Part shown: positions 1 to 64,000 of the stretch, one piece after another
Layout of the letters: each line of letters begins with the position of its first letter
How positions within the stretch are numbered: the stretch's first letter is position 1
NCBI RefSeq assembly: GCF_031312595.1
Contig: NZ_CP133592.1
Coordinates: 434,001 to 498,000, forward strand
Direction: 5' to 3'
DNA length: 64,000 bases
Origin: Methanolobus sediminis
GTDB taxonomy: Archaea; Halobacteriota; Methanosarcinia; Methanosarcinales; Methanosarcinaceae
Translations under genes and position numbers: made by a program
Notes under the pieces: model-generated
Seen by the model: only the letters and a program-made list of their open reading frames with translations
Databases searched by the model: none
What the model was told of the DNA's origin: nothing

Positions 1-359
1 CTCTGCACACTGTCTTTTTCCAGAAATCCTATTCTACTGCCATGTCTTGCAGCATTGTATATTTTGTTAGTCCTGGTTTCAAAGGATTTGGTTATTTGCA
101 GAGTTCCTTTTTTTATGCATGAAGTGAAATCAATTCCAATGCTCATAGCCTGTTCAAGAAAACTTTCTACATTGACCTGGGTAAGCATAAGTACGCATTT
201 TTTCCCATCCTGACATGACCTGTAAAGAAAATGAGTTGCAAGGATAGTTTTTCCAGAACCTGGGGAACCACTTACCAGAATACCCTGCTGTGCGGGATAG
301 CCTCCTTCGAGTATTTCGTCCAGTTCTCGTATTCCCGTAGGAACTCTGTTGATCTGCAT
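1..359 (-). CDS. KaiC/RadA-like RecA-superfamily ATPase, C-terminal part beyond the window
   Basis: Reading leftward from an ATG at 359, the frame stays open to the window edge, so about 119 N-terminal residues are visible and the rest is cut off. It begins MQINRVPTGIRELDEILEGG, the usual opening of archaeal KaiC-like proteins, followed by a Walker A motif GSPGSGKT near residues 31-38. Such proteins are cytoplasmic ATPases of the RecA fold, often with regulatory or signalling roles; the substrate cannot be told from this piece. The 148-base gap to purP holds the purP terminator and AT-rich sequence. Family assignment is secure, the specific role is not. Confidence 0.8.
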   Translation of the reverse strand, partial: MQINRVPTGIRELDEILEGGYPAQQGILVSGSPGSGKTILATHFLYRSCQDGKKCVLMLTQVNVESFLEQAMSIGIDFTSCIKKGTLQITKSFETRTNKIYNAARHGSRIGFLEKDSVQ

Positions 360-448
360 GTGACAAGTATTATACAATCAATTATATAAAAAGACTATTA
401 TTACACTGCATATATTATTATCTTATTGAGAACAATAAATAAAATAAG

Positions 449-467
449 TCCGGCCTTTGAAACCGGA
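449..467 (-). terminator. Probable terminator of purP
   Basis: Downstream of purP on the minus strand, TCCGG and CCGGA arms enclose a 9-base loop and are followed by a T-rich run (TTATTTTATTTATT). A weaker CAGG/CCTG hairpin lies just before it. This fits transcription ending before the KaiC-like gene. Confidence 0.5.
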
Positions 468-507
468 AACCCGTCAGGACAAAACCTGAAAGGCTGAAAA
501 GATGAAT

Positions 508-1665
508 TTATGTAATTATCTTGTCAAGCTGGTCGGTCTCAATTGCTCTTCTTATCTCAAAAGCAACACGGCGACCTGTGCTCATTGGCTTTCTCCATGT
601 GGTGTTTCCATATGGGTGACCAACTGACATGTGGACATTTGTTCCACCGCCAACACGTGGTGCTACATCATATATGTAAAAGTTAAGATCTTTGTCAACA
701 CATGTCTGGAGACAGAACGGACCGATTACTCCAGGGTCATAGTGTTTCTTTGCAGCATCGATGTATTTCTGGGAAAGCTCGAATACCTTCTCAAGAAGTG
801 ATTCCCTGAGGGTTGCTGAGTTGTGACCACATACTGTGTACTCAGGTGTGAGCTGGTGTTCTGCAAGTGTCATCTGCTGTGGTGCAGGAAGACGTACGTG
901 TCCGTCAAGGCTTGTCTCAAAGCGCCAGTCGATACCAAGAATCTCAAGTTTGCTCATCTCGGTCTCTACAGGTGAGTAGAACATGTCAAAATTGAAGACC
1001 GGACCAATTACATAACGCTCAATTCTTGCGTTGTCAAGTGCATCCTGAGTGATAACACCCTGTTTGAGCAGGGACTGTGCCTTCTGTTGATATTCCTCGT
1101 AGGTTCCTGCTGTGAAGAAACCTCTTTCAAGCTTCTTGACTGCATGAGGGAGCTTTACCATTACAAGTTCCTCTATGTCCTGCGGGTCATTGATCCTTTC
1201 AGGGAATGGCAATCCTGCTTTCTCAAGGAGCCAGTAGTAGTCACGGTCCATACCTCTCTCTTCACTGCGGAGCATGTTCCTGCTTCCAACAAGAGGGACT
1301 TTGAAATCGTTCTCTACGTCATCGATACCACAGTATGATGTGAATGAACGGTTTGGAATGAAAAGCACATTCTCTTCTACAAGTTTCTTCTGGACGGCTG
1401 CACTGGTGGTTTCACTGAATTTGTTCAGCAAAATGTGTTCGTCCACAATACCACGGACAACCTTACCATTGCTGTCTCTCTGGGACTTGAAGTATTCTGT
1501 GTAGGTTTTTTCACGACCCTGCTGGCAAACAGCAAATGTCCTGAAATCCTCTTCAATTGCCCCGTCAAAGATATCAAGTGCTGAATGTGACGCCACAGCA
1601 CCGATCTTGACCTTATCTAAATCATAATCTTCAATGATCTCTGCGATCTCTTTTCTGTCTATCAT
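508..1665 (-). CDS. purP: FAICAR synthetase PurP (formate-dependent purine biosynthesis)
   Basis: The 385-residue protein matches archaeal PurP, which uses ATP and formate to convert AICAR to FAICAR, the ninth step of de novo IMP synthesis. PurP replaces the folate-dependent PurH transformylase, as expected in a methanogen. The opening region (VKIGAVASHSALDIFDGA) is the typical PurP N-terminal domain, and the C-terminal half has ATP-grasp-type segments such as GPFCLQTCVDKDLNFYIYD and RVGGGTN. Length is normal for the family. The ATG at 1665 is preceded by GAGGGT at good spacing. It is transcribed alone, with its own terminator. Cytoplasmic enzyme. Confidence 0.93.
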   Translation of the reverse strand: MIDRKEIAEIIEDYDLDKVKIGAVASHSALDIFDGAIEEDFRTFAVCQQGREKTYTEYFKSQRDSNGKVVRGIVDEHILLNKFSETTSAAVQKKLVEENVLFIPNRSFTSYCGIDDVENDFKVPLVGSRNMLRSEERGMDRDYYWLLEKAGLPFPERINDPQDIEELVMVKLPHAVKKLERGFFTAGTYEEYQQKAQSLLKQGVITQDALDNARIERYVIGPVFNFDMFYSPVETEMSKLEILGIDWRFETSLDGHVRLPAPQQMTLAEHQLTPEYTVCGHNSATLRESLLEKVFELSQKYIDAAKKHYDPGVIGPFCLQTCVDKDLNFYIYDVAPRVGGGTNVHMSVGHPYGNTTWRKPMSTGRRVAFEIRRAIETDQLDKIIT

Positions 1666-1747
1666 TATTTACCCTCAGTTTTGCCCAGACATTGTATTTA
1701 CTATTAATAAACCTGTTTACGCCTGGTATATAAATGAATTATTGAGT

Positions 1748-2353
1748 TCAAACTCCGCTTACCATGTAGATAACCAGTGGTGTAATAAAAGTCTCTATCA
1801 CTGCTGCAAGAAATATAAGTGGAAAAAGCCAGTGAAGATAAAATTTGATTCCCCTGATAATTTCAGCTTTAAGGTCAACTGGTTCCGACCGGAGACCCTG
1901 GAATGCTACATATCCTATTTTCATCCCTATAGCAGAAGAGATGATCAGCATTGGAATCTCGATTATACCGTGAGGAGTAAGCCCTGCAATTACAAAAAGA
2001 ACTCCACTCTCAGCAGTCTGATAATGTGCAAATATGCCGATGACAAAACCGTTCAATAGAAGAAATCCCAGAGGAACAATGCCAAGAGCAAAGCCCAAAA
2101 GGACTGACAAGAACATTTTCAAAGCATTGTTCACAAAGATAAGCAGCATAATTTCAATTGCTGAAAGGCCCTGGAGCATTTCTGCAAGTTCCTCCAGTCC
2201 GCCAAGGGAATCCAATGCGTATGAAGGGTTTGTAGCATAATATACATAGCCTGCAATAGCTGATATTAAAAACGCTACAAAGCTAAAAAATACAAATGGT
2301 TTTAACTCACGAATATATATCCTGAATACCTCTCTTACATTTTCATCGTGCAT
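1748..2353 (-). CDS. SpoIIM-like (DUF95) integral membrane protein
   Basis: About 201 residues with several hydrophobic helices and the conserved core NNALKMFLSVLLGFALGIVP followed by LTPHGIIEIP, characteristic of the stage II sporulation protein M/DUF95 family. Archaeal members have no settled function and have nothing to do with sporulation. The start is placed at 2353 because a GGAG motif precedes it and the upstream DUF63 gene stops two bases earlier; a longer frame from 2392 would overlap that gene. The tight spacing suggests co-transcription with the DUF63 gene, and possibly a shared membrane role, which is inference. Confidence 0.75.
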   Translation of the reverse strand: MHDENVREVFRIYIRELKPFVFFSFVAFLISAIAGYVYYATNPSYALDSLGGLEELAEMLQGLSAIEIMLLIFVNNALKMFLSVLLGFALGIVPLGFLLLNGFVIGIFAHYQTAESGVLFVIAGLTPHGIIEIPMLIISSAIGMKIGYVAFQGLRSEPVDLKAEIIRGIKFYLHWLFPLIFLAAVIETFITPLVIYMVSGV

Positions 2354-2355
2354 AA

Positions 2356-3204
2356 TCAGACTCCAAATGCCATTCTGATTGTGTTTCTGCATGCGGGAGA
2401 TAATCCAAGGACTATGATCACCAGTTTGAGGAACGTTTTTAATGTTTGTGATTCCTCGTCCTCATCAAAATGATTATCCAGTACATATAATACCGGAATG
2501 AATATAGATAGTTTTAACGGATACATCACAAAAGCAGTTCCTGTAAGGTCTATCAGGTATGATGGCACAACATGCTTCTCGTAGTATCCCAGAAAATCAA
2601 TTCCTGCAATGGTTGAAGATGCATCCATCAGGTGAACCCATAGAATAGCCATATTGATCTTGCTTTTGAGAAGATCGAAACCTATGCGGTCAAATAATGT
2701 TTTTAATAATATTACTATCATACTGGCTGCAGCAAGAACAAAGACAGGAACCCATGGTCGGGTCAGATCTTCCAGATAGAAAAGAATAGAAAGATTTACT
2801 GCAAACCAAAAAAGTCCGAATCCTGCAAACAGCTTTCTGTAATCACCTGTTCCTTTCAATTTGACTATCCATTTGGAAAGTACAAGGAAGAAAACTGTGA
2901 TGACAAATACCACAAAATAAATGTTCGGAGTTATGAGAAGATAACTAAGAGGGTGAGTAAGGAATCCCGTATCCTCTAAAACCCTCATAGATGAGCCCGC
3001 GAGGATAAAAGGAATCACGGATACTGTAAACCTGTCGTCGATCTCTATATCCAGTTTTTTCAACAGCTTCACAACGCCGAAAATACAAATTCCCAGCACG
3101 ATTGCCCATGTGACAGTATTAACGATATTGTAGCCACTATCATGTAGTATCGGGTCGATGTAATATTCGTTAATGAATTGGGTAACTTTATCTATGAATG
3201 GCAT
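2356..3204 (-). CDS. DUF63 family membrane protein
   Basis: An integral membrane protein of about 282 residues with roughly seven or eight hydrophobic helices. The motifs FINEYYIDPI at the N terminus, AGSSMRVLEDTGF, VHLMDASSTIAGID and LGLSPACRNTIRMAFGV at the end match archaeal DUF63, whose function is unknown. The frame extends to an ATG at 3252, but I prefer 3204 (MPFIDK), where GTGAT sits at Shine-Dalgarno distance and family members normally begin shortly before the FI..YYIDP segment. It leads the two-gene unit with the SpoIIM-like gene and diverges from egsA. Confidence 0.75.
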   Translation of the reverse strand: MPFIDKVTQFINEYYIDPILHDSGYNIVNTVTWAIVLGICIFGVVKLLKKLDIEIDDRFTVSVIPFILAGSSMRVLEDTGFLTHPLSYLLITPNIYFVVFVITVFFLVLSKWIVKLKGTGDYRKLFAGFGLFWFAVNLSILFYLEDLTRPWVPVFVLAAASMIVILLKTLFDRIGFDLLKSKINMAILWVHLMDASSTIAGIDFLGYYEKHVVPSYLIDLTGTAFVMYPLKLSIFIPVLYVLDNHFDEDEESQTLKTFLKLVIIVLGLSPACRNTIRMAFGV

Positions 3205-3306
3205 TATAATCACAGCAGTAATAATATAGGAATACCCTAATACGATTAACATTTAATAGTTTATGGGAAATGCAGAGAGTATCAAAAGATTTTTCCTGCT
3301 TTAAGG

Positions 3307-3327
3307 ACAGGTCATCCGAAGACCTGT
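3307..3327. promoter_or_regulatory. Inverted repeat in the DUF63-egsA divergent promoter region
   Basis: ACAGGTC and GACCTGT arms (7 bp, perfect) flank a 7-base loop about 80 bases before the egsA start. It could be an operator or a leader hairpin. A TATA-like stretch (TGATATTATTTATT) follows at about 3335. Function is unproven. Confidence 0.3.
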
Positions 3328-3409
3328 ACTCATTTGATATTATTTATTACCTCTGCAGCGAATTTCCACATAATAAAACAAACTATTCAGTTTCTGGCAG
3401 GTATATTAA

Positions 3410-4474
3410 GTGATTCCCACACAAGGCAAAAAAAAATGGATGCAGTTACCAAGAGATATTGTTGTCGGCCCTGATGTTATTTATGACCTGAAGGACGTAT
3501 GTAATGACCTCAAACTCAAAGAAGGTGCTTTCATTGTCACTGGACACCATACCAGGAAAATAGCCGGGGATGTTGTATATGACATCCTTAATGAATGTGG
3601 ATATGATCCAGCAATAGCTTCCTCAAAAGAAGCATCCATGACAGAGGTCAATAAAATTGTAGAGCTGGCAACTGAAGCAAATTCCAGATATTTGATTGGA
3701 GTTGGAAGTGGTAAATCCATTGACGTGGCAAAACTTGCGTCCACACAACTTGACCTGCCTTTTATAAGTGTACCAACTGCTGCATCCCATGACGGGATCG
3801 TATCTTCCAGGGCATCCATACATGATAACGGTAAAAAAGCCTCCATAGAGGTCAATGCGCCCATGGCGGTAGTGGCTGATACAAGCATCATAGCAAAAGC
3901 TCCTTACCGTTTGCTTGCTGCCGGATGTGGCGATATTATTTCAAATTATACAGCAGTCCTTGACTGGGAACTTGCTCACAGGTTGAGAAACGAACCATTC
4001 AGTGAATATGCAGCAGCTCTTTCCAGAATGACAGCACAGATCCTTATGGACTCTCCGGAGGACATCAAACCGGAACTGGAAAGTTCAGTGAGGATTGTTG
4101 TAAAAGCACTTGTATCCAGCGGTGTTGCCATGAGTATAGCAGGTTCTTCCAGACCTGCATCAGGTTCTGAACATATGTTCAGTCATGCACTTGACATGGT
4201 GGCGCCAAATTCCGCTCTTCATGGAGAGCAATGTGGCGTGGGAACCATAATGATGATGTACCTGCATGGCGGTGACTGGAAGAAGATCAAGGAATGTCTG
4301 GAGATAATAGGAGCTCCTACAACCGCCAGTGAACTCGGGATAGAAGATAGATATATATTAGAGGCGCTTCTTGTTGCACATAAGATACGTCCGGAAAGAT
4401 ACACGATACTCGGTGCAGGCCTTACTCCTGAAGCTGCCGAGAAGGTTGCACGTTTAACAAAAGTTATTTCATAA
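3410..4474 (+). CDS. egsA: sn-Glycerol-1-phosphate dehydrogenase
   Basis: EgsA reduces dihydroxyacetone phosphate to sn-glycerol-1-phosphate with NAD(P)H, setting the stereochemistry of archaeal membrane lipids. The 354-residue protein shows the nucleotide-binding [12 protein letters not shown] segment, the [11 protein letters not shown] motif, and the zinc ligands expected in [17 protein letters not shown] and ALHGEQ. The start is taken as GTG at 3410, with AGGT seven bases upstream, because relatives carry a short extension before the KWMQLPRD motif; an internal ATG at 3440 would remove it. Cytoplasmic; it begins a rightward series with the UPF0179 gene 40 bases downstream. Confidence 0.93.
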
Positions 4475-4514
4475 TTACTGTTAAATATCCTAATTAGTTA
4501 ATCAAGGTGATTAT

Positions 4515-4961
4515 ATGACAAATGATACTACCATTACACTTATTGGCTCAAGGCTTGCAAAAGAAGGCGAAGACTTCGTATTCATGGGTGAGTCCCGCGA
4601 ATGCAAAAAATGCAAGTTGAGGAGGACCTGTATGAACCTCGAGCCAGGTAGAAAATATCGTGTTGCAAAACTCAGGGGGGACACCGTCCATGAATGTTTC
4701 ATACATGATGGCGGAGTACTTACTGTTGAGGTCGAGACCTCACCAATAGTTGCAGCGATCGAATCACGCAAAGCTGTTGTAGGTTCAAAAGTAAGCTATG
4801 AACTTCCAAAATGCACAGAGTTCGACGACAGCGTATATGATATCCTTTATCCGGAAGGCCTTAAGGAAGGAGACAAATGTACCGTCATTAAGGTACTCGG
4901 CCCGATGGAAGACGGAATGGTATCCGGATGCTCTCTTAAAAAAGTGGAACTGAAACTATAG
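4515..4961 (+). CDS. UPF0179 family protein with cysteine cluster
   Basis: A 148-residue protein matching the archaeal UPF0179 family (COG1931), whose function is unknown. Near the N terminus it has a compact cysteine set, ECKKCKLRRTC (cysteines near residues 31, 34 and 39), with another cysteine near 62 (HECFIHDG), suggesting a metal-bound fold. The rest looks like a beta-rich domain. A GGTGAT motif precedes the ATG at 4515. It follows egsA closely and may share its transcript. Confidence 0.8.
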   Translation: MTNDTTITLIGSRLAKEGEDFVFMGESRECKKCKLRRTCMNLEPGRKYRVAKLRGDTVHECFIHDGGVLTVEVETSPIVAAIESRKAVVGSKVSYELPKCTEFDDSVYDILYPEGLKEGDKCTVIKVLGPMEDGMVSGCSLKKVELKL

Positions 4962-5065
4962 TTCCGTTGCGAACATCTTTTATATAAAAAGGAAATCGTA
5001 AGTGTAAGTGAAATTTCGAATAATAACTATAATTAAAACTATTAATATCACATAGAGGTAATTGA

Positions 5066-5689
5066 ATGTCAGGGACGGAAGGTGATGTATTCCACCAGGA
5101 TTTTTATACAGCAGAACGCTGGAACAACTGGGTTAACCAGGTAAAGGAATGTGATTTCAAATTTGATGAATCCGATGAGCCACAAGGAAAAGAAGGTGCA
5201 ATCTTCGTAAATATGGAAGATGACATAATCCTTGCATGCCTCAAGATCATTGCAAAATGTGAGAACGGGCAGATCTCACCTGAAACTGCAATGCTCTCCA
5301 TCGCAGATATCAGGGATATCGCACTTGCAGAGATTGATTCAATCTCAGAAGATGTGGACATGATGATCGAATCACTCCAGACATCCCTCATGGGAAGCTT
5401 TGCAGCATGTGAGGCATACCTGAGTGGAGATTATGATGAGAACGCAGAGATAGCTGATCTTGTAAAAGTTGCTCTTGAAGCTGAAGCCTCTGATGATATA
5501 GAGATAGCTATTGGCACAGTTGCAGAAATAGGTGCTCTGGTCATCAGCGGAAAGGAGCTTACAGAGAAGGTCATGGAAGAAGTCCCATACGGACTTGTTG
5601 CAGAATGGCTTGATGGAATTGACTCCATCGCAGCTGCAATGGTAGGCTCTGACAGTTATAAGAATGATGAAGAAGATGATGAGAGTTAA
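5066..5689 (+). CDS. DUF2150 family protein
   Basis: A 207-residue, strongly acidic, probably all-helical soluble protein that matches the archaeal DUF2150 family; no function is established. It opens MSGTEGDVFHQDFYTAERW and ends in a charged EEDDES tail. There is no signal peptide or membrane segment. AGAGGT lies upstream of the ATG at 5066, and the 104-base gap before it includes a TATA-like TTTTATATAAAAAG, so it likely has its own promoter. It sits just upstream of the F430 genes; whether this has functional meaning is unknown. Confidence 0.75.
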   Translation: MSGTEGDVFHQDFYTAERWNNWVNQVKECDFKFDESDEPQGKEGAIFVNMEDDIILACLKIIAKCENGQISPETAMLSIADIRDIALAEIDSISEDVDMMIESLQTSLMGSFAACEAYLSGDYDENAEIADLVKVALEAEASDDIEIAIGTVAEIGALVISGKELTEKVMEEVPYGLVAEWLDGIDSIAAAMVGSDSYKNDEEDDES

Positions 5690-5811
5690 GGATTTTTCCA
5701 CTCTCATATTTCTGACTTAACATTCTTGCTTTGACTAAAAATAATCTTTTTCTTTTGTTTTTTATACTTGCTATGACTATGCCTTCAATTGACAATGTGA
5801 ACATTTCCAAT

Positions 5812-7215
5812 ATGAAATTTCAGGACACGTCAGGAATTATTGTTCTTGATCTGACACATGCAGGAATTATTATTGCCACAAAACTTGCAGAGATGGGCTA
5901 TTCTGTAACCGCTGTTGATGTTTACAGGACTGTAAATGAAAATGTGCTCCTGGAACTGGAAGGAAAGTATGGCATTCAGACATCAAAGGAACCAGTGCCA
6001 ATTAGTGATAATGACCTTGTTGTAAGTCCTGCTCATCTTGACCCTGAATATCCGGTACTTGTAGAAGCCAGAGAAAAAGGCATAAGAATTGTTACTCACC
6101 ATCAGGCAGTTGGCAGTATTTTGTCCATGAATGGATGGCCTGAAAAAGGAACTGTTATCGAAATTACCGGGTCGAAAGCCAAAACCAGTTCTGCTTCCCT
6201 GCTTGCGGAAATGCTTTCACAGAAGATGAAAGTAGTTCTGCACACTTCCAGAGGTCTGGAACTATGGGAGAACGGACAATGCAGAATATTGAACCTTGGA
6301 CTTAGCATTGCACCGGGAAGCATATTGCTTGCGATTGACAAAATGAATGAACTTGAAGTTTCAGCAGAATGCTACATTTTTGAAGTTTCAATTGGCCTCA
6401 CAGGTTTTGCAGATATAGGCATCATTACAACGCTTGAACCGGATTATCCCATAGCTGCATCAACTTCCAACTCCAGCGATGCAAAAATGAACGTGCTTTC
6501 CTATGCCAGAGAAGATGAGGTGTTTTTCCTTAATGTAAAAGACAGGAAAGCCCAGGATATGGCGAATGATCTTGGGAAATCAGTATTTACTTTTGGTGAT
6601 TCGGAATATTCTGGGCAGGACTATGAGAATGCTGATGTTGTTGCTGATATAGTGACTGACAATGGATACTTTAGTCTAAAAATAAAACACCAAACCGGGA
6701 CATTCTCATCCAGTTTGTCCGAAAAATACAATTCCAGATCATATGCAACTGCTTTTGCAGTATCAACTGCAGTTGCTTTGAATATGGGAATTTCTGAACA
6801 TGACATTATTGAAGTCATTGGTTCTTTTGAAGGACTGCAGGGAAGAATGCAGGAAAAAGAGCTTGCTGGCAGGATACTCATTGATAATTCTAACTCTGGA
6901 ATGGACATTAGATCCGCAGAGCGTTCACTGGACTATGCTTTAAACAGGATAGAGGATAAGGATTCTGGCGTAATCATGGTGCTGGGAGAAGAAGCTGCAC
7001 AGGTATGTGAGGGGCTTCCACCGGAACAGGTTTCTGAGTTTGTGAAGCAGCGCAATGCTGACCTTTCAGGGCTGATACTTGTCGGAGAAAGAATGCAGAA
7101 TATCGGAAATGGCAATTCCACTTATGCCAGCGGACTTGAAGAAGGACTTGAGATAGCTACGGGAATGGCTTCTGAAAAAGATATCATTATCTCATGTGTA
7201 AAATGCTTCAGATGA
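5812..7215 (+). CDS. cfbE: Coenzyme F430 synthetase CfbE (Mur-ligase family)
   Basis: CfbE performs the last step of F430 biosynthesis, ATP-dependent closure of the carbocyclic F ring on seco-F430. The protein has Mur-ligase architecture: an N-terminal Rossmann-like segment (GIIVLDLTHAG), a variant P-loop (ITGSKAKTSSASLLAEML), a central ATPase domain and a C-terminal region around GRMQEKELAGRILIDNSNSG. I place the start at the ATG at 5812, giving 467 residues; a TTG at 5731 would add 27 unrelated-looking residues, and no site has a strong Shine-Dalgarno. It is separated from cfbD by 170 bases with TATA-like sequence, so it may be transcribed apart from cfbDCB. Confidence 0.88.
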   Translation: MKFQDTSGIIVLDLTHAGIIIATKLAEMGYSVTAVDVYRTVNENVLLELEGKYGIQTSKEPVPISDNDLVVSPAHLDPEYPVLVEAREKGIRIVTHHQAVGSILSMNGWPEKGTVIEITGSKAKTSSASLLAEMLSQKMKVVLHTSRGLELWENGQCRILNLGLSIAPGSILLAIDKMNELEVSAECYIFEVSIGLTGFADIGIITTLEPDYPIAASTSNSSDAKMNVLSYAREDEVFFLNVKDRKAQDMANDLGKSVFTFGDSEYSGQDYENADVVADIVTDNGYFSLKIKHQTGTFSSSLSEKYNSRSYATAFAVSTAVALNMGISEHDIIEVIGSFEGLQGRMQEKELAGRILIDNSNSGMDIRSAERSLDYALNRIEDKDSGVIMVLGEEAAQVCEGLPPEQVSEFVKQRNADLSGLILVGERMQNIGNGNSTYASGLEEGLEIATGMASEKDIIISCVKCFR

Positions 7216-7385
7216 AACTCATTAATTAATTCATCAATTCTTAGTTTATTGACTATGATTAGTCCTTTTATACAATAAAGATATAGATAGTGCAGAAAAA
7301 TAGACTTGTAATAAGTATACTAAATATTACGAAATTACAAAATTATAATAATCTACTAGAATCAACCAAGTTTATCGGGATAAAT

Positions 7386-8516
7386 ATGGCTGAAAACGAT
7401 ATTTCTATAATACACCCGCGGCCCAGCTCCATTGTGGCTGCTTTATACACACTGCGTGACCTGAATGTTGATGTTGCAATACTCCACGGTCCACCCGGAT
7501 GCTCATTTAAACACGCAAGGCTGCTCGAAGAGGATGGTATACACGTAGTGACAACAGCACTTGATGAGAATGGCTTTATCTTCGGAGGCCGGGAAGAACT
7601 TTCAACCATGCTTGTAAAAGTAAACGAGATGTTCAACCCAAAACTCATCGGAGTTGTAGGAACATGTGTCAGCATGATTATTGGTGAGGAACTGAGCGAA
7701 CCTGTGAAGGATGCAAACCTTGACGTGCCTGTGATAGGGGTTGAAGTACATGCAGGATTCCCAAACAATACTAAAGGTGTCCTAATCGCCCTTGAATCTG
7801 CATGTGAAGCAGGTGTAATTACTGACGAGGAACTTGAGAGACAGAAAGTCCTGCTCACAGAAGCAACCAATGTTGAGAAACGCCATGGTGCAGCAAGTAA
7901 GGAATATCTTGTCCCATCCCGTGGTGACCTGAAATATAAGGTTGCTGAAAAGGTAATCAATTACCTGAAGGAAGGAAAGAAATGCCTGACTATCATGAAC
8001 GCAAAGAAGGAAACCGGCTACATGTTTGCAGACATCACCGTTGCTATCAATGAAGTGGCTGCCCAGCTTGGTGTTGCAGACAATGTCATTAACATGGCAA
8101 ATGTGGATGATACACTCGGCCTTCCACGTGTACGCCAGCACGCAACATACATCATGAATGATTTCAGGGAAAAAGGAATTGTAATTCACGAAATAATCGG
8201 TGGCATGGATGAATATCCGATTGCCGGCGAACTTGTCAGTAAACTGATAGCTGAAAAATACAGTGACTTTGACTTTGCTGTAATTACAGGTGTCCCACAC
8301 GCCATACCAATGGACAACCTTCAGAACATGGATGTTATTTCCGTAACCAACGGCCCAAGACAGGTATTCCCACTCAAGGATATGGGACACTCAAATGTTA
8401 TAGTCGAGATTGACCTGCATCCAAAGACCCTTGGCGTTAACAACATTGTAGAATCCGAATTCGGTGCAACAATACGCGAGGTTGTAAAGGACATGCAAAA
8501 CGCGGAGGAAGCCTGA
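7386..8516 (+). CDS. cfbD: Ni-sirohydrochlorin a,c-diamide reductive cyclase subunit CfbD (NifD-like)
   Basis: CfbD is the nitrogenase-like catalytic partner of CfbC; together they reduce Ni-sirohydrochlorin a,c-diamide by six electrons and form the gamma-lactam ring, giving seco-F430. The 376-residue protein carries NifD-type motifs with candidate cluster cysteines in [13 protein letters not shown] and [12 protein letters not shown]. The ATG at 7386 is chosen because the family begins near [15 protein letters not shown]; a GTG at 7290 gives an unlikely low-complexity extension. It overlaps cfbC by one base (TGATG), implying translational coupling. TATA-like sequence near 7264 suggests its own promoter. 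Confidence 0.92.
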
Positions 8517-9307
8517 TGGAACAGAAAAGGATAGCAATATACGGTAAAGGCGGAATTGGAAAATCCAGCACTGCTTCCAATGTTGCAGCAGCATGTGCCG
8601 ATGAGGGTTACAAAGTTATGATCATCGGATGTGATCCTAAGAGTGATTCATCCATTACACTTCTTGGCGGTAAGAGAATACCAACAATCCTGGACCTTCT
8701 CAGGCAGAAGATCGATGTAAAGGAAGAAGACATCGTCTACGAAGGTTACAAAGGTGTAAAATGCGTTGAAGTTGGCGGGCCTGAACCAGGAATAGGCTGT
8801 GCCGGTCGCGGAATCATCGTTGCCATACAGAAACTCAGGCAGATGTGCAAATCCATTGATGATATGGATCTCATTATCTACGATGTGCCAGGGGATATCG
8901 TATGTGGTGGTTTTGTAGCACCAATACGTAAGGGACTTGTAAACGAGGCTTACATTCTCACATCAGGCGAATACATGCCACTCTATGCTGCAAACAATAT
9001 CTGTAAAGGTCTTGCCAAGATCGACACTCCACTTTCCGGTATTATCTGTAATTCCAGAAGTGTCACAAGAGAAGAGGAAATTGTCAGGAAATTCTCAGAG
9101 GAGATTGGCAGCAAGCTCATGGCTTTTATTCCAAAGGAACAGATCGTTCAGGACTGTGAAAGGGATGGTTTCTCAGTGCTCGAAAAAGCCCCGGATTCAC
9201 CAGTTGCAGGTGTTTATCGCGAGCTTGCACATGCTATTATGTCCAATGACAGTTCTGTACTGCCTTCATCACTTGAAGACGAAAGACTGCGTGAACTTAC
9301 ACGTTAA
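8516..9307 (+). CDS. cfbC: F430 reductive cyclase iron protein CfbC (NifH-like)
   Basis: A NifH-family homodimeric ATPase that delivers electrons from its [4Fe-4S] cluster to CfbD. At 263 residues it is of family length, with P-loop GKGGIGKS at residues 10-17, the switch segment CDPKSDSS, and cluster cysteines at 95 (GIGCAGRG) and 130 (PGDIVCGGF). It starts in a one-base overlap with the cfbD stop. Its place between cfbD and cfbB distinguishes it from true nitrogenase NifH; no nifDK or nifEN genes occur in the window. Confidence 0.94.
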
Positions 9308-9319
9308 GGTTTGATGAAA

Positions 9320-10789
9320 ATGTCTGATACTCCTCAGGTTCCGGAAAATAAAGGGAACAAAGATATTCCAAGAATACTCCTGTCTGCCGGCAGTTCATCT
9401 TCCGGTAAGACAACGATAACCATCGGACTGCTTGCGGCTCTTACTGAAGCCGGATACAAGGTTCAGCCTTACAAAGTTGGGCTGGATTATATCGATCCAA
9501 GCTACTATTCTGAAATTACTGGTCGAAGGGCACGTAATATAGATGGATTCCTCATGGATGAGGAGGGTGTCAGGGACGTTTTCATTCATGGTGCGGAAGT
9601 TGATGAGGATGCAGATATTGCTATTATCGAAGGTGTTCGTGGTCTATACGAGGGTTTTGACAGCTTTACCGACACCGGCAGCACTGCACAGATCGCCAAG
9701 ATACTGAAATGTTCTGTTATTCTGATTGTCAATGCAAGGAGTATTACTCGCTCGGCTGCAGCTCTTGTTAATGGTTTTAAGGACTTTGACAAGGATGTGA
9801 ACATCGTCGGTGTGATTCTCAACAACATTGGTGGTCCAAGGCACACTAAAAAGGCCACTGAAGCCATTGAACATTACACAGGCATTCCGGTAATCGGTGT
9901 AATACACCGCAATAATTCAATGAAGATATCCATGAGGCACCTGGGTCTTGTTCCTGCAATAGAGGAACGCCGCCGTGCTGATAATTACGATGAAAGAATT
10001 GAGTTCATTAAGAACAAAATCAAGGATGGCATCCAGATAGACAGGCTTCTGGAGATGGCACATTCAGCTCCGGCTCTTGAACGTCCTTCCGAAACGGTTT
10101 TCACCCCACGGGATATCGAAGGTGAGCGTCCGGTTATTGGTGTCGCCCTTGATGAGGCTTTTAATTTCTATTATCACGATAATCTTGAACTTCTGCAGCT
10201 TGCAGGAGCTGATATCAAATACTTCAGCCCGATTCACGACAGCAAACTACCGGACGTTGACGGACTCTACCTTGGTGGTGGCTATCCAGAACTTTTCGCT
10301 GCAGAACTTGAAGACAATGTCTCAATGCGTGAGGATATTCTCGATGCATCACGCTCAGGTATGCCAATTTACGCAGAATGCGGCGGTCTGATGTACCTGA
10401 CCGAGAAACTCAGCACAGGAGTTAAAGGCAAAGGTGCTCACCATATGGCAGAGATGCCCGAATCCACTCACGACATGGTTGGTGCACTTCCCGGACACAC
10501 CCTAATGGGTCACAAACGTGTTGTCAGTTACAACATTGGTGAACTTGCAATGGATTCAGTTATTGGCAAAACAGGCAATTCTTTCCGTGGTCATGAATTC
10601 CACCATTCCGAGGTTACAGAGATTCCTAAAGATGCAACGTTTGCTATCAAGCTCTCCCGAGGCACCGGTATAATCGATGGCTGGGACGGACTTACTGTTG
10701 ATAACACACTTGGATGCTATGCGCATCTGGTTGCAAGTTCTTACAGGGAGTTTGCAGGTAGCTTTGTGGATTTTGTGATGAAGCATTGA
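9320..10789 (+). CDS. cfbB: Ni-sirohydrochlorin a,c-diamide synthase CfbB
   Basis: CfbB amidates the a and c acetate side chains of Ni-sirohydrochlorin using glutamine and ATP. The roughly 489-residue protein has the CobB/CbiA layout: an N-terminal P-loop domain (AGSSSSGKTTITIGLLAAL), the middle IEGVRGLYEGFDS segment, and a C-terminal class I glutaminase domain with the nucleophile cysteine near residue 354 (YAECGGLMYL). The ATG at 9320 is nine bases after AAGGT and preferred over ATG 9314 or TTG 9311. A cobyrinate synthase role is possible from sequence alone, but the cfbC/cfbD context makes CfbB the better call. It ends the cluster. Confidence 0.9.
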   Translation: MSDTPQVPENKGNKDIPRILLSAGSSSSGKTTITIGLLAALTEAGYKVQPYKVGLDYIDPSYYSEITGRRARNIDGFLMDEEGVRDVFIHGAEVDEDADIAIIEGVRGLYEGFDSFTDTGSTAQIAKILKCSVILIVNARSITRSAAALVNGFKDFDKDVNIVGVILNNIGGPRHTKKATEAIEHYTGIPVIGVIHRNNSMKISMRHLGLVPAIEERRRADNYDERIEFIKNKIKDGIQIDRLLEMAHSAPALERPSETVFTPRDIEGERPVIGVALDEAFNFYYHDNLELLQLAGADIKYFSPIHDSKLPDVDGLYLGGGYPELFAAELEDNVSMREDILDASRSGMPIYAECGGLMYLTEKLSTGVKGKGAHHMAEMPESTHDMVGALPGHTLMGHKRVVSYNIGELAMDSVIGKTGNSFRGHEFHHSEVTEIPKDATFAIKLSRGTGIIDGWDGLTVDNTLGCYAHLVASSYREFAGSFVDFVMKH

Positions 10790-10975
10790 TCGATACAAAA
10801 AATGATGCTTTTTTGATTCGGTAAATTCTCTTCATCAGGTTTTTTAACCCTGGTTACCTATTGTAATTAAATAAGAGTATATTTGCTTATTTATATCACA
10901 CTATTTATATACATATTAGTCTGCGGTTCTTGCTACGTTTTTTTAGAAACTTATGCGCATGTTTTTTATATATTT

Positions 10976-11001
10976 GTCCATATGAACCCAATCATATGGA
11001 C
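10976..11001. promoter_or_regulatory. Perfect 10-bp inverted repeat downstream of the subtilase TATA box
   Basis: GTCCATATGA and TCATATGGAC are perfect complements around a 6-base loop. A TATA-like TTTTTTATATATTTG lies immediately before it (about 10962-10974), so the repeat would cover or follow the transcription start, 60 bases before the chosen ATG. It could be an operator or a 5' leader hairpin. A run of ten A residues follows. Confidence 0.5.
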
Positions 11002-11061
11002 GATAAAAAAAAAAGAGTTACAAGAGACTGCTTCATGTGCGATATTTTTAGAAAGATCACA

Positions 11062-14000
11062 ATGAACAAATGCAAGATCCACTCAATATTTCTCATACTC
11101 ATTCTGCTTTTTGCTTCGATCCCATCGGCATATGCTGTATCAAATGCTGAGAACCAGAAGAAAAATACTGTGCAGAATTCTGATGAATTAAAGGATCTGT
11201 TCTTCTCATCAGGTGAGTTACTCATTAAAATAAAGGATACTTCTAAGAAGTCCATTAAAAACTCCGCAAAGCCTGATGATACCGGTATTGTTTCACTTAA
11301 CAAGCTCAACAAAAAGTTTGATGTTATTGAATTTGAACAGATTGCAACGCCTTCTGTTTCAGAAGATGATGGAACTATATATAACTGGTACAAATTGAAG
11401 TTCAATGTATCTGCTACACAAATATCAAAGAACTCCAGTGAGTTTAAAAAATTTAAAGCCCTGATGAATTCTTACGAGCTTGATCCAAATATTGAAGTTG
11501 TAGAACTTAACTACATCATCAATGTTCAGTCAATACCCGATGATCCATATTTTTCATCAAGCGGATCATGGGGGCAATCCTATCCTGACCTATGGGGCAT
11601 GCAAAAGATAAATACCGAATCTGCATGGGATGTGACAACAGGTTCATCATCAGTAATTGTTGCAGATATTGACACCGGTGTGGACAGGACCCATGAGGAC
11701 CTTAAGGATAATATGTGGGTGAACACAGCCGAGATCCCGGATAACGGGATAGACGATGACGGAAATGGGCATATTGATGATTATTATGGCTGGGATTGGG
11801 CTAACAATGACAACGATCCTATGGATGACCATGGTCATGGAACTCATACGGCCGGTACCATTGCTGCAACAGGCAACAATAATGTTGGTGTAGTAGGTGT
11901 TAGCTGGAACAGCAAGATCATGGCACTGAAGTTCCTCAATTCTGCAGGCAGTGGTAACTTAGATGATGCTGTAAAGGCGATCAAGTATGCAGCTGATATG
12001 GGTGCTCGTGTTTCATCTAACAGTTGGGGAAGTTTCGGAACCAGTCAAATGCTGGACGATGCTATACGCTATGCACATGATAAGAACATGGTAGTGGTTG
12101 TAGCAGCAGGAAACAGCAACGATGATGCACTTGATTATACTCCTGCATCAGCAGATTATTCTATTACAGTTGCAGCCTCAGACTACACCGATGCAAAAGC
12201 TTACTTCTCAAACTGGGGACAAAAGATAGATGTTGCGGCTCCCGGAGTTGATATACTTTCAACCAAGGCGGCAGTAAGTCCAATGTTCTCTTCTTCCAGC
12301 ACTGTTGACACTAATTATGGCCGTGCTTCAGGTACATCCATGGCCACTCCTCATGTTGCCGGTCTGGCTGCTTTGCTAATAGCTAATGACCCTTCCCTGA
12401 CCAGTGAGGAGGTTCGCCAGATCATTCGTACAGGCTCATTTGATCTAGGTACACAAGGAAAGGATGATTATTTTGGTTTCGGAAGGATCGATGCTGCTAA
12501 TTCACTTTCACTTTCCGATACGAATGTCCTTGCTCCCTTTATAACAAGTCCTGCCAGTAGAAGTATGGTCTACGGACAGTCACTTGAGATAACAGGTTCT
12601 GCTTCTGGCAGTGGTTTTGAAAGTTACACATTACAGGCAGGTGTGGGACGTGATCCTGCGTCCTGGATAAACCTTTCAGAGTCAAATACACAGGTAACGG
12701 ATGGTATACTTGCAGTTGTTGACACAACCCAGCTTCCAGACGGGTATTACACATTCAGGCTCATTGCTACAAATACTGACGGGATAGAATACCAGTTCCA
12801 GGTGTATGACGTCGAAGTGGACAATTTTGATGCAGCCATAAATTCTCCTTTAATACTTGTTTCCCAGGGAAGTGTCGATTTGATAGGAGATGCACAAACC
12901 AAAAATGGAATGGCATTCTCTCATTATATGCTTGAATGGGGTGAAGGCTCATCCCCTGCTTCATACACAAGCGCAGGCATCTCAATGACCAATGATGGTT
13001 TACAGCCAGTTATTGATGGGAAGCTTGGAATCTGGGACACATCTGGTCTGACATCCGGTCAAGTATACACCCTTCGTCTGAGCGTAGTTGGTGAAAGCGG
13101 TGTAACATCGCAGTGTTCCATCCAGCTCACAGCTGATAGCGATCTGGTAAGTGGATGGCCAATACTGATTAGTCGAAGTACAAGCAGTAGCATTAGTGAA
13201 GCCACTCCTACGATAGCGGACCTTGACAATGACGGAACAGATGAAATAGTTATCACTTCAGCTGATAACAAAATATATGTATTTAGAAAAGATGGCAGTG
13301 ATTATCCAGGCTTCCCTGTATCCGTTACTACAGGTGAGCATTTCACATGGCCTGCAAATGTTGCTGACCTTGACAACGATGGTCACAAAGAGATAATAGC
13401 AGCTTCTGTCACTGCTTCAGGAACAAGTAAAGTATATGTTCTGAAGGATGATGGTACATTCTACCCTGGCTGGACAAAACCTGTCCATATAATTGGCCAG
13501 CAGGTTGGTGACGGCACACCTACAATAGCAGACCTTGATAGCGATGGTATAAAAGAAATGGTTGTTATCGATCCTTTCTACAAAAAGATGCATGCATATC
13601 ACCTGGATGGAAGCGAGCTCACAGGTTTCCCAAAGACACTTCCATTGAGCGATCTGGAATATCCTGGTGCACCTCTAATCACAGATCTTAATGGTGATGG
13701 TGTTCCTGAGATAGCCTATGGAGCAAAGAATAAGTTCTATCTATTCGATAATCATGGGAATTTGTTGGACGGATGGCCTTTTGTTGCACCTGTTTACAAT
13801 GGTAACACAATTAATTTCAAAAGCTCGCCTGCCTGTGGTGATGTAGATGGTGACGGTGATCTTGAGATCGTAGCTATCGGCCATAATGGAGGTAGCACAT
13901 CTCCTATCTATGCATGGGATATGGATGGTTCTCTTCTTCCGAACTGGCCAATGGTTGCAGGTTCTCTTGACTATGGTCATTCCCCGCTGAACAGTCCTTC

Positions 14001-15057
14001 TCTAACGGATGTTGACAACGATGGACTGGATGAGGTAGTCGTAGGTCTTTCTTCATTATCTATCTTTGATCAAGACGGACAGAAATCAATTGGTACGGGA
14101 ATTGGAGCAAAGATCGCACCAGCTATCACCGATGTAGATGGAGATGGAAAATATGAGTTCTCTGGAGTAAAGGACAATAAATTACAGATCGGCAATGACG
14201 ATGGTTCCATTTTATGGCAAAGGGTTTTCTCATCAGATACACTCTTTTTAAGTCCGGCCATGTTCAGTGATATTGATAATAACGGTAGGATGGAACTTAC
14301 CCTTGTACAGAGCAGGTTACCTAATGAAGAGGGAGATCTGATTGCATATATGTGGGAAATGCCATATTCAGGTGAAAACTCTGGTGATTGCTGGTCAATG
14401 TTCCTGCATGATCCACAGAGATCTGGCAGACTTGCTGTGTCTGATTCTATGGATACAGTAACTACTCCTCCGACTGACACCGCATCACCTACAACAGTAA
14501 TCGCATCACCGTCAGGATCTACTATTCTATCAGGTGTTGTTGATGTGAATGTTGAAGCTTCAGATGATACGGGTGTGAGCAAAACAGAACTCTATTGCAA
14601 TGGAGTACTTCTCGATACTGAAACGGTTGCTCCTTATCTATATTCATGGGACACCACTCATGAGAGTGACGGCGAGTATATGCTGCAAAGTAAGGCATAT
14701 GATGAAGCAGGCAATGTAGGTTCATCACAAACAGTAACGGTCACTGTCAAAAACAATGTTGACGAGAATGTAGATACAGATGCTCCGGTAGTTTCGATCG
14801 CATCGCCTCTGGATGGTTCTAGTTTCAAGAGGAAATCCACTGTCACCATTAATGCTATGGCTACGGATAATGTAGCTGTCACTAAAGTGGAATTCCTTGT
14901 GAATGGTATTGTAGAGTACACCGATCAAACCGGGAGTTATAGTTACGACTGGAAAGTTCCTGCAAAGCCAGGTCCATATACACTTCAGTTGAAGGCGTAT
15001 GATGATCAGGGAAATATCGGTACATCTGAAACAATAACGGTGACTGCAATAAGATGA
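11062..15057 (+). CDS. Secreted subtilisin-like protease with FG-GAP/VCBS and Ig-like repeats
   Basis: An exported S8-family serine protease of about 1331 residues. A signal peptide follows the chosen ATG (basic start, then SIFLILILLFASIPSAYA). After a propeptide-like region come catalytic Asp near 204 (DIDTGVD), His near 259 (HGHGTHTAGT) and Ser near 426 (GTSMATPHVAG). Next are beta-rich spacers, then eight FG-GAP/VCBS-type calcium loops (for example ADLDNDGTDEI, DVDGDGDLEI) and two C-terminal Ig-like (Big-type) domains. No C-terminal anchor is visible, so it may be released or bound non-covalently to the cell surface. Upstream TTG and ATG codons would put the signal peptide inside the protein. 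Confidence 0.88.
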   Translation: MNKCKIHSIFLILILLFASIPSAYAVSNAENQKKNTVQNSDELKDLFFSSGELLIKIKDTSKKSIKNSAKPDDTGIVSLNKLNKKFDVIEFEQIATPSVSEDDGTIYNWYKLKFNVSATQISKNSSEFKKFKALMNSYELDPNIEVVELNYIINVQSIPDDPYFSSSGSWGQSYPDLWGMQKINTESAWDVTTGSSSVIVADIDTGVDRTHEDLKDNMWVNTAEIPDNGIDDDGNGHIDDYYGWDWANNDNDPMDDHGHGTHTAGTIAATGNNNVGVVGVSWNSKIMALKFLNSAGSGNLDDAVKAIKYAADMGARVSSNSWGSFGTSQMLDDAIRYAHDKNMVVVVAAGNSNDDALDYTPASADYSITVAASDYTDAKAYFSNWGQKIDVAAPGVDILSTKAAVSPMFSSSSTVDTNYGRASGTSMATPHVAGLAALLIANDPSLTSEEVRQIIRTGSFDLGTQGKDDYFGFGRIDAANSLSLSDTNVLAPFITSPASRSMVYGQSLEITGSASGSGFESYTLQAGVGRDPASWINLSESNTQVTDGILAVVDTTQLPDGYYTFRLIATNTDGIEYQFQVYDVEVDNFDAAINSPLILVSQGSVDLIGDAQTKNGMAFSHYMLEWGEGSSPASYTSAGISMTNDGLQPVIDGKLGIWDTSGLTSGQVYTLRLSVVGESGVTSQCSIQLTADSDLVSGWPILISRSTSSSISEATPTIADLDNDGTDEIVITSADNKIYVFRKDGSDYPGFPVSVTTGEHFTWPANVADLDNDGHKEIIAASVTASGTSKVYVLKDDGTFYPGWTKPVHIIGQQVGDGTPTIADLDSDGIKEMVVIDPFYKKMHAYHLDGSELTGFPKTLPLSDLEYPGAPLITDLNGDGVPEIAYGAKNKFYLFDNHGNLLDGWPFVAPVYNGNTINFKSSPACGDVDGDGDLEIVAIGHNGGSTSPIYAWDMDGSLLPNWPMVAGSLDYGHSPLNSPSLTDVDNDGLDEVVVGLSSLSIFDQDGQKSIGTGIGAKIAPAITDVDGDGKYEFSGVKDNKLQIGNDDGSILWQRVFSSDTLFLSPAMFSDIDNNGRMELTLVQSRLPNEEGDLIAYMWEMPYSGENSGDCWSMFLHDPQRSGRLAVSDSMDTVTTPPTDTASPTTVIASPSGSTILSGVVDVNVEASDDTGVSKTELYCNGVLLDTETVAPYLYSWDTTHESDGEYMLQSKAYDEAGNVGSSQTVTVTVKNNVDENVDTDAPVVSIASPLDGSSFKRKSTVTINAMATDNVAVTKVEFLVNGIVEYTDQTGSYSYDWKVPAKPGPYTLQLKAYDDQGNIGTSETITVTAIR

Positions 15058-15127
15058 ATGTGATTATGTTGCATGTTAGAATGAAAACAGAGTTGACCAT
15101 CTAAAATATGTCGTACAGAAAAAAGAA

Positions 15128-15156
15128 AAATGGCTCAGGGCAGACCTGAGCCATTT
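15128..15156. terminator. Shared bidirectional terminator between subtilase and DUF11 genes
   Basis: A perfect 12-bp stem (AAATGGCTCAGG with CCTGAGCCATTT) and a 5-base loop lie between the two convergent genes. It is flanked by A-rich sequence on the left and T-rich sequence on the right, so it can act as a U-tailed hairpin for both transcripts. Confidence 0.8.
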
Positions 15157-15181
15157 ATATTTTATATTTCATATTTATTTC

Positions 15182-18100
15182 TTACTTCTTCTTGTATTCA
15201 ACTGTAATACCGTCCCAGCTTGAAATAACTTCGGCACCATCCTGATACATTACGAAAAGGTATGTTACATCTGGTGTTCCTGTTGGCACATATCCCTGCA
15301 GACTACTGAGGGTATACTTTACACCAAGGTAGTAGGTTTCACCAGGGGTCACACCTGTCACCGTAAGTACCGGATTTTCACCAGACATGTTCACGGTTGC
15401 ATTCTGGACCTTTAGACAGTCAGAATCCCAGAGGATAATCTGACCTTCATCCTGAATAGCTATGTCTGGCCATCCAGCAGTATTGTTCTGGTCGACCTCA
15501 ATAACCACAGTGTCACTAGTTGGTGTGACATCACTGTAGTAGAACATAACACCAGGTGCAACACTCTGGATTTCTCCTGTCTTCTTTAGGACCATGTAAT
15601 ATGCTGTTTCCAGATCATCCGCTGTGCCTGTTCTAAAGTCATAGCATGTAGTCTGGGTAGGAGCTATCTGGGCTGTTGCGTTGACCTGTGTAACCACGGC
15701 TGAAGCTGAAGCAAAGACAGGGGCACCTTGTGGATCATATCCTGTAACCGTTGCTGTGTTAGGCACGATGTTGGGGAACGGTCCAGCCAGATCAGCTGCC
15801 TGAATCATATAAGTACCTACGAATTCAGCAGACTGGCCTACTGACAATACACCAGTAAAGCTCGCATCTACCGCATTAACAGATGCAAGAAGCGTATCGG
15901 TCACAAACGTACCATTCAGAGTAACGGTACCATCGTTGGTAGCGTTGAGTGTATAGTGAATGACCTGACCTTCATAGGTGTATATTATTGGGTCAGCTGT
16001 CTTGGTCAGAGCTATGTGTGGATACTGTGGGATCATGACAGTCTCATCGTCGGTGTCATTGACAGTCTCATCCTGTGGACTGGTACCTTCAGCGGTTGCA
16101 TTGTTGTATACAGAGCCCATATCAAGGTCTGCCTGGGTAAGGGCATAGGTAGCAGTGAATGTAACCATATCACCAGGTGCAACTGAAGCATATTCGGCAG
16201 GTGTGATTGAACTCATGCCTGCGAGGATATCCTCCGTTACACTGACATTGTAGAGTGTAACTGTACCGATGTTGGTGACATTGAAGGTGTAGGAGACATT
16301 CTCGCCGACCTGGCCGTAACCATCACCACTCTCATCCATGAACTCACCTGTCTTGACAAGATCGATCATTGGATTCTCTGGGATCAGAACAGTCTCATCG
16401 TCGGTGTCATTGACAGTCTCATCCTGTGGACTGGTACCTTCAGCGGTTGCATTGTTGTATACAGAGCCCATATCAAGGTCTGCCTGGGTAAGGGCATAGG
16501 TAGCAGTGAATGTAACCATATCACCAGGTGCAAGTGAAGCATATTCAGCAGGTGTGATTGAACTCATGCCTGTGAGCATATCCTCCGTTACACTGACATT
16601 GTAGAGTGTAACTGTACCGATGTTGGTGACATTGAAGGTGTAGGAGACATTCTCGCCGACCTGGCCGTAACCATCTCCACTCTCATCCATGAACTCACCT
16701 GTCTTGACAAGATCGATCATTGGATTCTCTGGGATCATTACAGTCTCATCGTCGGTATCATTGACAGTTTCATCCTGTGGACTGGTACCTTCAGCGGTTG
16801 CATTGTTGTATACAGAGCCCATATCAAGGTCTGCCTGGGTAAGGGCATAGGTTGCAGTGAATGTAACCATATCACCAGGTGCAACTGAAGCATATTCAGC
16901 AGGTGTGATTGAACTCATGCCTGTGAGCATATCCTCCGTTACACTGACATTGTAGAGTGTAACTGTACCGATGTTGGTGACATTGAAGGTGTAGGAGACA
17001 TTCTCGCCGACCTGTCCGTAACCATCTCCACTCTCATCCATGAACTCACCTGTCTTGACAAGATCGATCATTGGATTCTCTGGGATCATTACAGTCTCAT
17101 CGTCGGTATCATTGACAGTCTCATCCTGTGGACTGGTACCTTCAGCGGTTGCATTGTTGTATACAGAGCCCATATCAAGGTCTGCCTGGGTAAGGGCGTA
17201 GGTTGCAGTGAATGTAACCATATCACCAGGTGCAAGTGAAGCATATTCGGCAGGTGTGATTGAACTCATGCCTGTGAGCATATCCTCCGTTACACTGACA
17301 TTGTAGAGTGTAACTGTACCGATGTTGGTGACATTGAAGGTGTAGGAGACATTCTCGCCGACCTGTCCGTAACCATCTCCACTCTCATCCATGAACTCAC
17401 CTGTCTTGACAAGATCGATCATTGGATTCTCTGGGATCATTACAGTCTCATCGTCGGTATCATTGACAGTTTCATCCTGTGGACTGGTACCTTCAGCGGT
17501 TGCATTGTTGTATACAGAGCCCATATCAAGGTCTGCCTGGGTAAGGGCGTAGGTTGCAGTGAATGTAACCATATCACCAGGTGCAAGTGAAGCATATTCG
17601 GCAGGTGTGATTGAACTCATGCCTGTGAGCATATCCTCCGTTACACTGACATTGTAGAGTGTAACTGTACCGATGTTGGTGACATTGAAGGTGTAGGAGA
17701 CATTCTCGCCGACCTGTCCGTAACCATCTCCACTCTCATCCATGAACTCACCTGTCTTGACAAGATCGATCATTGGATTCTCTGGGATCATTACAGTCTC
17801 ATCGTCGGTATCATTGACAGTTTCATCCTGTGGACTGGTACCTTCAGCGGTTGCATTGTTGTATACAGAGCCCATATCAAGGTCTGCCTGGGTAAGGGCG
17901 TAGGTTGCAGTGAATGTAACCATATCACCAGGTGCAAGTGAAGCATATTCAGCAGGTGTGATTGAACTCATGCCTGTGAGCATATCCTCCGTTACACTGA
18001 CATTGTAGAGTGTAACTGTACCGATGTTGGTGACATTGAAGGTGTAGGAGACATTCTCGCCGACCTGTCCGTAACCATCTCCACTCTCATCCATGAACTC

Positions 18101-21100
18101 ACCTGTCTTGACAAGATCGATCATTGGATTCTCTGGGATCATTACAGTCTCATCGTCGGTATCATTGACAGTTTCATCCTGTGGACTGGTACCTTCAGCG
18201 GTTGCATTGTTGTATACAGAGCCCATATCAAGGTCTGCCTGGGTAAGGGCGTAGGTTGCAGTGAATGTAACCATATCACCAGGTGCAAGTGAAGCATATT
18301 CAGCAGGTGTGATTGAACTCATGCCTGTGAGCATATCCTCCGTTACACTGACATTGTAGAGTGTAACTGTACCGATGTTGGTGACATTGAAGGTGTAGGA
18401 GACATTCTCGCCGACCTGTCCGTAACCATCTCCACTCTCATCCATGAACTCACCTGTCTTGACAAGATCGATCATTGGATTCTCTGGGATCATTACAGTC
18501 TCATCGTCGGTATCATTGACAGTTTCATCCTGTGGACTGGTACCTTCAGCGGTTGCATTGTTGTATACAGAGCCCATATCAAGGTCTGCCTGGGTAAGGG
18601 CGTAGGTTGCAGTGAATGTAACCATATCACCAGGTGCAAGTGAAGCATATTCGGCAGGTGTGATTGAACTCATGCCTGTGAGCATATCCTCCGTTACACT
18701 GACATTGTAGAGTGTAACTGTACCGATGTTGGTGACATTGAAGGTGTAGGAGACATTCTCGCCGACCTGTCCGTAACCATCTCCACTCTCATCCATGAAC
18801 TCACCTGTCTTGACAAGATCGATCATTGGATTCTCTGGGATCATTACAGTCTCATCGTCGGTATCATTGACAGTTTCATCCTGTGGACTGGTACCTTCAG
18901 CGGTTGCATTGTTGTATACAGAGCCCATATCAAGGTCTGCCTGGGTAAGGGCATAGGTTGCAGTGAATGTAACCATATCACCAGGTGCAACTGAAGCATA
19001 TTCGGCAGGTGTGATTGAACTCATGCCTGTGAGCATATCCTCCGTTACACTGACATTGTAGAGTGTAACTGTACCGATGTTGGTGACATTGAAGGTGTAG
19101 GAGACATTCTCGCCGACCTGTCCGTAACCATCTCCACTCTCATCCATGAACTCACCTGTCTTGACAAGATCGATCATTGGATTCTCTGGGATCATTACAG
19201 TCTCATCGTCGGTATCATTGACAGTCTCATCCTGTGGACTGGTACCTTCAGCGGTTGCATTGTTGTATACAGAGCCCATATCAAGGTCTGCCTGGGTAAG
19301 GGCATAGGTAGCAGTGAATGTAACCATATCACCAGGTGCAACTGAAGCATATTCGGCAGGTGTGATTGAACTCATGCCTGCGAGGATATCCTCCGTTACA
19401 CTGACATTGTAGAGTGTAACTGTACCGATGTTGGTGACATTGAAGGTGTAGGAGACATTCTCGCCGACCTGGCCGTAACCATCACCACTCTCATCCATGA
19501 ACTCACCTGTCTTGACAAGATCGATCATTGGATTCTCTGGGATCAGAACAGTCTCATCGTCGGTGTCATTGACAGTCTCATCCTGTGGACTGGTACCTTC
19601 AGCGGTTGCATTGTTGTATACAGAGCCCATATCAAGGTCTGCCTGGGTAAGGGCATAGGTAGCAGTGAATGTAACCATATCACCAGGTGCAACTGAAGCA
19701 TATTCGGCAGGTGTGATTGAACTCATGCCTGCGAGCATATCCTCCGTTACACTGACATTGTAGAGTGTAACTGTACCAATGTTGGTGACATTGAAGGTGT
19801 AGGAGACATTCTCGCCGACCTGGCCGTAACCATCACCACTCTCATCCATGAACTCACCTGTCTTGACAAGATCGATAGCTGGAGTCTGTGGTATTGGTAT
19901 ACTGTAAGAATCTGTATCGTTCACCTGTATACCCTGAGGACTGGTACCTACAGCTGTTGCTGTATTGTTGACCCATCCTGCGTTAATATCAGCCTGTGTG
20001 AGGTCATATTGTCCTGTGAATATCTGGTATTCTCCTGGATCCAGTGAGATATTAGTTGGTGTTATGTTATAGATGCCTAGCAGTATATCTGTGACATTCA
20101 CATAGTTGAGATTTATTGTACCATTGTTGGTAACATTGAATTCATAGTTGATCATGTCACCAGGTGTTGCCGTTCCATCTCCACCTACATCCAGTATACC
20201 TATTTTCTCGATATCTATTGACGGTGTACCTATAACGAGTACAGTTGCCGTATCAGTAGCAGTAAGGGTTGTAGGTTCGATAATTGAATCATTACCTGCT
20301 GCAGTAGCGGTGTTAATTACAATTCCCAAGGTAGATGGACTGAACAAATGCACCCCAGAAGCACTACCCCCTGCTGCAAGGTCATCAGCAGTTCCATCGC
20401 CATCAAGATCAGTAAGCAGCGTAGTCAATAGCAAAACGGCAAAATCATCAGTGTCATCACCAGATGTACCAGCATCATCGACTACATTTACATTGTAGAG
20501 AGGAGCATCTCCGTTATTTTCGACCACATAGAGGTACTTGACAGTTTCACCGTAAGTAATTGTCAATGAATCATTTCCGGGGAAATCTCCATCAGTTGTT
20601 GTTACGGTCTTAGTGATACTGATCATAGGATACCCAATGTTTCCGGTCTGCTTGAAAGGAATATTCTGTCCACTTCCCTGGGCAATATCGTCTGGTGGTT
20701 CCACTGCAGTATCATTATTAATAAATGTCAGCCAGGATTCCACAAGATCGGCCTGCAAATTACCTGTAGGGTTTGATCCGGGGTCGCAGAACAATTTAGT
20801 ATCTATCCTGACGACCACTGTTTCATTTGCATCCAGATCTGTAAGTTCAATGGTGGCCCACAATTCCGAGCCAGCAGTGAAAATTGGGCCAGTTGTTGTC
20901 TTACTTACAAGTGTTGCTACACTTCCGCCATCATCGTAGATTCCATCGTCAATGTTATTCTCGCCAGCGATCAGGTCCTCTATTGTGCCATAATTCACAT
21001 GCACGTCTACAACATCACCGATTGCTACACCGGATTGTCCAGTTGTATCCATCAAAAATGAAAAGTTCATCTCGATCGTTTGTGGCGCATCCGTTTGTGC

Positions 21101-21409
21101 AGATGCAGTATTATCAACATGTACGACTGCAAAGAAAGTGACAATATCACCACATTTGTAGTCGCCTCCTTCCAGCGAATTGACAATATCCTCATTTACA
21201 CCAACAGTTCCATCATCATAAGCACCACCACCTGTCAAGTGGTTATAACTTCCTGGTGCAGCTGCAACAAAGTCAACTGAAATATCACTGTCGGCTGCAG
21301 ATGCAACCATTGCCAATGATGTTATTATCAATGCCAATGCAAATAGCAATGTCACTGAAGATTTTACTCTTCCGTGCATAGCCACCGCTAGCTTTATGGT
21401 TTTGTTCAT
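15182..21409 (-). CDS. Giant secreted DUF11-repeat surface protein
   Basis: A 2075-residue exported protein. The ATG at 21409 follows GTGGAGTGG and opens a classic signal peptide (basic start, hydrophobic core LLFALALIITSLAMV, cleavage near residues 38-39 after ASA). After about 470 residues of beta-rich N-terminal sequence come a divergent DUF11 unit, eleven near-identical 117-residue DUF11 units (about residues 512-1798), one more divergent unit and a 160-residue C-terminal domain. Each identical unit has five N-X-S/T sequons and many acidic residues, suggesting a glycosylated, salt-tolerant surface fibre or envelope component. No membrane anchor or sorting motif is visible at the C terminus, which ends EYKKK. 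Adhesion or an S-layer accessory role is inference. Confidence 0.85.
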   Translation of the reverse strand: MNKTIKLAVAMHGRVKSSVTLLFALALIITSLAMVASAADSDISVDFVAAAPGSYNHLTGGGAYDDGTVGVNEDIVNSLEGGDYKCGDIVTFFAVVHVDNTASAQTDAPQTIEMNFSFLMDTTGQSGVAIGDVVDVHVNYGTIEDLIAGENNIDDGIYDDGGSVATLVSKTTTGPIFTAGSELWATIELTDLDANETVVVRIDTKLFCDPGSNPTGNLQADLVESWLTFINNDTAVEPPDDIAQGSGQNIPFKQTGNIGYPMISITKTVTTTDGDFPGNDSLTITYGETVKYLYVVENNGDAPLYNVNVVDDAGTSGDDTDDFAVLLLTTLLTDLDGDGTADDLAAGGSASGVHLFSPSTLGIVINTATAAGNDSIIEPTTLTATDTATVLVIGTPSIDIEKIGILDVGGDGTATPGDMINYEFNVTNNGTINLNYVNVTDILLGIYNITPTNISLDPGEYQIFTGQYDLTQADINAGWVNNTATAVGTSPQGIQVNDTDSYSIPIPQTPAIDLVKTGEFMDESGDGYGQVGENVSYTFNVTNIGTVTLYNVSVTEDMLAGMSSITPAEYASVAPGDMVTFTATYALTQADLDMGSVYNNATAEGTSPQDETVNDTDDETVLIPENPMIDLVKTGEFMDESGDGYGQVGENVSYTFNVTNIGTVTLYNVSVTEDILAGMSSITPAEYASVAPGDMVTFTATYALTQADLDMGSVYNNATAEGTSPQDETVNDTDDETVMIPENPMIDLVKTGEFMDESGDGYGQVGENVSYTFNVTNIGTVTLYNVSVTEDMLTGMSSITPAEYASVAPGDMVTFTATYALTQADLDMGSVYNNATAEGTSPQDETVNDTDDETVMIPENPMIDLVKTGEFMDESGDGYGQVGENVSYTFNVTNIGTVTLYNVSVTEDMLTGMSSITPAEYASLAPGDMVTFTATYALTQADLDMGSVYNNATAEGTSPQDETVNDTDDETVMIPENPMIDLVKTGEFMDESGDGYGQVGENVSYTFNVTNIGTVTLYNVSVTEDMLTGMSSITPAEYASLAPGDMVTFTATYALTQADLDMGSVYNNATAEGTSPQDETVNDTDDETVMIPENPMIDLVKTGEFMDESGDGYGQVGENVSYTFNVTNIGTVTLYNVSVTEDMLTGMSSITPAEYASLAPGDMVTFTATYALTQADLDMGSVYNNATAEGTSPQDETVNDTDDETVMIPENPMIDLVKTGEFMDESGDGYGQVGENVSYTFNVTNIGTVTLYNVSVTEDMLTGMSSITPAEYASLAPGDMVTFTATYALTQADLDMGSVYNNATAEGTSPQDETVNDTDDETVMIPENPMIDLVKTGEFMDESGDGYGQVGENVSYTFNVTNIGTVTLYNVSVTEDMLTGMSSITPAEYASLAPGDMVTFTATYALTQADLDMGSVYNNATAEGTSPQDETVNDTDDETVMIPENPMIDLVKTGEFMDESGDGYGQVGENVSYTFNVTNIGTVTLYNVSVTEDMLTGMSSITPAEYASVAPGDMVTFTATYALTQADLDMGSVYNNATAEGTSPQDETVNDTDDETVMIPENPMIDLVKTGEFMDESGDGYGQVGENVSYTFNVTNIGTVTLYNVSVTEDMLTGMSSITPAEYASLAPGDMVTFTATYALTQADLDMGSVYNNATAEGTSPQDETVNDTDDETVLIPENPMIDLVKTGEFMDESGDGYGQVGENVSYTFNVTNIGTVTLYNVSVTEDILAGMSSITPAEYASVAPGDMVTFTATYALTQADLDMGSVYNNATAEGTSPQDETVNDTDDETVMIPQYPHIALTKTADPIIYTYEGQVIHYTLNATNDGTVTLNGTFVTDTLLASVNAVDASFTGVLSVGQSAEFVGTYMIQAADLAGPFPNIVPNTATVTGYDPQGAPVFASASAVVTQVNATAQIAPTQTTCYDFRTGTADDLETAYYMVLKKTGEIQSVAPGVMFYYSDVTPTSDTVVIEVDQNNTAGWPDIAIQDEGQIILWDSDCLKVQNATVNMSGENPVLTVTGVTPGETYYLGVKYTLSSLQGYVPTGTPDVTYLFVMYQDGAEVISSWDGITVEYKKK
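16016..19876 (-). repeat. Eleven tandem 351-bp near-identical DUF11 repeats
   Basis: The motif GATCGATC recurs exactly every 351 bases from 16360 to 19519, and its edge copy lies at 19870, giving eleven 117-codon units. Central copies differ by only a handful of bases, while the first two and the last share a different set of variants (for example ATCAGAACAGTCTC at two junctions). The array is in frame and entirely inside the DUF11 gene. Confidence 0.95.
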
Positions 21410-21901
21410 TGTTTCCACTCCACAGTAGTATTTTCTTTGACAATGTGAAATACTATGACTTGATCTGTTATGCAGAAACAAACAGAGACTTAACTACCCC
21501 ATGAAATCTACTGTTTCAAAAAAACTTCTGCTGACATTGAAGTTATAGGCTTCCACACCGTAAACTCCGATATTACATATTCTGTTTGTATGTTATATAT
21601 TCATATGTGATTTTTATAAGAAGTGTAGAAAATATTCAGTTACTATTATTTTATTTTGTAAATCTTATGCAAAAATAGCACTTTTTGAGCAATATATTAA
21701 TAAATTCATTTTAAAAAAAGACCTTCATTTCCAGACATTATCTTTGTCTTAACCACACCAACTATTATTATAGTTAATCAATGTATATTTATTTCTCTTA
21801 TCGTATATGTATTTACTTGTGCAGTACAATCTCCTTTAAGAAATTTTCTAATTAGCTCTAAAATCCCTCCATTCTAATTAGACTTATCGCGCCAGAACAA
21901 T
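21410..21901. other. Long AT-rich upstream region of the DUF11 gene, no gene seen
   Basis: This stretch holds no convincing coding frame on either strand. It contains the leader and promoter of the leftward DUF11 gene, including the GGAG site next to its start, and several AT-rich candidate TATA elements. It ends at the phosphorylase remnant. Confidence 0.5.
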
Positions 21902-22152
21902 ATGAATGCTGAAAGTGTTAAAAATCACTGTGTTTTCACTACCCATACGCCAATTGAAAGCGGACATGATGTTTTTTCACATGATATTGTAATGGAACTA
22001 ATGGAGAATTACGTGGATTTTGAAACTCTGAAAAAGTATGGTGGAGAGTATGAGTTGAACATGACCCTTCTTGGTCTGAACATCTCCAACTATGTAAACG
22101 GAGTTGCAAAAAGACACACAGAAATATCCCAGAAAATGTTCCCCGGATACAA
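21902..22152 (+). pseudogene. Glycogen/alpha-glucan phosphorylase fragment
   Basis: About 84 codons align by eye with the middle of the glycogen phosphorylase family: CVFTTHTPIESGHDVFSHD, then KKYGGEYELNMTLLGLN, SNYVNGVAKRH and SQKMFPGY. A functional enzyme is several times longer; here both the N-terminal and the large C-terminal catalytic portion, with the pyridoxal phosphate lysine, are missing. The homology stops abruptly at about 22150, where the sequence becomes the decayed glycosyltransferase on the opposite strand. It is a remnant of lost glycogen metabolism in this lineage, or of a rearranged import. Confidence 0.75.
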
Positions 22153-22481
22153 AGGCAACGGTTTTTGACTTTGTCTCATGGGTAATTTCCATGACAGTGC
22201 GTATCCCATCTCCTTTATCAGGCACTACCATCTGCTCAACAATCAGCTTTTGTATGGGCCCTATTTCAACATTCTTGCAAGCTCTGCATCCTGTCCATGG
22301 AAAAACCATCTGCAACGGCAATTAATGTTCTGTACTATGAAAGATATCGTAATACACCTTCCCTGACAACGTTCATTACGTGAAGTACAGTAGGTTCAAC
22401 ATCCTTTGTAAGAAGGCCTATTACTACATCAACTTCGCCAATCTCTTCTATTTAGTCTAATATTCCATGACTGAGTTCCAT
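22142..22481 (-). pseudogene. Decayed glycosyltransferase (GT2/GT81-like, glucosylglycerate synthase type)
   Basis: Reading leftward from an ATG at 22481 gives MELSHGILD, a stop, then IEEIGEVDVVIGLLTK, EPTVLHVMNVVREGVLRYL, another stop, and TLIAVADGFSMDR. After frameshifts the homology resumes with KLIVEQMVVPDKGDGIRT and VMEITHETKSKTVAFV, where intact relatives have a GKG..R..FEIA..L.....AVVD block. Two in-frame stops, at least two frameshifts and loss of the C-terminal half show it is dead. The order of blocks matches glycosyltransferases of the glucosyl-3-phosphoglycerate or glucosylglycerate synthase type; this assignment is by motif memory only. Confidence 0.65.
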
Positions 22482-22499
22482 CTAACCTACTCCCCATGG

Positions 22500-22718
22500 T
22501 CAGATCCCTTTCTTATTTTTTCGGAAAATATAGATATACAATATAGGCAGAATTCCCAGTGTATTGATTATCAATATGGCAATAAACCAGTACTTATCAT
22601 CATTTCTTGCAGCTTTCCATAAGCCGACACCTTTCCAGAGAAGTTCCCACAGGACAAGTGCTATGACAAAAGCCATGAATGCTGGATTTTGATACGACAG
22701 TAACGTCATTCCTATCAT
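22500..22718 (-). CDS. DUF5652-like small membrane protein
   Basis: A 72-residue protein with two hydrophobic helices (about residues 14-30 and 44-63) separated by LWKAARNDDKYWF and ending in a basic RKNKK tail. This two-helix plan and the ARNDDKYWF motif fit the small DUF5652 family found across archaea and bacteria; function is unknown. GGGAG lies ten bases before the ATG at 22718. It stands alone, next to the pseudogene region. Confidence 0.65.
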   Translation of the reverse strand: MIGMTLLSYQNPAFMAFVIALVLWELLWKGVGLWKAARNDDKYWFIAILIINTLGILPILYIYIFRKNKKGI

Positions 22719-22977
22719 ATTTTACACTCCCACATAAATTTGGATTCTTAGTGTATAAAAGGTTGTCCGTATTTTTGTTTGCAATCTGTTGCATGATTCG
22801 CATGAAGAATGACTAAAACTGAACCTTTCAGTTTTCCTTCTCCATTTTTTTATAACCTGCCAGTATCACATTTCCTGAAACTGCAGATATTCCATTCCAC
22901 CACGGTTAAATATATAGTACAATATTTGAATCCCTATACACTCTTAAACGTATTCTTATTTATTTCAGGTGAATTTT

Positions 22978-24036
22978 TTGATCGGAAAACTAGTCAAAGA
23001 AAAGGTAAAATCCGGAAAGCAGGCCATCAACGAGCTTTACAACACCGGATACTATGGTCGTCCTAAGGGCGAGGTTCTTGAGCTTACACTTGTTGAAGCC
23101 GCATATCTGATTTACAAGAACAAGCTCGAGATAACTCTGGATGAAAAGAACCTTGGGTTTGAAGAGTTTTTCACCGAAGCATCTAAAAGACAGCAGTTCT
23201 TTGAACTGAAATACATCGTTTATAAAGACCTCCGTGAAAGAGGCTACTATGTCCAGCCCAGTGTAACTGACTTCAGGGTATATCCAAGAGGCAGTCATCC
23301 CGGCAAAACACAGGCAAAGATGTTCGTTTACGTCAGGTCAGAACGTGTGCCAATGCAGCTGAAAGATCTGCTTGCCCAGTATAATGCTGCACTTAACGTT
23401 CGCAAACAAATGATTCTTGCCATCGTTGACGAGGAAAGTGACATCACATATTACGAAGTAAAAAGACTGGACATAAAAGGAGAAATGGAACAGATTCTCC
23501 CTATGGAAAAACCTGTATCTGTTACGATGCTTGAAGACCGCGTTCTTGTCTGGGACGGCGAAACATCCAGGCTTCTTTATGAGAACGGCTTTTACGGTAA
23601 ACCACTTGACAACGAACGCCTTCAACTGTCACTTGTGGAGTCTGCATACCTTCTTGAAAAAGGCATTATCGAGATAAAGAACAGCAATAATGAAATTATT
23701 CCTGATATATCAGAATTCACAGAAATTGCAGCTTCAATTGATCCGGATTTCAAACGCAAGTACAATACTTATGTAGACCTGCGTAGCAGAGGATTTGTAC
23801 CGAAGACCGGGTTTAAGTTCGGAACGCATTTCAGGGTTTACAGCGAGGTGTATTCAACTGATAAGCTCCCTCACTCAAACTACCTGATACATGCAATACC
23901 GCATGATCATGAATTCTTACTCCCTGTGATGTCCAGAGCAATCAGGCTTGCAAACAGTGTCAGAAAACAGATGCTCTATGCAGTAGAATTTGCTGATGCT
24001 ATCGAGTACATCGATATTGGCAGAATAAAGATGTGA
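22978..24036 (+). CDS. endA: tRNA-splicing endonuclease EndA (tandem-domain form)
   Basis: EndA cuts introns from pre-tRNAs at bulge-helix-bulge motifs. The roughly 352-residue protein is a tandem duplication typical of the alpha2-type euryarchaeal enzyme: both halves contain LYxxGFYG/GYYG, LSLVEAAYL and VRKQM blocks. The C-terminal half retains the expected catalytic Tyr (FRVYSEVY), His (PHSNYLIHA) and Lys (SVRKQML); the N-terminal half lacks the equivalent His context and is probably structural. The start is best placed at TTG 22978 (MIGKLVKEKV), five bases after a clean AGGTGA; a GTG at 22969 would lie inside that Shine-Dalgarno. Confidence 0.9.
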   Translation: MIGKLVKEKVKSGKQAINELYNTGYYGRPKGEVLELTLVEAAYLIYKNKLEITLDEKNLGFEEFFTEASKRQQFFELKYIVYKDLRERGYYVQPSVTDFRVYPRGSHPGKTQAKMFVYVRSERVPMQLKDLLAQYNAALNVRKQMILAIVDEESDITYYEVKRLDIKGEMEQILPMEKPVSVTMLEDRVLVWDGETSRLLYENGFYGKPLDNERLQLSLVESAYLLEKGIIEIKNSNNEIIPDISEFTEIAASIDPDFKRKYNTYVDLRSRGFVPKTGFKFGTHFRVYSEVYSTDKLPHSNYLIHAIPHDHEFLLPVMSRAIRLANSVRKQMLYAVEFADAIEYIDIGRIKM

Positions 24037-24113
24037 TTATTGCGAATGGGCGGGATAGAGCTTACTCCAAAACCGCTCAAACTTAAATAATATACCTGTC
24101 TTTGCTTTAGAAG

Positions 24114-24506
24114 ATGTTTGATATAATTGCAGTGGATATCTCAGGAAGACATAAAGTAAATGATGAATACCTCATGGTATGTGCAGCTGTTGCTGCTTCT
24201 GTTACTGCAGACCACATAGAGAAGATCAACCAGATAACTCTGAGAACTTTCAGGAGCAAATCCGCACCTGATATCCAGTCAGTTGTAAAAATGATTGAGA
24301 CCACTGTTTCGGAGCTACAATTCAATGGAACTATTGTCACAGAAGCAGGTGATTTTTACAATAAGCCCCAATGGTTAATTAACAGTATGTTCACCCGGGA
24401 TTTCAAATATCAGGAATCACTCAGCGAAAGAAGATCTATTGAGATTGCACACCATGCATCCCTCAGTTCACGGAAGCTTCTTTTAAAAGAACTGGAAATC
24501 CAGTGA
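24114..24506 (+). CDS. DUF2209 family protein
   Basis: A 130-residue soluble protein beginning MFDIIAVDISGRHKVNDEYLM, which resembles an RNase H-like or resolvase-like first strand followed by a short helix region. It fits the archaeal DUF2209 family of unknown function. There is no clear Shine-Dalgarno; a TATA-like AACTTAAATAATATACC about 25 bases upstream suggests leaderless transcription. hflX follows after 22 bases and may be co-transcribed. Confidence 0.7.
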   Translation: MFDIIAVDISGRHKVNDEYLMVCAAVAASVTADHIEKINQITLRTFRSKSAPDIQSVVKMIETTVSELQFNGTIVTEAGDFYNKPQWLINSMFTRDFKYQESLSERRSIEIAHHASLSSRKLLLKELEIQ

Positions 24507-24528
24507 ATTATCTCAAACAGGTATCCAT

Positions 24529-25779
24529 ATGATGCGTGCTATTTTAGTTAAGAGGAATGACCCCAGGTCTGAAGATGAAAAGAATGAGCTGCAAATGAAT
24601 GAGCTACGGGAACTTGCCGGAGCTGCAGGCTACAAAGTTATTTCCGAACTGACCCAGACACGGCATCCTGACCGCAAGTATCATCTTGGCAGAGGAAAGG
24701 TTGAGGAACTTGCACTGATTGTTGCAGACCTGAAACCCGATAAGGTCATATTCCATAATCCTCTCAGCACCATGCAAATCTACAACATTTCTGAAACATG
24801 CCGCTGTGAGACCATCGATAAATTTCAGCTTATCCTGGAGATATTCGCAACCAGAGCCACTACCCATCGTTCAAAATTACAGGTTGAACTTGCAAGGCTG
24901 GAATACGAACTCCCACGTGCAAGAGCAGTGATATCTATCCTGAAAAAAGATGAAAGACCTGGTTTTATGGGGCTTGGCGGTTATGAAGACTCATATGCGC
25001 AGGATATCAAAAATCGTATGACACGCATCAGGAATGAACTTGAGACCATACAGAAAGATAATGAGTCATTACGGGCACATCGTCATTCAAAAGGTTTTTC
25101 ACTTGCATCGCTTGCAGGTTACACTAATGCAGGAAAAAGCACTCTTTTTAATGCTCTTGTGGATGAAAATGTCGAATCAAAGGATATGTTATTCACCACT
25201 CTGTTACCCACAACAAGATCACTTAAAGTAGAGGGTCGTGATATCCTTATTACAGATACTGTAGGTTTTATAGAAGATCTCCCACACTGGATGGTTGACG
25301 CTTTCAGGTCAACACTTGATGAGATATTCCTTGCAGATGTGGTTCTCCTTGTAGTAGATTCTTCGGAAACGTTCGAAACTATACGCAAAAAACTTCTTGT
25401 ATGTCATGAAACAATGTGGGACCAGTTGCAGGATGTTGCCATTGTGACTGTTTTTAACAAGATAGATCTCATAATAGATGATGAACTGCAGGAAAAGATC
25501 ACAGGTCTTGCATATCTTGCTCCAAATCCTGTTTCTGTATCTGCAAAAACCGGTTTTGGATTTGAAGAACTCAAAACAAAGATACGAGACCTTTTACCTG
25601 AATGGAAAAGGATCGAACTTACAATACCACTATCAGAAGAAGGCATGTCACTTGTAGCATGGATATATGATGAAGGGGTTGTTCACAGTATCAATTACAC
25701 AGATGTAATTTCAATTGATTTTGAAGCAAGGGACAAGGTTATAAATAAAGCCATATCTCTAGTGAATGGACTATCATGA
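24529..25779 (+). CDS. hflX: Ribosome-associated GTPase HflX
   Basis: HflX is a TRAFAC-class GTPase that binds the 50S subunit and can split stalled ribosomes. The 416-residue protein has the N-terminal HflX domain (HPDRKYHLGRGKVEEL), a linker with RSKLQVELARLEYELPR, a glycine-rich PGFMGLGGYE segment, then the G domain: G1 GYTNAGKST (residues 197-205), G3 DTVGFIEDLP, and G4 NKID. A C-terminal domain follows. ATG codons occur at 24529 and 24532; either works. It follows the DUF2209 gene closely and precedes the candidate small RNA. Confidence 0.93.
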   Translation: MMRAILVKRNDPRSEDEKNELQMNELRELAGAAGYKVISELTQTRHPDRKYHLGRGKVEELALIVADLKPDKVIFHNPLSTMQIYNISETCRCETIDKFQLILEIFATRATTHRSKLQVELARLEYELPRARAVISILKKDERPGFMGLGGYEDSYAQDIKNRMTRIRNELETIQKDNESLRAHRHSKGFSLASLAGYTNAGKSTLFNALVDENVESKDMLFTTLLPTTRSLKVEGRDILITDTVGFIEDLPHWMVDAFRSTLDEIFLADVVLLVVDSSETFETIRKKLLVCHETMWDQLQDVAIVTVFNKIDLIIDDELQEKITGLAYLAPNPVSVSAKTGFGFEELKTKIRDLLPEWKRIELTIPLSEEGMSLVAWIYDEGVVHSINYTDVISIDFEARDKVINKAISLVNGLS

Positions 25780-25823
25780 CATGTATATACAACTGCAGTT
25801 TATAAATTATTTTATTTGCAGCG

Positions 25824-25832
25824 TTATATATA
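25824..25832 (+). promoter_or_regulatory. TATA box for the candidate small RNA
   Basis: TTATATATA lies about 27-30 bases before the base of the stem-loop RNA at 25858, the normal archaeal TATA-to-start distance. No reading frame begins downstream of it within the expected range. Confidence 0.5.
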
Positions 25833-25855
25833 TATGCTATCGAGTAGTTAGCATA

Positions 25856-25940
25856 TATGCGAACGGGAAATACTCTAATGTACCACCAATCCTATCCAAC
25901 CACCCAACCACCAAAATTCTATCCCCGTTCGCAGTTTTTC
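25856..25940 (+). ncRNA. Candidate small RNA: closed stem with C/A-rich loop
   Basis: A perfect 10-bp stem (TGCGAACGGG at 25858-25867 with CCCGTTCGCA at 25924-25933) encloses a 56-base loop that is almost free of G and rich in CCACC and ACCC repeats, followed by TTTTT. A TATA box is correctly spaced upstream. It lies between hflX and the PHP gene and contains no plausible ORF. The loop could pair with GGTGG/GGTGAT-type ribosome binding sites; that target idea is inference. I recognise no named RNA family. Confidence 0.5.
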
Positions 25941-26024
25941 TATTAATCACACTTGTTTGATTCTACCTTATTTTAGCCGTTGAATCTAAATATCTTTATT
26001 AACCTTTAAGACCAAGTTGCTTAC

Positions 26025-26696
26025 ATGAAGTTCGATCTTCACGTTCATTCCTGTTATTCTAAAGACAGCAACGCCAGTCTGGATGATATTCTTGAATATG
26101 CTGCTTCAAACGGACTCGATGGTTTTGCAATATGTGACCATGACCGCATCGAAGGTGGGTTTGCCTGTGCAAAAAGAGCAGAAGAACTCGGCTCAAAACT
26201 GATTGTCATTCCAGGTGTTGAAGTCAGCTCCTCAAAAGGCCACATCCTTGTGCTCGGTATCCGTGAGCCAATAGAACCAGGACTCAGTCCTGAAGATACA
26301 ATCGAAAAAGCACGTCAACAAGATGCAGTTGTTATAATTCCACATCCTTTTAAACTGACATCCCATGGAATAGGTTACATTGAAGGACTGGATGCAGATG
26401 CAATCGAAGTCCTGAATTCAAGGTGTGTAACTGATGGCCCCAATAACAAAGCCCAAAAAGCTGCGGAAGAGCTTGGATTCCCTATGGTGGGAGGAAGTGA
26501 TTCTCATGAAGCTGAAATGGTGGGCAGATCCTATACCAACATTGACACTGATGCCACAACAGCTGAAGAAGTGCTGGATGCCATAAGAGCAGGAAAAACA
26601 AGCCCGAGTGGCAGGAAAACACCTGTGTCATTTGTGGTGAAGCAAATGTTCATAGGACACATAAACAAACTTGGAAGACGTCTTGGAATGAGATAA
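26025..26696 (+). CDS. PHP-domain metal-dependent phosphoesterase
   Basis: A 223-residue PHP-family protein. Metal-binding motifs are visible in order: LHVHSCYSKDS near the N terminus, CDHDRIEGG, PGVEVSS with GHILVLG, PHPFK, and GGSDSHEAEMVG near residue 160. PHP proteins hydrolyse phosphoesters, including nucleotides, RNA and histidinol phosphate; the exact substrate is not evident. There is no fused polymerase domain. A TATA-like ATCTTTATTAACC about 28 bases upstream and no Shine-Dalgarno suggest a leaderless transcript. It converges on the dihydromethanopterin reductase gene. Confidence 0.82.
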   Translation: MKFDLHVHSCYSKDSNASLDDILEYAASNGLDGFAICDHDRIEGGFACAKRAEELGSKLIVIPGVEVSSSKGHILVLGIREPIEPGLSPEDTIEKARQQDAVVIIPHPFKLTSHGIGYIEGLDADAIEVLNSRCVTDGPNNKAQKAAEELGFPMVGGSDSHEAEMVGRSYTNIDTDATTAEEVLDAIRAGKTSPSGRKTPVSFVVKQMFIGHINKLGRRLGMR

Positions 26697-26719
26697 AAAA
26701 GAAGTAGTTCTGATTTAAC

Positions 26720-27424
26720 TTATATCTCGGCCATTATTGAAGGTATATCTTCCGGTTTTTCCAGTATGATGATGCCTTCCAGTTCCCTTATTATCTCTAC
26801 GTTCCTTGCATCGATATCTCTTACTTTCAATTCAACAGGACCGCCTTTTATCGCATTGAACTTGCAGAGATCTTTACAGATACCACATCCGCTGCATTTA
26901 AGCAAGTCTATCTGATCGGTTATTGCACCATTTGGACAATTATCCCTTGGAGGACATGGATCACATTTCTGACATTTTTCCCTGGCAATTCCATAAGGAA
27001 GCTCTGATATAACTACACCTGCAATATCAACAGGAACCACATAGACCGGCACACCACCTTTTACAGCCTGGGCAACAGCATTGCTTACAAGTGAATCTGC
27101 CGTACCGTGTGCTATTTTGGAAACCGTATTGGATGTAGCCGGTGTGACTACAAGAGCATCATACTTATCAAGCAGGAAGCGTCCGGTTTTTGGCCAGCTC
27201 TTACCTTGCTGTGTTTCAAGGAAGACTTCCTCAAGGTATTCTCCGCAGGATATCTTTTCCAGTTCCTGTTCAAGTCCATACATCCTCACAACTTCCTCCG
27301 CGGCACTGGAAAGGAAAGTGTTCACTCTGATGTCGTATTCACTTTTCATCTGCCCGAATATACCAAAACTTGAGGTGAGAAAATGGCCTGCTCCGGTAAT
27401 TCCCCATGCTATCGTTTTTGTCAT
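26720..27424 (-). CDS. dmrX: Dihydromethanopterin reductase (acceptor), flavoprotein-ferredoxin fusion
   Basis: A 234-residue protein joining an N-terminal flavoprotein domain (WGITGAGHFLTSSF; VVTPATSNTVSKIAHGTADSL) to a C-terminal ferredoxin region with cysteine sets CQKCDPCPPRDNC and CSGCGICKDLCKF. Its close relatives in Methanosarcina are described as archaeoflavoprotein or acceptor-type dihydromethanopterin reductase, which completes synthesis of the one-carbon carrier tetrahydromethanopterin/sarcinapterin. It lies downstream of the DUF447, CitG-like and marker 9 genes in the same orientation, with a 66-base gap. DmrB/DmrX/AfpA naming varies; the reaction is inferred from the family. Confidence 0.78.
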   Translation of the reverse strand: MTKTIAWGITGAGHFLTSSFGIFGQMKSEYDIRVNTFLSSAAEEVVRMYGLEQELEKISCGEYLEEVFLETQQGKSWPKTGRFLLDKYDALVVTPATSNTVSKIAHGTADSLVSNAVAQAVKGGVPVYVVPVDIAGVVISELPYGIAREKCQKCDPCPPRDNCPNGAITDQIDLLKCSGCGICKDLCKFNAIKGGPVELKVRDIDARNVEIIRELEGIIILEKPEDIPSIMAEI

Positions 27425-27490
27425 AGGGAGAAAATAGTCTTTCTGTATTATATACTTTGATATACTTGATTTTGCATTGGATCTGAATGA

Positions 27491-28078
27491 TCACAGATAA
27501 CCATAGAGCAGTTTCATGGCTTCCTTTTCTTTTTCTCCACCGCATTTATCCACAATATTACCATATGCTTTGATGAGCTTGAGATACTTGTCATCACATG
27601 TAAGCTGGTATCTGGTTGCGTGGATGCATGCCTCTATTACACCAAAGATCCCACGATTCGGAGCTCTTATACGACATTTATTGATATGTGTCCTCAAAGG
27701 AATAAGTTCGGCAACAAGAGCATCAGATGTAAGTTTAATATTGATGCATTCAAAGGCCACCCAGCACTGCGCCTCCTTGAGAGCTACTATAGTCCTGCCA
27801 TTGATATTAAGTGGTTCAAATTCAGAATCTTTCAGGTCAGAGAATGTGGAGTTAACAAAAGTAATGGCGTCCCATGTGGTATTTGCGACAAGGACTTTTT
27901 CAGACAATACATTATCATAAGTAGTGGAACCTTTGAAAAGGCGCACAAAAAGTTTGTCATTTCTGCGGATAATCCCCATAGGTGCAGCATTCATAGACCA
28001 TCCTCTGTTTGTTGTAACAATGGTTTCCGAAATGCCTTCGTATATCCCGTAATCCTCTAAATTTAATTTTATGTGCAT
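27491..28078 (-). CDS. DUF447 family protein (flavin-reductase-like split barrel)
   Basis: A 195-residue protein matching DUF447: it opens YGIYEGISETIVTT, then NAAPMGIIRR, RLFKGSTTYDN and KCRIRAPNRGIFGVIEACIH. The fold predicted for the family is a flavin-binding split barrel. Homologues occur among archaeal-type C1-transfer genes of methylotrophic bacteria (orf9 of Methylobacterium, from memory), which links it to tetrahydromethanopterin synthesis, though its reaction is unknown. Its start overlaps the stop of the CitG-like gene by one base (TAATG), implying translational coupling. Confidence 0.8.
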   Translation of the reverse strand: MHIKLNLEDYGIYEGISETIVTTNRGWSMNAAPMGIIRRNDKLFVRLFKGSTTYDNVLSEKVLVANTTWDAITFVNSTFSDLKDSEFEPLNINGRTIVALKEAQCWVAFECINIKLTSDALVAELIPLRTHINKCRIRAPNRGIFGVIEACIHATRYQLTCDDKYLKLIKAYGNIVDKCGGEKEKEAMKLLYGYL

Positions 28079-29052
28079 TAAAACCTGACTCCGGCAAGTA
28101 ATGCTATGAACAGACCTGCGATGATTATATCTGCTGTGGAACCTGGATTTATTTTCTTTTGGAGAAGCTCTTTATCTAGTATCTTAATCAATGGTAATAT
28201 ACTATTAAAGTCCTCACCGATATTATACATTTCCTCAAGTATCTCTTTTGCTTTTTCTGATACATAGAGAGCCGTATCCGTATCATATTTAGTACTTATG
28301 AACGTATCCTCATTCTCAGAAAGTATCTTCAGGAATGCGTAAACAGTTACGTTATTTATATCAGCCTGAAGCTTAGGAGACTCCAGACCATTCATGCCAT
28401 CGATTATCAGTTCCGCACAACGGGCACATCTCTTAAAACCCGTGACCCATTCATTGGCTATGATGTCATAACCTCTGGCAATATCCATGAGCTTGTAAAG
28501 ACTCATGTCCTTTTCATGGAGTTCATCAATAGCACTGTTGCTTTGAAGATCAAACTCATCTACAGAATTGACCTTGACACCTGCAGCATCAAAACAACTG
28601 TAGAAATCCACTGAATCTGACGTGGTGGTATTTTTGACTATCCTGTAAGCAGACTCTGTAAGTTGTAGAATGGTAAAGGTCTCGTCTTCCTCAAATAGTT
28701 CCCCGGCAGCCATTGCAAAAGGTATCAGCAAAAGAAAAGCTCCGAAATGAGTATTGCCGCCTTTCTGCCAGCGCATACTTTCAGTAACTGCACTTTTGAT
28801 AAGTCCCCCTACACCGTTCTCACAGGAAACTGCTTCCTCTATGACAGGATAAACAGCACTTGCAGATGCAAGAAAGTGCTCGTACCGTGTGTCCTCATAA
28901 TCACTGAACCGGTCAATATTCCCGGGCTTTGGGGAAGATGACACCTCAAGACACATGGCAAGCTGTGCGCACCGTGCAATGTGTGCCGGCAGAGGATAAG
29001 TTCCCCTGTCAATTGTGTAGAGTGAATCTATCATCTGTACCTTCTTATACAT
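28078..29052 (-). CDS. CitG-like triphosphoribosyl-dephospho-CoA synthase family protein
   Basis: A 324-residue protein of the CitG/MdcB family, recognised by EVSSSPKPGNIDRFSDYEDTRYEHF near the N terminus (quoted in part: SSSPKPGN) and by RWQKGGNTHFGAFLLLIP. Bacterial CitG makes the citrate lyase prosthetic-group precursor, but no citrate lyase genes lie here. The archaeal homologues travel with DUF447 and pterin genes (orf5-type in methylotrophs), so a ribosyl-transfer step in tetrahydromethanopterin synthesis is a better guess. An ATG at 29034 with AAGGT close upstream is an alternative start. Coupled to DUF447. Confidence 0.75.
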   Translation of the reverse strand: MYKKVQMIDSLYTIDRGTYPLPAHIARCAQLAMCLEVSSSPKPGNIDRFSDYEDTRYEHFLASASAVYPVIEEAVSCENGVGGLIKSAVTESMRWQKGGNTHFGAFLLLIPFAMAAGELFEEDETFTILQLTESAYRIVKNTTTSDSVDFYSCFDAAGVKVNSVDEFDLQSNSAIDELHEKDMSLYKLMDIARGYDIIANEWVTGFKRCARCAELIIDGMNGLESPKLQADINNVTVYAFLKILSENEDTFISTKYDTDTALYVSEKAKEILEEMYNIGEDFNSILPLIKILDKELLQKKINPGSTADIIIAGLFIALLAGVRF

Positions 29053-29082
29053 TCTAATTCAATGTAATTTGAATTTTCCCAC

Positions 29083-30225
29083 TTATGACTGAGTGTTGAC
29101 TGGTTTTTTAGCGTGTTCCAGAATGTAGTCTGCAAGTTCCTTTTTAAGGCGCATGTACTCTGAATCTGAAAGACCCAAGGTTTCCAGTACTCCATCTCTC
29201 AGGTAACATGGTTTTGATATCTTACAACACCAGACAAGACTTCCAAAACATGTGCTGTCGCCATATTCAAGCATTGTACCTTTTGCAAACTCATTCTTTA
29301 TATCTGCAAATTCCTGTGCAGAATAACCGAGTTTGGCAATATTGTGATGAACAGGACATGGTTTTACAGGCAGGCAACAGAATGCAAGTCCCCTAAGGTC
29401 ACCTTCTCCGCGGCAAACATGTTTAGGTGCGTTATACCAGCCCATGTCTTCCTGCTGTATTGAGAAACTGTTTACAAGATGGCTTATTATGCCAGGCTCT
29501 TCCAGAACAGCGCGTGCTACAGAAACCATGTCAGCTCCTCTTGTGAACATATCCTTTGCAGCTTCAATGTCTGTGACAGAATTATTGCAGATAAGGAACA
29601 TTCTTGTGGAATCGCGGACCTCTTTTATGAGTTTCAGGTCTGCTCCGGCACCTTCCTGCATTGCATCGAGGTGGAGAATATCTGCACCGGCTGCATCTAT
29701 TGATTTAACAAGTTCAATGTCATCAACAACATTGGCACGTACTTTTACAGAAAGCACTACACCTGTTTCCTTTATTTTAGAGATCCAGTCAGTGAGTTTT
29801 GGAAGGTCACTGAGTAATGCCTGACCGACACCAATATCAGTCATTTCCTTCTGCCTGCAATGTGCATCAAGTTCGAGTATGGCACCGGCATCCCTTACGA
29901 CCTCTGCTGCCTTTATGAGAGGTTCGATCTTTGAACTTCTCACATTGATCCCGACAACAGGCCCTTCTTTCACAGCTTTTATCTCATCCTCTATAACCTT
30001 GAGAGGCTCATGGGACTCGAATTCCTTTCTTCCACGGGAAACCATTTCTGCAGCAGCTTTCTGGGTTGCAGAATCCAGGTTGTATCCTCCAAGGATTACA
30101 AGTCCTGCATCATTTGCTTTCTCATTTGCAAAAGTGCTGTTCGTAATTCCCCCCATGGGTGCAAGTGCAATTGGGTTTCTAAAAGAGAAATCCCTTACTT
30201 TAATATCAAAAAGATTATCAGACAC
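29083..30225 (-). CDS. Probable methanogenesis marker protein 9 (FMN TIM-barrel with cysteine-rich tail)
   Basis: A 380-residue protein whose first 270 residues resemble dihydroorotate dehydrogenase or tRNA-dihydrouridine synthase barrels (FRNPIALAPMGGITNSTF; GPVVGINVRSS; LSVKVRANVVDD; GADMVSVARAVLEEP). The last 100 residues hold paired-cysteine motifs, FCCLPVKPCPVH and WCCKISKPCYLR, suggesting an iron-sulfur site. This combination fits the methanogen-restricted marker 9 family of unknown reaction. The start is GTG at 30225, with GAGGT six bases upstream. It heads the leftward cluster leading to dmrX, 30 bases before the CitG-like gene. Confidence 0.7.
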   Translation of the reverse strand: MSDNLFDIKVRDFSFRNPIALAPMGGITNSTFANEKANDAGLVILGGYNLDSATQKAAAEMVSRGRKEFESHEPLKVIEDEIKAVKEGPVVGINVRSSKIEPLIKAAEVVRDAGAILELDAHCRQKEMTDIGVGQALLSDLPKLTDWISKIKETGVVLSVKVRANVVDDIELVKSIDAAGADILHLDAMQEGAGADLKLIKEVRDSTRMFLICNNSVTDIEAAKDMFTRGADMVSVARAVLEEPGIISHLVNSFSIQQEDMGWYNAPKHVCRGEGDLRGLAFCCLPVKPCPVHHNIAKLGYSAQEFADIKNEFAKGTMLEYGDSTCFGSLVWCCKISKPCYLRDGVLETLGLSDSEYMRLKKELADYILEHAKKPVNTQS

Positions 30226-30461
30226 GTTTTTACCTCAGGTAAATGTAATATATATTAATATCTATCAACATTGACTTGAATTCTTCTATGCCGCTGAATA
30301 ATGATAGGTTCTATTATTAAAATTGCGCCTTGTATTTAGATATTCTTTCCTGAAAATCCAGGTAAACTTAAAACCTATATACTATCAACACAGACATTTA
30401 AAATAACCATAGATTCGCACAGATATGAGTCTATGAATTATGTAAAGTGGAGGTAAAATTC

Positions 30462-30668
30462 ATGAACTGTATTGTTTGTGGTATTGAAAGTGATACGAAA
30501 TATTGTGATGAATGTGGAAAGGTAATGGATGAGGTAATAAGAACCGTAGGAGAGAAGCGATGGAATGCAATCGATGACTGCTCTTTCATCTACCCGATGG
30601 TCCTCAGGGTTGCCAGAGGTGAACTTACCGTCCATGATATAATCCAGGCTCTTGAAGTCGAGGACTGA
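30462..30668 (+). CDS. Small zinc-ribbon protein
   Basis: A 68-residue protein opening with a zinc-ribbon knuckle pair, CIVCG and YCDECGKV (cysteines near residues 3, 6, 15, 18), followed by a helical tail that ends VHDIIQALEVED. The start is fixed by GGAGGT eight bases before the ATG at 30462. It may bind nucleic acid or a partner protein; no specific family is recognised. It is transcribed divergently from the marker 9 gene. A weak inverted repeat (CATAGA/TCTATG) lies just upstream. Confidence 0.7.
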   Translation: MNCIVCGIESDTKYCDECGKVMDEVIRTVGEKRWNAIDDCSFIYPMVLRVARGELTVHDIIQALEVED

Positions 30669-30707
30669 TTACTCTTTTTAAAAAAGGGATCGATAAAAGA
30701 GGAAAAG

Positions 30708-30730
30708 AAAGTAAGCATGAAGCTTACTTT
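30708..30730 (-). terminator. Hairpin terminator
   Basis: AAAGTAAGC and GCTTACTTT form a perfect 9-bp stem with a 5-base loop. Read on the minus strand it is followed by CTTTTCCTCTTTT, a good U-rich tail, so it likely ends the small leftward transcript starting near 30870. It may also end the zinc-ribbon transcript. Confidence 0.55.
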
Positions 30731-30748
30731 GTTTATCCTTTGAAGAAA

Positions 30749-30856
30749 TTAGAAGAAACTACTGCTGATGCCTGACTGCCCAGGATACATGTAAACTGCA
30801 GTACCGGTAAAAAGACTTAACACAGCATTGCCTTTCTTTATTAAATGTACTTTCAT
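30749..30856 (-). CDS. Candidate 35-residue small protein or sRNA
   Basis: An ATG at 30856 opens a 35-codon frame (MKVHLIKKGNAVLSLF, then GTAVYMYPGQSG, ending in FF). On the minus strand a TATATAAAA element sits about 40 bases upstream, and a strong hairpin with a U-rich tail lies 20 bases after the stop, so a short transcript is likely. There is no Shine-Dalgarno, and no homologue is recognised, so the product may be a noncoding RNA instead of a peptide. Confidence 0.3.
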   Translation of the reverse strand: MKVHLIKKGNAVLSLFTGTAVYMYPGQSGISSSFF

Positions 30857-30925
30857 ACTTTGGTATTATTACATTTGGATACGCGTTAGAAATGTTTTAT
30901 ATAGGAACTACCATTTCCTGTCAAT

Positions 30926-31477
30926 ATGATACAGGACATCATTATCCCATTTCTTCTTGTAGGCCTTGCAGAACTTGGAGATAAGACACAAATTGCCGTA
31001 CTGGTCTTATCAACAAAAACAAGGGAATACGCACGTTTACTTGCCGGAGTGATGCTGGCTTTTATTCTGACAGATGGCCTGGCGATCCTTCTTGGAAATG
31101 TTATTGCAAACAGAATACCGATGGATTACGTGCGTATTGGTGCCGGAGTTATGTTCATCATATTCGGCGTGATGACACTGATCAACAAAGATGACGATGA
31201 TGAAGACGGTTCCTACGAACTAAAAAATCCATTTATGTCCGGTTTTGGTCTTATACTGGTGTCAGAGATGGGAGACAAGACACAACTTGCATCTGCACTT
31301 TTTGCAACCCAGTACGATCCGGTTATGGTATTCATCGGTGTCGTCCTTGCACTGTTCCTGCTCTCTTCAATGGCAGTATATGTAGGGAAGATACTCATGG
31401 AAAAGATCAATAAAAATACCATTTCCAGAGCTGCAGGTGTCCTCTTTATTGTGATCGGTATTTCATTCTTCCTCTGA
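30926..31477 (+). CDS. GDT1/TMEM165 (UPF0016) family cation transporter
   Basis: A 183-residue membrane protein with two homologous three-helix halves, each carrying the family signature: AELGDKTQIAV near residue 15 and SEMGDKTQLAS near 112. Members of this family transport manganese and/or calcium, probably by exchange for protons. An acidic loop (NKDDDDEDG) joins the halves. A TATA element (TTTTATATA, 30895-30903) is centred 27 bases before the ATG and no Shine-Dalgarno is present, consistent with a leaderless mRNA. Confidence 0.88.
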   Translation: MIQDIIIPFLLVGLAELGDKTQIAVLVLSTKTREYARLLAGVMLAFILTDGLAILLGNVIANRIPMDYVRIGAGVMFIIFGVMTLINKDDDDEDGSYELKNPFMSGFGLILVSEMGDKTQLASALFATQYDPVMVFIGVVLALFLLSSMAVYVGKILMEKINKNTISRAAGVLFIVIGISFFL

Positions 31478-31563
31478 AGTACGGTTATTTTTACTTCCTT
31501 TTTTGCAGTCAAAACAAAAATTAATAAAGCAGGAGTTTTAATTTTAATAAAGGAGGTTTTACA

Positions 31564-31782
31564 ATAGTACATATACTCAGATGCAAAGACCTTGGCTTTA
31601 ATGACGATTTCATAGTCATCGACAATGATCCAAAGAAGGCAAAAGAAAGAATGAAGGAACATGTTCTGACTGAGCACAAGGAAGAGTTTGAATCACTATC
31701 AGACTTCCATCAGGAAGAGATTATATCAAAAATGGATTTCCTGCTCACACGCGGCTGTGGCTGTGGTGTACTTAAGCTCTAA
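31564..31782 (+). CDS. DUF1059-like small protein with apparent AUA start
   Basis: A 72-codon frame encodes VHILRCKDLGFNDDF, a helical EHVLTEHKEEF segment and a terminal RGCGCGVLKL. The RCKDLGF opening and size resemble DUF1059 proteins. A full AGGAGGT lies six bases before ATA at 31564, the exact position for a start codon, while the open frame (back to a TAA at 31525) contains no ATG, GTG or TTG upstream or at the site. The first ATG lies about 25 codons in and would delete the conserved start. Either AUA initiates, or one base is mutated or misread. Confidence 0.6.
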   Translation: MVHILRCKDLGFNDDFIVIDNDPKKAKERMKEHVLTEHKEEFESLSDFHQEEIISKMDFLLTRGCGCGVLKL

Positions 31783-31818
31783 GCTATTATTATATATTAC
31801 TAAGAATTTCCTGTTTAC

Positions 31819-32055
31819 TCATTTATGAGATTTCTCTTTTTTTGCCCTGAAAGCAACGTAAACAGCTGCAAGCAATAAGGGAATTCCTATACCCAGTATT
31901 AATATTTCTAATCCATTTTCTGCAGCATTGAATCCATCGACAATAAACAGTTCGTTATCAGTTACAGAAACAGCTCCGGAGAATATGAATAGAAATAGTA
32001 CCGTCAACAGTGTAATACCCAATATTAGATATCTATTATATTTCATACCAACCAT
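31819..32055 (-). CDS. Small two-helix membrane protein, unknown
   Basis: A 78-residue protein with an N-terminal hydrophobic helix (YLILGITLLTVLFLFIF), an extracytoplasmic loop of about 25 residues containing NELFIVDGFNAAENG, a second helix (LILGIGIPLLLAAVYVAF) and a basic, lysine-rich tail. No family is recognised. ATG codons occur at 32055 and 32046; neither has a strong Shine-Dalgarno. It stands alone between the DUF1059-like gene and rnpB. Confidence 0.5.
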   Translation of the reverse strand: MVGMKYNRYLILGITLLTVLFLFIFSGAVSVTDNELFIVDGFNAAENGLEILILGIGIPLLLAAVYVAFRAKKEKSHK

Positions 32056-32200
32056 TATAGTTGTTTCATCGAATTGTAAATAAGCGTTTTGACTAATAGT
32101 GAGTTATTTTTAAAAAGATGTGTAAATTTAAAACATTTTGTAAAATTATAACGACATATCAAATCAAAAAACGATTAAAAAGGGATACAATTTATCATAA

Positions 32201-32210
32201 GATATATATT
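32201..32210 (+). promoter_or_regulatory. rnpB TATA box
   Basis: GATATATATT lies about 27 bases before the P1 stem of RNase P RNA, the expected archaeal spacing. Confidence 0.55.
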
Positions 32211-32229
32211 GTTTAGTTCCATCTCAATC

Positions 32230-32615
32230 AGTGAGAGAGGAAGGACGGCCGCCGGGTCATTTGACCTGAGGAAAGTCTCCCCACCTTCTAAACACACGAA
32301 TGCCTGTAAAGGGCATCGGGCGAGAGCCCGGGCAGTTGCTTTGCAACTCATGTGCTCTGCACATGCTGGCACAGAAACGATACCTTACCATGTAAATGCA
32401 ATGATGCTTAAAAAGCTGAGGTCTCATGGAATGCGGATGGAACGGCGAATCCTCGTGGGTGCAAGTCAGTAGTAGGGGGCAATGGTTGTTTAGACCATTC
32501 CTGAAGTTTATGTACGCGTAGCCGAATGCCGTCAATGCAGCTCTTTATGAGCGCATCATTCTACCAGGTTGGAATAATGTATTGCATTAACAGAAGGGAG
32601 CTTACTCTCCTCACT
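32230..32615 (+). ncRNA. rnpB: RNase P RNA
   Basis: The catalytic RNA of RNase P, which removes 5' leaders from pre-tRNAs. Signature elements appear in order: a P1 5' arm AGTGAG at 32230, the universal GAGGAAAGTC block at about 32269, CACAGAAACGATACC near 32370 (CR II/III-type region), GGGTGCAAGTCAG near 32457, and a closing ACAGAAGGGAGCTTAC block near 32590 (CR V region), ending with the P1 3' arm CTCACT. Overlapping open frames here are coincidental. The ends are set by the P1 pairing; the true 3' end may be a few bases off. Confidence 0.92.
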
Positions 32616-32638
32616 CAACAATACTCTGATTTCAGGTA

Positions 32639-33772
32639 TTAGCTTTTAAGCCAGGAAGATCTGAATCCTGTCACAAATTTTTTAACTAAATCTTTATATG
32701 TTTTGTTGTAAGCAGCTACTTCCAGATACGTCTCAAAGAGCTCATTGCTTCTGTTTAGCGCATTGAATACTTTTTCCGGCTGCCTGCACATCAATTTTGC
32801 AAGATAAAGTGAATACTTAAGATGTTCGCCAAATTCTGCATAGCACTTCTTTTCATATTCTTTAAGTTTTCCTTTATTGCCTGTATTCATTGAAACAATT
32901 TCTGCCGCAATCTGTCCGGATCTTATGGCATAGGGCAAGCCCTCCCCCGTCAGCGCATCAACAAAACCTGCTGCATCCCCGCTTAACAGAACTCTACCTT
33001 TCACAAGTTTTCTTTTATGGCCACCACATGGAAGTATATGTCCTTTTAGCTTGTATTCACCGTTAAACCCATTATCTGCAAGGAATTTCTTCATTGTTTG
33101 CTTTGGGTGTGGGGAATACTTTGCCATAACACTTCCAAACCCTACGGAAAAATTATCATCATGCGGGAAAATCCAACCATATCCCATTCCTTCAGGACTA
33201 AAATCTATTTCAACCAGATCTTCAGGTCTATCAATATTTTTGCAGTCTATTTCAGTAACAAGACATACACCATATCCATCTTTGGTATCCGGTTCTCTAA
33301 CATGGTTTTTAAGTGTTCCAAGCGCACCGGTTGCAATGATTACAAATTTGCATTTATAGGTGTTTTTATCTGTTGTAACTGCGACTGAATCTGTTTCCTG
33401 TAAAATATCAGTGGCTTTTTCCCCTAAATGTACATATATTCCTGTTTCTCTTGCCTTTTCAAGCAGGAAATTATCAAAAGTACTTCTGGTTACAAGGAAA
33501 TTTATGATCTCATCCTTGTGAAATTCAACAACTTTATCCCTGTAGCGAAGTTTTCCTTTAAAAACAGACTTGTTGATTATCTCTGCAGATATGTCAAAAT
33601 CCAGATAGGATATCGTATGTCTGGATATTGCTCCTCCACACGGCTTATACCTGGGGAATATTTCTTTTTCTAAAATCAGTGTTTTAAGCCCTTTTTGTCC
33701 TGCGATTCTACCAGCAGACGAACCAGAAGGACCGGCTCCTATGATAATAAGATCATATATCTGCGTATCCAT
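32639..33772 (-). CDS. Geranylgeranyl reductase family flavoprotein
   Basis: A 377-residue FAD-dependent enzyme. The N terminus has the dinucleotide motif GAGPSGSSAGRIAGQKG, then the family motif PRYKPCGGAISR, a mid-protein ATGALGTLK, GYGWIFPH, and the second flavin motif GRVLLSGDAAGFVDALTGEG. This family saturates geranylgeranyl chains of archaeal lipids or related isoprenoids. Methanosarcinales carry several paralogues, so the substrate (phospholipid, methanophenazine or another isoprenoid) cannot be fixed. It lies 11 bases after the second DUF116 gene in the same orientation. Confidence 0.82.
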   Translation of the reverse strand: MDTQIYDLIIIGAGPSGSSAGRIAGQKGLKTLILEKEIFPRYKPCGGAISRHTISYLDFDISAEIINKSVFKGKLRYRDKVVEFHKDEIINFLVTRSTFDNFLLEKARETGIYVHLGEKATDILQETDSVAVTTDKNTYKCKFVIIATGALGTLKNHVREPDTKDGYGVCLVTEIDCKNIDRPEDLVEIDFSPEGMGYGWIFPHDDNFSVGFGSVMAKYSPHPKQTMKKFLADNGFNGEYKLKGHILPCGGHKRKLVKGRVLLSGDAAGFVDALTGEGLPYAIRSGQIAAEIVSMNTGNKGKLKEYEKKCYAEFGEHLKYSLYLAKLMCRQPEKVFNALNRSNELFETYLEVAAYNKTYKDLVKKFVTGFRSSWLKS

Positions 33773-33783
33773 CTAATTCCGTA

Positions 33784-34404
33784 TTAACTTGAAAGCATAT
33801 TAAGTGTTTCAATTACTTTATCGTAATCAACTTTTGTTTTAAAGCATCCATCATTAAGCATGGGAATGCCATATGTTACAATGCTTTTGCCTTTAAGTCC
33901 CATCATTACCTTATTAAGTTCATAATCACAGGCAATAAGCAAAGCTGCATCATAGTCTTTTTCTTTGATAATATGTTTCACAAAGGATGAACCTGTGACA
34001 ATATAAAGATCATACCCATATTTTGGAGCGTCTTTTTTCAATTGACTGAAAACACATTTACCACAAGTAATACACTGAATTCCTGTTCTTTTAGAAGAAG
34101 CAGGACAATCCATGGCACGCATGCAATGGGGTGCTATTATCATTCTTTTTGTTGACTTTTTAAAACTGTTCCGATTTGAAATGTTCTTCAGGGAGACCAT
34201 CCATTTATCGAGTATTCTTGGGTCTGAGAATTTGTAGAAGAAATATTTCAGAGGCATATAGAAAAAGTCCAGTACACCCGCAAAGAATCCTGCAAGCCAT
34301 ACGTGTCTGTTGAGACTTATGCGGCTCACAGCCAGCGCAATACCTGCAAGCAGGAGGGATATTATAAAAATTACAGTGATCAGTATACCGATTGTCTTAT
34401 ACAT
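33784..34404 (-). CDS. DUF116 family membrane-anchored protein (downstream paralogue)
   Basis: About 206 residues: an N-terminal hydrophobic helix (ILITVIFIISLLLAGIAL), a second nonpolar stretch near residue 40, then a soluble domain with cysteines in PHCMRAMDCPA and IQCITCGKCVF, and the core SSFVKHIIKEKDYDAALLIACDYELN ending in PMLNDGCFKTKVD. This is the DUF116 pattern; function is unknown, with a metal or Fe-S site likely from the cysteines. The ATG at 34404 follows GGAGG and overlaps the upstream paralogue's stop by eight bases. Confidence 0.8.
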   Translation of the reverse strand: MYKTIGILITVIFIISLLLAGIALAVSRISLNRHVWLAGFFAGVLDFFYMPLKYFFYKFSDPRILDKWMVSLKNISNRNSFKKSTKRMIIAPHCMRAMDCPASSKRTGIQCITCGKCVFSQLKKDAPKYGYDLYIVTGSSFVKHIIKEKDYDAALLIACDYELNKVMMGLKGKSIVTYGIPMLNDGCFKTKVDYDKVIETLNMLSS

Positions 34405-35035
34405 CACATTCCTCCATCTTTCTAATGACCTCATCCACATCTACTTTTGTATTATAGCATCCATCATGCAATAGTGGAACTCCTTGTACAATCATAAAAG
34501 GTGATGCACCCTGCATGGACTCGGCCAGCTCAGGATAGCATCCCACACCAATACAGCTTTCCGGCCGGTGAGCTTTGATGATCTTCTTAACAAAACTACC
34601 TCCAGGAATAACATATACTTCGAAATTACTGGTCTTTGCTGCCTGACAAATTGTACCAATATCACACAGACCACATAGCTTGCATTCGTAGCCTATCAAA
34701 GGGTCACAGCGTGCCTTACAGTTAGGATGCCTGAGACACTGAGGAAGGAAAACAACCCTGCCATTTTTTATTTCCTTGAACTGGTCAAGCATTACAGCAT
34801 TACGCACCTCTACAAGAATCTCATCAACAAGTGTGTCCTTGATGCCAAATACCCTGCATATCCATTTTGATGGTCCGTAGAACAAATAGAGAATGAACAG
34901 AACAAAATTGGGAAACAGTATTTTATGTTTCTTAAAACTGTAAGCACCCAGAAGTAGTGCTATTAACAAGACAACAAGCGTAGCTAAAGCTACAAAAATG
35001 AAGACTTTTCCAAGTAATTCATAAGGGATTGGCAT
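34397..35035 (-). CDS. DUF116 family membrane-anchored protein (upstream paralogue)
   Basis: A 212-residue homologue of the next gene, with an N-terminal helix (VFIFVALATLVVLLIALLLG), cysteines in PQCLRHPNCKARC and YECKLCGLCDIGTIC, and the same GGSFVKKIIK...PLLHDGCYNTKVD ending. The tandem overlapping arrangement implies a duplicated pair translated together, perhaps forming a heteromer. Direction and spacing place both upstream of the geranylgeranyl reductase-like gene, suggesting a link with isoprenoid or membrane redox chemistry; this is inference only. Confidence 0.8.
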   Translation of the reverse strand: MPIPYELLGKVFIFVALATLVVLLIALLLGAYSFKKHKILFPNFVLFILYLFYGPSKWICRVFGIKDTLVDEILVEVRNAVMLDQFKEIKNGRVVFLPQCLRHPNCKARCDPLIGYECKLCGLCDIGTICQAAKTSNFEVYVIPGGSFVKKIIKAHRPESCIGVGCYPELAESMQGASPFMIVQGVPLLHDGCYNTKVDVDEVIRKMEECDV

Positions 35036-35104
35036 GAGAAATGTAAATAGTACGGATAAGTATATTCAATTTGCCCTAAAAATAAAAAAGATAGAGTGAT
35101 AAAA

Positions 35105-36349
35105 TCACTCTGGTGCGTCGCTGAGGTCAATTCCCATTGCTTCTGCAGCAAGAACTACTACGTCCTCAACTTCAAGTTCCTTTGCGCCTATTGCGTCCCT
35201 TCCGTCACTGAGGTTCCTCTTACAGAATGGACAGGCACTTGAAAGGAGTTCTGCGTTGGTTGCAAGTGCATCTTCAACACGGGTTGAAGCAACACCGAGC
35301 GCTAGGTCAGGAATACCTGCCTTTACTCCACCGCCAGCTCCACAGCAGCGCTGGTTCTCTTCGATCCTTTCCATCTCAACGAACTCAATACCTGGAATTG
35401 CTTCAAGTACAGCTCTTGGTGGCTCGAATACTCCAACGTGACGTCCAAGGTGGCATGGGTCGTGGTATGTGACCTTCTTGTCAATGGACTTCTCCCATTT
35501 GATCTCTCCCTTCTCGATAAGGCCCTGGAGATACTGTGTAATGTGCATTACCTTAAATGGAAGTTCCTTTCCGGTAAGTCTTGGCCAGTCAATAAGTGAT
35601 GCCCTGAAACATCCTGCACATGCGTAGAGTACGATCTTTGCACCCTTTGCTTTGATGTTGTCGATGTTCTTTTGAGCATTGACCTTTGCAGTTTCGTTGA
35701 TGAAGTACTGACCTGTCCTGATAAGTGCTGAACCACAGCAGATCTCATCTTCACCGAGCATTGTGAACTTAATGTCAAGCTTGTTAAGCAGACGTGTTGT
35801 CGCAAGAGCGAGTTTCCTCTGCTTGAGTTCTGCGGTACATCCACCGAAGTAAAGGATCTCTGCCTTGTCCTGGACCTTGATGTCCTCAGGGAACCAGTTG
35901 GTTCTGTTCTTGTTGTCTTCCATGTAAGGGTTCTTGTACTCACCAATGAGCTTAAGGAAAGCACCCTGCTTACCGAATGGACCGTTTCCACGCTTTACAA
36001 GATTTGCACGCATGGACTCCCAGAGTTCTACGGTGTTGATCGCAGATTCACAGACTGTTGCGCACATTCCGCAGGTTGTACAGCCATATACGTCATTCTT
36101 GAACTGCTCGATCTCTTCCTCAGAGATCTGCTTTGGACCGAAGAGCTTTGCACTAAGTCCGTAGGACTTGTTCATGTATTCTCTCCATCTGAGGATCTTG
36201 TCCCTTGGTGCAAGTCCCGGATCCTGTCCGGATGCATCATATGTTGGACACCATTCCACACATTCGCCACAGCGACTGCATGAATCAAGCTCCATAAGCT
36301 GGACAGCTGTAAAGTTTTCAGTTGTAATGGATGGTTCACGTTTTGCCAT
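35105..36349 (-). CDS. hdrD: CoB-CoM heterodisulfide reductase subunit D
   Basis: HdrD reduces the CoM-S-S-CoB heterodisulfide on the cytoplasmic side, using electrons passed from HdrE. The roughly 414-residue protein has two [4Fe-4S] motifs, [12 protein letters not shown] (residues 24-35) and [11 protein letters not shown] (about 89-99), and two CCG domains whose signatures are ICCGSAL with YACAGCF, and RCCGAGGG with SACPFCKRN; these hold the active-site cluster. The ATG at 36349 is preceded by GGAGGAG that overlaps the hdrE stop, so translation is coupled. An upstream in-frame ATG at 36394 lies within hdrE and is rejected. Confidence 0.95.
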
Positions 36350-36350
36350 T

Positions 36351-37145
36351 TTATTCTCCTCCCTTGTTTGCAAGGAGTGCGAGTGGTATCGCAATTACAT
36401 GGATATATTTACTGAATGGTATGTATGCGATACAGAACAGAAGTGAAATTACCACGTGGAAAAGTGCCATTGGTGGTGCAAGTGATGTGTCCTCGATACC
36501 GAATGACCAAATTGTTCCGTTCCTGATACCATCAGCAATGAATCCTGTAATGGTAATAATAGTAAGTCCGATAAGAAGAATAGAGTCGTATGCGATTGTT
36601 GCTTCTCTTACCTTTGCAACAAAGAGTCTTCTGTAAATAGCGATGATGATACCAATAAGCAGTATGTAACTGAATATGTCATTTGGCACTGCAAGGAGCT
36701 CTCTGAATGTCTCAGGGATCATGAACCATGGAAGTGAATGAGCATATCCTACCTTCTCGCCTATGAGGTGTATCATTTCAACAGCGAACATTGCACCGGA
36801 CATTGCAAAAAGAGTCATCCAGCCAACGAAAATAGTGAAGTGCATAAACCATCTGAGAGGGCTTCTTCTCAGGATCCTTCTCTGGAAAAGGATGTCAAGG
36901 ACAAATGTTTCAAGAACGGACTGATTGTGAACGTGTGCATGCTCACTCATCTGGTACATAAGCATTTTAGGGAATGCCATTATACTCTTGGATGGAGCAG
37001 CGCCATATCCTGTAGAGCCCATACCCCATTTCTTTAAGTTGATGTACATTCCTACAACAAAAATACCCATGGCAATAAAGGAAATGAGCATCATCTGCAC
37101 AAAAGTAACCCTTAGTGCATCGGTTACACCGGCAAAATAATCCAT
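36351..37145 (-). CDS. hdrE: CoB-CoM heterodisulfide reductase subunit E (cytochrome b)
   Basis: A 264-residue integral membrane b-type cytochrome that takes electrons from reduced methanophenazine and passes them to HdrD, coupling heterodisulfide reduction to proton translocation. About five hydrophobic helices are visible, with candidate heme histidines in [23 protein letters not shown] and [19 protein letters not shown] precedes the ATG at 37145. The order hdrE-hdrD matches Methanosarcina and supports a cytochrome-containing methanogen. The 259-base divergent region to trmJ includes AT-rich TATA candidates. Confidence 0.95.
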
Positions 37146-37404
37146 ATTTTTCTTCTCCTGATGTTATTATAAATATATAATTATTATAAAGACGATTTAT
37201 TCTTTACTATAAAGTAACCAGTTTGGTTTGCATGATTGTGGTGCCGATATTATTTAAAGATTTTCATCATTAAAATCTACATCGGCTGGCGTATTGTTGT
37301 GCCTTATTTTCACACAATGGATGACAAATAATTAATTAACCTTATATGTCGTCACACGCTTAATTAGGCAAAAAGCAAAAAGAAGCAATAGGTAGACTTT
37401 ACAA

Positions 37405-38130
37405 ATGGATCTTAGAATAGTGCTCGTAGAACCACTGTACCAGGGAAATGTGGGTTCGGTTACAAGAGCAATGAAGAATTTTGGATTCTCTGACCTTGTA
37501 CTCGTAAATCCCTGTAAATTGTCAGACGAAGCAAAAGCTATGTCATCCCATGCAAGGGACCTGCTGGAAAATGCAAAGAGAGTTTCAACCCTGGATGAAG
37601 CTATAGAGGACTGCAGTATTATAATAGGCACCACAGGAATTGCAGGGTCCAGATTTGATCTGCATCTCAGAGTTCCCGGTTATTCTCCGAAGGAGATAAA
37701 AGAGCGTCTCTCTGGTCTTGATGGAAAAGTGGCAGTGCTTTTTGGAAGAGAGGACAACGGCTTCACAAGAGAAGAACTTAAAAAATGTGATATGATAATG
37801 ACAATTCCAACATCGGAAGTCTATCCTGTCATGAACCTTTCACATGCTGTTGCAGTTGTTCTCTATGAGTTCAGCGATATTAAAGTGGCAGAAGCACCTC
37901 TGGCAGATGCAAGGGACATGAAAATACTTTATGAACACCTGGCTGAGCTTCTTGATGATATAGACTACCCAGAGCACAAAAAAGAAAAAACGAACCTGAT
38001 GCTCAGGAGAATATTCGGAAGATCCTGCCTGCTCTCAAGAGAGATACACACATTACATGGTATTCTCAGAAAGATACAGAGACAGTACCCCGATGAATGT
38101 GAAGATGATGACGCCGATTATGAAAATTAG
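37405..38130 (+). CDS. trmJ: SPOUT RNA 2'-O-methyltransferase (TrmJ-like)
   Basis: A 241-residue SpoU/TrmH-superfamily methyltransferase. The opening VLVEPLYQGNVGSVTRAMKNFG is the TrmJ start motif; knot-forming AdoMet-binding segments VLFGREDNGFTREEL and IPTSEVYPVMNLSHAVAVVLYE follow. A C-terminal extension of about 70 residues includes LMLRRIFGRS, typical of TrmJ. It probably methylates tRNA nucleotide 32. Diverges from hdrE and precedes mcm by 93 bases. The exact RNA target is inferred from family. Confidence 0.82.
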   Translation: MDLRIVLVEPLYQGNVGSVTRAMKNFGFSDLVLVNPCKLSDEAKAMSSHARDLLENAKRVSTLDEAIEDCSIIIGTTGIAGSRFDLHLRVPGYSPKEIKERLSGLDGKVAVLFGREDNGFTREELKKCDMIMTIPTSEVYPVMNLSHAVAVVLYEFSDIKVAEAPLADARDMKILYEHLAELLDDIDYPEHKKEKTNLMLRRIFGRSCLLSREIHTLHGILRKIQRQYPDECEDDDADYEN

Positions 38131-38223
38131 AATTGACAGTAAGGGCTGCGTTTCGAAATGTTCATATCATTTGAAACCTATGTTGCATTCCCTAAATGAT
38201 TTTTAACTAATTATTGATTGAAC

Positions 38224-40314
38224 ATGACTGAAGGTAAGTGGGACGAAAAATTCGTAGTTTTCCTGAAAAAATACTATTGGGATAGCATTCTTCAACTGGC
38301 TAATAACTATCCCGACCAGCGTAGTCTGGAAGTGGACTTCTACGATCTTGATGTTTTTGACAGGGAAATAGCAAACGAGCTTCTTTTTAATCCTGATGAG
38401 GTACTGCCAAGTGCGAACAACGCACTTCAGCAGATCGATCTTCCGGTAGAGAAAAAACTTATTGACGCTAAAGTGCGCTTTGTTAAGATCCCTAACAAGA
38501 TACCAAACAGGGATCTGAGAAGTAAGCACCTTTTACAATTCATTGCAATCGAAGGAATGATACGTAAAGCAACAGAAGTACGTCCAAAGGTGCTAAATGC
38601 TGCTTTCCAGTGTATGCGTTGTGAACATGTGACAATGGTCCCACAGAATGAGATAAAATTCGTTGAACCTGTTGAATGCGAGAACGAGACATGTGGTCGA
38701 AAAGGACCATTTAAGATACTTGTCAACCAGTCAGTTTTTGTCGATGCCCAGAAACTTCAGATACAGGAATCACCTGAGAACCTGAAAGGTGGTACTCAGC
38801 CACAGAGTCTTGATGTTGATATAGAAGATGACCTTGCAGGTCTTGTAAAACCAGGTGACCGTGTTATAATTAATGGGGTTCTTCGCTCCCACCAGAGAAC
38901 CACGAGAGAAGGAAAATCTCCTTTCTATGACCTTGTACTGCATGCAAACTCAATTGAATACACTGACCTTGAGTTCGATGAGCTTGAAATAACACCGGAA
39001 GAAGAAGAAGAAATACTTGCCCTGAGCCGCGATCCGGAGATATACCATAAAGTCATCGGCTCGATTGCCCCTTCCATTTACGGTTATGACGATGTGAAAG
39101 AAGCACTGTCACTTCAGTTATTCTCAGGTGTTGCAAAACACCTTCCTGACGGATCAAGAGTACGTGGTGATATTCACATGCTCTTTATGGGAGATCCGGG
39201 TGTAGCTAAAAGTCAGTTGTTAAGATACATGGTAAAACTCTCACCCCGTGGTGTTTTTGCATCCGGTAAAAGTGCATCATCAAGCGGTCTTACCGCTGCG
39301 GCTGTACGTGATGATCTTGGAGACGGACGCTGGACACTGGAAGCCGGTGCACTCGTAATGGCAGACATGGGAATTGCGGCAGTGGACGAAATGGATAAGA
39401 TGAGCACTGAAGATAAGAGTGCACTCCACGAAGCAATGGAACAGCAGACAATCAGTGTTGCAAAGGCCGGTATCCTCGCCACGTTGAAATCCCGTTGTGC
39501 CCTGCTTGGTGCAGCTAACCCTAAATACGGCCGTTTTGACAGGTACGAAGGTATTGCACAGCAAATCAACATGCCACCTGCTCTCATTTCAAGGTTTGAC
39601 ATGATATTTGTCCTTCTGGATACACCTAATGAGGATATGGACTCAAAGATAGCAAAGCACATTCTCAAATCACACTATGCAGGTGAACTTTCAGAACAGC
39701 GTAAGAATCTGCCTTCCAGTACTATAACCCAGGAACAGGTCGATGATCACATGGAGATAATCAAGCCTGTGATAGACCCTGATTTCCTTCGAAAATACAT
39801 TGCATATTCAAGGAGAAACATTTTCCCTGTAATGGAAGATGAAGCCCGTGACCATCTTGTGAAATTCTATATGGATTTGCGAAGGATGGGAGACGGAAAG
39901 GATGCACCTGTCCCTGTAACAGCACGTCAGCTTGAAGCACTTGTAAGGCTTGCAGAAGCCAGTGCACGTCTGAGACTCAGTAATGTTGCAACCATGGATG
40001 ATGCAAAAAGAACAACAAGAATTGTATATTCATGCCTCAGGCAGGTTGGTGTAGATCCGGATACAGGAGCATTCGATGTGGATGTAATCGCCTCCGGTAC
40101 AAGCAAGAGCCAGAGGGACAGGATCAAGACTATCAAAGAAATCATAAAGTCAGTCGGAGAGAAGCATCCCGGTGGGAAAGCCCCGCTTGAAGAGGTCTAT
40201 GCAGAAGCCCAGAACCAGAATATAGACAGGCAGCACGCTGAAGATCTTATTTCACGCATGAGACGCTCCGGCGATCTTATAAAACCCGACAAGGAACATG
40301 TAAAAGTAGTTTAG
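38224..40314 (+). CDS. mcm: Replicative DNA helicase MCM
   Basis: The hexameric helicase of archaeal replication forks. About 696 residues: N-terminal domain with a zinc site (CMRCE near residue 130 and CENETCGRKG near 151), beta-hairpin/OB region, then the AAA+ domain with Walker A GDPGVAKSQLL near 322, Walker B AAVDEMDKM near 385, sensor-1 AANPKYGRFD and arginine finger SRFDMIF near 455, and a C-terminal winged-helix region. ATG 38224 is preferred to the in-frame TTG at 38218. DUF424 and coiled-coil genes follow in tight series. Confidence 0.96.
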   Translation: MTEGKWDEKFVVFLKKYYWDSILQLANNYPDQRSLEVDFYDLDVFDREIANELLFNPDEVLPSANNALQQIDLPVEKKLIDAKVRFVKIPNKIPNRDLRSKHLLQFIAIEGMIRKATEVRPKVLNAAFQCMRCEHVTMVPQNEIKFVEPVECENETCGRKGPFKILVNQSVFVDAQKLQIQESPENLKGGTQPQSLDVDIEDDLAGLVKPGDRVIINGVLRSHQRTTREGKSPFYDLVLHANSIEYTDLEFDELEITPEEEEEILALSRDPEIYHKVIGSIAPSIYGYDDVKEALSLQLFSGVAKHLPDGSRVRGDIHMLFMGDPGVAKSQLLRYMVKLSPRGVFASGKSASSSGLTAAAVRDDLGDGRWTLEAGALVMADMGIAAVDEMDKMSTEDKSALHEAMEQQTISVAKAGILATLKSRCALLGAANPKYGRFDRYEGIAQQINMPPALISRFDMIFVLLDTPNEDMDSKIAKHILKSHYAGELSEQRKNLPSSTITQEQVDDHMEIIKPVIDPDFLRKYIAYSRRNIFPVMEDEARDHLVKFYMDLRRMGDGKDAPVPVTARQLEALVRLAEASARLRLSNVATMDDAKRTTRIVYSCLRQVGVDPDTGAFDVDVIASGTSKSQRDRIKTIKEIIKSVGEKHPGGKAPLEEVYAEAQNQNIDRQHAEDLISRMRRSGDLIKPDKEHVKVV

Positions 40315-40335
40315 AAATTGTTGTGAAGTGACCGT

Positions 40336-40626
40336 ATGTATCTGAAGATCCATAAATCAGGCGATAGTACAATTGTTGCTCTGTGTGACAGAGAACTTAT
40401 TGGAAAGACACTTAAAGATGGTAACATAAAGGTTACTATAACTGAAGAATTCTACAAAGGAGAGCTCATATCCAGAGAAGAGGCAATTGAGATCATTTCA
40501 AAAGCCGGCAATATCAATATATTTGGAGAAAAAGCAGTTTCCTGTGCCATTGAATGTGGGATTGTAGATAAAGATAATGTAAAGATCATTAATGAAGTAG
40601 CACATGCCCAGATATTTCGGATATAA
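40336..40626 (+). CDS. DUF424 family protein
   Basis: A 96-residue archaeal protein opening MYLKIHKSGDSTIVALCDRE and containing FYKGELISREEAIEII and GIVDKDNVKIINEVAHAQIFRI, the DUF424 pattern. Function is unknown; the family recurs beside replication and translation genes in archaea. It follows mcm by 21 bases, with GAAGTGA just before the ATG, and precedes the coiled-coil pair by 18 bases, so a shared transcript is likely. Confidence 0.82.
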   Translation: MYLKIHKSGDSTIVALCDRELIGKTLKDGNIKVTITEEFYKGELISREEAIEIISKAGNINIFGEKAVSCAIECGIVDKDNVKIINEVAHAQIFRI

Positions 40627-40644
40627 TTGCTACGAGGTTTTGTT

Positions 40645-41319
40645 ATGAATAACGAGATGGCGGATCAGGGCGCTGAGAACAGTGCGCCACATACCTATGA
40701 CAGGAAAGAGCTTATTGAAGCTGTTGTAGTGAAACACAAAAAATACATTGATGAATACACTGTTGAATTCATTGAGCTTGAAGGCAAAATGAAGGAACTT
40801 CTGGACAACATCGATTCTTCCAGGAAGAACAGAACAGAAGTTCTGGAAAAGATTGAGATACTGACTGAAAAGAGACAGTTGTTCTATCATCAGGCAGAGA
40901 AATTGCTTGATGAACTCGCAGAATCGGTATCAAACAGCGATTTTACCCGTGAAAAATCTCATGCTATGGAAAAACTGGCTAAAGTCAAAGGTTCACTGAG
41001 CCCTGAAGAAGAGCAAAAGCAGGTGGATTCTATCCTCCAAAGCATTTCAGAACTGAGTTCAAAGGCATCCGGAATAGATGACAAGCTTGCCGTTATCGTG
41101 GAGAAAATAAAGGACGCTCTTGGATATAAACTGGAAATGAGCTCAATAGACAGTTCCGAAGAATCATTTAATAGCAATATGTCATCCTATGAGGAAGGAA
41201 TAAAAGAAATAGAACCACGATACAAATGGCTTGAGAACAGGATCAACAGTCATAAGGAAGCTCAGGGATACTGGGAAAAGCAGCCACTGGTCAGTGACAA
41301 ACAGGAGGTTGAAGCATGA
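40645..41319 (+). CDS. Coiled-coil protein, unknown function (upstream of COG1340 partner)
   Basis: A 224-residue soluble protein dominated by heptad-like charged helices (for example YTVEFIELEGKMKELLDNI and KYRWLENRI-like segments near the end). No catalytic motif, signal peptide or membrane segment is visible. The ATG at 40645 follows GAGGTTTTG; a TTG at 40627 is less likely. It overlaps the next coiled-coil gene by four bases (ATGA), implying the two proteins are made in step and may form a hetero-coil. Confidence 0.65.
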   Translation: MNNEMADQGAENSAPHTYDRKELIEAVVVKHKKYIDEYTVEFIELEGKMKELLDNIDSSRKNRTEVLEKIEILTEKRQLFYHQAEKLLDELAESVSNSDFTREKSHAMEKLAKVKGSLSPEEEQKQVDSILQSISELSSKASGIDDKLAVIVEKIKDALGYKLEMSSIDSSEESFNSNMSSYEEGIKEIEPRYKWLENRINSHKEAQGYWEKQPLVSDKQEVEA

Positions 41320-42239
41320 GCGATATAGACATTTCATCAATGAGTGAAAAAGACCTCAAAAACAAGGTTAACGACCTTCGTACCCAGATTGGCCATTTTG
41401 ACCGTGAACTTAAAGGTATTTACCGCGAACTCAAACTTCACCACACAAACAGCGATGATCTGAAGAAGGAAAGAGACAAGCTGAACGCCCAGGTAAGGGA
41501 GCTGGTTGGAAAAGCACGTGATGCAAAGTCCAGAAGAGATGAGATAAATGCAAAGATATCTTCACTGAAAGCGTCACGTAATGAGGTCAACGAAAAGAGC
41601 CGTATGTTCTCTGATAACATCAGCGAGTTCAAAACAAAGAGGGACGAACTAAACAAGATGTCCAAAGGAAGTGTGGAAACACTATCCAAAGCCTATGCTG
41701 CCGATCTTGAACTTTTCCTTAACGCAGACATTCCTTTAAAGCACGAGATAGACCTTTTCGGAAGACTTCTTGATCTGAAAGAACGTCTTGGAGCAGCTTT
41801 TGATGCAAATGCAATGCATGAGAAGCTTATGGAAACCTATGCAGAATCCAAGGGAGTGTTCGAATCCAGAGAGGATTTTGGCAGTGAGATCGGCAAGCTC
41901 GCTGAAGAATCACAGAAATATCACCTTGAGATGATAGAGCTTTACAACCAGGCAGATGAACTGAGAAAAGCAGCCGACACAGCTCACTCACAGATATCCG
42001 AGAAATATGCAGTTACTGCTCCTATCAGGGAAAAGATTGACCCACTCAAACAGAAGATAGCAGCCCTCAGAGAGGAACTCGATGTTTATCTTAGCAAACT
42101 CAATGATATTCAGGTTGAAAAGGATGACAAGAAACAGGAAGAACATCTTGTTGTTGCAAAAGAGAAACTTGAAAAGAGCGGTCGTCTGAGTCTTGAAGAC
42201 CTGAAAGTGCTCATGGAAAAGGGAGATCTTAAGTTCTGA
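41316..42239 (+). CDS. Archaeal coiled-coil protein (COG1340-like)
   Basis: A 307-residue protein made mostly of long coiled-coil segments (LKKERDKLNAQVRELVGKA; SLKASRNEVNEKS; FKTKRDELNKMSKG), a central helical region around FGRLLDLKERLGAAFD, and a C-terminal LSLEDLKVLMEKGDLKF tail. It matches the archaeal phosphoserine-phosphatase-like coiled-coil group COG1340, whose role is unknown; SMC-like scaffolding or ribosome-related roles have been guessed. GGAGGTTGA precedes the start, which overlaps the upstream stop by four bases. Confidence 0.72.
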   Translation: MSDIDISSMSEKDLKNKVNDLRTQIGHFDRELKGIYRELKLHHTNSDDLKKERDKLNAQVRELVGKARDAKSRRDEINAKISSLKASRNEVNEKSRMFSDNISEFKTKRDELNKMSKGSVETLSKAYAADLELFLNADIPLKHEIDLFGRLLDLKERLGAAFDANAMHEKLMETYAESKGVFESREDFGSEIGKLAEESQKYHLEMIELYNQADELRKAADTAHSQISEKYAVTAPIREKIDPLKQKIAALREELDVYLSKLNDIQVEKDDKKQEEHLVVAKEKLEKSGRLSLEDLKVLMEKGDLKF

Positions 42240-42274
42240 TCTTTCCCTTTCTGACTTTTTAATTTCAATTAATT

Positions 42275-42853
42275 TTACTTCTTAACAGCAACTCTGCACA
42301 ATATTAATGCAGATATGCATGCAAGTGCCTGAAATATAGTAAATCCACCAGCCTGCGCGGAGGATGGATTAGCTGTTGAATTCGAGTCTTCTTCCTGAGC
42401 ATAATTATTTGTCGTTTCTTCAATCTCCGGCTCAGGATAATCTTTGTCCATATACTGATAGACAGGTTTGAAAGTAATAAGCTCCCCTCCCGGATTTATG
42501 TAAATGGTATCTACTGTAATATTCAGGATTTCCGTACTTTTGGAATATACAAAAATGTCACCTTCAGACATAATTTCATCCTTCAACAGTTCACCATCGT
42601 GCAAAAGCTTCAGCCACACTTGCTTTTTATCCTGATTGACGCTTATGACACTTAATGAATAATTCTGGTAAAAATCCCAGGAAGCACCCGTTGTAAGAAA
42701 TATTCCCGTACCGTTGATCAATACAGTATCCTGATTCATACCCATGCCCAGAGCTTCATTGATGCGCAAAGGTTCGGCATTAACTGATATTATCATTGTG
42801 CTTAAAAGAAGTAAGGTGAAGAACGCATAAGAGATCCTTTTCAGAAAAGTCAT
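42275..42853 (-). CDS. Single S-layer-domain membrane-anchored protein
   Basis: A 192-residue exported protein: signal peptide (FFTLLLLSTMIISVNA), one beta domain whose NGTGIFLTTGASWDFYQNYS and KKQVWLKLLHDGELLKDE segments resemble the S-layer-related duplication domain of Methanosarcinales, an acidic Ser/Thr/Asn linker, then a C-terminal GGFTIFQALACISALILCRV helix with basic end. That end resembles a PGF-type archaeosortase signal with Gly replacing Pro. It is far smaller than true S-layer proteins, which have two such domains. It lies 18 bases after birA in the same orientation. Confidence 0.65.
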   Translation of the reverse strand: MTFLKRISYAFFTLLLLSTMIISVNAEPLRINEALGMGMNQDTVLINGTGIFLTTGASWDFYQNYSLSVISVNQDKKQVWLKLLHDGELLKDEIMSEGDIFVYSKSTEILNITVDTIYINPGGELITFKPVYQYMDKDYPEPEIEETTNNYAQEEDSNSTANPSSAQAGGFTIFQALACISALILCRVAVKK

Positions 42854-42871
42854 GAAAGATCACTTCACCAA

Positions 42872-43849
42872 CTAATCACTGTAACGGCAATTTCCGGCAA
42901 TGATCTCATGTTTTTTATCATTTTTGTCAAGAACTACAAGGGCACCTTTTTCAGTAATTCCAATTGCTTTTCCTTCAATGAGCAGGGTAGGAGTTGTAAC
43001 TCTCACATTCCTTCCAATGGTATCTGAAAGATTGATCCATTCATCTACGATCTCAGCAAACTGCCTTGTCTTGAATCTGATATATTGCTGTTCAAGTTCA
43101 TACAGGAGAGAAGCAAGGAAAGATGTTCTATCAATTGGTTTTCCAGTTTCATTTGCAATACTGGTGGAATTTCTTCTGATATCATCGTTCAGATCGGAAA
43201 GCTTGACATTTACATTAATACCTATTCCAAGGATAACATATTCTACCTTCCCGATCTCAGCACTAACTTCTGTTAGTATTCCACATATCTTCTTACCTTT
43301 GACAAGAACGTCATTAGGCCATTTGATATGAGCATCCACACCCATATTTCTAAGAGCATTGGTCACAGCAATACCTGCAACGAGAGTCACCCTTGAAAGA
43401 TTATCCAGAGGAATTGAGGGTTTAAGGATAAGGGAAAGCCATAGCCCGCCTGGAACTGATTGCCACTCCCTGCCCATGCGACCTCTGCCACTTTTCTGGG
43501 TCTCTGCCAATACAACAGTACCTTCTGAAGACCTGGATGCGATTTCCCTGGCAGTGTTATTGGTAGATTCAAGTTCGGAATAATAGAGAACATCATTTCC
43601 AAAGAGGCTGGTTTTGAGAATAACCTGTAGCATCTCAGGATCGATCTTATCAGGGCAGGAATCTAATATATATCCGGTCTTGGGCGAAGATCGAACATCA
43701 TATCCTTCTTTCCTGAGGGCCTTTATGTATTTCCATACCATAGCCCTAGTAATGCCTAATCTTTCCCCGATCTCCTGCCCGGATACCGGAGTTCCTTCAG
43801 ATTTCCTTAATATGCTGATAATGGCTTTTTTATTATCATTCACAGGCAT
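42872..43849 (-). CDS. birA: Biotin-protein ligase/repressor BirA
   Basis: A 325-residue bifunctional-type BirA. The N-terminal winged helix (GQEIGERLGITRAMVWKYIKALRKEGY, quoted in part) suggests DNA binding; the ligase core contains GRGRMGREW, the biotin-binding loop, and HIKWPNDVLVKGKKICGIL; an SH3-like C-terminal domain follows. It should biotinylate PycB, encoded two genes upstream, and may repress biotin-related genes. The ATG at 43849 lies 50 bases after pycA, so pycB-pycA-birA may form one unit. Confidence 0.92.
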   Translation of the reverse strand: MPVNDNKKAIISILRKSEGTPVSGQEIGERLGITRAMVWKYIKALRKEGYDVRSSPKTGYILDSCPDKIDPEMLQVILKTSLFGNDVLYYSELESTNNTAREIASRSSEGTVVLAETQKSGRGRMGREWQSVPGGLWLSLILKPSIPLDNLSRVTLVAGIAVTNALRNMGVDAHIKWPNDVLVKGKKICGILTEVSAEIGKVEYVILGIGINVNVKLSDLNDDIRRNSTSIANETGKPIDRTSFLASLLYELEQQYIRFKTRQFAEIVDEWINLSDTIGRNVRVTTPTLLIEGKAIGITEKGALVVLDKNDKKHEIIAGNCRYSD

Positions 43850-43899
43850 TCCACCATACGATGTTTACTCCCAGATTAAACATACGCTGCCAAAGTTTA

Positions 43900-45381
43900 T
43901 TACTTTGTCTGTTTTTTGGCAGCATTCACATACGAACTTACAGCAGCAGTAACCGCAGCAACTTTCTGATCCTGATTAGAAAGTGCTGATGCAAGTGTTG
44001 CTCCCTTGGCAGAATCTTCCTCAACAACCTTTCGGACATCATCGATGATATTATAGTCGTCTATGAAATGGGTGGTGAGATTTCCTTCCCTGAATGCAGG
44101 ATGTCTGAGCACTGCCTTGTGGAATGGTATGTTGGTTGTTACCCCCACAACAACGTACTCATAGAGTGCACGCTGCATCCTGTCAATGGCTTCGTTCCTA
44201 TCACTTCCCCATGCACAGAGCTTTGAGATCATTGAATCATAATATGGTGAGATGGTATAACCCATGTGAACACCACTGTCTACCCTGATACCCGGCCCTC
44301 CTGCAGAGCGGTATCTCCTGATCTTTCCAGGTGATGGAGCAAAATCATTCAGCGGATCCTCAGCATTTATACGACACTCAATAGCCCATCCACGGATGCT
44401 GATATCTTCCTGCTTGAATGGTAACGGTTCTCCACATGCAATATGAAGCTGTTGTTTTGCAAGGTCTATACCTGTGATCATCTCACTGATAGTGTGTTCT
44501 ACCTGAAGTCTTGTATTAACTTCAAGGAAATAGAAATCACCCTTTGAATAAAGGAACTCAACTGTACCTGCATTCTCATAACCGATAGCCTTTGCAGCCT
44601 TTACAGCAGTTTCCCCCATCTGCTTACGCAACTCAGGGGTTATTACCGGAGAAGGCGCTTCTTCTATGAGTTTCTGATGTCTGCGCTGAATAGAACATTC
44701 CCTTTCCATGACATAAACAGCATCACCATATTTATCAGCAAGGATCTGGAACTCAATATGTCTTGGTTCCTCAACATATTTTTCAATAAATACGGTCGAA
44801 TCGCCAAAAGCGGATTCTGCTACTGACTGGATTGAATTAAGTGCAGTGTGGAAATCTTTCCTGGAATGGACAATCTTCATTCCAATTCCACCACCACCTG
44901 CAGATGCCTTGATAATCACAGGATAACCGATGCCATCTGCAAGATCTGCAGCTTTTTCCGGATCTGAGATTGCTTCGTTTGTTCCCGGAACCACAGGAAC
45001 TCCAGCTTCTATCATGGTGTTCCTGGCAGCTATCTTACTTCCCATCTGCTCGATAGCCTTGCTGGAAGGTCCGATGAATGTAATACCTGCATCCTCACAC
45101 TTACGTGCAAATTTAGCGTTCTCAGAAAGGAAACCATATCCCGGGTGTATCCCTTCTGCACCGCATTCAAGCGCGACTTCTATTATCCTGTCACCATTCA
45201 GGTAGCTCTGACTGGAAGGTGCAGGTCCGATATTGTAAGCTTCATCTGCATACTTTGCAAAGAGAGCATTCTTGTCAGCTTCGGAGTGTACTGCAACGGT
45301 CTGCACGCCAAGTTCACGGCATGCACGCATTGCACGTATTGCTATCTCACCCCTGTTAGCAATAAGTACTTTCTTGAACAT
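43900..45381 (-). CDS. pycA: Pyruvate carboxylase subunit A (biotin carboxylase)
   Basis: The ATP-dependent biotin carboxylase half of the two-subunit archaeal pyruvate carboxylase, which supplies oxaloacetate for biosynthesis. About 493 residues: [20 protein letters not shown] opening, ATP-grasp loop [25 protein letters not shown], and catalytic [12 protein letters not shown] 40-residue alanine-rich C-terminal extension follows the usual domain. ATG 45381, preceded by AGGTGG, is chosen; an upstream ATG at 45399 overlaps pycB. Confidence 0.94.
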
Positions 45382-45391
45382 GTCTGTCCAC

Positions 45392-47119
45392 CTACTCAAT
45401 ACTCAAAAGTACATCACCTGATTTCACAGAATCACCCTCTGAAATCAGTATAGCTTTAACAGTTCCACCATGTGGTGCATGAATTGCATTCTCCATCTTC
45501 ATGGCTTCAATAACACATACAGTGTCACCTTCTGTGATGCAGTCTCCTACAGCGACCTTTACGGAAAGTACCATTCCCTGCATATGACTTGTCACAGCTC
45601 CAGGTACAGAGTCTGCTGTAGGCTTATCAGCTGCTTCAACAACCTGCACAGCACCGCCAACCGGATTGACCTTTACATTGAAGACCTCGCCATCGATCTC
45701 AACATTATACTCTGTTGGTATGCCGGTCATGTCAGATACAGCACATGGATTCTTACTCTCCATAATAGGTGTAAGTTTCTCTTCCTCAAGTTCGCCTTTA
45801 AGGAATGCAGGAGCGATTGCAGGATAAAGTGCGTATGTCAGGATATCTTCCTCCTTTTTGACAATGCCCATTTCCTCAGCTTCTTTTTTCGCCTTCTCAT
45901 ATTCAGGAGCGATGAGGTCAGCAGGTCTGCATGTGATAGGTTCCTCGTCACCAATGATCTTTGCAATTATCTCGTCACTGATCTTCTGTGGAGGTCTACC
46001 ATAGAGACCGCGGACATAATCCTTTACCTCTTTTGGAATTACCTTGTACCTCTCACCCATGAGCACATTAAGAACTGCCTGGGTACCTACGATCTGGCTT
46101 GTAGGTGTAACAAGTGGCGGATAACCAAGTTCTGCACGGACAAGTGGCATTTCCTTGAGCACATCCTCGTATTTATCAAGTGCATTCTGTTCTTTAAGCT
46201 GGGAAACAAGGTTTGAAAGCATTCCACCTGGTATCTGGTAAAGCAGGACATTGGTATCGATCTGCTCGGAAATTGGGTTTAGTATGCAGCGATATTCTTC
46301 CTTGAGTTCCTTGAAGTATTGTGAGATTTCGGATATAAGTCCAAGATCAAGTCCGGTAGCACGCCCCGTCTCAGCAAGTGATGCCACAATGGACTCTGTT
46401 GGTGGCTGTGATGTTCCCCATGCAAATGGAGAAAGTGCGGTGTCAAGAATATCAACGCCTGCCCTGCATGCAGCCATATAGCTCATTGGTGCCATACCTG
46501 AGGTACAGTGAGCGTGCAGGTCAACAGGGAGATTGACCTCTGTCTTAAGAGCCTTTACAAGATCGTATGCCTGCTGTGGTGAAATAAGACCTGCCATGTC
46601 TTTGATACAGAGTGAATCACATCCTAACTCTGCAAGATCGGTTGCAAGCTCTACATATTTATCCACAGTATGAACAGGACTGATGGTATACGCAATCGTA
46701 CCCTGTACGTGTGCCCCTTCCTTTTTAGCTACGGTGATAGCTTTTTCCATGTTGCGTATATCGTTAACAGCATCAAATACTCTGAAAATATCGATACCAT
46801 TTTCATAAGCTTTCTTTACAAACTTCTCAACAACATCATCAGAGTAGTGCCTGTAACCTACAAGGTTCTGTCCCCTGAGCAGCATCTGTGCAGGTGTCTC
46901 TTGCATGTGTTTTTTAAGTTCTCTTAGTCTCTCCCATGGATCTTCGTTCAGATACCTTATAGAACTGTCAAATGTTGCTCCACCCCACATCTCTAAAGAA
47001 TAATATCCTACCTGGTCAAGCTTATCCACGATTGGGAGCATGTTACGGGTGCGCATTCTTGTGGCAATGAGGGATTGATGCGCATCTCGAAGAATAGTTT
47101 CAGTTATTTTTACTTTCAT
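45392..47119 (-). CDS. pycB: Pyruvate carboxylase subunit B (carboxyltransferase and biotin carrier)
   Basis: The 575-residue subunit transfers CO2 from carboxybiotin to pyruvate. It opens with [16 protein letters not shown], the carboxyltransferase TIM-barrel start, with CIKDMAGL and [11 protein letters not shown] metal-site motifs, and ends with a biotinyl domain whose attachment lysine is K541 in EAMKMENAI. Oxaloacetate decarboxylase alpha subunits look alike, but pairing with pycA supports pyruvate carboxylase. GGAGGATT precedes the ATG at 47119. The 238-base upstream gap carries AT-rich promoter-like sequence. Confidence 0.94.
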
Positions 47120-47357
47120 GGGAATCCTCCGGGAGTTTTATAATAGTATAATGGTCAATATGATAGAGAATCATCTAATTTCCAGATGAAATTGTACCTT
47201 ATATATCATGTTCTTTTATGTAGTTTCTGGTGAGCGTTTATATATCCACAGGTGCTACACAATAAGGAATTATAAATGAAGAAAAAGAGCTGCAGGATTA
47301 TATACAGTTAGCATAAAAAATAAAATGATTTATGTAAAGGTTGTTTCTAAGATTATT

Positions 47358-48401
47358 CTAGACGGTTCTTTTCTTAGTTGTTCCCTGATAACCACAAAAC
47401 TTACCATTTTCATCAAAAAGCCTTTTAGCATAAATTTCTATTGGAATAAGATTTTTGTTTTTATCATAAATCACTGTTTCTATTCTGGCGTATTCCCCAT
47501 CAGAACTATTCTTAAATTTTTGGCTCATGATATCCATCATCTTTTTCATTTCACTATCCGGAAAATGATCATGAAGTTTGGTTCCAATAAAGTCTTCAGC
47601 CTCAAAGTGATTTATTTCCATTGTGGCAGGATTTGCATAGGTAAATACGAGATCTTCGTTCAATTGCCATATGCTGTCAAATGTATTATCTGCAAGAAGA
47701 CGATATTTTTTCTCACTTTCTCTCAGTTCTTCTTCGATATTTTTTCTATCAGAAATTTCTTTCTTAAGCATCTTATTAGCTTCTTCAAGTTCAGATGTTC
47801 TCTGAGAAACCAGGATTTCTAGTCTTTCCTGCTGTCTTTTGAGAAGGTTTCTGGAATTTATCTCTTCAGTTATATTTTCCATAATCAGCGTGATCCCGTT
47901 TTCACCATCATCAAATGTTGAAGGAATTAGTTTGGTCTTGAAAAAGCAAAGTTCATTATCTACAAAGAAATCAAAGGTCTCTATTTGTTGATAACCACTT
48001 CTGGCATCATTTATCCTGTCCATAAAGGTCTTGTTGGAAATCATCGGAGGAAGTATATCTGTTATTTTTTTTCCCTGAACATCATTCTTGGACAAGTTTG
48101 TAAGGTCAATAAAACGGTCATTTGTCTGAACTACCCTGTTATTATCATCAATGACAACAATATGATCCGAAGAGAAGTTGAGCAATGTGGAAACAGGTAT
48201 CCTTTGGGAAAGAAAATATACTTTTGCAGTACCAATGTTTTCCATTTCAATGTGTCCACTAATCCTTAAAAGTTCCAGATACTTGGCAACAGTATTCCGG
48301 TTAACACCAATATGTTTTGAAATATCTGTGACACTCATGCCACGAGGATTGTTTTTTAAAAGCGATTTTATCTTAGTAGTTTCGTGTTTGTATAAATCCA
48401 T
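47358..48401 (-). CDS. HTH-PAS transcriptional regulator
   Basis: A 347-residue cytoplasmic protein. An N-terminal winged-helix domain (MSVTDISKHIGVNRNTVAKYL; residues about 20-65) is followed by PAS 1 (about 75-180, IVVIDDNNRVVQTNDRF), a coiled-coil linker (SQRTSELEEANKMLKK) and PAS 2 (about 230-345). No histidine kinase or receiver domain is present, so it looks like a one-component sensor that binds DNA. Ligand and targets are unknown. It is divergent from the first chemoreceptor gene across 316 bases. Confidence 0.78.
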   Translation of the reverse strand: MDLYKHETTKIKSLLKNNPRGMSVTDISKHIGVNRNTVAKYLELLRISGHIEMENIGTAKVYFLSQRIPVSTLLNFSSDHIVVIDDNNRVVQTNDRFIDLTNLSKNDVQGKKITDILPPMISNKTFMDRINDARSGYQQIETFDFFVDNELCFFKTKLIPSTFDDGENGITLIMENITEEINSRNLLKRQQERLEILVSQRTSELEEANKMLKKEISDRKNIEEELRESEKKYRLLADNTFDSIWQLNEDLVFTYANPATMEINHFEAEDFIGTKLHDHFPDSEMKKMMDIMSQKFKNSSDGEYARIETVIYDKNKNLIPIEIYAKRLFDENGKFCGYQGTTKKRTV

Positions 48402-48717
48402 TTATATAAAGGAATATCATCCCCCATTCATAAATATTGCGAGTATAAGCCCATCATTTAGAAATACTACATAAGCACGCCGGTTACTTTAATCGCTTAA
48501 ATATTTACTAATTTTATCACTTCCTGAAAAATGATAGAGAATGATTGCACTTTTAATAGTGTTCTTAATAAATTTTATATTTAAGATATATTTATATATA
48601 CCATATATATAATATTCTTTTGCAATGCAAAGTTGCCTATCAAATGTGAGGTCATATCCATAAATCTCACAAACGGTACACGCAAACAGAATTTAATTGT
48701 GAATGGACGGGTGAATA
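48402..48717. promoter_or_regulatory. Divergent promoter region, HTH-PAS gene and chemoreceptor 1
   Basis: No coding frame is evident. The region is very AT-rich, with TATA-like runs at about 48583-48612 (ATATTTATATATACC and ATATATATAATATTC), roughly 110 bases before the chemoreceptor start, suggesting a long leader. GGGTGA lies three bases before the ATG at 48718. Confidence 0.45.
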
Positions 48718-51700
48718 ATGTTAGGAATGAATGATAAATTAAAAACAGAACTTATTGATGTACTTGAGGCTGTGAACTCAGGAGATTCAGACATCAGAAT
48801 CTCCCCTAAAGATTCAAAACAAGATAATCAAATCACACAATCACTAAACTCCCTTTTGGATGACTATTTTTCCCTTAAAACCGAAGTAATACAAAAAAGA
48901 AGTATAATCGAACTGAAAGAAGCTGAAGATTTCCATAATCAAATGCTTGCTGATCAGGTAATTAATCTTATTGATTCTATAGTAGAAGGAAAGCTTGATG
49001 CTCGCGGTGATACATCTGGATTAAGTGGCAGTTGCAAAGATGTACTTACAGGTGTAAACCAGCTTCTTGATGCGGTTATGGGACCACTCAATGTTTCAGC
49101 TGAATACATAGACCGAATATCAAAAGGAGATATTCCGCAGAAAATTACTGATGATTATAAAGGTGACTTCAACGAGATAAAAAACAACCTAAATATGTGT
49201 ATTGACGCTGTCAATGCTCTGGTAGAAGATTCTATCATGCTGGCACAGGCAGGAGTTGAAGGACAACTTGACATGCGTGCTGATGCCAGCAGACACAATG
49301 GAGATTTCCGAAAAGTTGTGGAAGGAGTAAACGGCTGTCTGGATGCATTCATTGGTCCACTGAACGTTGCAGCAGAATACATTGACCGCATATCAAAAGG
49401 AGATATTCCGCAGAAGATCACAGATTCATATAGTGGGGACTTCAACGAAATCAAGAATAACCTCAATCTTTGTATAGATTCTATTAATTCACTACTTGAA
49501 GAAGCAGAATTCCTTACAGATGCTGCAATCGAAGGAAAACTGACAACTCGTGCAAATACTGCAAAATTCAGTGGTGAATATGCCCATCTTGTGGAAGGAA
49601 TGAACCACGTTGTAGAGACCCTTGTAGGCCATATAGATAGTATCCCGGTACCATTCATGATAATTGACCGTGATTACAATGTCAATTATGTTAACACAAA
49701 AGCAGCGGAAACCGTGAACCTCACAACTGACTCCATGGTTGGCACAAAATGCTACGATCACTATAATACTAATGTATGTAAAACCGACAGCTGTGTATGT
49801 ACACGTTCTATGACCTCAGATTTAACAGAACATGGAGAAGCCATTGCGAACCTTGGCAAAGATGTACATATTACTTGCAGTGGTGTTCCACTGAAGAACA
49901 GGGAAGGAAATATCATAGGTTCCCTTGAAATATTCATGGACCAGACAGAAGTTAAGAATGCTCTTGAAGACTCCAGTTCTAAAGTAGAACTCCTTAATAG
50001 AATTCCGGCTCCTGTTATGGCAGTTGATAAAGAATTCAATGTTACATTCATGAATCCTGCAGGAGCAAATGCAGTCGGAAAAACTGCTGTTGAATGTTCC
50101 GGCATGAAATGTTACGAACTATTCAATACGCCACACTGCCAAACAGAGAATTGCCGCGTTGCCAGAGCCATGAATAATGGATCAGTGTCTTCAGCAGATA
50201 CCGTTGCACATCTGCCATCAGGAGACTTACCAATTCGCTACACTGCGACTCCTTTAAAGAATAGTGAAGGAGAAATCATCGGTGGTCTTGAATATGTAAT
50301 GGACATGACCTCTGAAGTCAATGTCACAAAGGAAGTACTCAAACTTGCAGATGCAGCTATTAACGGAAGACTCGATGCACGTGCCGACATAAACCAGTTT
50401 GAAGGTAACCCAAGGGACATAGTCAATGCTGTGAACGAAACTCTTGACTCTTTAATTGGCCCATTAAATGTAGCAGCCGAGTATATTGATCGTATCTCAA
50501 AAGGTGACATACCTGAAAAAATCACAGACGAATACTATGGAGATTTCAATGAGATCAAGAACAATCTTAACCAATGTATTGATGCAGTCAATGAACTTGT
50601 TTCCGATGCCAACATGCTGGCAGAAGCTGCCATAGAAGGCAGACTTGATACCCGCGCCAATGCATCCAGACATGGTGGTGACTACCGTGCCATCGTTGAA
50701 GGTGTAAATAATACACTTGATGCTGTCATTGGTCCACTTAATGTTGCTGCAGAATATGTTGACAGTATAGCACACGGAAATATTCCTGAAAAGATCACTG
50801 ATGAGTATAATGGTGATTTCAGTGAAATCAAGGATAACCTTAACCGATGTATCGATGCAATCAATGCTATGATCAGTGATGCGAATATGCTGACAGAAGC
50901 CGCTGTAGAAGGTAGACTAGACACCCGTGCTGATGAAACTAAGCATCAGGGTGATTTCCGTGTAATTGTTGAAGGTGTTAATAATACCCTTGATGCTGTC
51001 ATCGGTCCTCTAAATGTTGCGGCTGAATACATTGACAGAATATCCAAAGGCGATGTTCCTGCGTGTATCACTGACACTTATAATGGAGACTTCAATGAAA
51101 TAAAGAACAATATCAATACCTGTATTGATGCAATCAATCTCCTCGTAAAGGATTCTCAACTATTGGCACAGGCTGGCGTAAATGGACAACTTTCAGTTCG
51201 TGCAGATGATTCACAGCATGGTGGCGATTTCGCCAGAATTGTTTCTGGTTTTAATAATACACTGGACGCTATTGTTACTCCATTGAACATAAGTTGTGAA
51301 GTGCTTAACTCATATGCAAAGGGTGATCTGGATGCCAGAATTACGACGAAGATGAACGGTGACTTTGATGAACTGGCAAATACCCTGAACTCTTATGGCG
51401 CTAACCTTCAGGAACTGATAGATGATTCCAGCGAGGTTTTAGCAGAGATATCAAAGGACAATCTTACAAGAGGAATTACTGTAGAGTCCGTTGGAGATTT
51501 CAGAAAGCTTACCAATGGAATTGAAAATGCACGTATGTCACTCAACGATGTTGTTTCACACGTAATGAACGTTGCAGAGATGGTGGTAAATACCGCCGAT
51601 AATATGTCTGCAGCAACCACACAACTTAATTCTTCAGCAAACGAAGTTTCAGGGACAGTGGAGGAAATTGCCAGAGGATCACAGGACCAGTCCACCAAAA

Positions 51701-52563
51701 CAGAAGATGCATCACGTACCATGCAGCACATGACGCAGAGTATCCAGGATGTTGCACGCAATTCACAGAATGTTGCAAGTCATGCACGTGAATCTAACCA
51801 GAGAATGACCGAACTTGGAAGGACCAGCAATGAACTTCTCAAAATGATGGATGGTATAAAAGATGCTGTATCCGGCTCTGCTTCTGTAATCAACAACCTG
51901 GAAGAAAAATCAAAGCGTATTGATGAGATCGTCAACCTCATTACAAGCATCGCTGACCAGACGAACCTGCTTGCCCTGAATGCTGCAATAGAAGCAGCAC
52001 GTGCAGGAGAACATGGTCGTGGATTTGCTGTTGTAGCAGACGAGGTGAGAAAACTTGCAGAAGATTCAGGAAACGCTGCAAAGCAGATTGCAGACCTTAT
52101 TCATGAGATCCAGGACGGTACTTCTGAGGCAGTTGCCTCCATGGAGATGGGTACTACAGAAGTTACAAAGGGTGCAGAGTCATTAGGTGAAGGAGTTAGG
52201 GAAATCGAACAGGTCATTATTGCTGTGGAGGATATCACCAAGATGGTTGTAGACATTGCTGCTGCTGCTGAAGAACAATCCGCTGCCATTGAACAGGTGG
52301 CCTCATCCATTGAAGAGGTCGCAGCAATTTCCGAAGAAACAGCAGCAGGAACTGAAGAAACAGCAGCAGCGGTTCAGGAACAAACATCTTCAATGCATGA
52401 ACTCGCAAACTCTGCTGATGAGTTATCAGAGATTGCAAAAGACATGAAGAAGGTGGTCAACAGGTTCAGAATAGTGTGTACAGAAGCCAGACTGAATAAT
52501 GATTCCGGCTCCGAAAAAACAGAAACAAATGAATTACCTCTAAAGAATGCTGTATTGCTCTGA
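48718..52563 (+). CDS. Soluble methyl-accepting chemotaxis protein with serial HAMP and two Cys-PAS domains
   Basis: A 1281-residue chemoreceptor without signal peptide or membrane helix. After an N-terminal segment shared with chemoreceptor 2 come about 13 alternating HAMP-like units (patterns [17 protein letters not shown] and [14 protein letters not shown]). Two PAS domains interrupt them; each carries KCY near residues 344 and 463, followed by a C..T..C cluster ([22 protein letters not shown]). The C-terminal signalling domain has the hairpin tip [18 protein letters not shown] near residue 1080 that contacts CheA/CheW. The cysteine clusters may bind a cofactor or sense redox state; this is inference. 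A ruined cheW follows. Confidence 0.9.
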
Positions 52564-52612
52564 CAGGGAGGATTTCGGAATAGAAGATACATTTTCAAAT
52601 TCAAATGCAACT

Positions 52613-52631
52613 CCTGGAGCTATGCTCCAGG
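52613..52631 (+). terminator. Hairpin after chemoreceptor 1
   Basis: CCTGGAGC and GCTCCAGG pair perfectly around a 3-base loop 50 bases after the stop codon, followed by TAGTATTTTC. It may end the receptor transcript, and it lies between the receptor and the decayed cheW. Confidence 0.45.
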
Positions 52632-52639
52632 TAGTATTT

Positions 52640-52831
52640 TCAACTTGCAGATGAAGATGCAGGAGTCATGGTTGATTCCGTAAGTGAAGTAATCAGAATA
52701 TTGTATTCTGATATTATCCGGTACCAGATGTGCTAATATAGGGTAAAAGTTCGGAATATGTGGAATGTGTAGGAAAAGATGAACAATTGAATATTGTTGA
52801 GTCTGGCTATCAGGAAATGCCTTCCTCATAA
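52640..52831 (+). pseudogene. Decayed cheW remnant
   Basis: After chemoreceptor 1, one frame reads ADEDAGVMVDSVSEVIRI, matching the CheW block that in the intact cheW downstream reads GENVVGMIVDSVNEVLRI. A stop follows, then in another frame SEYVECVGKDEQLNIVES aligns with the CheW segment REYITGVGKIDDRLLILL. The N-terminal half is absent and there are stops and frameshifts, so it cannot make CheW. It shows that this receptor once had its own adaptor gene, in the same order as the intact pair downstream. Confidence 0.7.
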
Positions 52832-53040
52832 CCCATACACAATAAAATCAACAGCAATAACTGACAAAGTACATATTTATTTACTTATATTTTATTCAAA
52901 GATATATTTTTATATAATTATGTCCATCTCTAATTCTGCATAATTATAATTATACAGATGCCGTATGTTATATAGATATGTAGACAGTGTGTAAAAGTTA
53001 AACATATACAAATTAACTTTTACAACTGTAGGGTGAAAAC

Positions 53041-56000
53041 ATGTTAGGGAAAAACAACAAGCTATATAGTGAGATCATCGATGTTCTGGGATCTTTTGAA
53101 GAAGGCAGGTCAGATATCAGACTGAGTACTGAATCAACAGGTACCGAGAAAGACATGACTGAAGCATTGAACACATTTCTGGAAAAAGCTGCTGGATGGA
53201 AAAAAGAAGCTGAACAGCAACAGGAACTATCAAAGCAGGTAAACCAGATGGTTAATGCAACAGTTGAAGGTCAGCTTGATGTGAGGATGAAAACAGAAGA
53301 CTTTGAGGGTGACTTCAGGAACCTTGCAACAGGCATCAACAAAATGATTGATGCAATTGTAACTCCATTTACAGCTGCATCAAAATATGTTACTCGTCTC
53401 TCAAATGGAGATATTCCACCTAAGATTACAAAGGAATTCAAAGGTAGTTACAATGATTTCAAAAACAATCTCAACATTTGTGTAGATGCTATCAATGCTC
53501 TTATCGAAGATTCCGATATGCTGGCACAAGCCGGATCTGCAGGTAATGTTGATATTCGTGCAGATGCCACCAGACATGGCGGAGAATTCAGGACTATTAT
53601 AGAGAACCTGAACAATACTCTTGATTCTATTGCAAAACCATTGAACGAAAGTACAGATATTCTACTCAAACTGGCTGTCAATGACTTTGATAACGGTGTA
53701 GAAGGAGAATATGACGGAATTTTCAAAGACAATTCCTATGCTGTTAATGAGGTTCGCAACAGACTTCTGAACATCCAGCGTACATTCGAGTTCATGGCCA
53801 GAGGTGACTTCAGCGACCTTCCAAGATACAAACAGGCTGGAAAGCGCTCTGATAATGACAAGTTATTGCCATATACAGTCGGACTTATGGAAACAGTCAA
53901 AGGAATGGCAGATGAATTTATTGAACTTGGCCATGCTGCAGAAGCTGGAAATCTGGAATACAGAGTAGATTCTTCAAAGTTCGATGGTCTTTTCCAGGAA
54001 GCTGTTGGTACCGTTAACAATGCATTTGACGCTATTATCGATCCACTTAATGTAGCTGCTGATTATGTTGACAGTATCTCAAAAGGAGAGATCCCTGAAA
54101 AGATCACAGATGATTATCATGGTGACTTCAACAAGATAAAAGACAACATCAATGCATGTATTGATGGTCTGGGAGGAATGCTGGAGGCAAATAGTGTACT
54201 GCAAAAAATGGCAGTTAACGATTATACCAGTTATGTTGAAAACAACTACCAGGGAATCTATGCAGAAGTTGGCAATGCAGTAAATGATGTCCGTGATCGT
54301 CTACTCCATATAACAGACACCGCCCAGAACATATCACGTGGAGATATGAGTGACCTTGAAGCATACCGTGAGGTAGGTAATGGAGCTGGAAAACGTTCTG
54401 ATAATGATAATATTACTCCTTCTTTCATAAAAATGATGGAAAATGTCAATGGTATGATCAACGAGACTGTTGACCTTACAGATGCAGCCAAGGCAGGAAA
54501 TCTAAGTTACAGAGCAGATTCTTCTGCATATGAAGGTGGATTTAAACTTGTTCTTGATGGTATCAATGAAACACTCAACTCTGTAGTAGATCCACTTAAT
54601 GTTGCTGCAGACTATGTTGACAGTATTTCAAAAGGTAATATTCCTGAGAAAATCACCGACGAATACAATGGTGACTTCAACCACATAAAAGATAACCTCA
54701 ACCAGTGTATCGATGCTGTGAACATGCTTGTTGATGATGCTTTGTTACTGGCAAATGCCGGTGTAGAAGGGCGCCTTGAAGTAAGAGCAGACGCTTCCAG
54801 ACACACAGGAGACTTTAGTAAAGTTGTCGAAGGAGTGAACAATTGCCTGGATGCGATTATCTCCCCATTGAACGTAACTGCGAGTTATGTTGAGCAAATA
54901 TCAAGAGGAGAAATTCCTGAAAAGATAACTGATGAATATCTGGGAGATTTCAACAATATAAAGAACAACATCAATGATTGTATTGATGGTCTTGGTGGCC
55001 TTGTAGAATCAAATGAAGTACTTCAGCTCATGGTTGACAACGACCATACAAGAACTGTAGAAGGTGATTACCAAGGAATCTATGCAGAAGTTGCAAATGC
55101 TACAAACGGCATCCGTCAAAGAATACTTACAGTAATGGGTGTTAATAAGAATATTGCAGTCGGTAACCTTAGTGATCTCGAGGGACTCAAGAAAGTTGGA
55201 AAACGCTCAGAGAATGATGAACTTATTCCATGCTACATCACAATGATGACCAATATTGAGAATCTTGGTCATGAATTCGTTAAACTCGGTAATGCAGCAA
55301 AGAGTGGTAGCCTTGACTACAAGGCTGATTCATCGCAATTTGAAGGTGCATATAAGGATGCAATCGATGCTGTCAGTGAGGCAATCGATGCACTGGTAAC
55401 ACCAATGAACGAAGCAATGCGCATGGTCAATGAATTCTCTGAAGGAAATCTGGATGCAAGGTTCAGCTTTGAAACAGAAGGTGACTTTAAAATATTCGCT
55501 GATACCGTTGATGCATTTGGAAACAACTTGGAGGCAATTATTGCAGATTCCTCTCATGTACTGGAAGCAATTGCAAATAATGATCTCAGCCAGGCTGTTT
55601 CTGTCCATGGAGTAGGTGAATTCCAGGTCCTTACAGATAATGTAGAGAACACCAGAATATCATTGAACAATGTTGTTTCAATGGTACATAAGAGCTCAAG
55701 GGACGTTGCATCAACTTCCGAGGAGATGTCAGCATCCGTAGAGCAGATGACTTCTGCATCCTATCAGATCTCTGACACGGTGTCTGAAATATCAAAAGGC
55801 GCACAGAGTCAGGCAGCAAAGACTGAAGAGGTCTCCCGTGCAATGGTTGACATGACCATGACAGTACAGGAAGTTGCCATCAATTCACAGAAAGCAGCCG
55901 AGACTGCAAAGGATTCAAACGAACTTATCAATAACCTTGGTATAACTACTAAAGATCTTGTTATGAAAATGGATTCTATCAAAGAAGCTACTGGCGAATC

Positions 56001-56670
56001 ATCAAATGTAATTATGCAGCTTGACGGAAAATCCAAGCAGATTGGTGAGATCGTAAACCTCATTACCAATATCGCGGACCAGACCAACCTTCTTGCACTC
56101 AATGCAGCCATTGAGGCAGCACGTGCAGGTGAGCATGGTCGCGGATTCGCCGTGGTTGCTGATGAAGTCAGGAAGCTTGCTGAGGATTCAGGTAATGCAG
56201 CTAAACAGATATCCACTCTCATTAGTGAGATTCAGGAAGGAACACAGAATGCGGTTACATCAATGCAGCAGGGTTCAGAAGAAGTTGAACTGGGAGCAGC
56301 CGCCCTTCAGGAAGCTGCTAGCATTATTCAGAGTGTAGTTGAATCTGGAAACACTATAGCAAATATGGTTCAGGATATTGCGGCTGCCGCACAGGAGCAA
56401 TCTGCTTCAATTGAAGAGGTCACATCCTCTGTAGAAGAAGTCAGCGCAATTTCTGAGGAGTCCGCAGCAGGAACCGAAGAGGCATCTGCAGCAGTACAGG
56501 AACAGACTGCTACAATGCAGGAACTTTCAAGATCAGCAGAGGATCTTTCAAGCCTTGCTGGCGAGATGAAAGCGGTTGTTGATAAGTTCATACTTGATTC
56601 TAGTTCCTCATCCGGTTCTGATGAATCCGGAATAAGAAATACAGAAAAGATAGAGCATGCTCTTGTTTAA
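53041..56670 (+). CDS. Soluble methyl-accepting chemotaxis protein with serial HAMP units
   Basis: A 1209-residue paralogue of chemoreceptor 1, also lacking membrane helices, signal peptide and PAS domains. Its N terminus ([20 protein letters not shown]) is homologous to that of chemoreceptor 1. HAMP-like units alternate with three copies of a second module ending KRSDND or KRSEND followed by a helical segment, not seen in receptor 1. The signalling tip [18 protein letters not shown] lies near residue 1010. GGGTGA precedes the ATG at 53041. An intact cheW follows 14 bases later, so receptor and adaptor are surely co-transcribed. Ligand unknown. Confidence 0.9.
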
Positions 56671-56684
56671 AGGAATGATATAAT

Positions 56685-57176
56685 ATGGATGATGTTTCAC
56701 TATCCGGAAATGGCCCGACTGACGAATTATTGCAGATGGTAGTCTTCCAGCTGGGTGGCGAGGAGTTTGGCGTAGAGATAATGAAAGTACAGGAAATAAT
56801 CAGGATGCCTGAGATTACTCAGATCCCACAATCTCCTGAATTCGTAGAGGGTGTTATCAACCTTCGTGGCAGGATTATCGTTGTCATTAACCTTGATAAA
56901 AGATTCAATCTCGCTTCAAAGGAAGTTGATTCACATTCACGAATCATTGTCGTCGAGATCGGTGAGAATGTTGTTGGAATGATAGTTGATTCAGTAAATG
57001 AGGTTCTGAGAATCCCTAAATCAAGTGTAGAACCTGCACCTGAACTTGTGACTTCAAGCATCAGCCGTGAATACATAACCGGTGTTGGAAAGATTGACGA
57101 CCGTCTTCTTATCCTTCTTGACCTTGCAAAGGTCATGAACAAGAAGGAAGTCGCAGAGATTGCAAATCTTGCCTGA
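56685..57176 (+). CDS. cheW: Chemotaxis adaptor CheW
   Basis: A 163-residue CheW that couples receptors to the CheA kinase. Typical segments are visible: VFQLGGEEFGVEIMKVQEI, PQSPEFVEGVINLRG, VVEIGENVVGMIVDSVNEVLRI and ITGVGKIDDRLLILLDL. It follows chemoreceptor 2 by 14 bases. No cheA is in the window, so its kinase partner is encoded elsewhere. The terminator palindrome overlaps its stop codon. Confidence 0.94.
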   Translation: MDDVSLSGNGPTDELLQMVVFQLGGEEFGVEIMKVQEIIRMPEITQIPQSPEFVEGVINLRGRIIVVINLDKRFNLASKEVDSHSRIIVVEIGENVVGMIVDSVNEVLRIPKSSVEPAPELVTSSISREYITGVGKIDDRLLILLDLAKVMNKKEVAEIANLA

Positions 57177-57187
57177 TCAGGCAAGAT
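57166..57187 (+). terminator. Palindromic terminator overlapping the cheW stop
   Basis: The perfect palindrome around CTTGCCTGATCAGGCAAG includes the last codons and stop of cheW and runs into TTTTCTCTTTTTATTC. It is a strong U-tailed hairpin, so the receptor-cheW transcript probably ends here and the CheR-like gene has its own promoter. Confidence 0.75.
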
Positions 57188-57363
57188 TTTCTCTTTTTAT
57201 TCTATTTTTGACTTTTTAATTCTACTCTAAATTTTTCTTAATTTCGTTTTTGCCGATCTTATTTAATAATCAATATAAATGAGTATGAACACGAGATCAT
57301 CGCTTCCATACATTATATACATTTAAATATTTTAAATTATATATAAGAGTGAAGGGTAAAATC

Positions 57364-57966
57364 ATGGCATTCACTTATTTCTTTAGAGATATGCAAACAC
57401 TGGAAATGATCAGAGATTACGTAATTCCTGAACTCAGGAGCAGAAGATACATCCACATATGGGATGCAGGTTGTGCAATGGGTCCTGAACCGTATTCACT
57501 GGCAATTGTATTAAGAGAGAATATGGGAATGATCTTCAGGAACGTAAAAATACACGCAACTGATATTGATAACAGTAACCTTTTCGGCGACATCATCAAA
57601 GATGGAATCTACCCAAAAGAAATGGTTCAGAGAATACCAAAGCCAATATTTGACAATTATTTCTCACCAGCAGATGAACCTGATCACTTCCAGATATCCG
57701 ATGAGATCAGAAGAAGTGTTGATTTTACAAGACACAACCTCCTGGATATGAAACCTATAAGGTCAGGATTAAACCTTGTCCTCTGCAAAAATGTCCTGCT
57801 ACACTTCACCGAAGCTGAAAGGGTAGAAGTAATGCAGATGTTCTATGATTCCCTTGACGGTGGATATTTTGCAACGGAACAGACCCAGAAACTCCCAGCA
57901 GAACTTCAGGGTCACTTTGAGCCGGTCGTAGCAAATGCTCAGTTGTACCGCAAAATAAACAACTAA
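57364..57966 (+). CDS. CheR-like methyltransferase lacking the N-terminal domain
   Basis: A 200-residue protein that begins directly at the catalytic domain: TYFFRDMQTLEMI, then the AdoMet loop IWDAGCAMGPEPYSLAIVL, ATDIDNSNL, and LVLCKNVLLHFTEAE. Ordinary CheR has about 270 residues with an N-terminal helical domain that binds the receptor; that part is absent here, and the upstream sequence shows no relic of it. The start is the ATG at 57364 after GAAGGGT; a GTG at 57349 adds five residues. It may methylate the receptors encoded upstream, or use another protein. The intergenic region before it contains TATA-like sequence. Confidence 0.82.
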   Translation: MAFTYFFRDMQTLEMIRDYVIPELRSRRYIHIWDAGCAMGPEPYSLAIVLRENMGMIFRNVKIHATDIDNSNLFGDIIKDGIYPKEMVQRIPKPIFDNYFSPADEPDHFQISDEIRRSVDFTRHNLLDMKPIRSGLNLVLCKNVLLHFTEAERVEVMQMFYDSLDGGYFATEQTQKLPAELQGHFEPVVANAQLYRKINN

Positions 57967-57994
57967 CTACATTTGAAAAACAAAAGGAAAGGGA

Positions 57995-58339
57995 ATGGAA
58001 ATGCCCCATGAACTAGAATTCACACTACTACCTCCTGCCCAGGGTTCTGAATGCAGGTGGATGAACATAGACAGAAGAGGAATAAGAGTAGGAAAAGCGA
58101 GGGGCAAGGCAGAAGGTAATGTCCTTATAATCTACTCAATCAACATTTTCCCGGAATTTGAAAGCAAACATTACGGAAAAAAGACAATAGATTACTTCAA
58201 ATCACAGTTCAGCACCATTGTTGCTGACAGGGTAAGACCTACAGCAATTGGTTTCTGGGAAAAGATGGGATTTGTCAACAGAGGAGATGGTTCCTACGTA
58301 TTCATGAAAAACGGATCTGTTTCTGTAGTTAATTCCTAA
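57995..58339 (+). CDS. GNAT-like small protein
   Basis: A 114-residue protein with features of the GNAT acetyltransferase fold: a beta strand NVLIIYSINIFPEF, a following KHYGKKTIDYFKSQF helix where GNATs have the acetyl-CoA loop (here YGKK in place of RGxGxG), and the closing AIGFWEKMGFVNRGDG motif typical of GNATs. The N-terminal strands are short and the pyrophosphate-binding loop is degenerate, so activity is uncertain. GGAAAGGG precedes the ATG, 28 bases after the CheR-like gene, suggesting a two-gene unit. Its substrate is unknown. Confidence 0.6.
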   Translation: MEMPHELEFTLLPPAQGSECRWMNIDRRGIRVGKARGKAEGNVLIIYSINIFPEFESKHYGKKTIDYFKSQFSTIVADRVRPTAIGFWEKMGFVNRGDGSYVFMKNGSVSVVNS

Positions 58340-58446
58340 AAATATCATTTTTCTAATTTTAGTTTTGTTTAATTTACTCTTCATTTTACTGCTAATCCTG
58401 CCATTACTGATAGAAACTTTTTAAGTCTTGACACATATTTCTCAGT

Positions 58447-59700
58447 ATGGAGATTGAAGCTAAATTCCTCATATCTGAACGTGATATCTTTGAAAAGCTC
58501 AAAGGCATTAGCTCTATTACAGGATTCAGTTCAGGTGAGCCTGTAGATAAAGAGTTCACTGATACGTATCTTGATACAATGGATATGGCTATTTATGCTT
58601 CGGGTTTTTCATTCCGCTGCCGCGAGAAAGGTAGCAAGGTAACCTATACACTAAAATCACTTTCCGTCTCAAAATCTCTTGTACACATGAGGGAAGAAGT
58701 TGAATTCACACTTAATGAGAAGCTGCCTGTAAAAGAATGGGATAATTGCGTTCTCAGGGAAAGAGTACTTGCTATAATAGGTTCCGGAGAACTTTTCCCT
58801 TTGTTCACTGTAACGCACAAAAGGACAGATATTCCGCTAAGCTTTGACCAGAGAGAGATTGCAGAAATGAGCTTTGATGATGTGGTACTCACCTGCGATA
58901 AAAGCACTAAAAGTTATCTCGAACTGGAAATTGAACTTACAGGTGACGGTACGGAAGCAGAAATGAACCAGATTGCCGAATATCTCAGAGATGACATGGG
59001 ACTGACTCCGGGAAGCAATTCAAAGTTCGATAATGGTCTTGAGCTTTTTATGGAGAATGTGAGGAAAAATGCCAGTATATTGAACTATGATATAGACATC
59101 GGAAATAAAGTTATCAAATATTCATCCCTCCAGGAAATGATAGAGGAATATGGCATAGAGAGAGAACATGCAAGGAGAGTTGCAGAAAATTCCTGCAGGC
59201 TTTTTAAGGAGCTGAAAAGCACACATCATTTGCGTAATGAGTTGCTTCATACCTTAAGAATTGCCTCAGTAATTCATGATATTGGTGTCATGACCGATGC
59301 TGAGAATCATCATAAGGTCGGACGCGATATCCTCCTGGAAACATGCCCTTCTGAACTTCCACGTCCACTCTGTGCTTTCCTGCCATGGATGACCCTACTG
59401 CATAAGAAAAGAATAGACCGGAGAAAACTGGATAAATTGTCCCTGAAAACGAATTTCCTATCACTTCCATCCCAGATGCAGGATGACATACTCAAACTTG
59501 CAGCCATATTAAGAATGGCTGATGCGCTGGATTACAGCAGGATGGGAAGCAAAATATCTGATATTGATCTCACAAAAGAAGATATCATTGTAAAAATAGC
59601 TGGAAAAGGAGCCAGCATTGATGCAGACAGAGCAGACACAAAAGCTGACCTCTGGCGACTTCTCTTTGAACGGGACATATATTTCAGGGAAGATTACTGA
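58447..59700 (+). CDS. CYTH-HD fusion protein, predicted triphosphate/polyphosphate metabolism
   Basis: A 417-residue cytoplasmic protein. Residues 1 to about 200 form a CYTH domain: EIEAKFLI (the EXEXK metal motif), FRCREKG, TLKS, REEVEFTL, KRTDIPL and ELEIELTG. Residues about 220-410 are an HD-type domain like the C-terminal part of Ppx/GppA exopolyphosphatases: SVIHDIGVM with downstream NHHKVGRDILLE and LKLAAILRMADALDYSR. The sugar-kinase-like Ppx core is absent. CYTH enzymes hydrolyse inorganic triphosphate or make cAMP. A TTTTTAAG element 27 bases upstream and no Shine-Dalgarno suggest leaderless expression. Confidence 0.8.
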   Translation: MEIEAKFLISERDIFEKLKGISSITGFSSGEPVDKEFTDTYLDTMDMAIYASGFSFRCREKGSKVTYTLKSLSVSKSLVHMREEVEFTLNEKLPVKEWDNCVLRERVLAIIGSGELFPLFTVTHKRTDIPLSFDQREIAEMSFDDVVLTCDKSTKSYLELEIELTGDGTEAEMNQIAEYLRDDMGLTPGSNSKFDNGLELFMENVRKNASILNYDIDIGNKVIKYSSLQEMIEEYGIEREHARRVAENSCRLFKELKSTHHLRNELLHTLRIASVIHDIGVMTDAENHHKVGRDILLETCPSELPRPLCAFLPWMTLLHKKRIDRRKLDKLSLKTNFLSLPSQMQDDILKLAAILRMADALDYSRMGSKISDIDLTKEDIIVKIAGKGASIDADRADTKADLWRLLFERDIYFREDY

Positions 59701-59752
59701 AGCCCTCTCACCCTATATTCTTTTTCTTTTTTTAATATTGTGATATGCCCTA

Positions 59753-62700
59753 CTAATCATTTCTCTGAATTGGCACTCTGATAATGAAAGTACTTCCCTC
59801 TCCTTCATAGCTTTCAACATCAATTTTACCCGAATGCATCTCTATGTAATGTTTGGCAATAGCAAGCCCCAATCCTGTTCCACCATGACTACGGTTTACA
59901 AATGAACTTACCTGTTTAAACGGGTCAAAAATAGATTTTTGCTTATCCAAAGGAATACCTATCCCATTATCACATACAGATATCAGAACATCATTGTTGA
60001 CTACTTTTGAATTCAGCCGCACCTTACCCCCATCAGGTGTGAATTTAATAGCATTGCTAAGAAGATTATAAATTATCTGTTTGATCTTCAACCTGTCAAC
60101 ATTGATTTCCAGTTTCTCAAATTCTATATTTACTTCAAAATCATGTTTCTTTTCTTTGAACAAAGGGTCCATCAATAATATGACCTCACACATCTCTTCG
60201 TAAAGATCAATTATTTCAGGGTTATATTCCATATCACCAGATTCTATTTTTGAAATATCGAGGATATCGTTGATCAATTCTAACAGATGCTTTCCACTTT
60301 TAAGTATATTGCAAACATAATCCGTTTGCCTGTCATTCAAATCACCAAATATTTTATCGTGCAATACCTGTGAAAAACCGATGACCGAATTAAGTGGTGT
60401 GCGAAGTTCATGGCTCATATTTGCAATAAATTCTGATTTGATCTTATTTGATTCTTCAGCCAATGCTTTAGCTTGAAGAAGAGCAATTTCAGCCTGCTTT
60501 CTTTCAGTTATGTCAGTTAAGAACAATGTAAGTCCAATAATAGTTCCTTCGTCATCTTCAAGTGGACTATAAACATTCTCGTACCACTTTCTTTCGAGTA
60601 AAGAACTACCATATTCTTCAACAATTGTGAAGGCCTCTCCTTCAAGCACTCTGTCAAAATTTGCTTTTGCCTTTTCCACATCTTCAGGATTATTAATATA
60701 ATCAAACATACTGGAACCAATTTCGATTTTGACACCCCATATATGTTCCATTGTCATCTGATGTTTCTCATTAAAAGTAATGTAACGATAATTTTTGTCC
60801 AGAGCGAATATGACAACATCCTTTGGACTTTCAATAACTTCTCTCAAGAGCTTGTAGGCATGTTTGTATTTCTGCTCTGCCTGTTTCAGCATTTCTTCAG
60901 CTCTTTTTTTGTCAGTAATATCTCTGCAAACACTGAAAACCAGCTTCTGACCACCAAAGAATGCTCCATTTGCACTAATCTCAATATCAAGCACAGTACC
61001 ATCCTTACGACGATGGCGTGTTTCAAATGTTAAGCCTGTTTCATCAATATCCTCTATCAATTCCAGAATTTCGTCCTTTGTCAACACATCGTCCCAATCC
61101 CATATGTGTAATTGCAGAACTTCATCCATAGCATAGCCTAGCATATCCGCATATTTTTGGTTAGCTTCAACAACTTCCCCTTTGTCGTTGTTAACTACAA
61201 TCCCATCATTTGATTGTTCAACGAGGATATTTCTTCTTGCACGTTCTTCTTCGATCTTCTTTTCAGCTCTCTTTTTCTCTGTAATGTCTGAATGGGTTCC
61301 ATACATACGAAGTGGATTGCCATCTTCATCCCACTCTATAACTTTACCACGCTCAAGCACCCATATCCAATCGCCATTCTTGTGTCGCATGCGTAATTCG
61401 CATTCATAGTATTCTAAAACACCTGTGAAATGTTTTTTAAGAAGTGCGTCTGCTCTTTTTATGTCAACAGGATGAACCAGCTTATTCCATGTTTGAATAT
61501 CAAGTGGAATCAGTTCATCCAGTGTATAACCCACTATCTCTGCCCAGCGTTCATTGAATGAAGTTTCACCAGTCTGTATATTCCATTCCCATGTACCGAC
61601 ATTCGTACCTTCAATGATATTCACCAGACGTTTGCGTTCTTCTAAGATGACCTTTTCTGCTTGTTTGCGTTCTGAAATATCTCTGCCAACACCTAGAACC
61701 CCTATGACTTTTCCTTTAGAATCATGCATAGGACTTTTGATGGTTTCCAGATATTCTTCGTGTCCGTCATCCGCATAGGTGATAAGTTCCTCATTTATCG
61801 ATGGTTTGCCAGCTTCCAGTGCATCAACATCCTTTTGTCTGAAGAAATGTGCAAGTTCCGTATCGACAAAATCATAATCTGTCTTTCCAACAATTTCTTC
61901 TTCTTTTGCACCAAAGAAACGTTCAAATTTGCTGTTGCATTTTAGGTAAACTCCTTCAGGATCCTTTAGCCATATAAGGTCAGGAATAGTATCTATCAAA
62001 GTATGCAGTTGCCCCTCACTGTTCATTAGTGCAATCTCTGCATTTTTACGTTCAGTTATATCAATTATTGTAGCCATTACCCTTTCTACACCATTGATGG
62101 TTACAGGGCTTAATCGGACATATTCCCAGAATAGTTCTCCAGTCGCTTTTCTGTTGAACCATTCAAATTCCTGAGTTCCGTCGGTTGCAGTTTTATGTAT
62201 CCATCCCAGTGCATCTTCAAAGGAATATGGAGGTTCCATCCAGAATTCATTTGCTTGTAGCTGCTCTAGCGAGGAAAAACCATACATTTCATAGGCATTA
62301 GGATTTGCATCTATGATAGCTCCACTTTCCTTATCATGTATGATTATTGAAATAGGAGCTTCTGTGAAAAGGGTTTTATATTGTTTATCTCTCTCTGCAA
62401 TATCGTTTTCTGCTTGTTTGCGTTCTGTAATATCCTGAAATACAGTGGCAAAAGAATCATTATCAACTCTATATGCACTAACGCTATAATGCTTATTTAA
62501 TTGTGGTGAAAATGTTTCAAAAATAACAGGTTTTCCAGTTAGTACGACATTTCCATATGTTTCTATCAAAGATGTTTCCTCAATACCCGGAAGAACTTCA
62601 GTAACACCCTTTCCTATGATATCAGCTACTTTCAATCCGGTATGTTTTTCGAATGCTTCGTTTGCGTCAAGGAAGATGTAATCAACTGGAACAACATTAT

Positions 62701-63691
62701 CATTAAAAACCATTTTATGGATTGCCACACCACTAATATCGTTTTCAAAAAGTCCCCTATATTTTTTTTCGCTTTCTTTTAGTGCATTCTCAGCCCCTAT
62801 TTTTCCTATGATGTTCCATACGGAATCCATAAGTAAAGTAAGCTGTAAAGAATCGTTATCATTATAATCAGATTCTTTGTTGGCAACTCCTACCACAGCG
62901 ACTATTTTGTTGTTCTTAAAAATAGGTACAGTCATGAACCTGTGAAGTTGGACATGTCCTTTTGGATAGCCTTTTTTCAATGGGCTTGAAGCATGAAAAT
63001 CATTTACAATTATCGTTTTACGTTGCCTTACAGCTTCTCCCCATATACCCGTTTCTTTAAGATTATATATTGTCTGAGGTTCTGTGATCTCACATTCTTT
63101 CATTACATCTTTAGACCATGTGTTTAAAGTGAACTGTTCTCTTTTCTCACTATAATAGTAGATGTAACCAATTTTACTATTTGTAAGTTTAATAGCTTCA
63201 TTGAGTGCAAAATCAAGGAACTCCTGGATAGACTCGTGTTTTGAACTCAATATATCATGGATGCTTCTTAATCTAGCTTCCTCAAAGGTAAGTTCTTCTT
63301 CTAACTCCTTTGCCTTTGTTACATCCAGAACTATGAAACATAGCAAGGTTTTAGCATCAGTGTTTATTGGAATTGCACTAATATCAACATCATGGATTTC
63401 ATGATTACGTAGTTGATGCTTGAAAGTAAAATGATTTTTAAATCCATTTTTTGCTTTAGAAAGTTCAGCCCTTATAGCTTCTTCAGACAGTATATCTATT
63501 TGACTTATTTTCTTTTGTTTAAGTTCTTCAGATGACCAGCCATAGTAAGTAGAAGCAGCATTATTGGCATCAATAATGCGCAGATTCTCAGGATCAACAA
63601 GTAACATAACTGTATAATCGTTGTTGAATAGCTGATTTTCAGCTGTTTTTATATTAAATGTGAAATTTGCAGAATTGATTTGATCTTTCAT
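59753..63691 (-). CDS. Multi-PAS/GAF sensor histidine kinase
   Basis: A 1312-residue soluble kinase without membrane helices. Order: PAS (about 25-130), GAF (about 165-300, [19 protein letters not shown]), then about six PAS domains to residue 1075 separated by repeated [17 protein letters not shown] linkers, HisKA with phospho-acceptor His near 1094 ([19 protein letters not shown]), and HATPase with [11 protein letters not shown] and [15 protein letters not shown] near the end. No receiver domain and no neighbouring response regulator, so output is unknown; archaeal kinases of this type often work through phosphorelays encoded elsewhere. It converges with the CYTH-HD gene across 52 bases. 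Confidence 0.9.
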
Positions 63692-64000
63692 TTTTCATCA
63701 TTCACTGCTGTTTAGAACTATTTATTCTTGTTTTATCCAGATTTTGGAAAATGATTTTTTAATATTGCCCTTAATGTTCAACTTTTGAATAGAAACACAC
63801 AAATTGATACACCTGACATTATAATATTTAGCACCTATTTCAGTCTTTTTGTATAGTAAACAGTCATATTAACCTTAAATACCCTTATGTTTCCTGTGCG
63901 AATTATAAACAGATTAATATTTAACTAGTGACAAAGTACAGAAGTCTGAATATAATTATTTCCTGGCCATCAAGTCCAAATGCACTTGCAAATACAAGGT
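63692..64000. other. Upstream region of the histidine kinase, no gene supported
   Basis: AT-rich sequence containing the presumed kinase promoter. The last 73 bases are open on both strands (a GTG at 63928 on plus; a frame ending at 63926 on minus) but too short to call. Confidence 0.4.

Follow-up and report, generated by a model that had tools for sequence, protein, structure and literature searches.

To our knowledge, very few archaeal small RNAs (sRNAs) have known targets. In M. mazei, sRNA154, sRNA162, and sRNA41 are described as masking ribosome binding sites (RBSs), which sRNA41 does within the polycistronic ACDS mRNAs, repressing ACDS (PMC5867862; PMC3510493). The gene of sRNA154 is reported to lie between MM3337 and MM3338, with the NrpR operator GGTA-N6-TACC (PMC3177094), and sRNA162 is a 191-nt RNA with three stem-loops that adjoins an ArsR gene (MM2441/MM2442) (PMC3510493). 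For Methanolobus psychrophilus R15, a dRNA-seq study describes 195 sRNAs, nine of which are conserved, cold-induced, and share an upstream “cold box” (PMC5378194).

Here, we analyze a candidate sRNA gene at positions 25824-25940 of a 64,000-nt stretch of Methanolobus sediminis DNA (the window), together with a paralog that carries the same stem (the window copy is referred to as type A and the paralog as type B). The window RNA, which has a single stem, a size of ~75-90 nt, and hflX and a PHP-domain gene as neighbors, is probably a further example of the archaeal RBS-masking sRNAs, a known kind. Like sRNA154, it is an intergenic small RNA with a loop that would mask an RBS (PMC5867862); unlike sRNA154, which is described as having two stem-loops and the NrpR operator, it has one stem, other neighbors, and no GGTA-N6-TACC in its promoter. 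With sRNA162/171 it shares a single-stranded variable region that would pair with an RBS inside an operon, as well as duplicated RNA copies (PMC3510493), whereas its single stem, its size, and its hflX/PHP neighbors set it apart. The likeness to sRNA41, compared here by its published description, lies in the organism family and in the presumed mode of action; in addition, the type B loop fits the starts of cdhB and cdhD in the operon that sRNA41 targets, and Methanosarcina-like genomes carry a same-stem ortholog at hflX. However, sRNA41 is described as targeting ACDS, and the window RNA shows no fit to ACDS. The window RNA may also have its counterpart among the 195 sRNAs described for M. psychrophilus. 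In bacteria, C-rich anti-Shine-Dalgarno (anti-SD) sRNAs (RsaE type, cuckoo RNAs) aim an unpaired C-rich loop at G-rich SD regions; these are unrelated to the window RNA, and the resemblance does not imply membership.

We consider it likely that the element is a stand-alone small noncoding RNA gene whose loop would act in trans to block selected mRNA starts, and that it was duplicated into types A and B in Methanolobus. As such, it would offer an sRNA family whose stem is fixed, whose loop varies from species to species, and which has undergone a duplication, together with two concrete target predictions, and the hosts belong to a family that includes the genetically tractable Methanosarcina. 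The evolution of archaeal sRNA targets would thereby become directly testable, and the family could carry sRNA41/ACDS regulation beyond Methanosarcina.

The element between hflX and the PHP gene

A first-pass annotation, made from the letters of the window, had described a TATA box, a perfect 10-bp stem, a 56-base loop with almost no G, and a T5 tail at 25824-25940. All of these features are confirmed as real:

24529-25779, + strand: hflX (ribosome-associated GTPase), the upstream neighbor (Pfam GTP-bdg_N, MMR_HSR1, HflX_C)
25824-25835, + strand: TATA box of the proposed small-RNA gene, from the sequence (TTATATATATATGC spans 25824-25837)
25844-25853, + strand: promoter-proximal element GTnGTTwGTA, here GTAGTTAGCA, from column conservation
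25858-25867, + strand: 5' strand of the closing stem, TGCGAACGGG, the perfect complement of 25924-25933
25868-25923, + strand: single-stranded C/A-rich loop of 56 nt (probability of pairing, 0.05; sole G at 25880)
25877-25912, + strand: conserved loop core, AATGTACCACCAATCCTATCCAACCACCCAACCACC, from an alignment of 30 genomes
25877-25904, + strand: predicted enolase-start pairing site (AAUGUAC, 25877-25883; AUCCUAU, 25889-25895; CCACC, 25900-25904)
25924-25933, + strand: 3' strand of the closing stem, CCCGTTCGCA, pairing with 25858-25867
25935-25939, + strand: T5 tract TTTTT, a possible terminator (T runs lie near most, not all, orthologs)
25995-26002, + strand: the PHP gene's separate TATA box, 30 nt upstream of the ATG (30-31 nt at 26 of 30 orthologous loci)
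26025-26696, + strand: PHP-domain protein gene, the downstream neighbor (Pfam PHP, PHP_C)

The fold of 25824-25940 reaches -25.8 kcal/mol, compared with -12.0 ± 2.9 for shuffled sequences (z = -4.9; 0 of 200 as good). In the window copy, the pairing probability is above 0.99 in the stem and 0.05 in the loop, and across 29 orthologs the loop forms an accessible single-stranded region (0.05-0.08) in which G accounts for 2.1% of the bases. When the 64-kb window was scanned for perfect 10-bp inverted repeats with at least four G/C and loops of 40-80 nt, this element was the single one found. The complementary strand also folds well; the + strand is taken as the transcript since the conserved promoter is on the side that makes + strand RNA. 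In agreement with the first-pass annotation, which had recognized no known RNA family, the Rfam 15 covariance models gave nothing at the gathering threshold (just chance matches at E up to 10). Neither a C box (RUGAUGA) nor a D box (CUGA) occurs in 25858-25933, nor is there any Rfam match, which argues against a C/D box guide RNA. Elsewhere in the window, the archaeal RNase P RNA lies at 32233-32616 (Rfam RF00373, 157.5 bits), and 15182-21481 on the minus strand encodes a secreted-type repeat protein of ~2,100 amino acids with about ten near-identical repeats of ~120 residues.

The promoter is conserved in its own right. When columns are counted from the first G of the stem, those of the TATA box (-33 to -24) carry 1.3-2.0 bits in the 27 Methanolobus, save for column -32 with 0.3, and most columns of the GTnGTTwGTA block (-15 to -6) carry 1.8-2.0 bits. 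The same block is found ahead of the paralog and of the RNAs in other genera; in the paralog as in these RNAs, TTTATAT begins at -30 and ACGAAA lies ahead of TTTATAT. Since the PHP gene's own TATA box lies 30 nt from the ATG, the transcript of this gene is probably separate and leaderless. The distance from TATA to stem in the small-RNA gene (~30 nt) equals that from TATA to ATG in the PHP gene, and from this spacing we infer that the RNA would begin at the stem, at 25858-25860. The 3' end is uncertain since T runs follow the element in most species and not in all: within 60 nt, runs of at least four T are present in 23 of the 27 Methanolobus and runs of at least five in 15 of 27. The proposed T5 tail is thus present in the window but not strictly kept across the genus.

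The neighboring genes suggest a different reading, in which the element acts in cis, as a leader or attenuator for PHP or as the hflX 3' UTR, given that in every genome examined both genes flank it on its own strand. However, downstream of hflX the element is preceded by a conserved promoter of its own, the position of the PHP TATA box in 26 of 30 loci probably leaves no leader to regulate, and the paralog is found at an unrelated locus. We regard such a cis-acting role as hardly plausible.

The position and sequence of the element are highly conserved. All 30 of the 30 aligned genomes have it between hflX and the PHP gene, in the same orientation as these genes, and the alignment shows the two strands of the stem as essentially invariant and the loop core as nearly so, while the flanking HflX is 61-94% identical; the CCAACC/CCACC units of the loop have been gained and lost among species. 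Using blastn, we found the element as a single copy in the source genome (2.8 Mb), and it is also present in all 26 other Methanolobus species and in Methanomethylovorans. A 23-base loop string occurs, among named genomes, exclusively in Methanolobus, Methanomethylovorans, and other Methanosarcinaceae. There is no long antisense partner in its own genome, where blastn at E up to 10 returns the gene alone. This conservation is far beyond chance. The first-pass annotation had made its proposal depend on the stem persisting in relatives that retain the hflX-PHP neighborhood, and in the genomes examined the stem is clearly kept where the two genes still adjoin. Altogether, a stand-alone small-RNA gene is well supported by synteny, by its own conserved promoter, and by related RNAs elsewhere, and the element very likely represents a real, conserved small-RNA gene.

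The element had also been described as lacking an open reading frame. An ATG-headed frame (22 codons in the window) does cross the loop, and it is found in 26 of 29 orthologs checked, but it is not conserved as a frame: three orthologs (G008, G017, and G003) have no ATG, G012 has a one-base deletion, and the frame is absent from the paralog and from the RNAs of other genera. Ortholog loop lengths vary by non-multiples of three, and conservation extends to every base and is not codon-like. Judged from these sequence patterns, the element is not coding, and the loop is conserved as RNA sequence rather than as protein. A dual role, in which the RNA would also specify a short peptide (MYHQSYPTTQ...), would account for the frequency of the frame and has been proposed for M. 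mazei sRNA154, in which a small ORF is reported (PMC11456600); however, the lost ATGs, the shifted frame, the non-triplet length changes, and the absence of codon-like conservation make this scarcely credible for the window RNA.

A constant stem with different loops

A covariance model of the element, searched against 112 genomes of the family, matched 27 of 27 Methanolobus and six of six Methanomethylovorans, and gave weaker matches in addition. The weaker matches have an identical stem (GCGAACGGG...CCCGTTCGC), other C-rich loops, and a shared promoter composed of GTTCGTN6-7ACGAAA, TATA, and GTyGTTwGTA, and many of them are located downstream of hflX; hflX-downstream regions added the genera g5 and g11 and further members of g7. 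The RNA family is thus found in eight of the 14 genera sampled (Methanolobus, Methanomethylovorans, g3, g4, g5, g7, g11, and g12, where we take g7 to be Methanosarcina and g3 to be Methanococcoides), and it was not found in g2, g6, g8, g9, g10, and g13. The stem measures 9-10 bp and the loop 54-67 nt; the loops of different genera differ completely, and the stem is unchanged.

Over 25 diverse members, 99.6% of the pair cells are standard, and sliding the stem partner by 1-3 columns cuts pairing to 33-47%. The changes that do occur keep pairing (G-C to A-T, C-G to T-A, A-T to G-C, and G-T wobbles). The first-pass annotation had proposed a covariance search for compensatory changes. Both sides have changed at three of nine stem pairs, with the observed values reached by 0-1 of 500 shuffles, but the sequences behind this covariation are few; for two of these three pairs, the source is a Methanosarcina-like RNA whose stem reads GTGAGCGGG and whose promoter differs, possibly an analogue and not a homolog.

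In 23 of 27 Methanolobus, a second RNA has the same stem (type B; L080 at G000:C1:946314-946396, minus strand, in the source genome, L081-L091, and L094-L097). It sits between a FtsX/MacB-like permease gene and a small conserved gene (proteins named by eye). Type B retains the upstream repeat GTTCGTN6-7ACGAAA, which the window copy does not have. The repeat is rare in the six genomes scanned, and the copies ahead of these RNAs are among those found in promoter position. We also note the same inverted repeat, as GTTCGTN6RCGAAA, in two Methanolobus genomes at L197 (G000:C1:2780196) and L192 (G001:C1:848189), each in a similar noncoding region with no obvious stem RNA after it.

These repeats bear on whether the stem could be a DNA operator, i.e., a pair of sites for one transcription factor with the core GTTCGYA. 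This core is found in the inverted repeat upstream of the paralog (GTTCGTN6-7ACGAA) and in both stem strands, and GTTCGT...ACGAAA, rare elsewhere in the genomes, lies ahead of the paralog's promoter and of those of the orthologs in other genera. However, the window copy lacks the upstream repeat and yet has a perfect stem, the stem changes are pair-preserving, as expected for RNA, and the conserved loop would be left unexplained. We consider an operator very unlikely.

A protein partner would be another explanation, with loop and stem binding an RNA chaperone or translation factor instead of mRNAs, such that the RNA serves as a sponge or scaffold. Consistent with this, the stem is invariant in sequence and not just in pairing, the loop core hardly varies across 30 genomes, the CCAACC repeat units vary in number, and pairing at gene starts is not enriched overall (see below). 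Against it, genus-specific loops on a constant stem fit changing mRNA partners better than one protein partner, and specific conserved matches at start regions exist. We therefore regard a protein-binding RNA as unlikely and continue with a loop that would act on mRNAs.

Candidate targets of the type A and type B loops

The first-pass annotation had proposed that the loop is complementary to ribosome binding sites, such as those ahead of the two chemoreceptor genes of the window. We scanned 370 gene starts in a 464-kb sample of the source genome (the window plus 400 kb), using dinucleotide-shuffled loops as the control. Over these starts, the type A loop pairs no better than shuffled loops (mean of -9.3 vs -9.8 kcal/mol), i.e., without general enrichment, and the type B loop is not clearly stronger (mean of -12.6 vs -11.9 kcal/mol, with a standard deviation of the shuffled means of 0.5). 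A fixed-spacing RBS pattern search matched almost nothing, the pattern being too strict. General anti-SD action is thus unsupported by loop pairing at gene starts. One of the two chemoreceptor starts ranked first in the window in a looser duplex scan, but this lead vanished under the shuffled-loop control (for the two starts, z = -0.38 and 0.02, with equally good pairing in 33% and 44% of shuffled loops). A trans-acting translational regulator is still the best guess, but with other candidate targets than those first proposed, and trans action through the loop on mRNA start regions seems to us reasonably likely. As a separate observation, both long chemoreceptors (48718-52560 and 53041-56667) contain six HAMP_2 stretches each.

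Several other candidates were rejected. An HxlR-type regulator had the best energy in one genome, but its match was lost in divergent species with an unchanged loop, and a match to cooC falls within the coding sequence rather than at a start. ACDS gave no signal for the type A RNA (mean z for cdhA-E between -0.7 and +1.0). The Methanosarcina-like hflX RNA matched its own cdh starts mainly through SD-like CCTCCTAA, with modest and inconsistent z values.

The best conserved candidate for type A is enolase, whose start (AGGTGGAATAGGATGCCGTATATT) is predicted to form three helices with the loop, colinear on the mRNA. The mean z is -2.44 in 26 Methanolobus, compared with a mean of -0.27 (standard deviation, 0.85) for 19 orthologous starts, although enolase was chosen as a top match of the 370-gene scan in one genome, which makes z there post hoc, and orthologous RBSs are in any case conserved to some extent. 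With the type B loop, the mean z for enolase is 0.17, and in Methanomethylovorans z is weak (-0.4 to -1.1). Directly before its ATG, the enolase gene carries an AGG in most Methanolobus and in four of five Methanomethylovorans, both of which have the type A loop; the AGG is missing in the sampled genera without this loop, which amounts to one phylogenetic contrast. We propose enolase as a tentative target of the type A RNA.

For type B, the start of cdhD (GGTGGAATGCACATG) is predicted to pair with UGUGCAUU-CAA-CCACCUU at -23.0 kcal/mol (z = -4.2 in the source genome). The mean z is -2.2 to -2.3 for cdhD and weaker for cdhB (-1.4 to -1.5), and the type B loop shows no fit to the starts of cdhA, cdhC, and cdhE. 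Four Methanolobus in which type B was not found conserve the cdhD spacer just as well, and its conservation is therefore not proof of targeting. We judge the chances that the ACDS operon is a target of the type B paralog to be evenly balanced.

These predictions suggest how the RNAs would work. Transcription from the element's own promoter would start at the base of the invariant 9-10 bp stem, which would hold the loop single-stranded and, being constant, would protect the RNA ends or be gripped by a protein. The G-poor loop would then pair in trans with selected mRNAs, at their G-rich ribosome-binding and start-codon regions, thereby blocking translation. In Methanolobus, an ancestral hflX-linked RNA was apparently duplicated: the copy at hflX (type A) would have acquired a new loop, possibly directed at enolase, and the second copy (type B) would have kept the ancestral promoter, with a loop that fits cdhB and cdhD. 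More speculatively, one promoter-stem cassette may have resided at hflX since the ancestor of most Methanosarcinaceae and carried exchangeable anti-start-site loops (“one clamp, many loops”), such that each genus rewires translation through a changed loop or a duplicated cassette; the Methanolobus copies would then have split enolase and ACDS between them, coordinating central carbon flow. We consider this broader scenario doubtful.

Further candidate RNAs were observed. Those of Methanosarcina-like genomes (L113, L116, and L118) have a GTGAGCGGG/CCCGCTCAC stem, loops of repeated CCCCCAACTATT units, and a different promoter. One genome of g3 (G106) carries two tandem hflX-linked copies (L109/L184), each preceded by its own promoter and, upstream, by a GTTCG...CGAAA repeat. 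In g4, stem RNAs with the loop ACGTACCACCCCCACTTCCACC lie away from hflX (L102-L106), three of them downstream of a PurE-like gene. Finally, some Methanolobus have a third candidate RNA (L093, L098, and L099, in G026, G005, and G015) with a GGCCGG stem and a TATA box ~28 nt upstream; it is not at hflX, and its loop (CGTACCACCAA...CCAACCAACC) is very like the type A loop.
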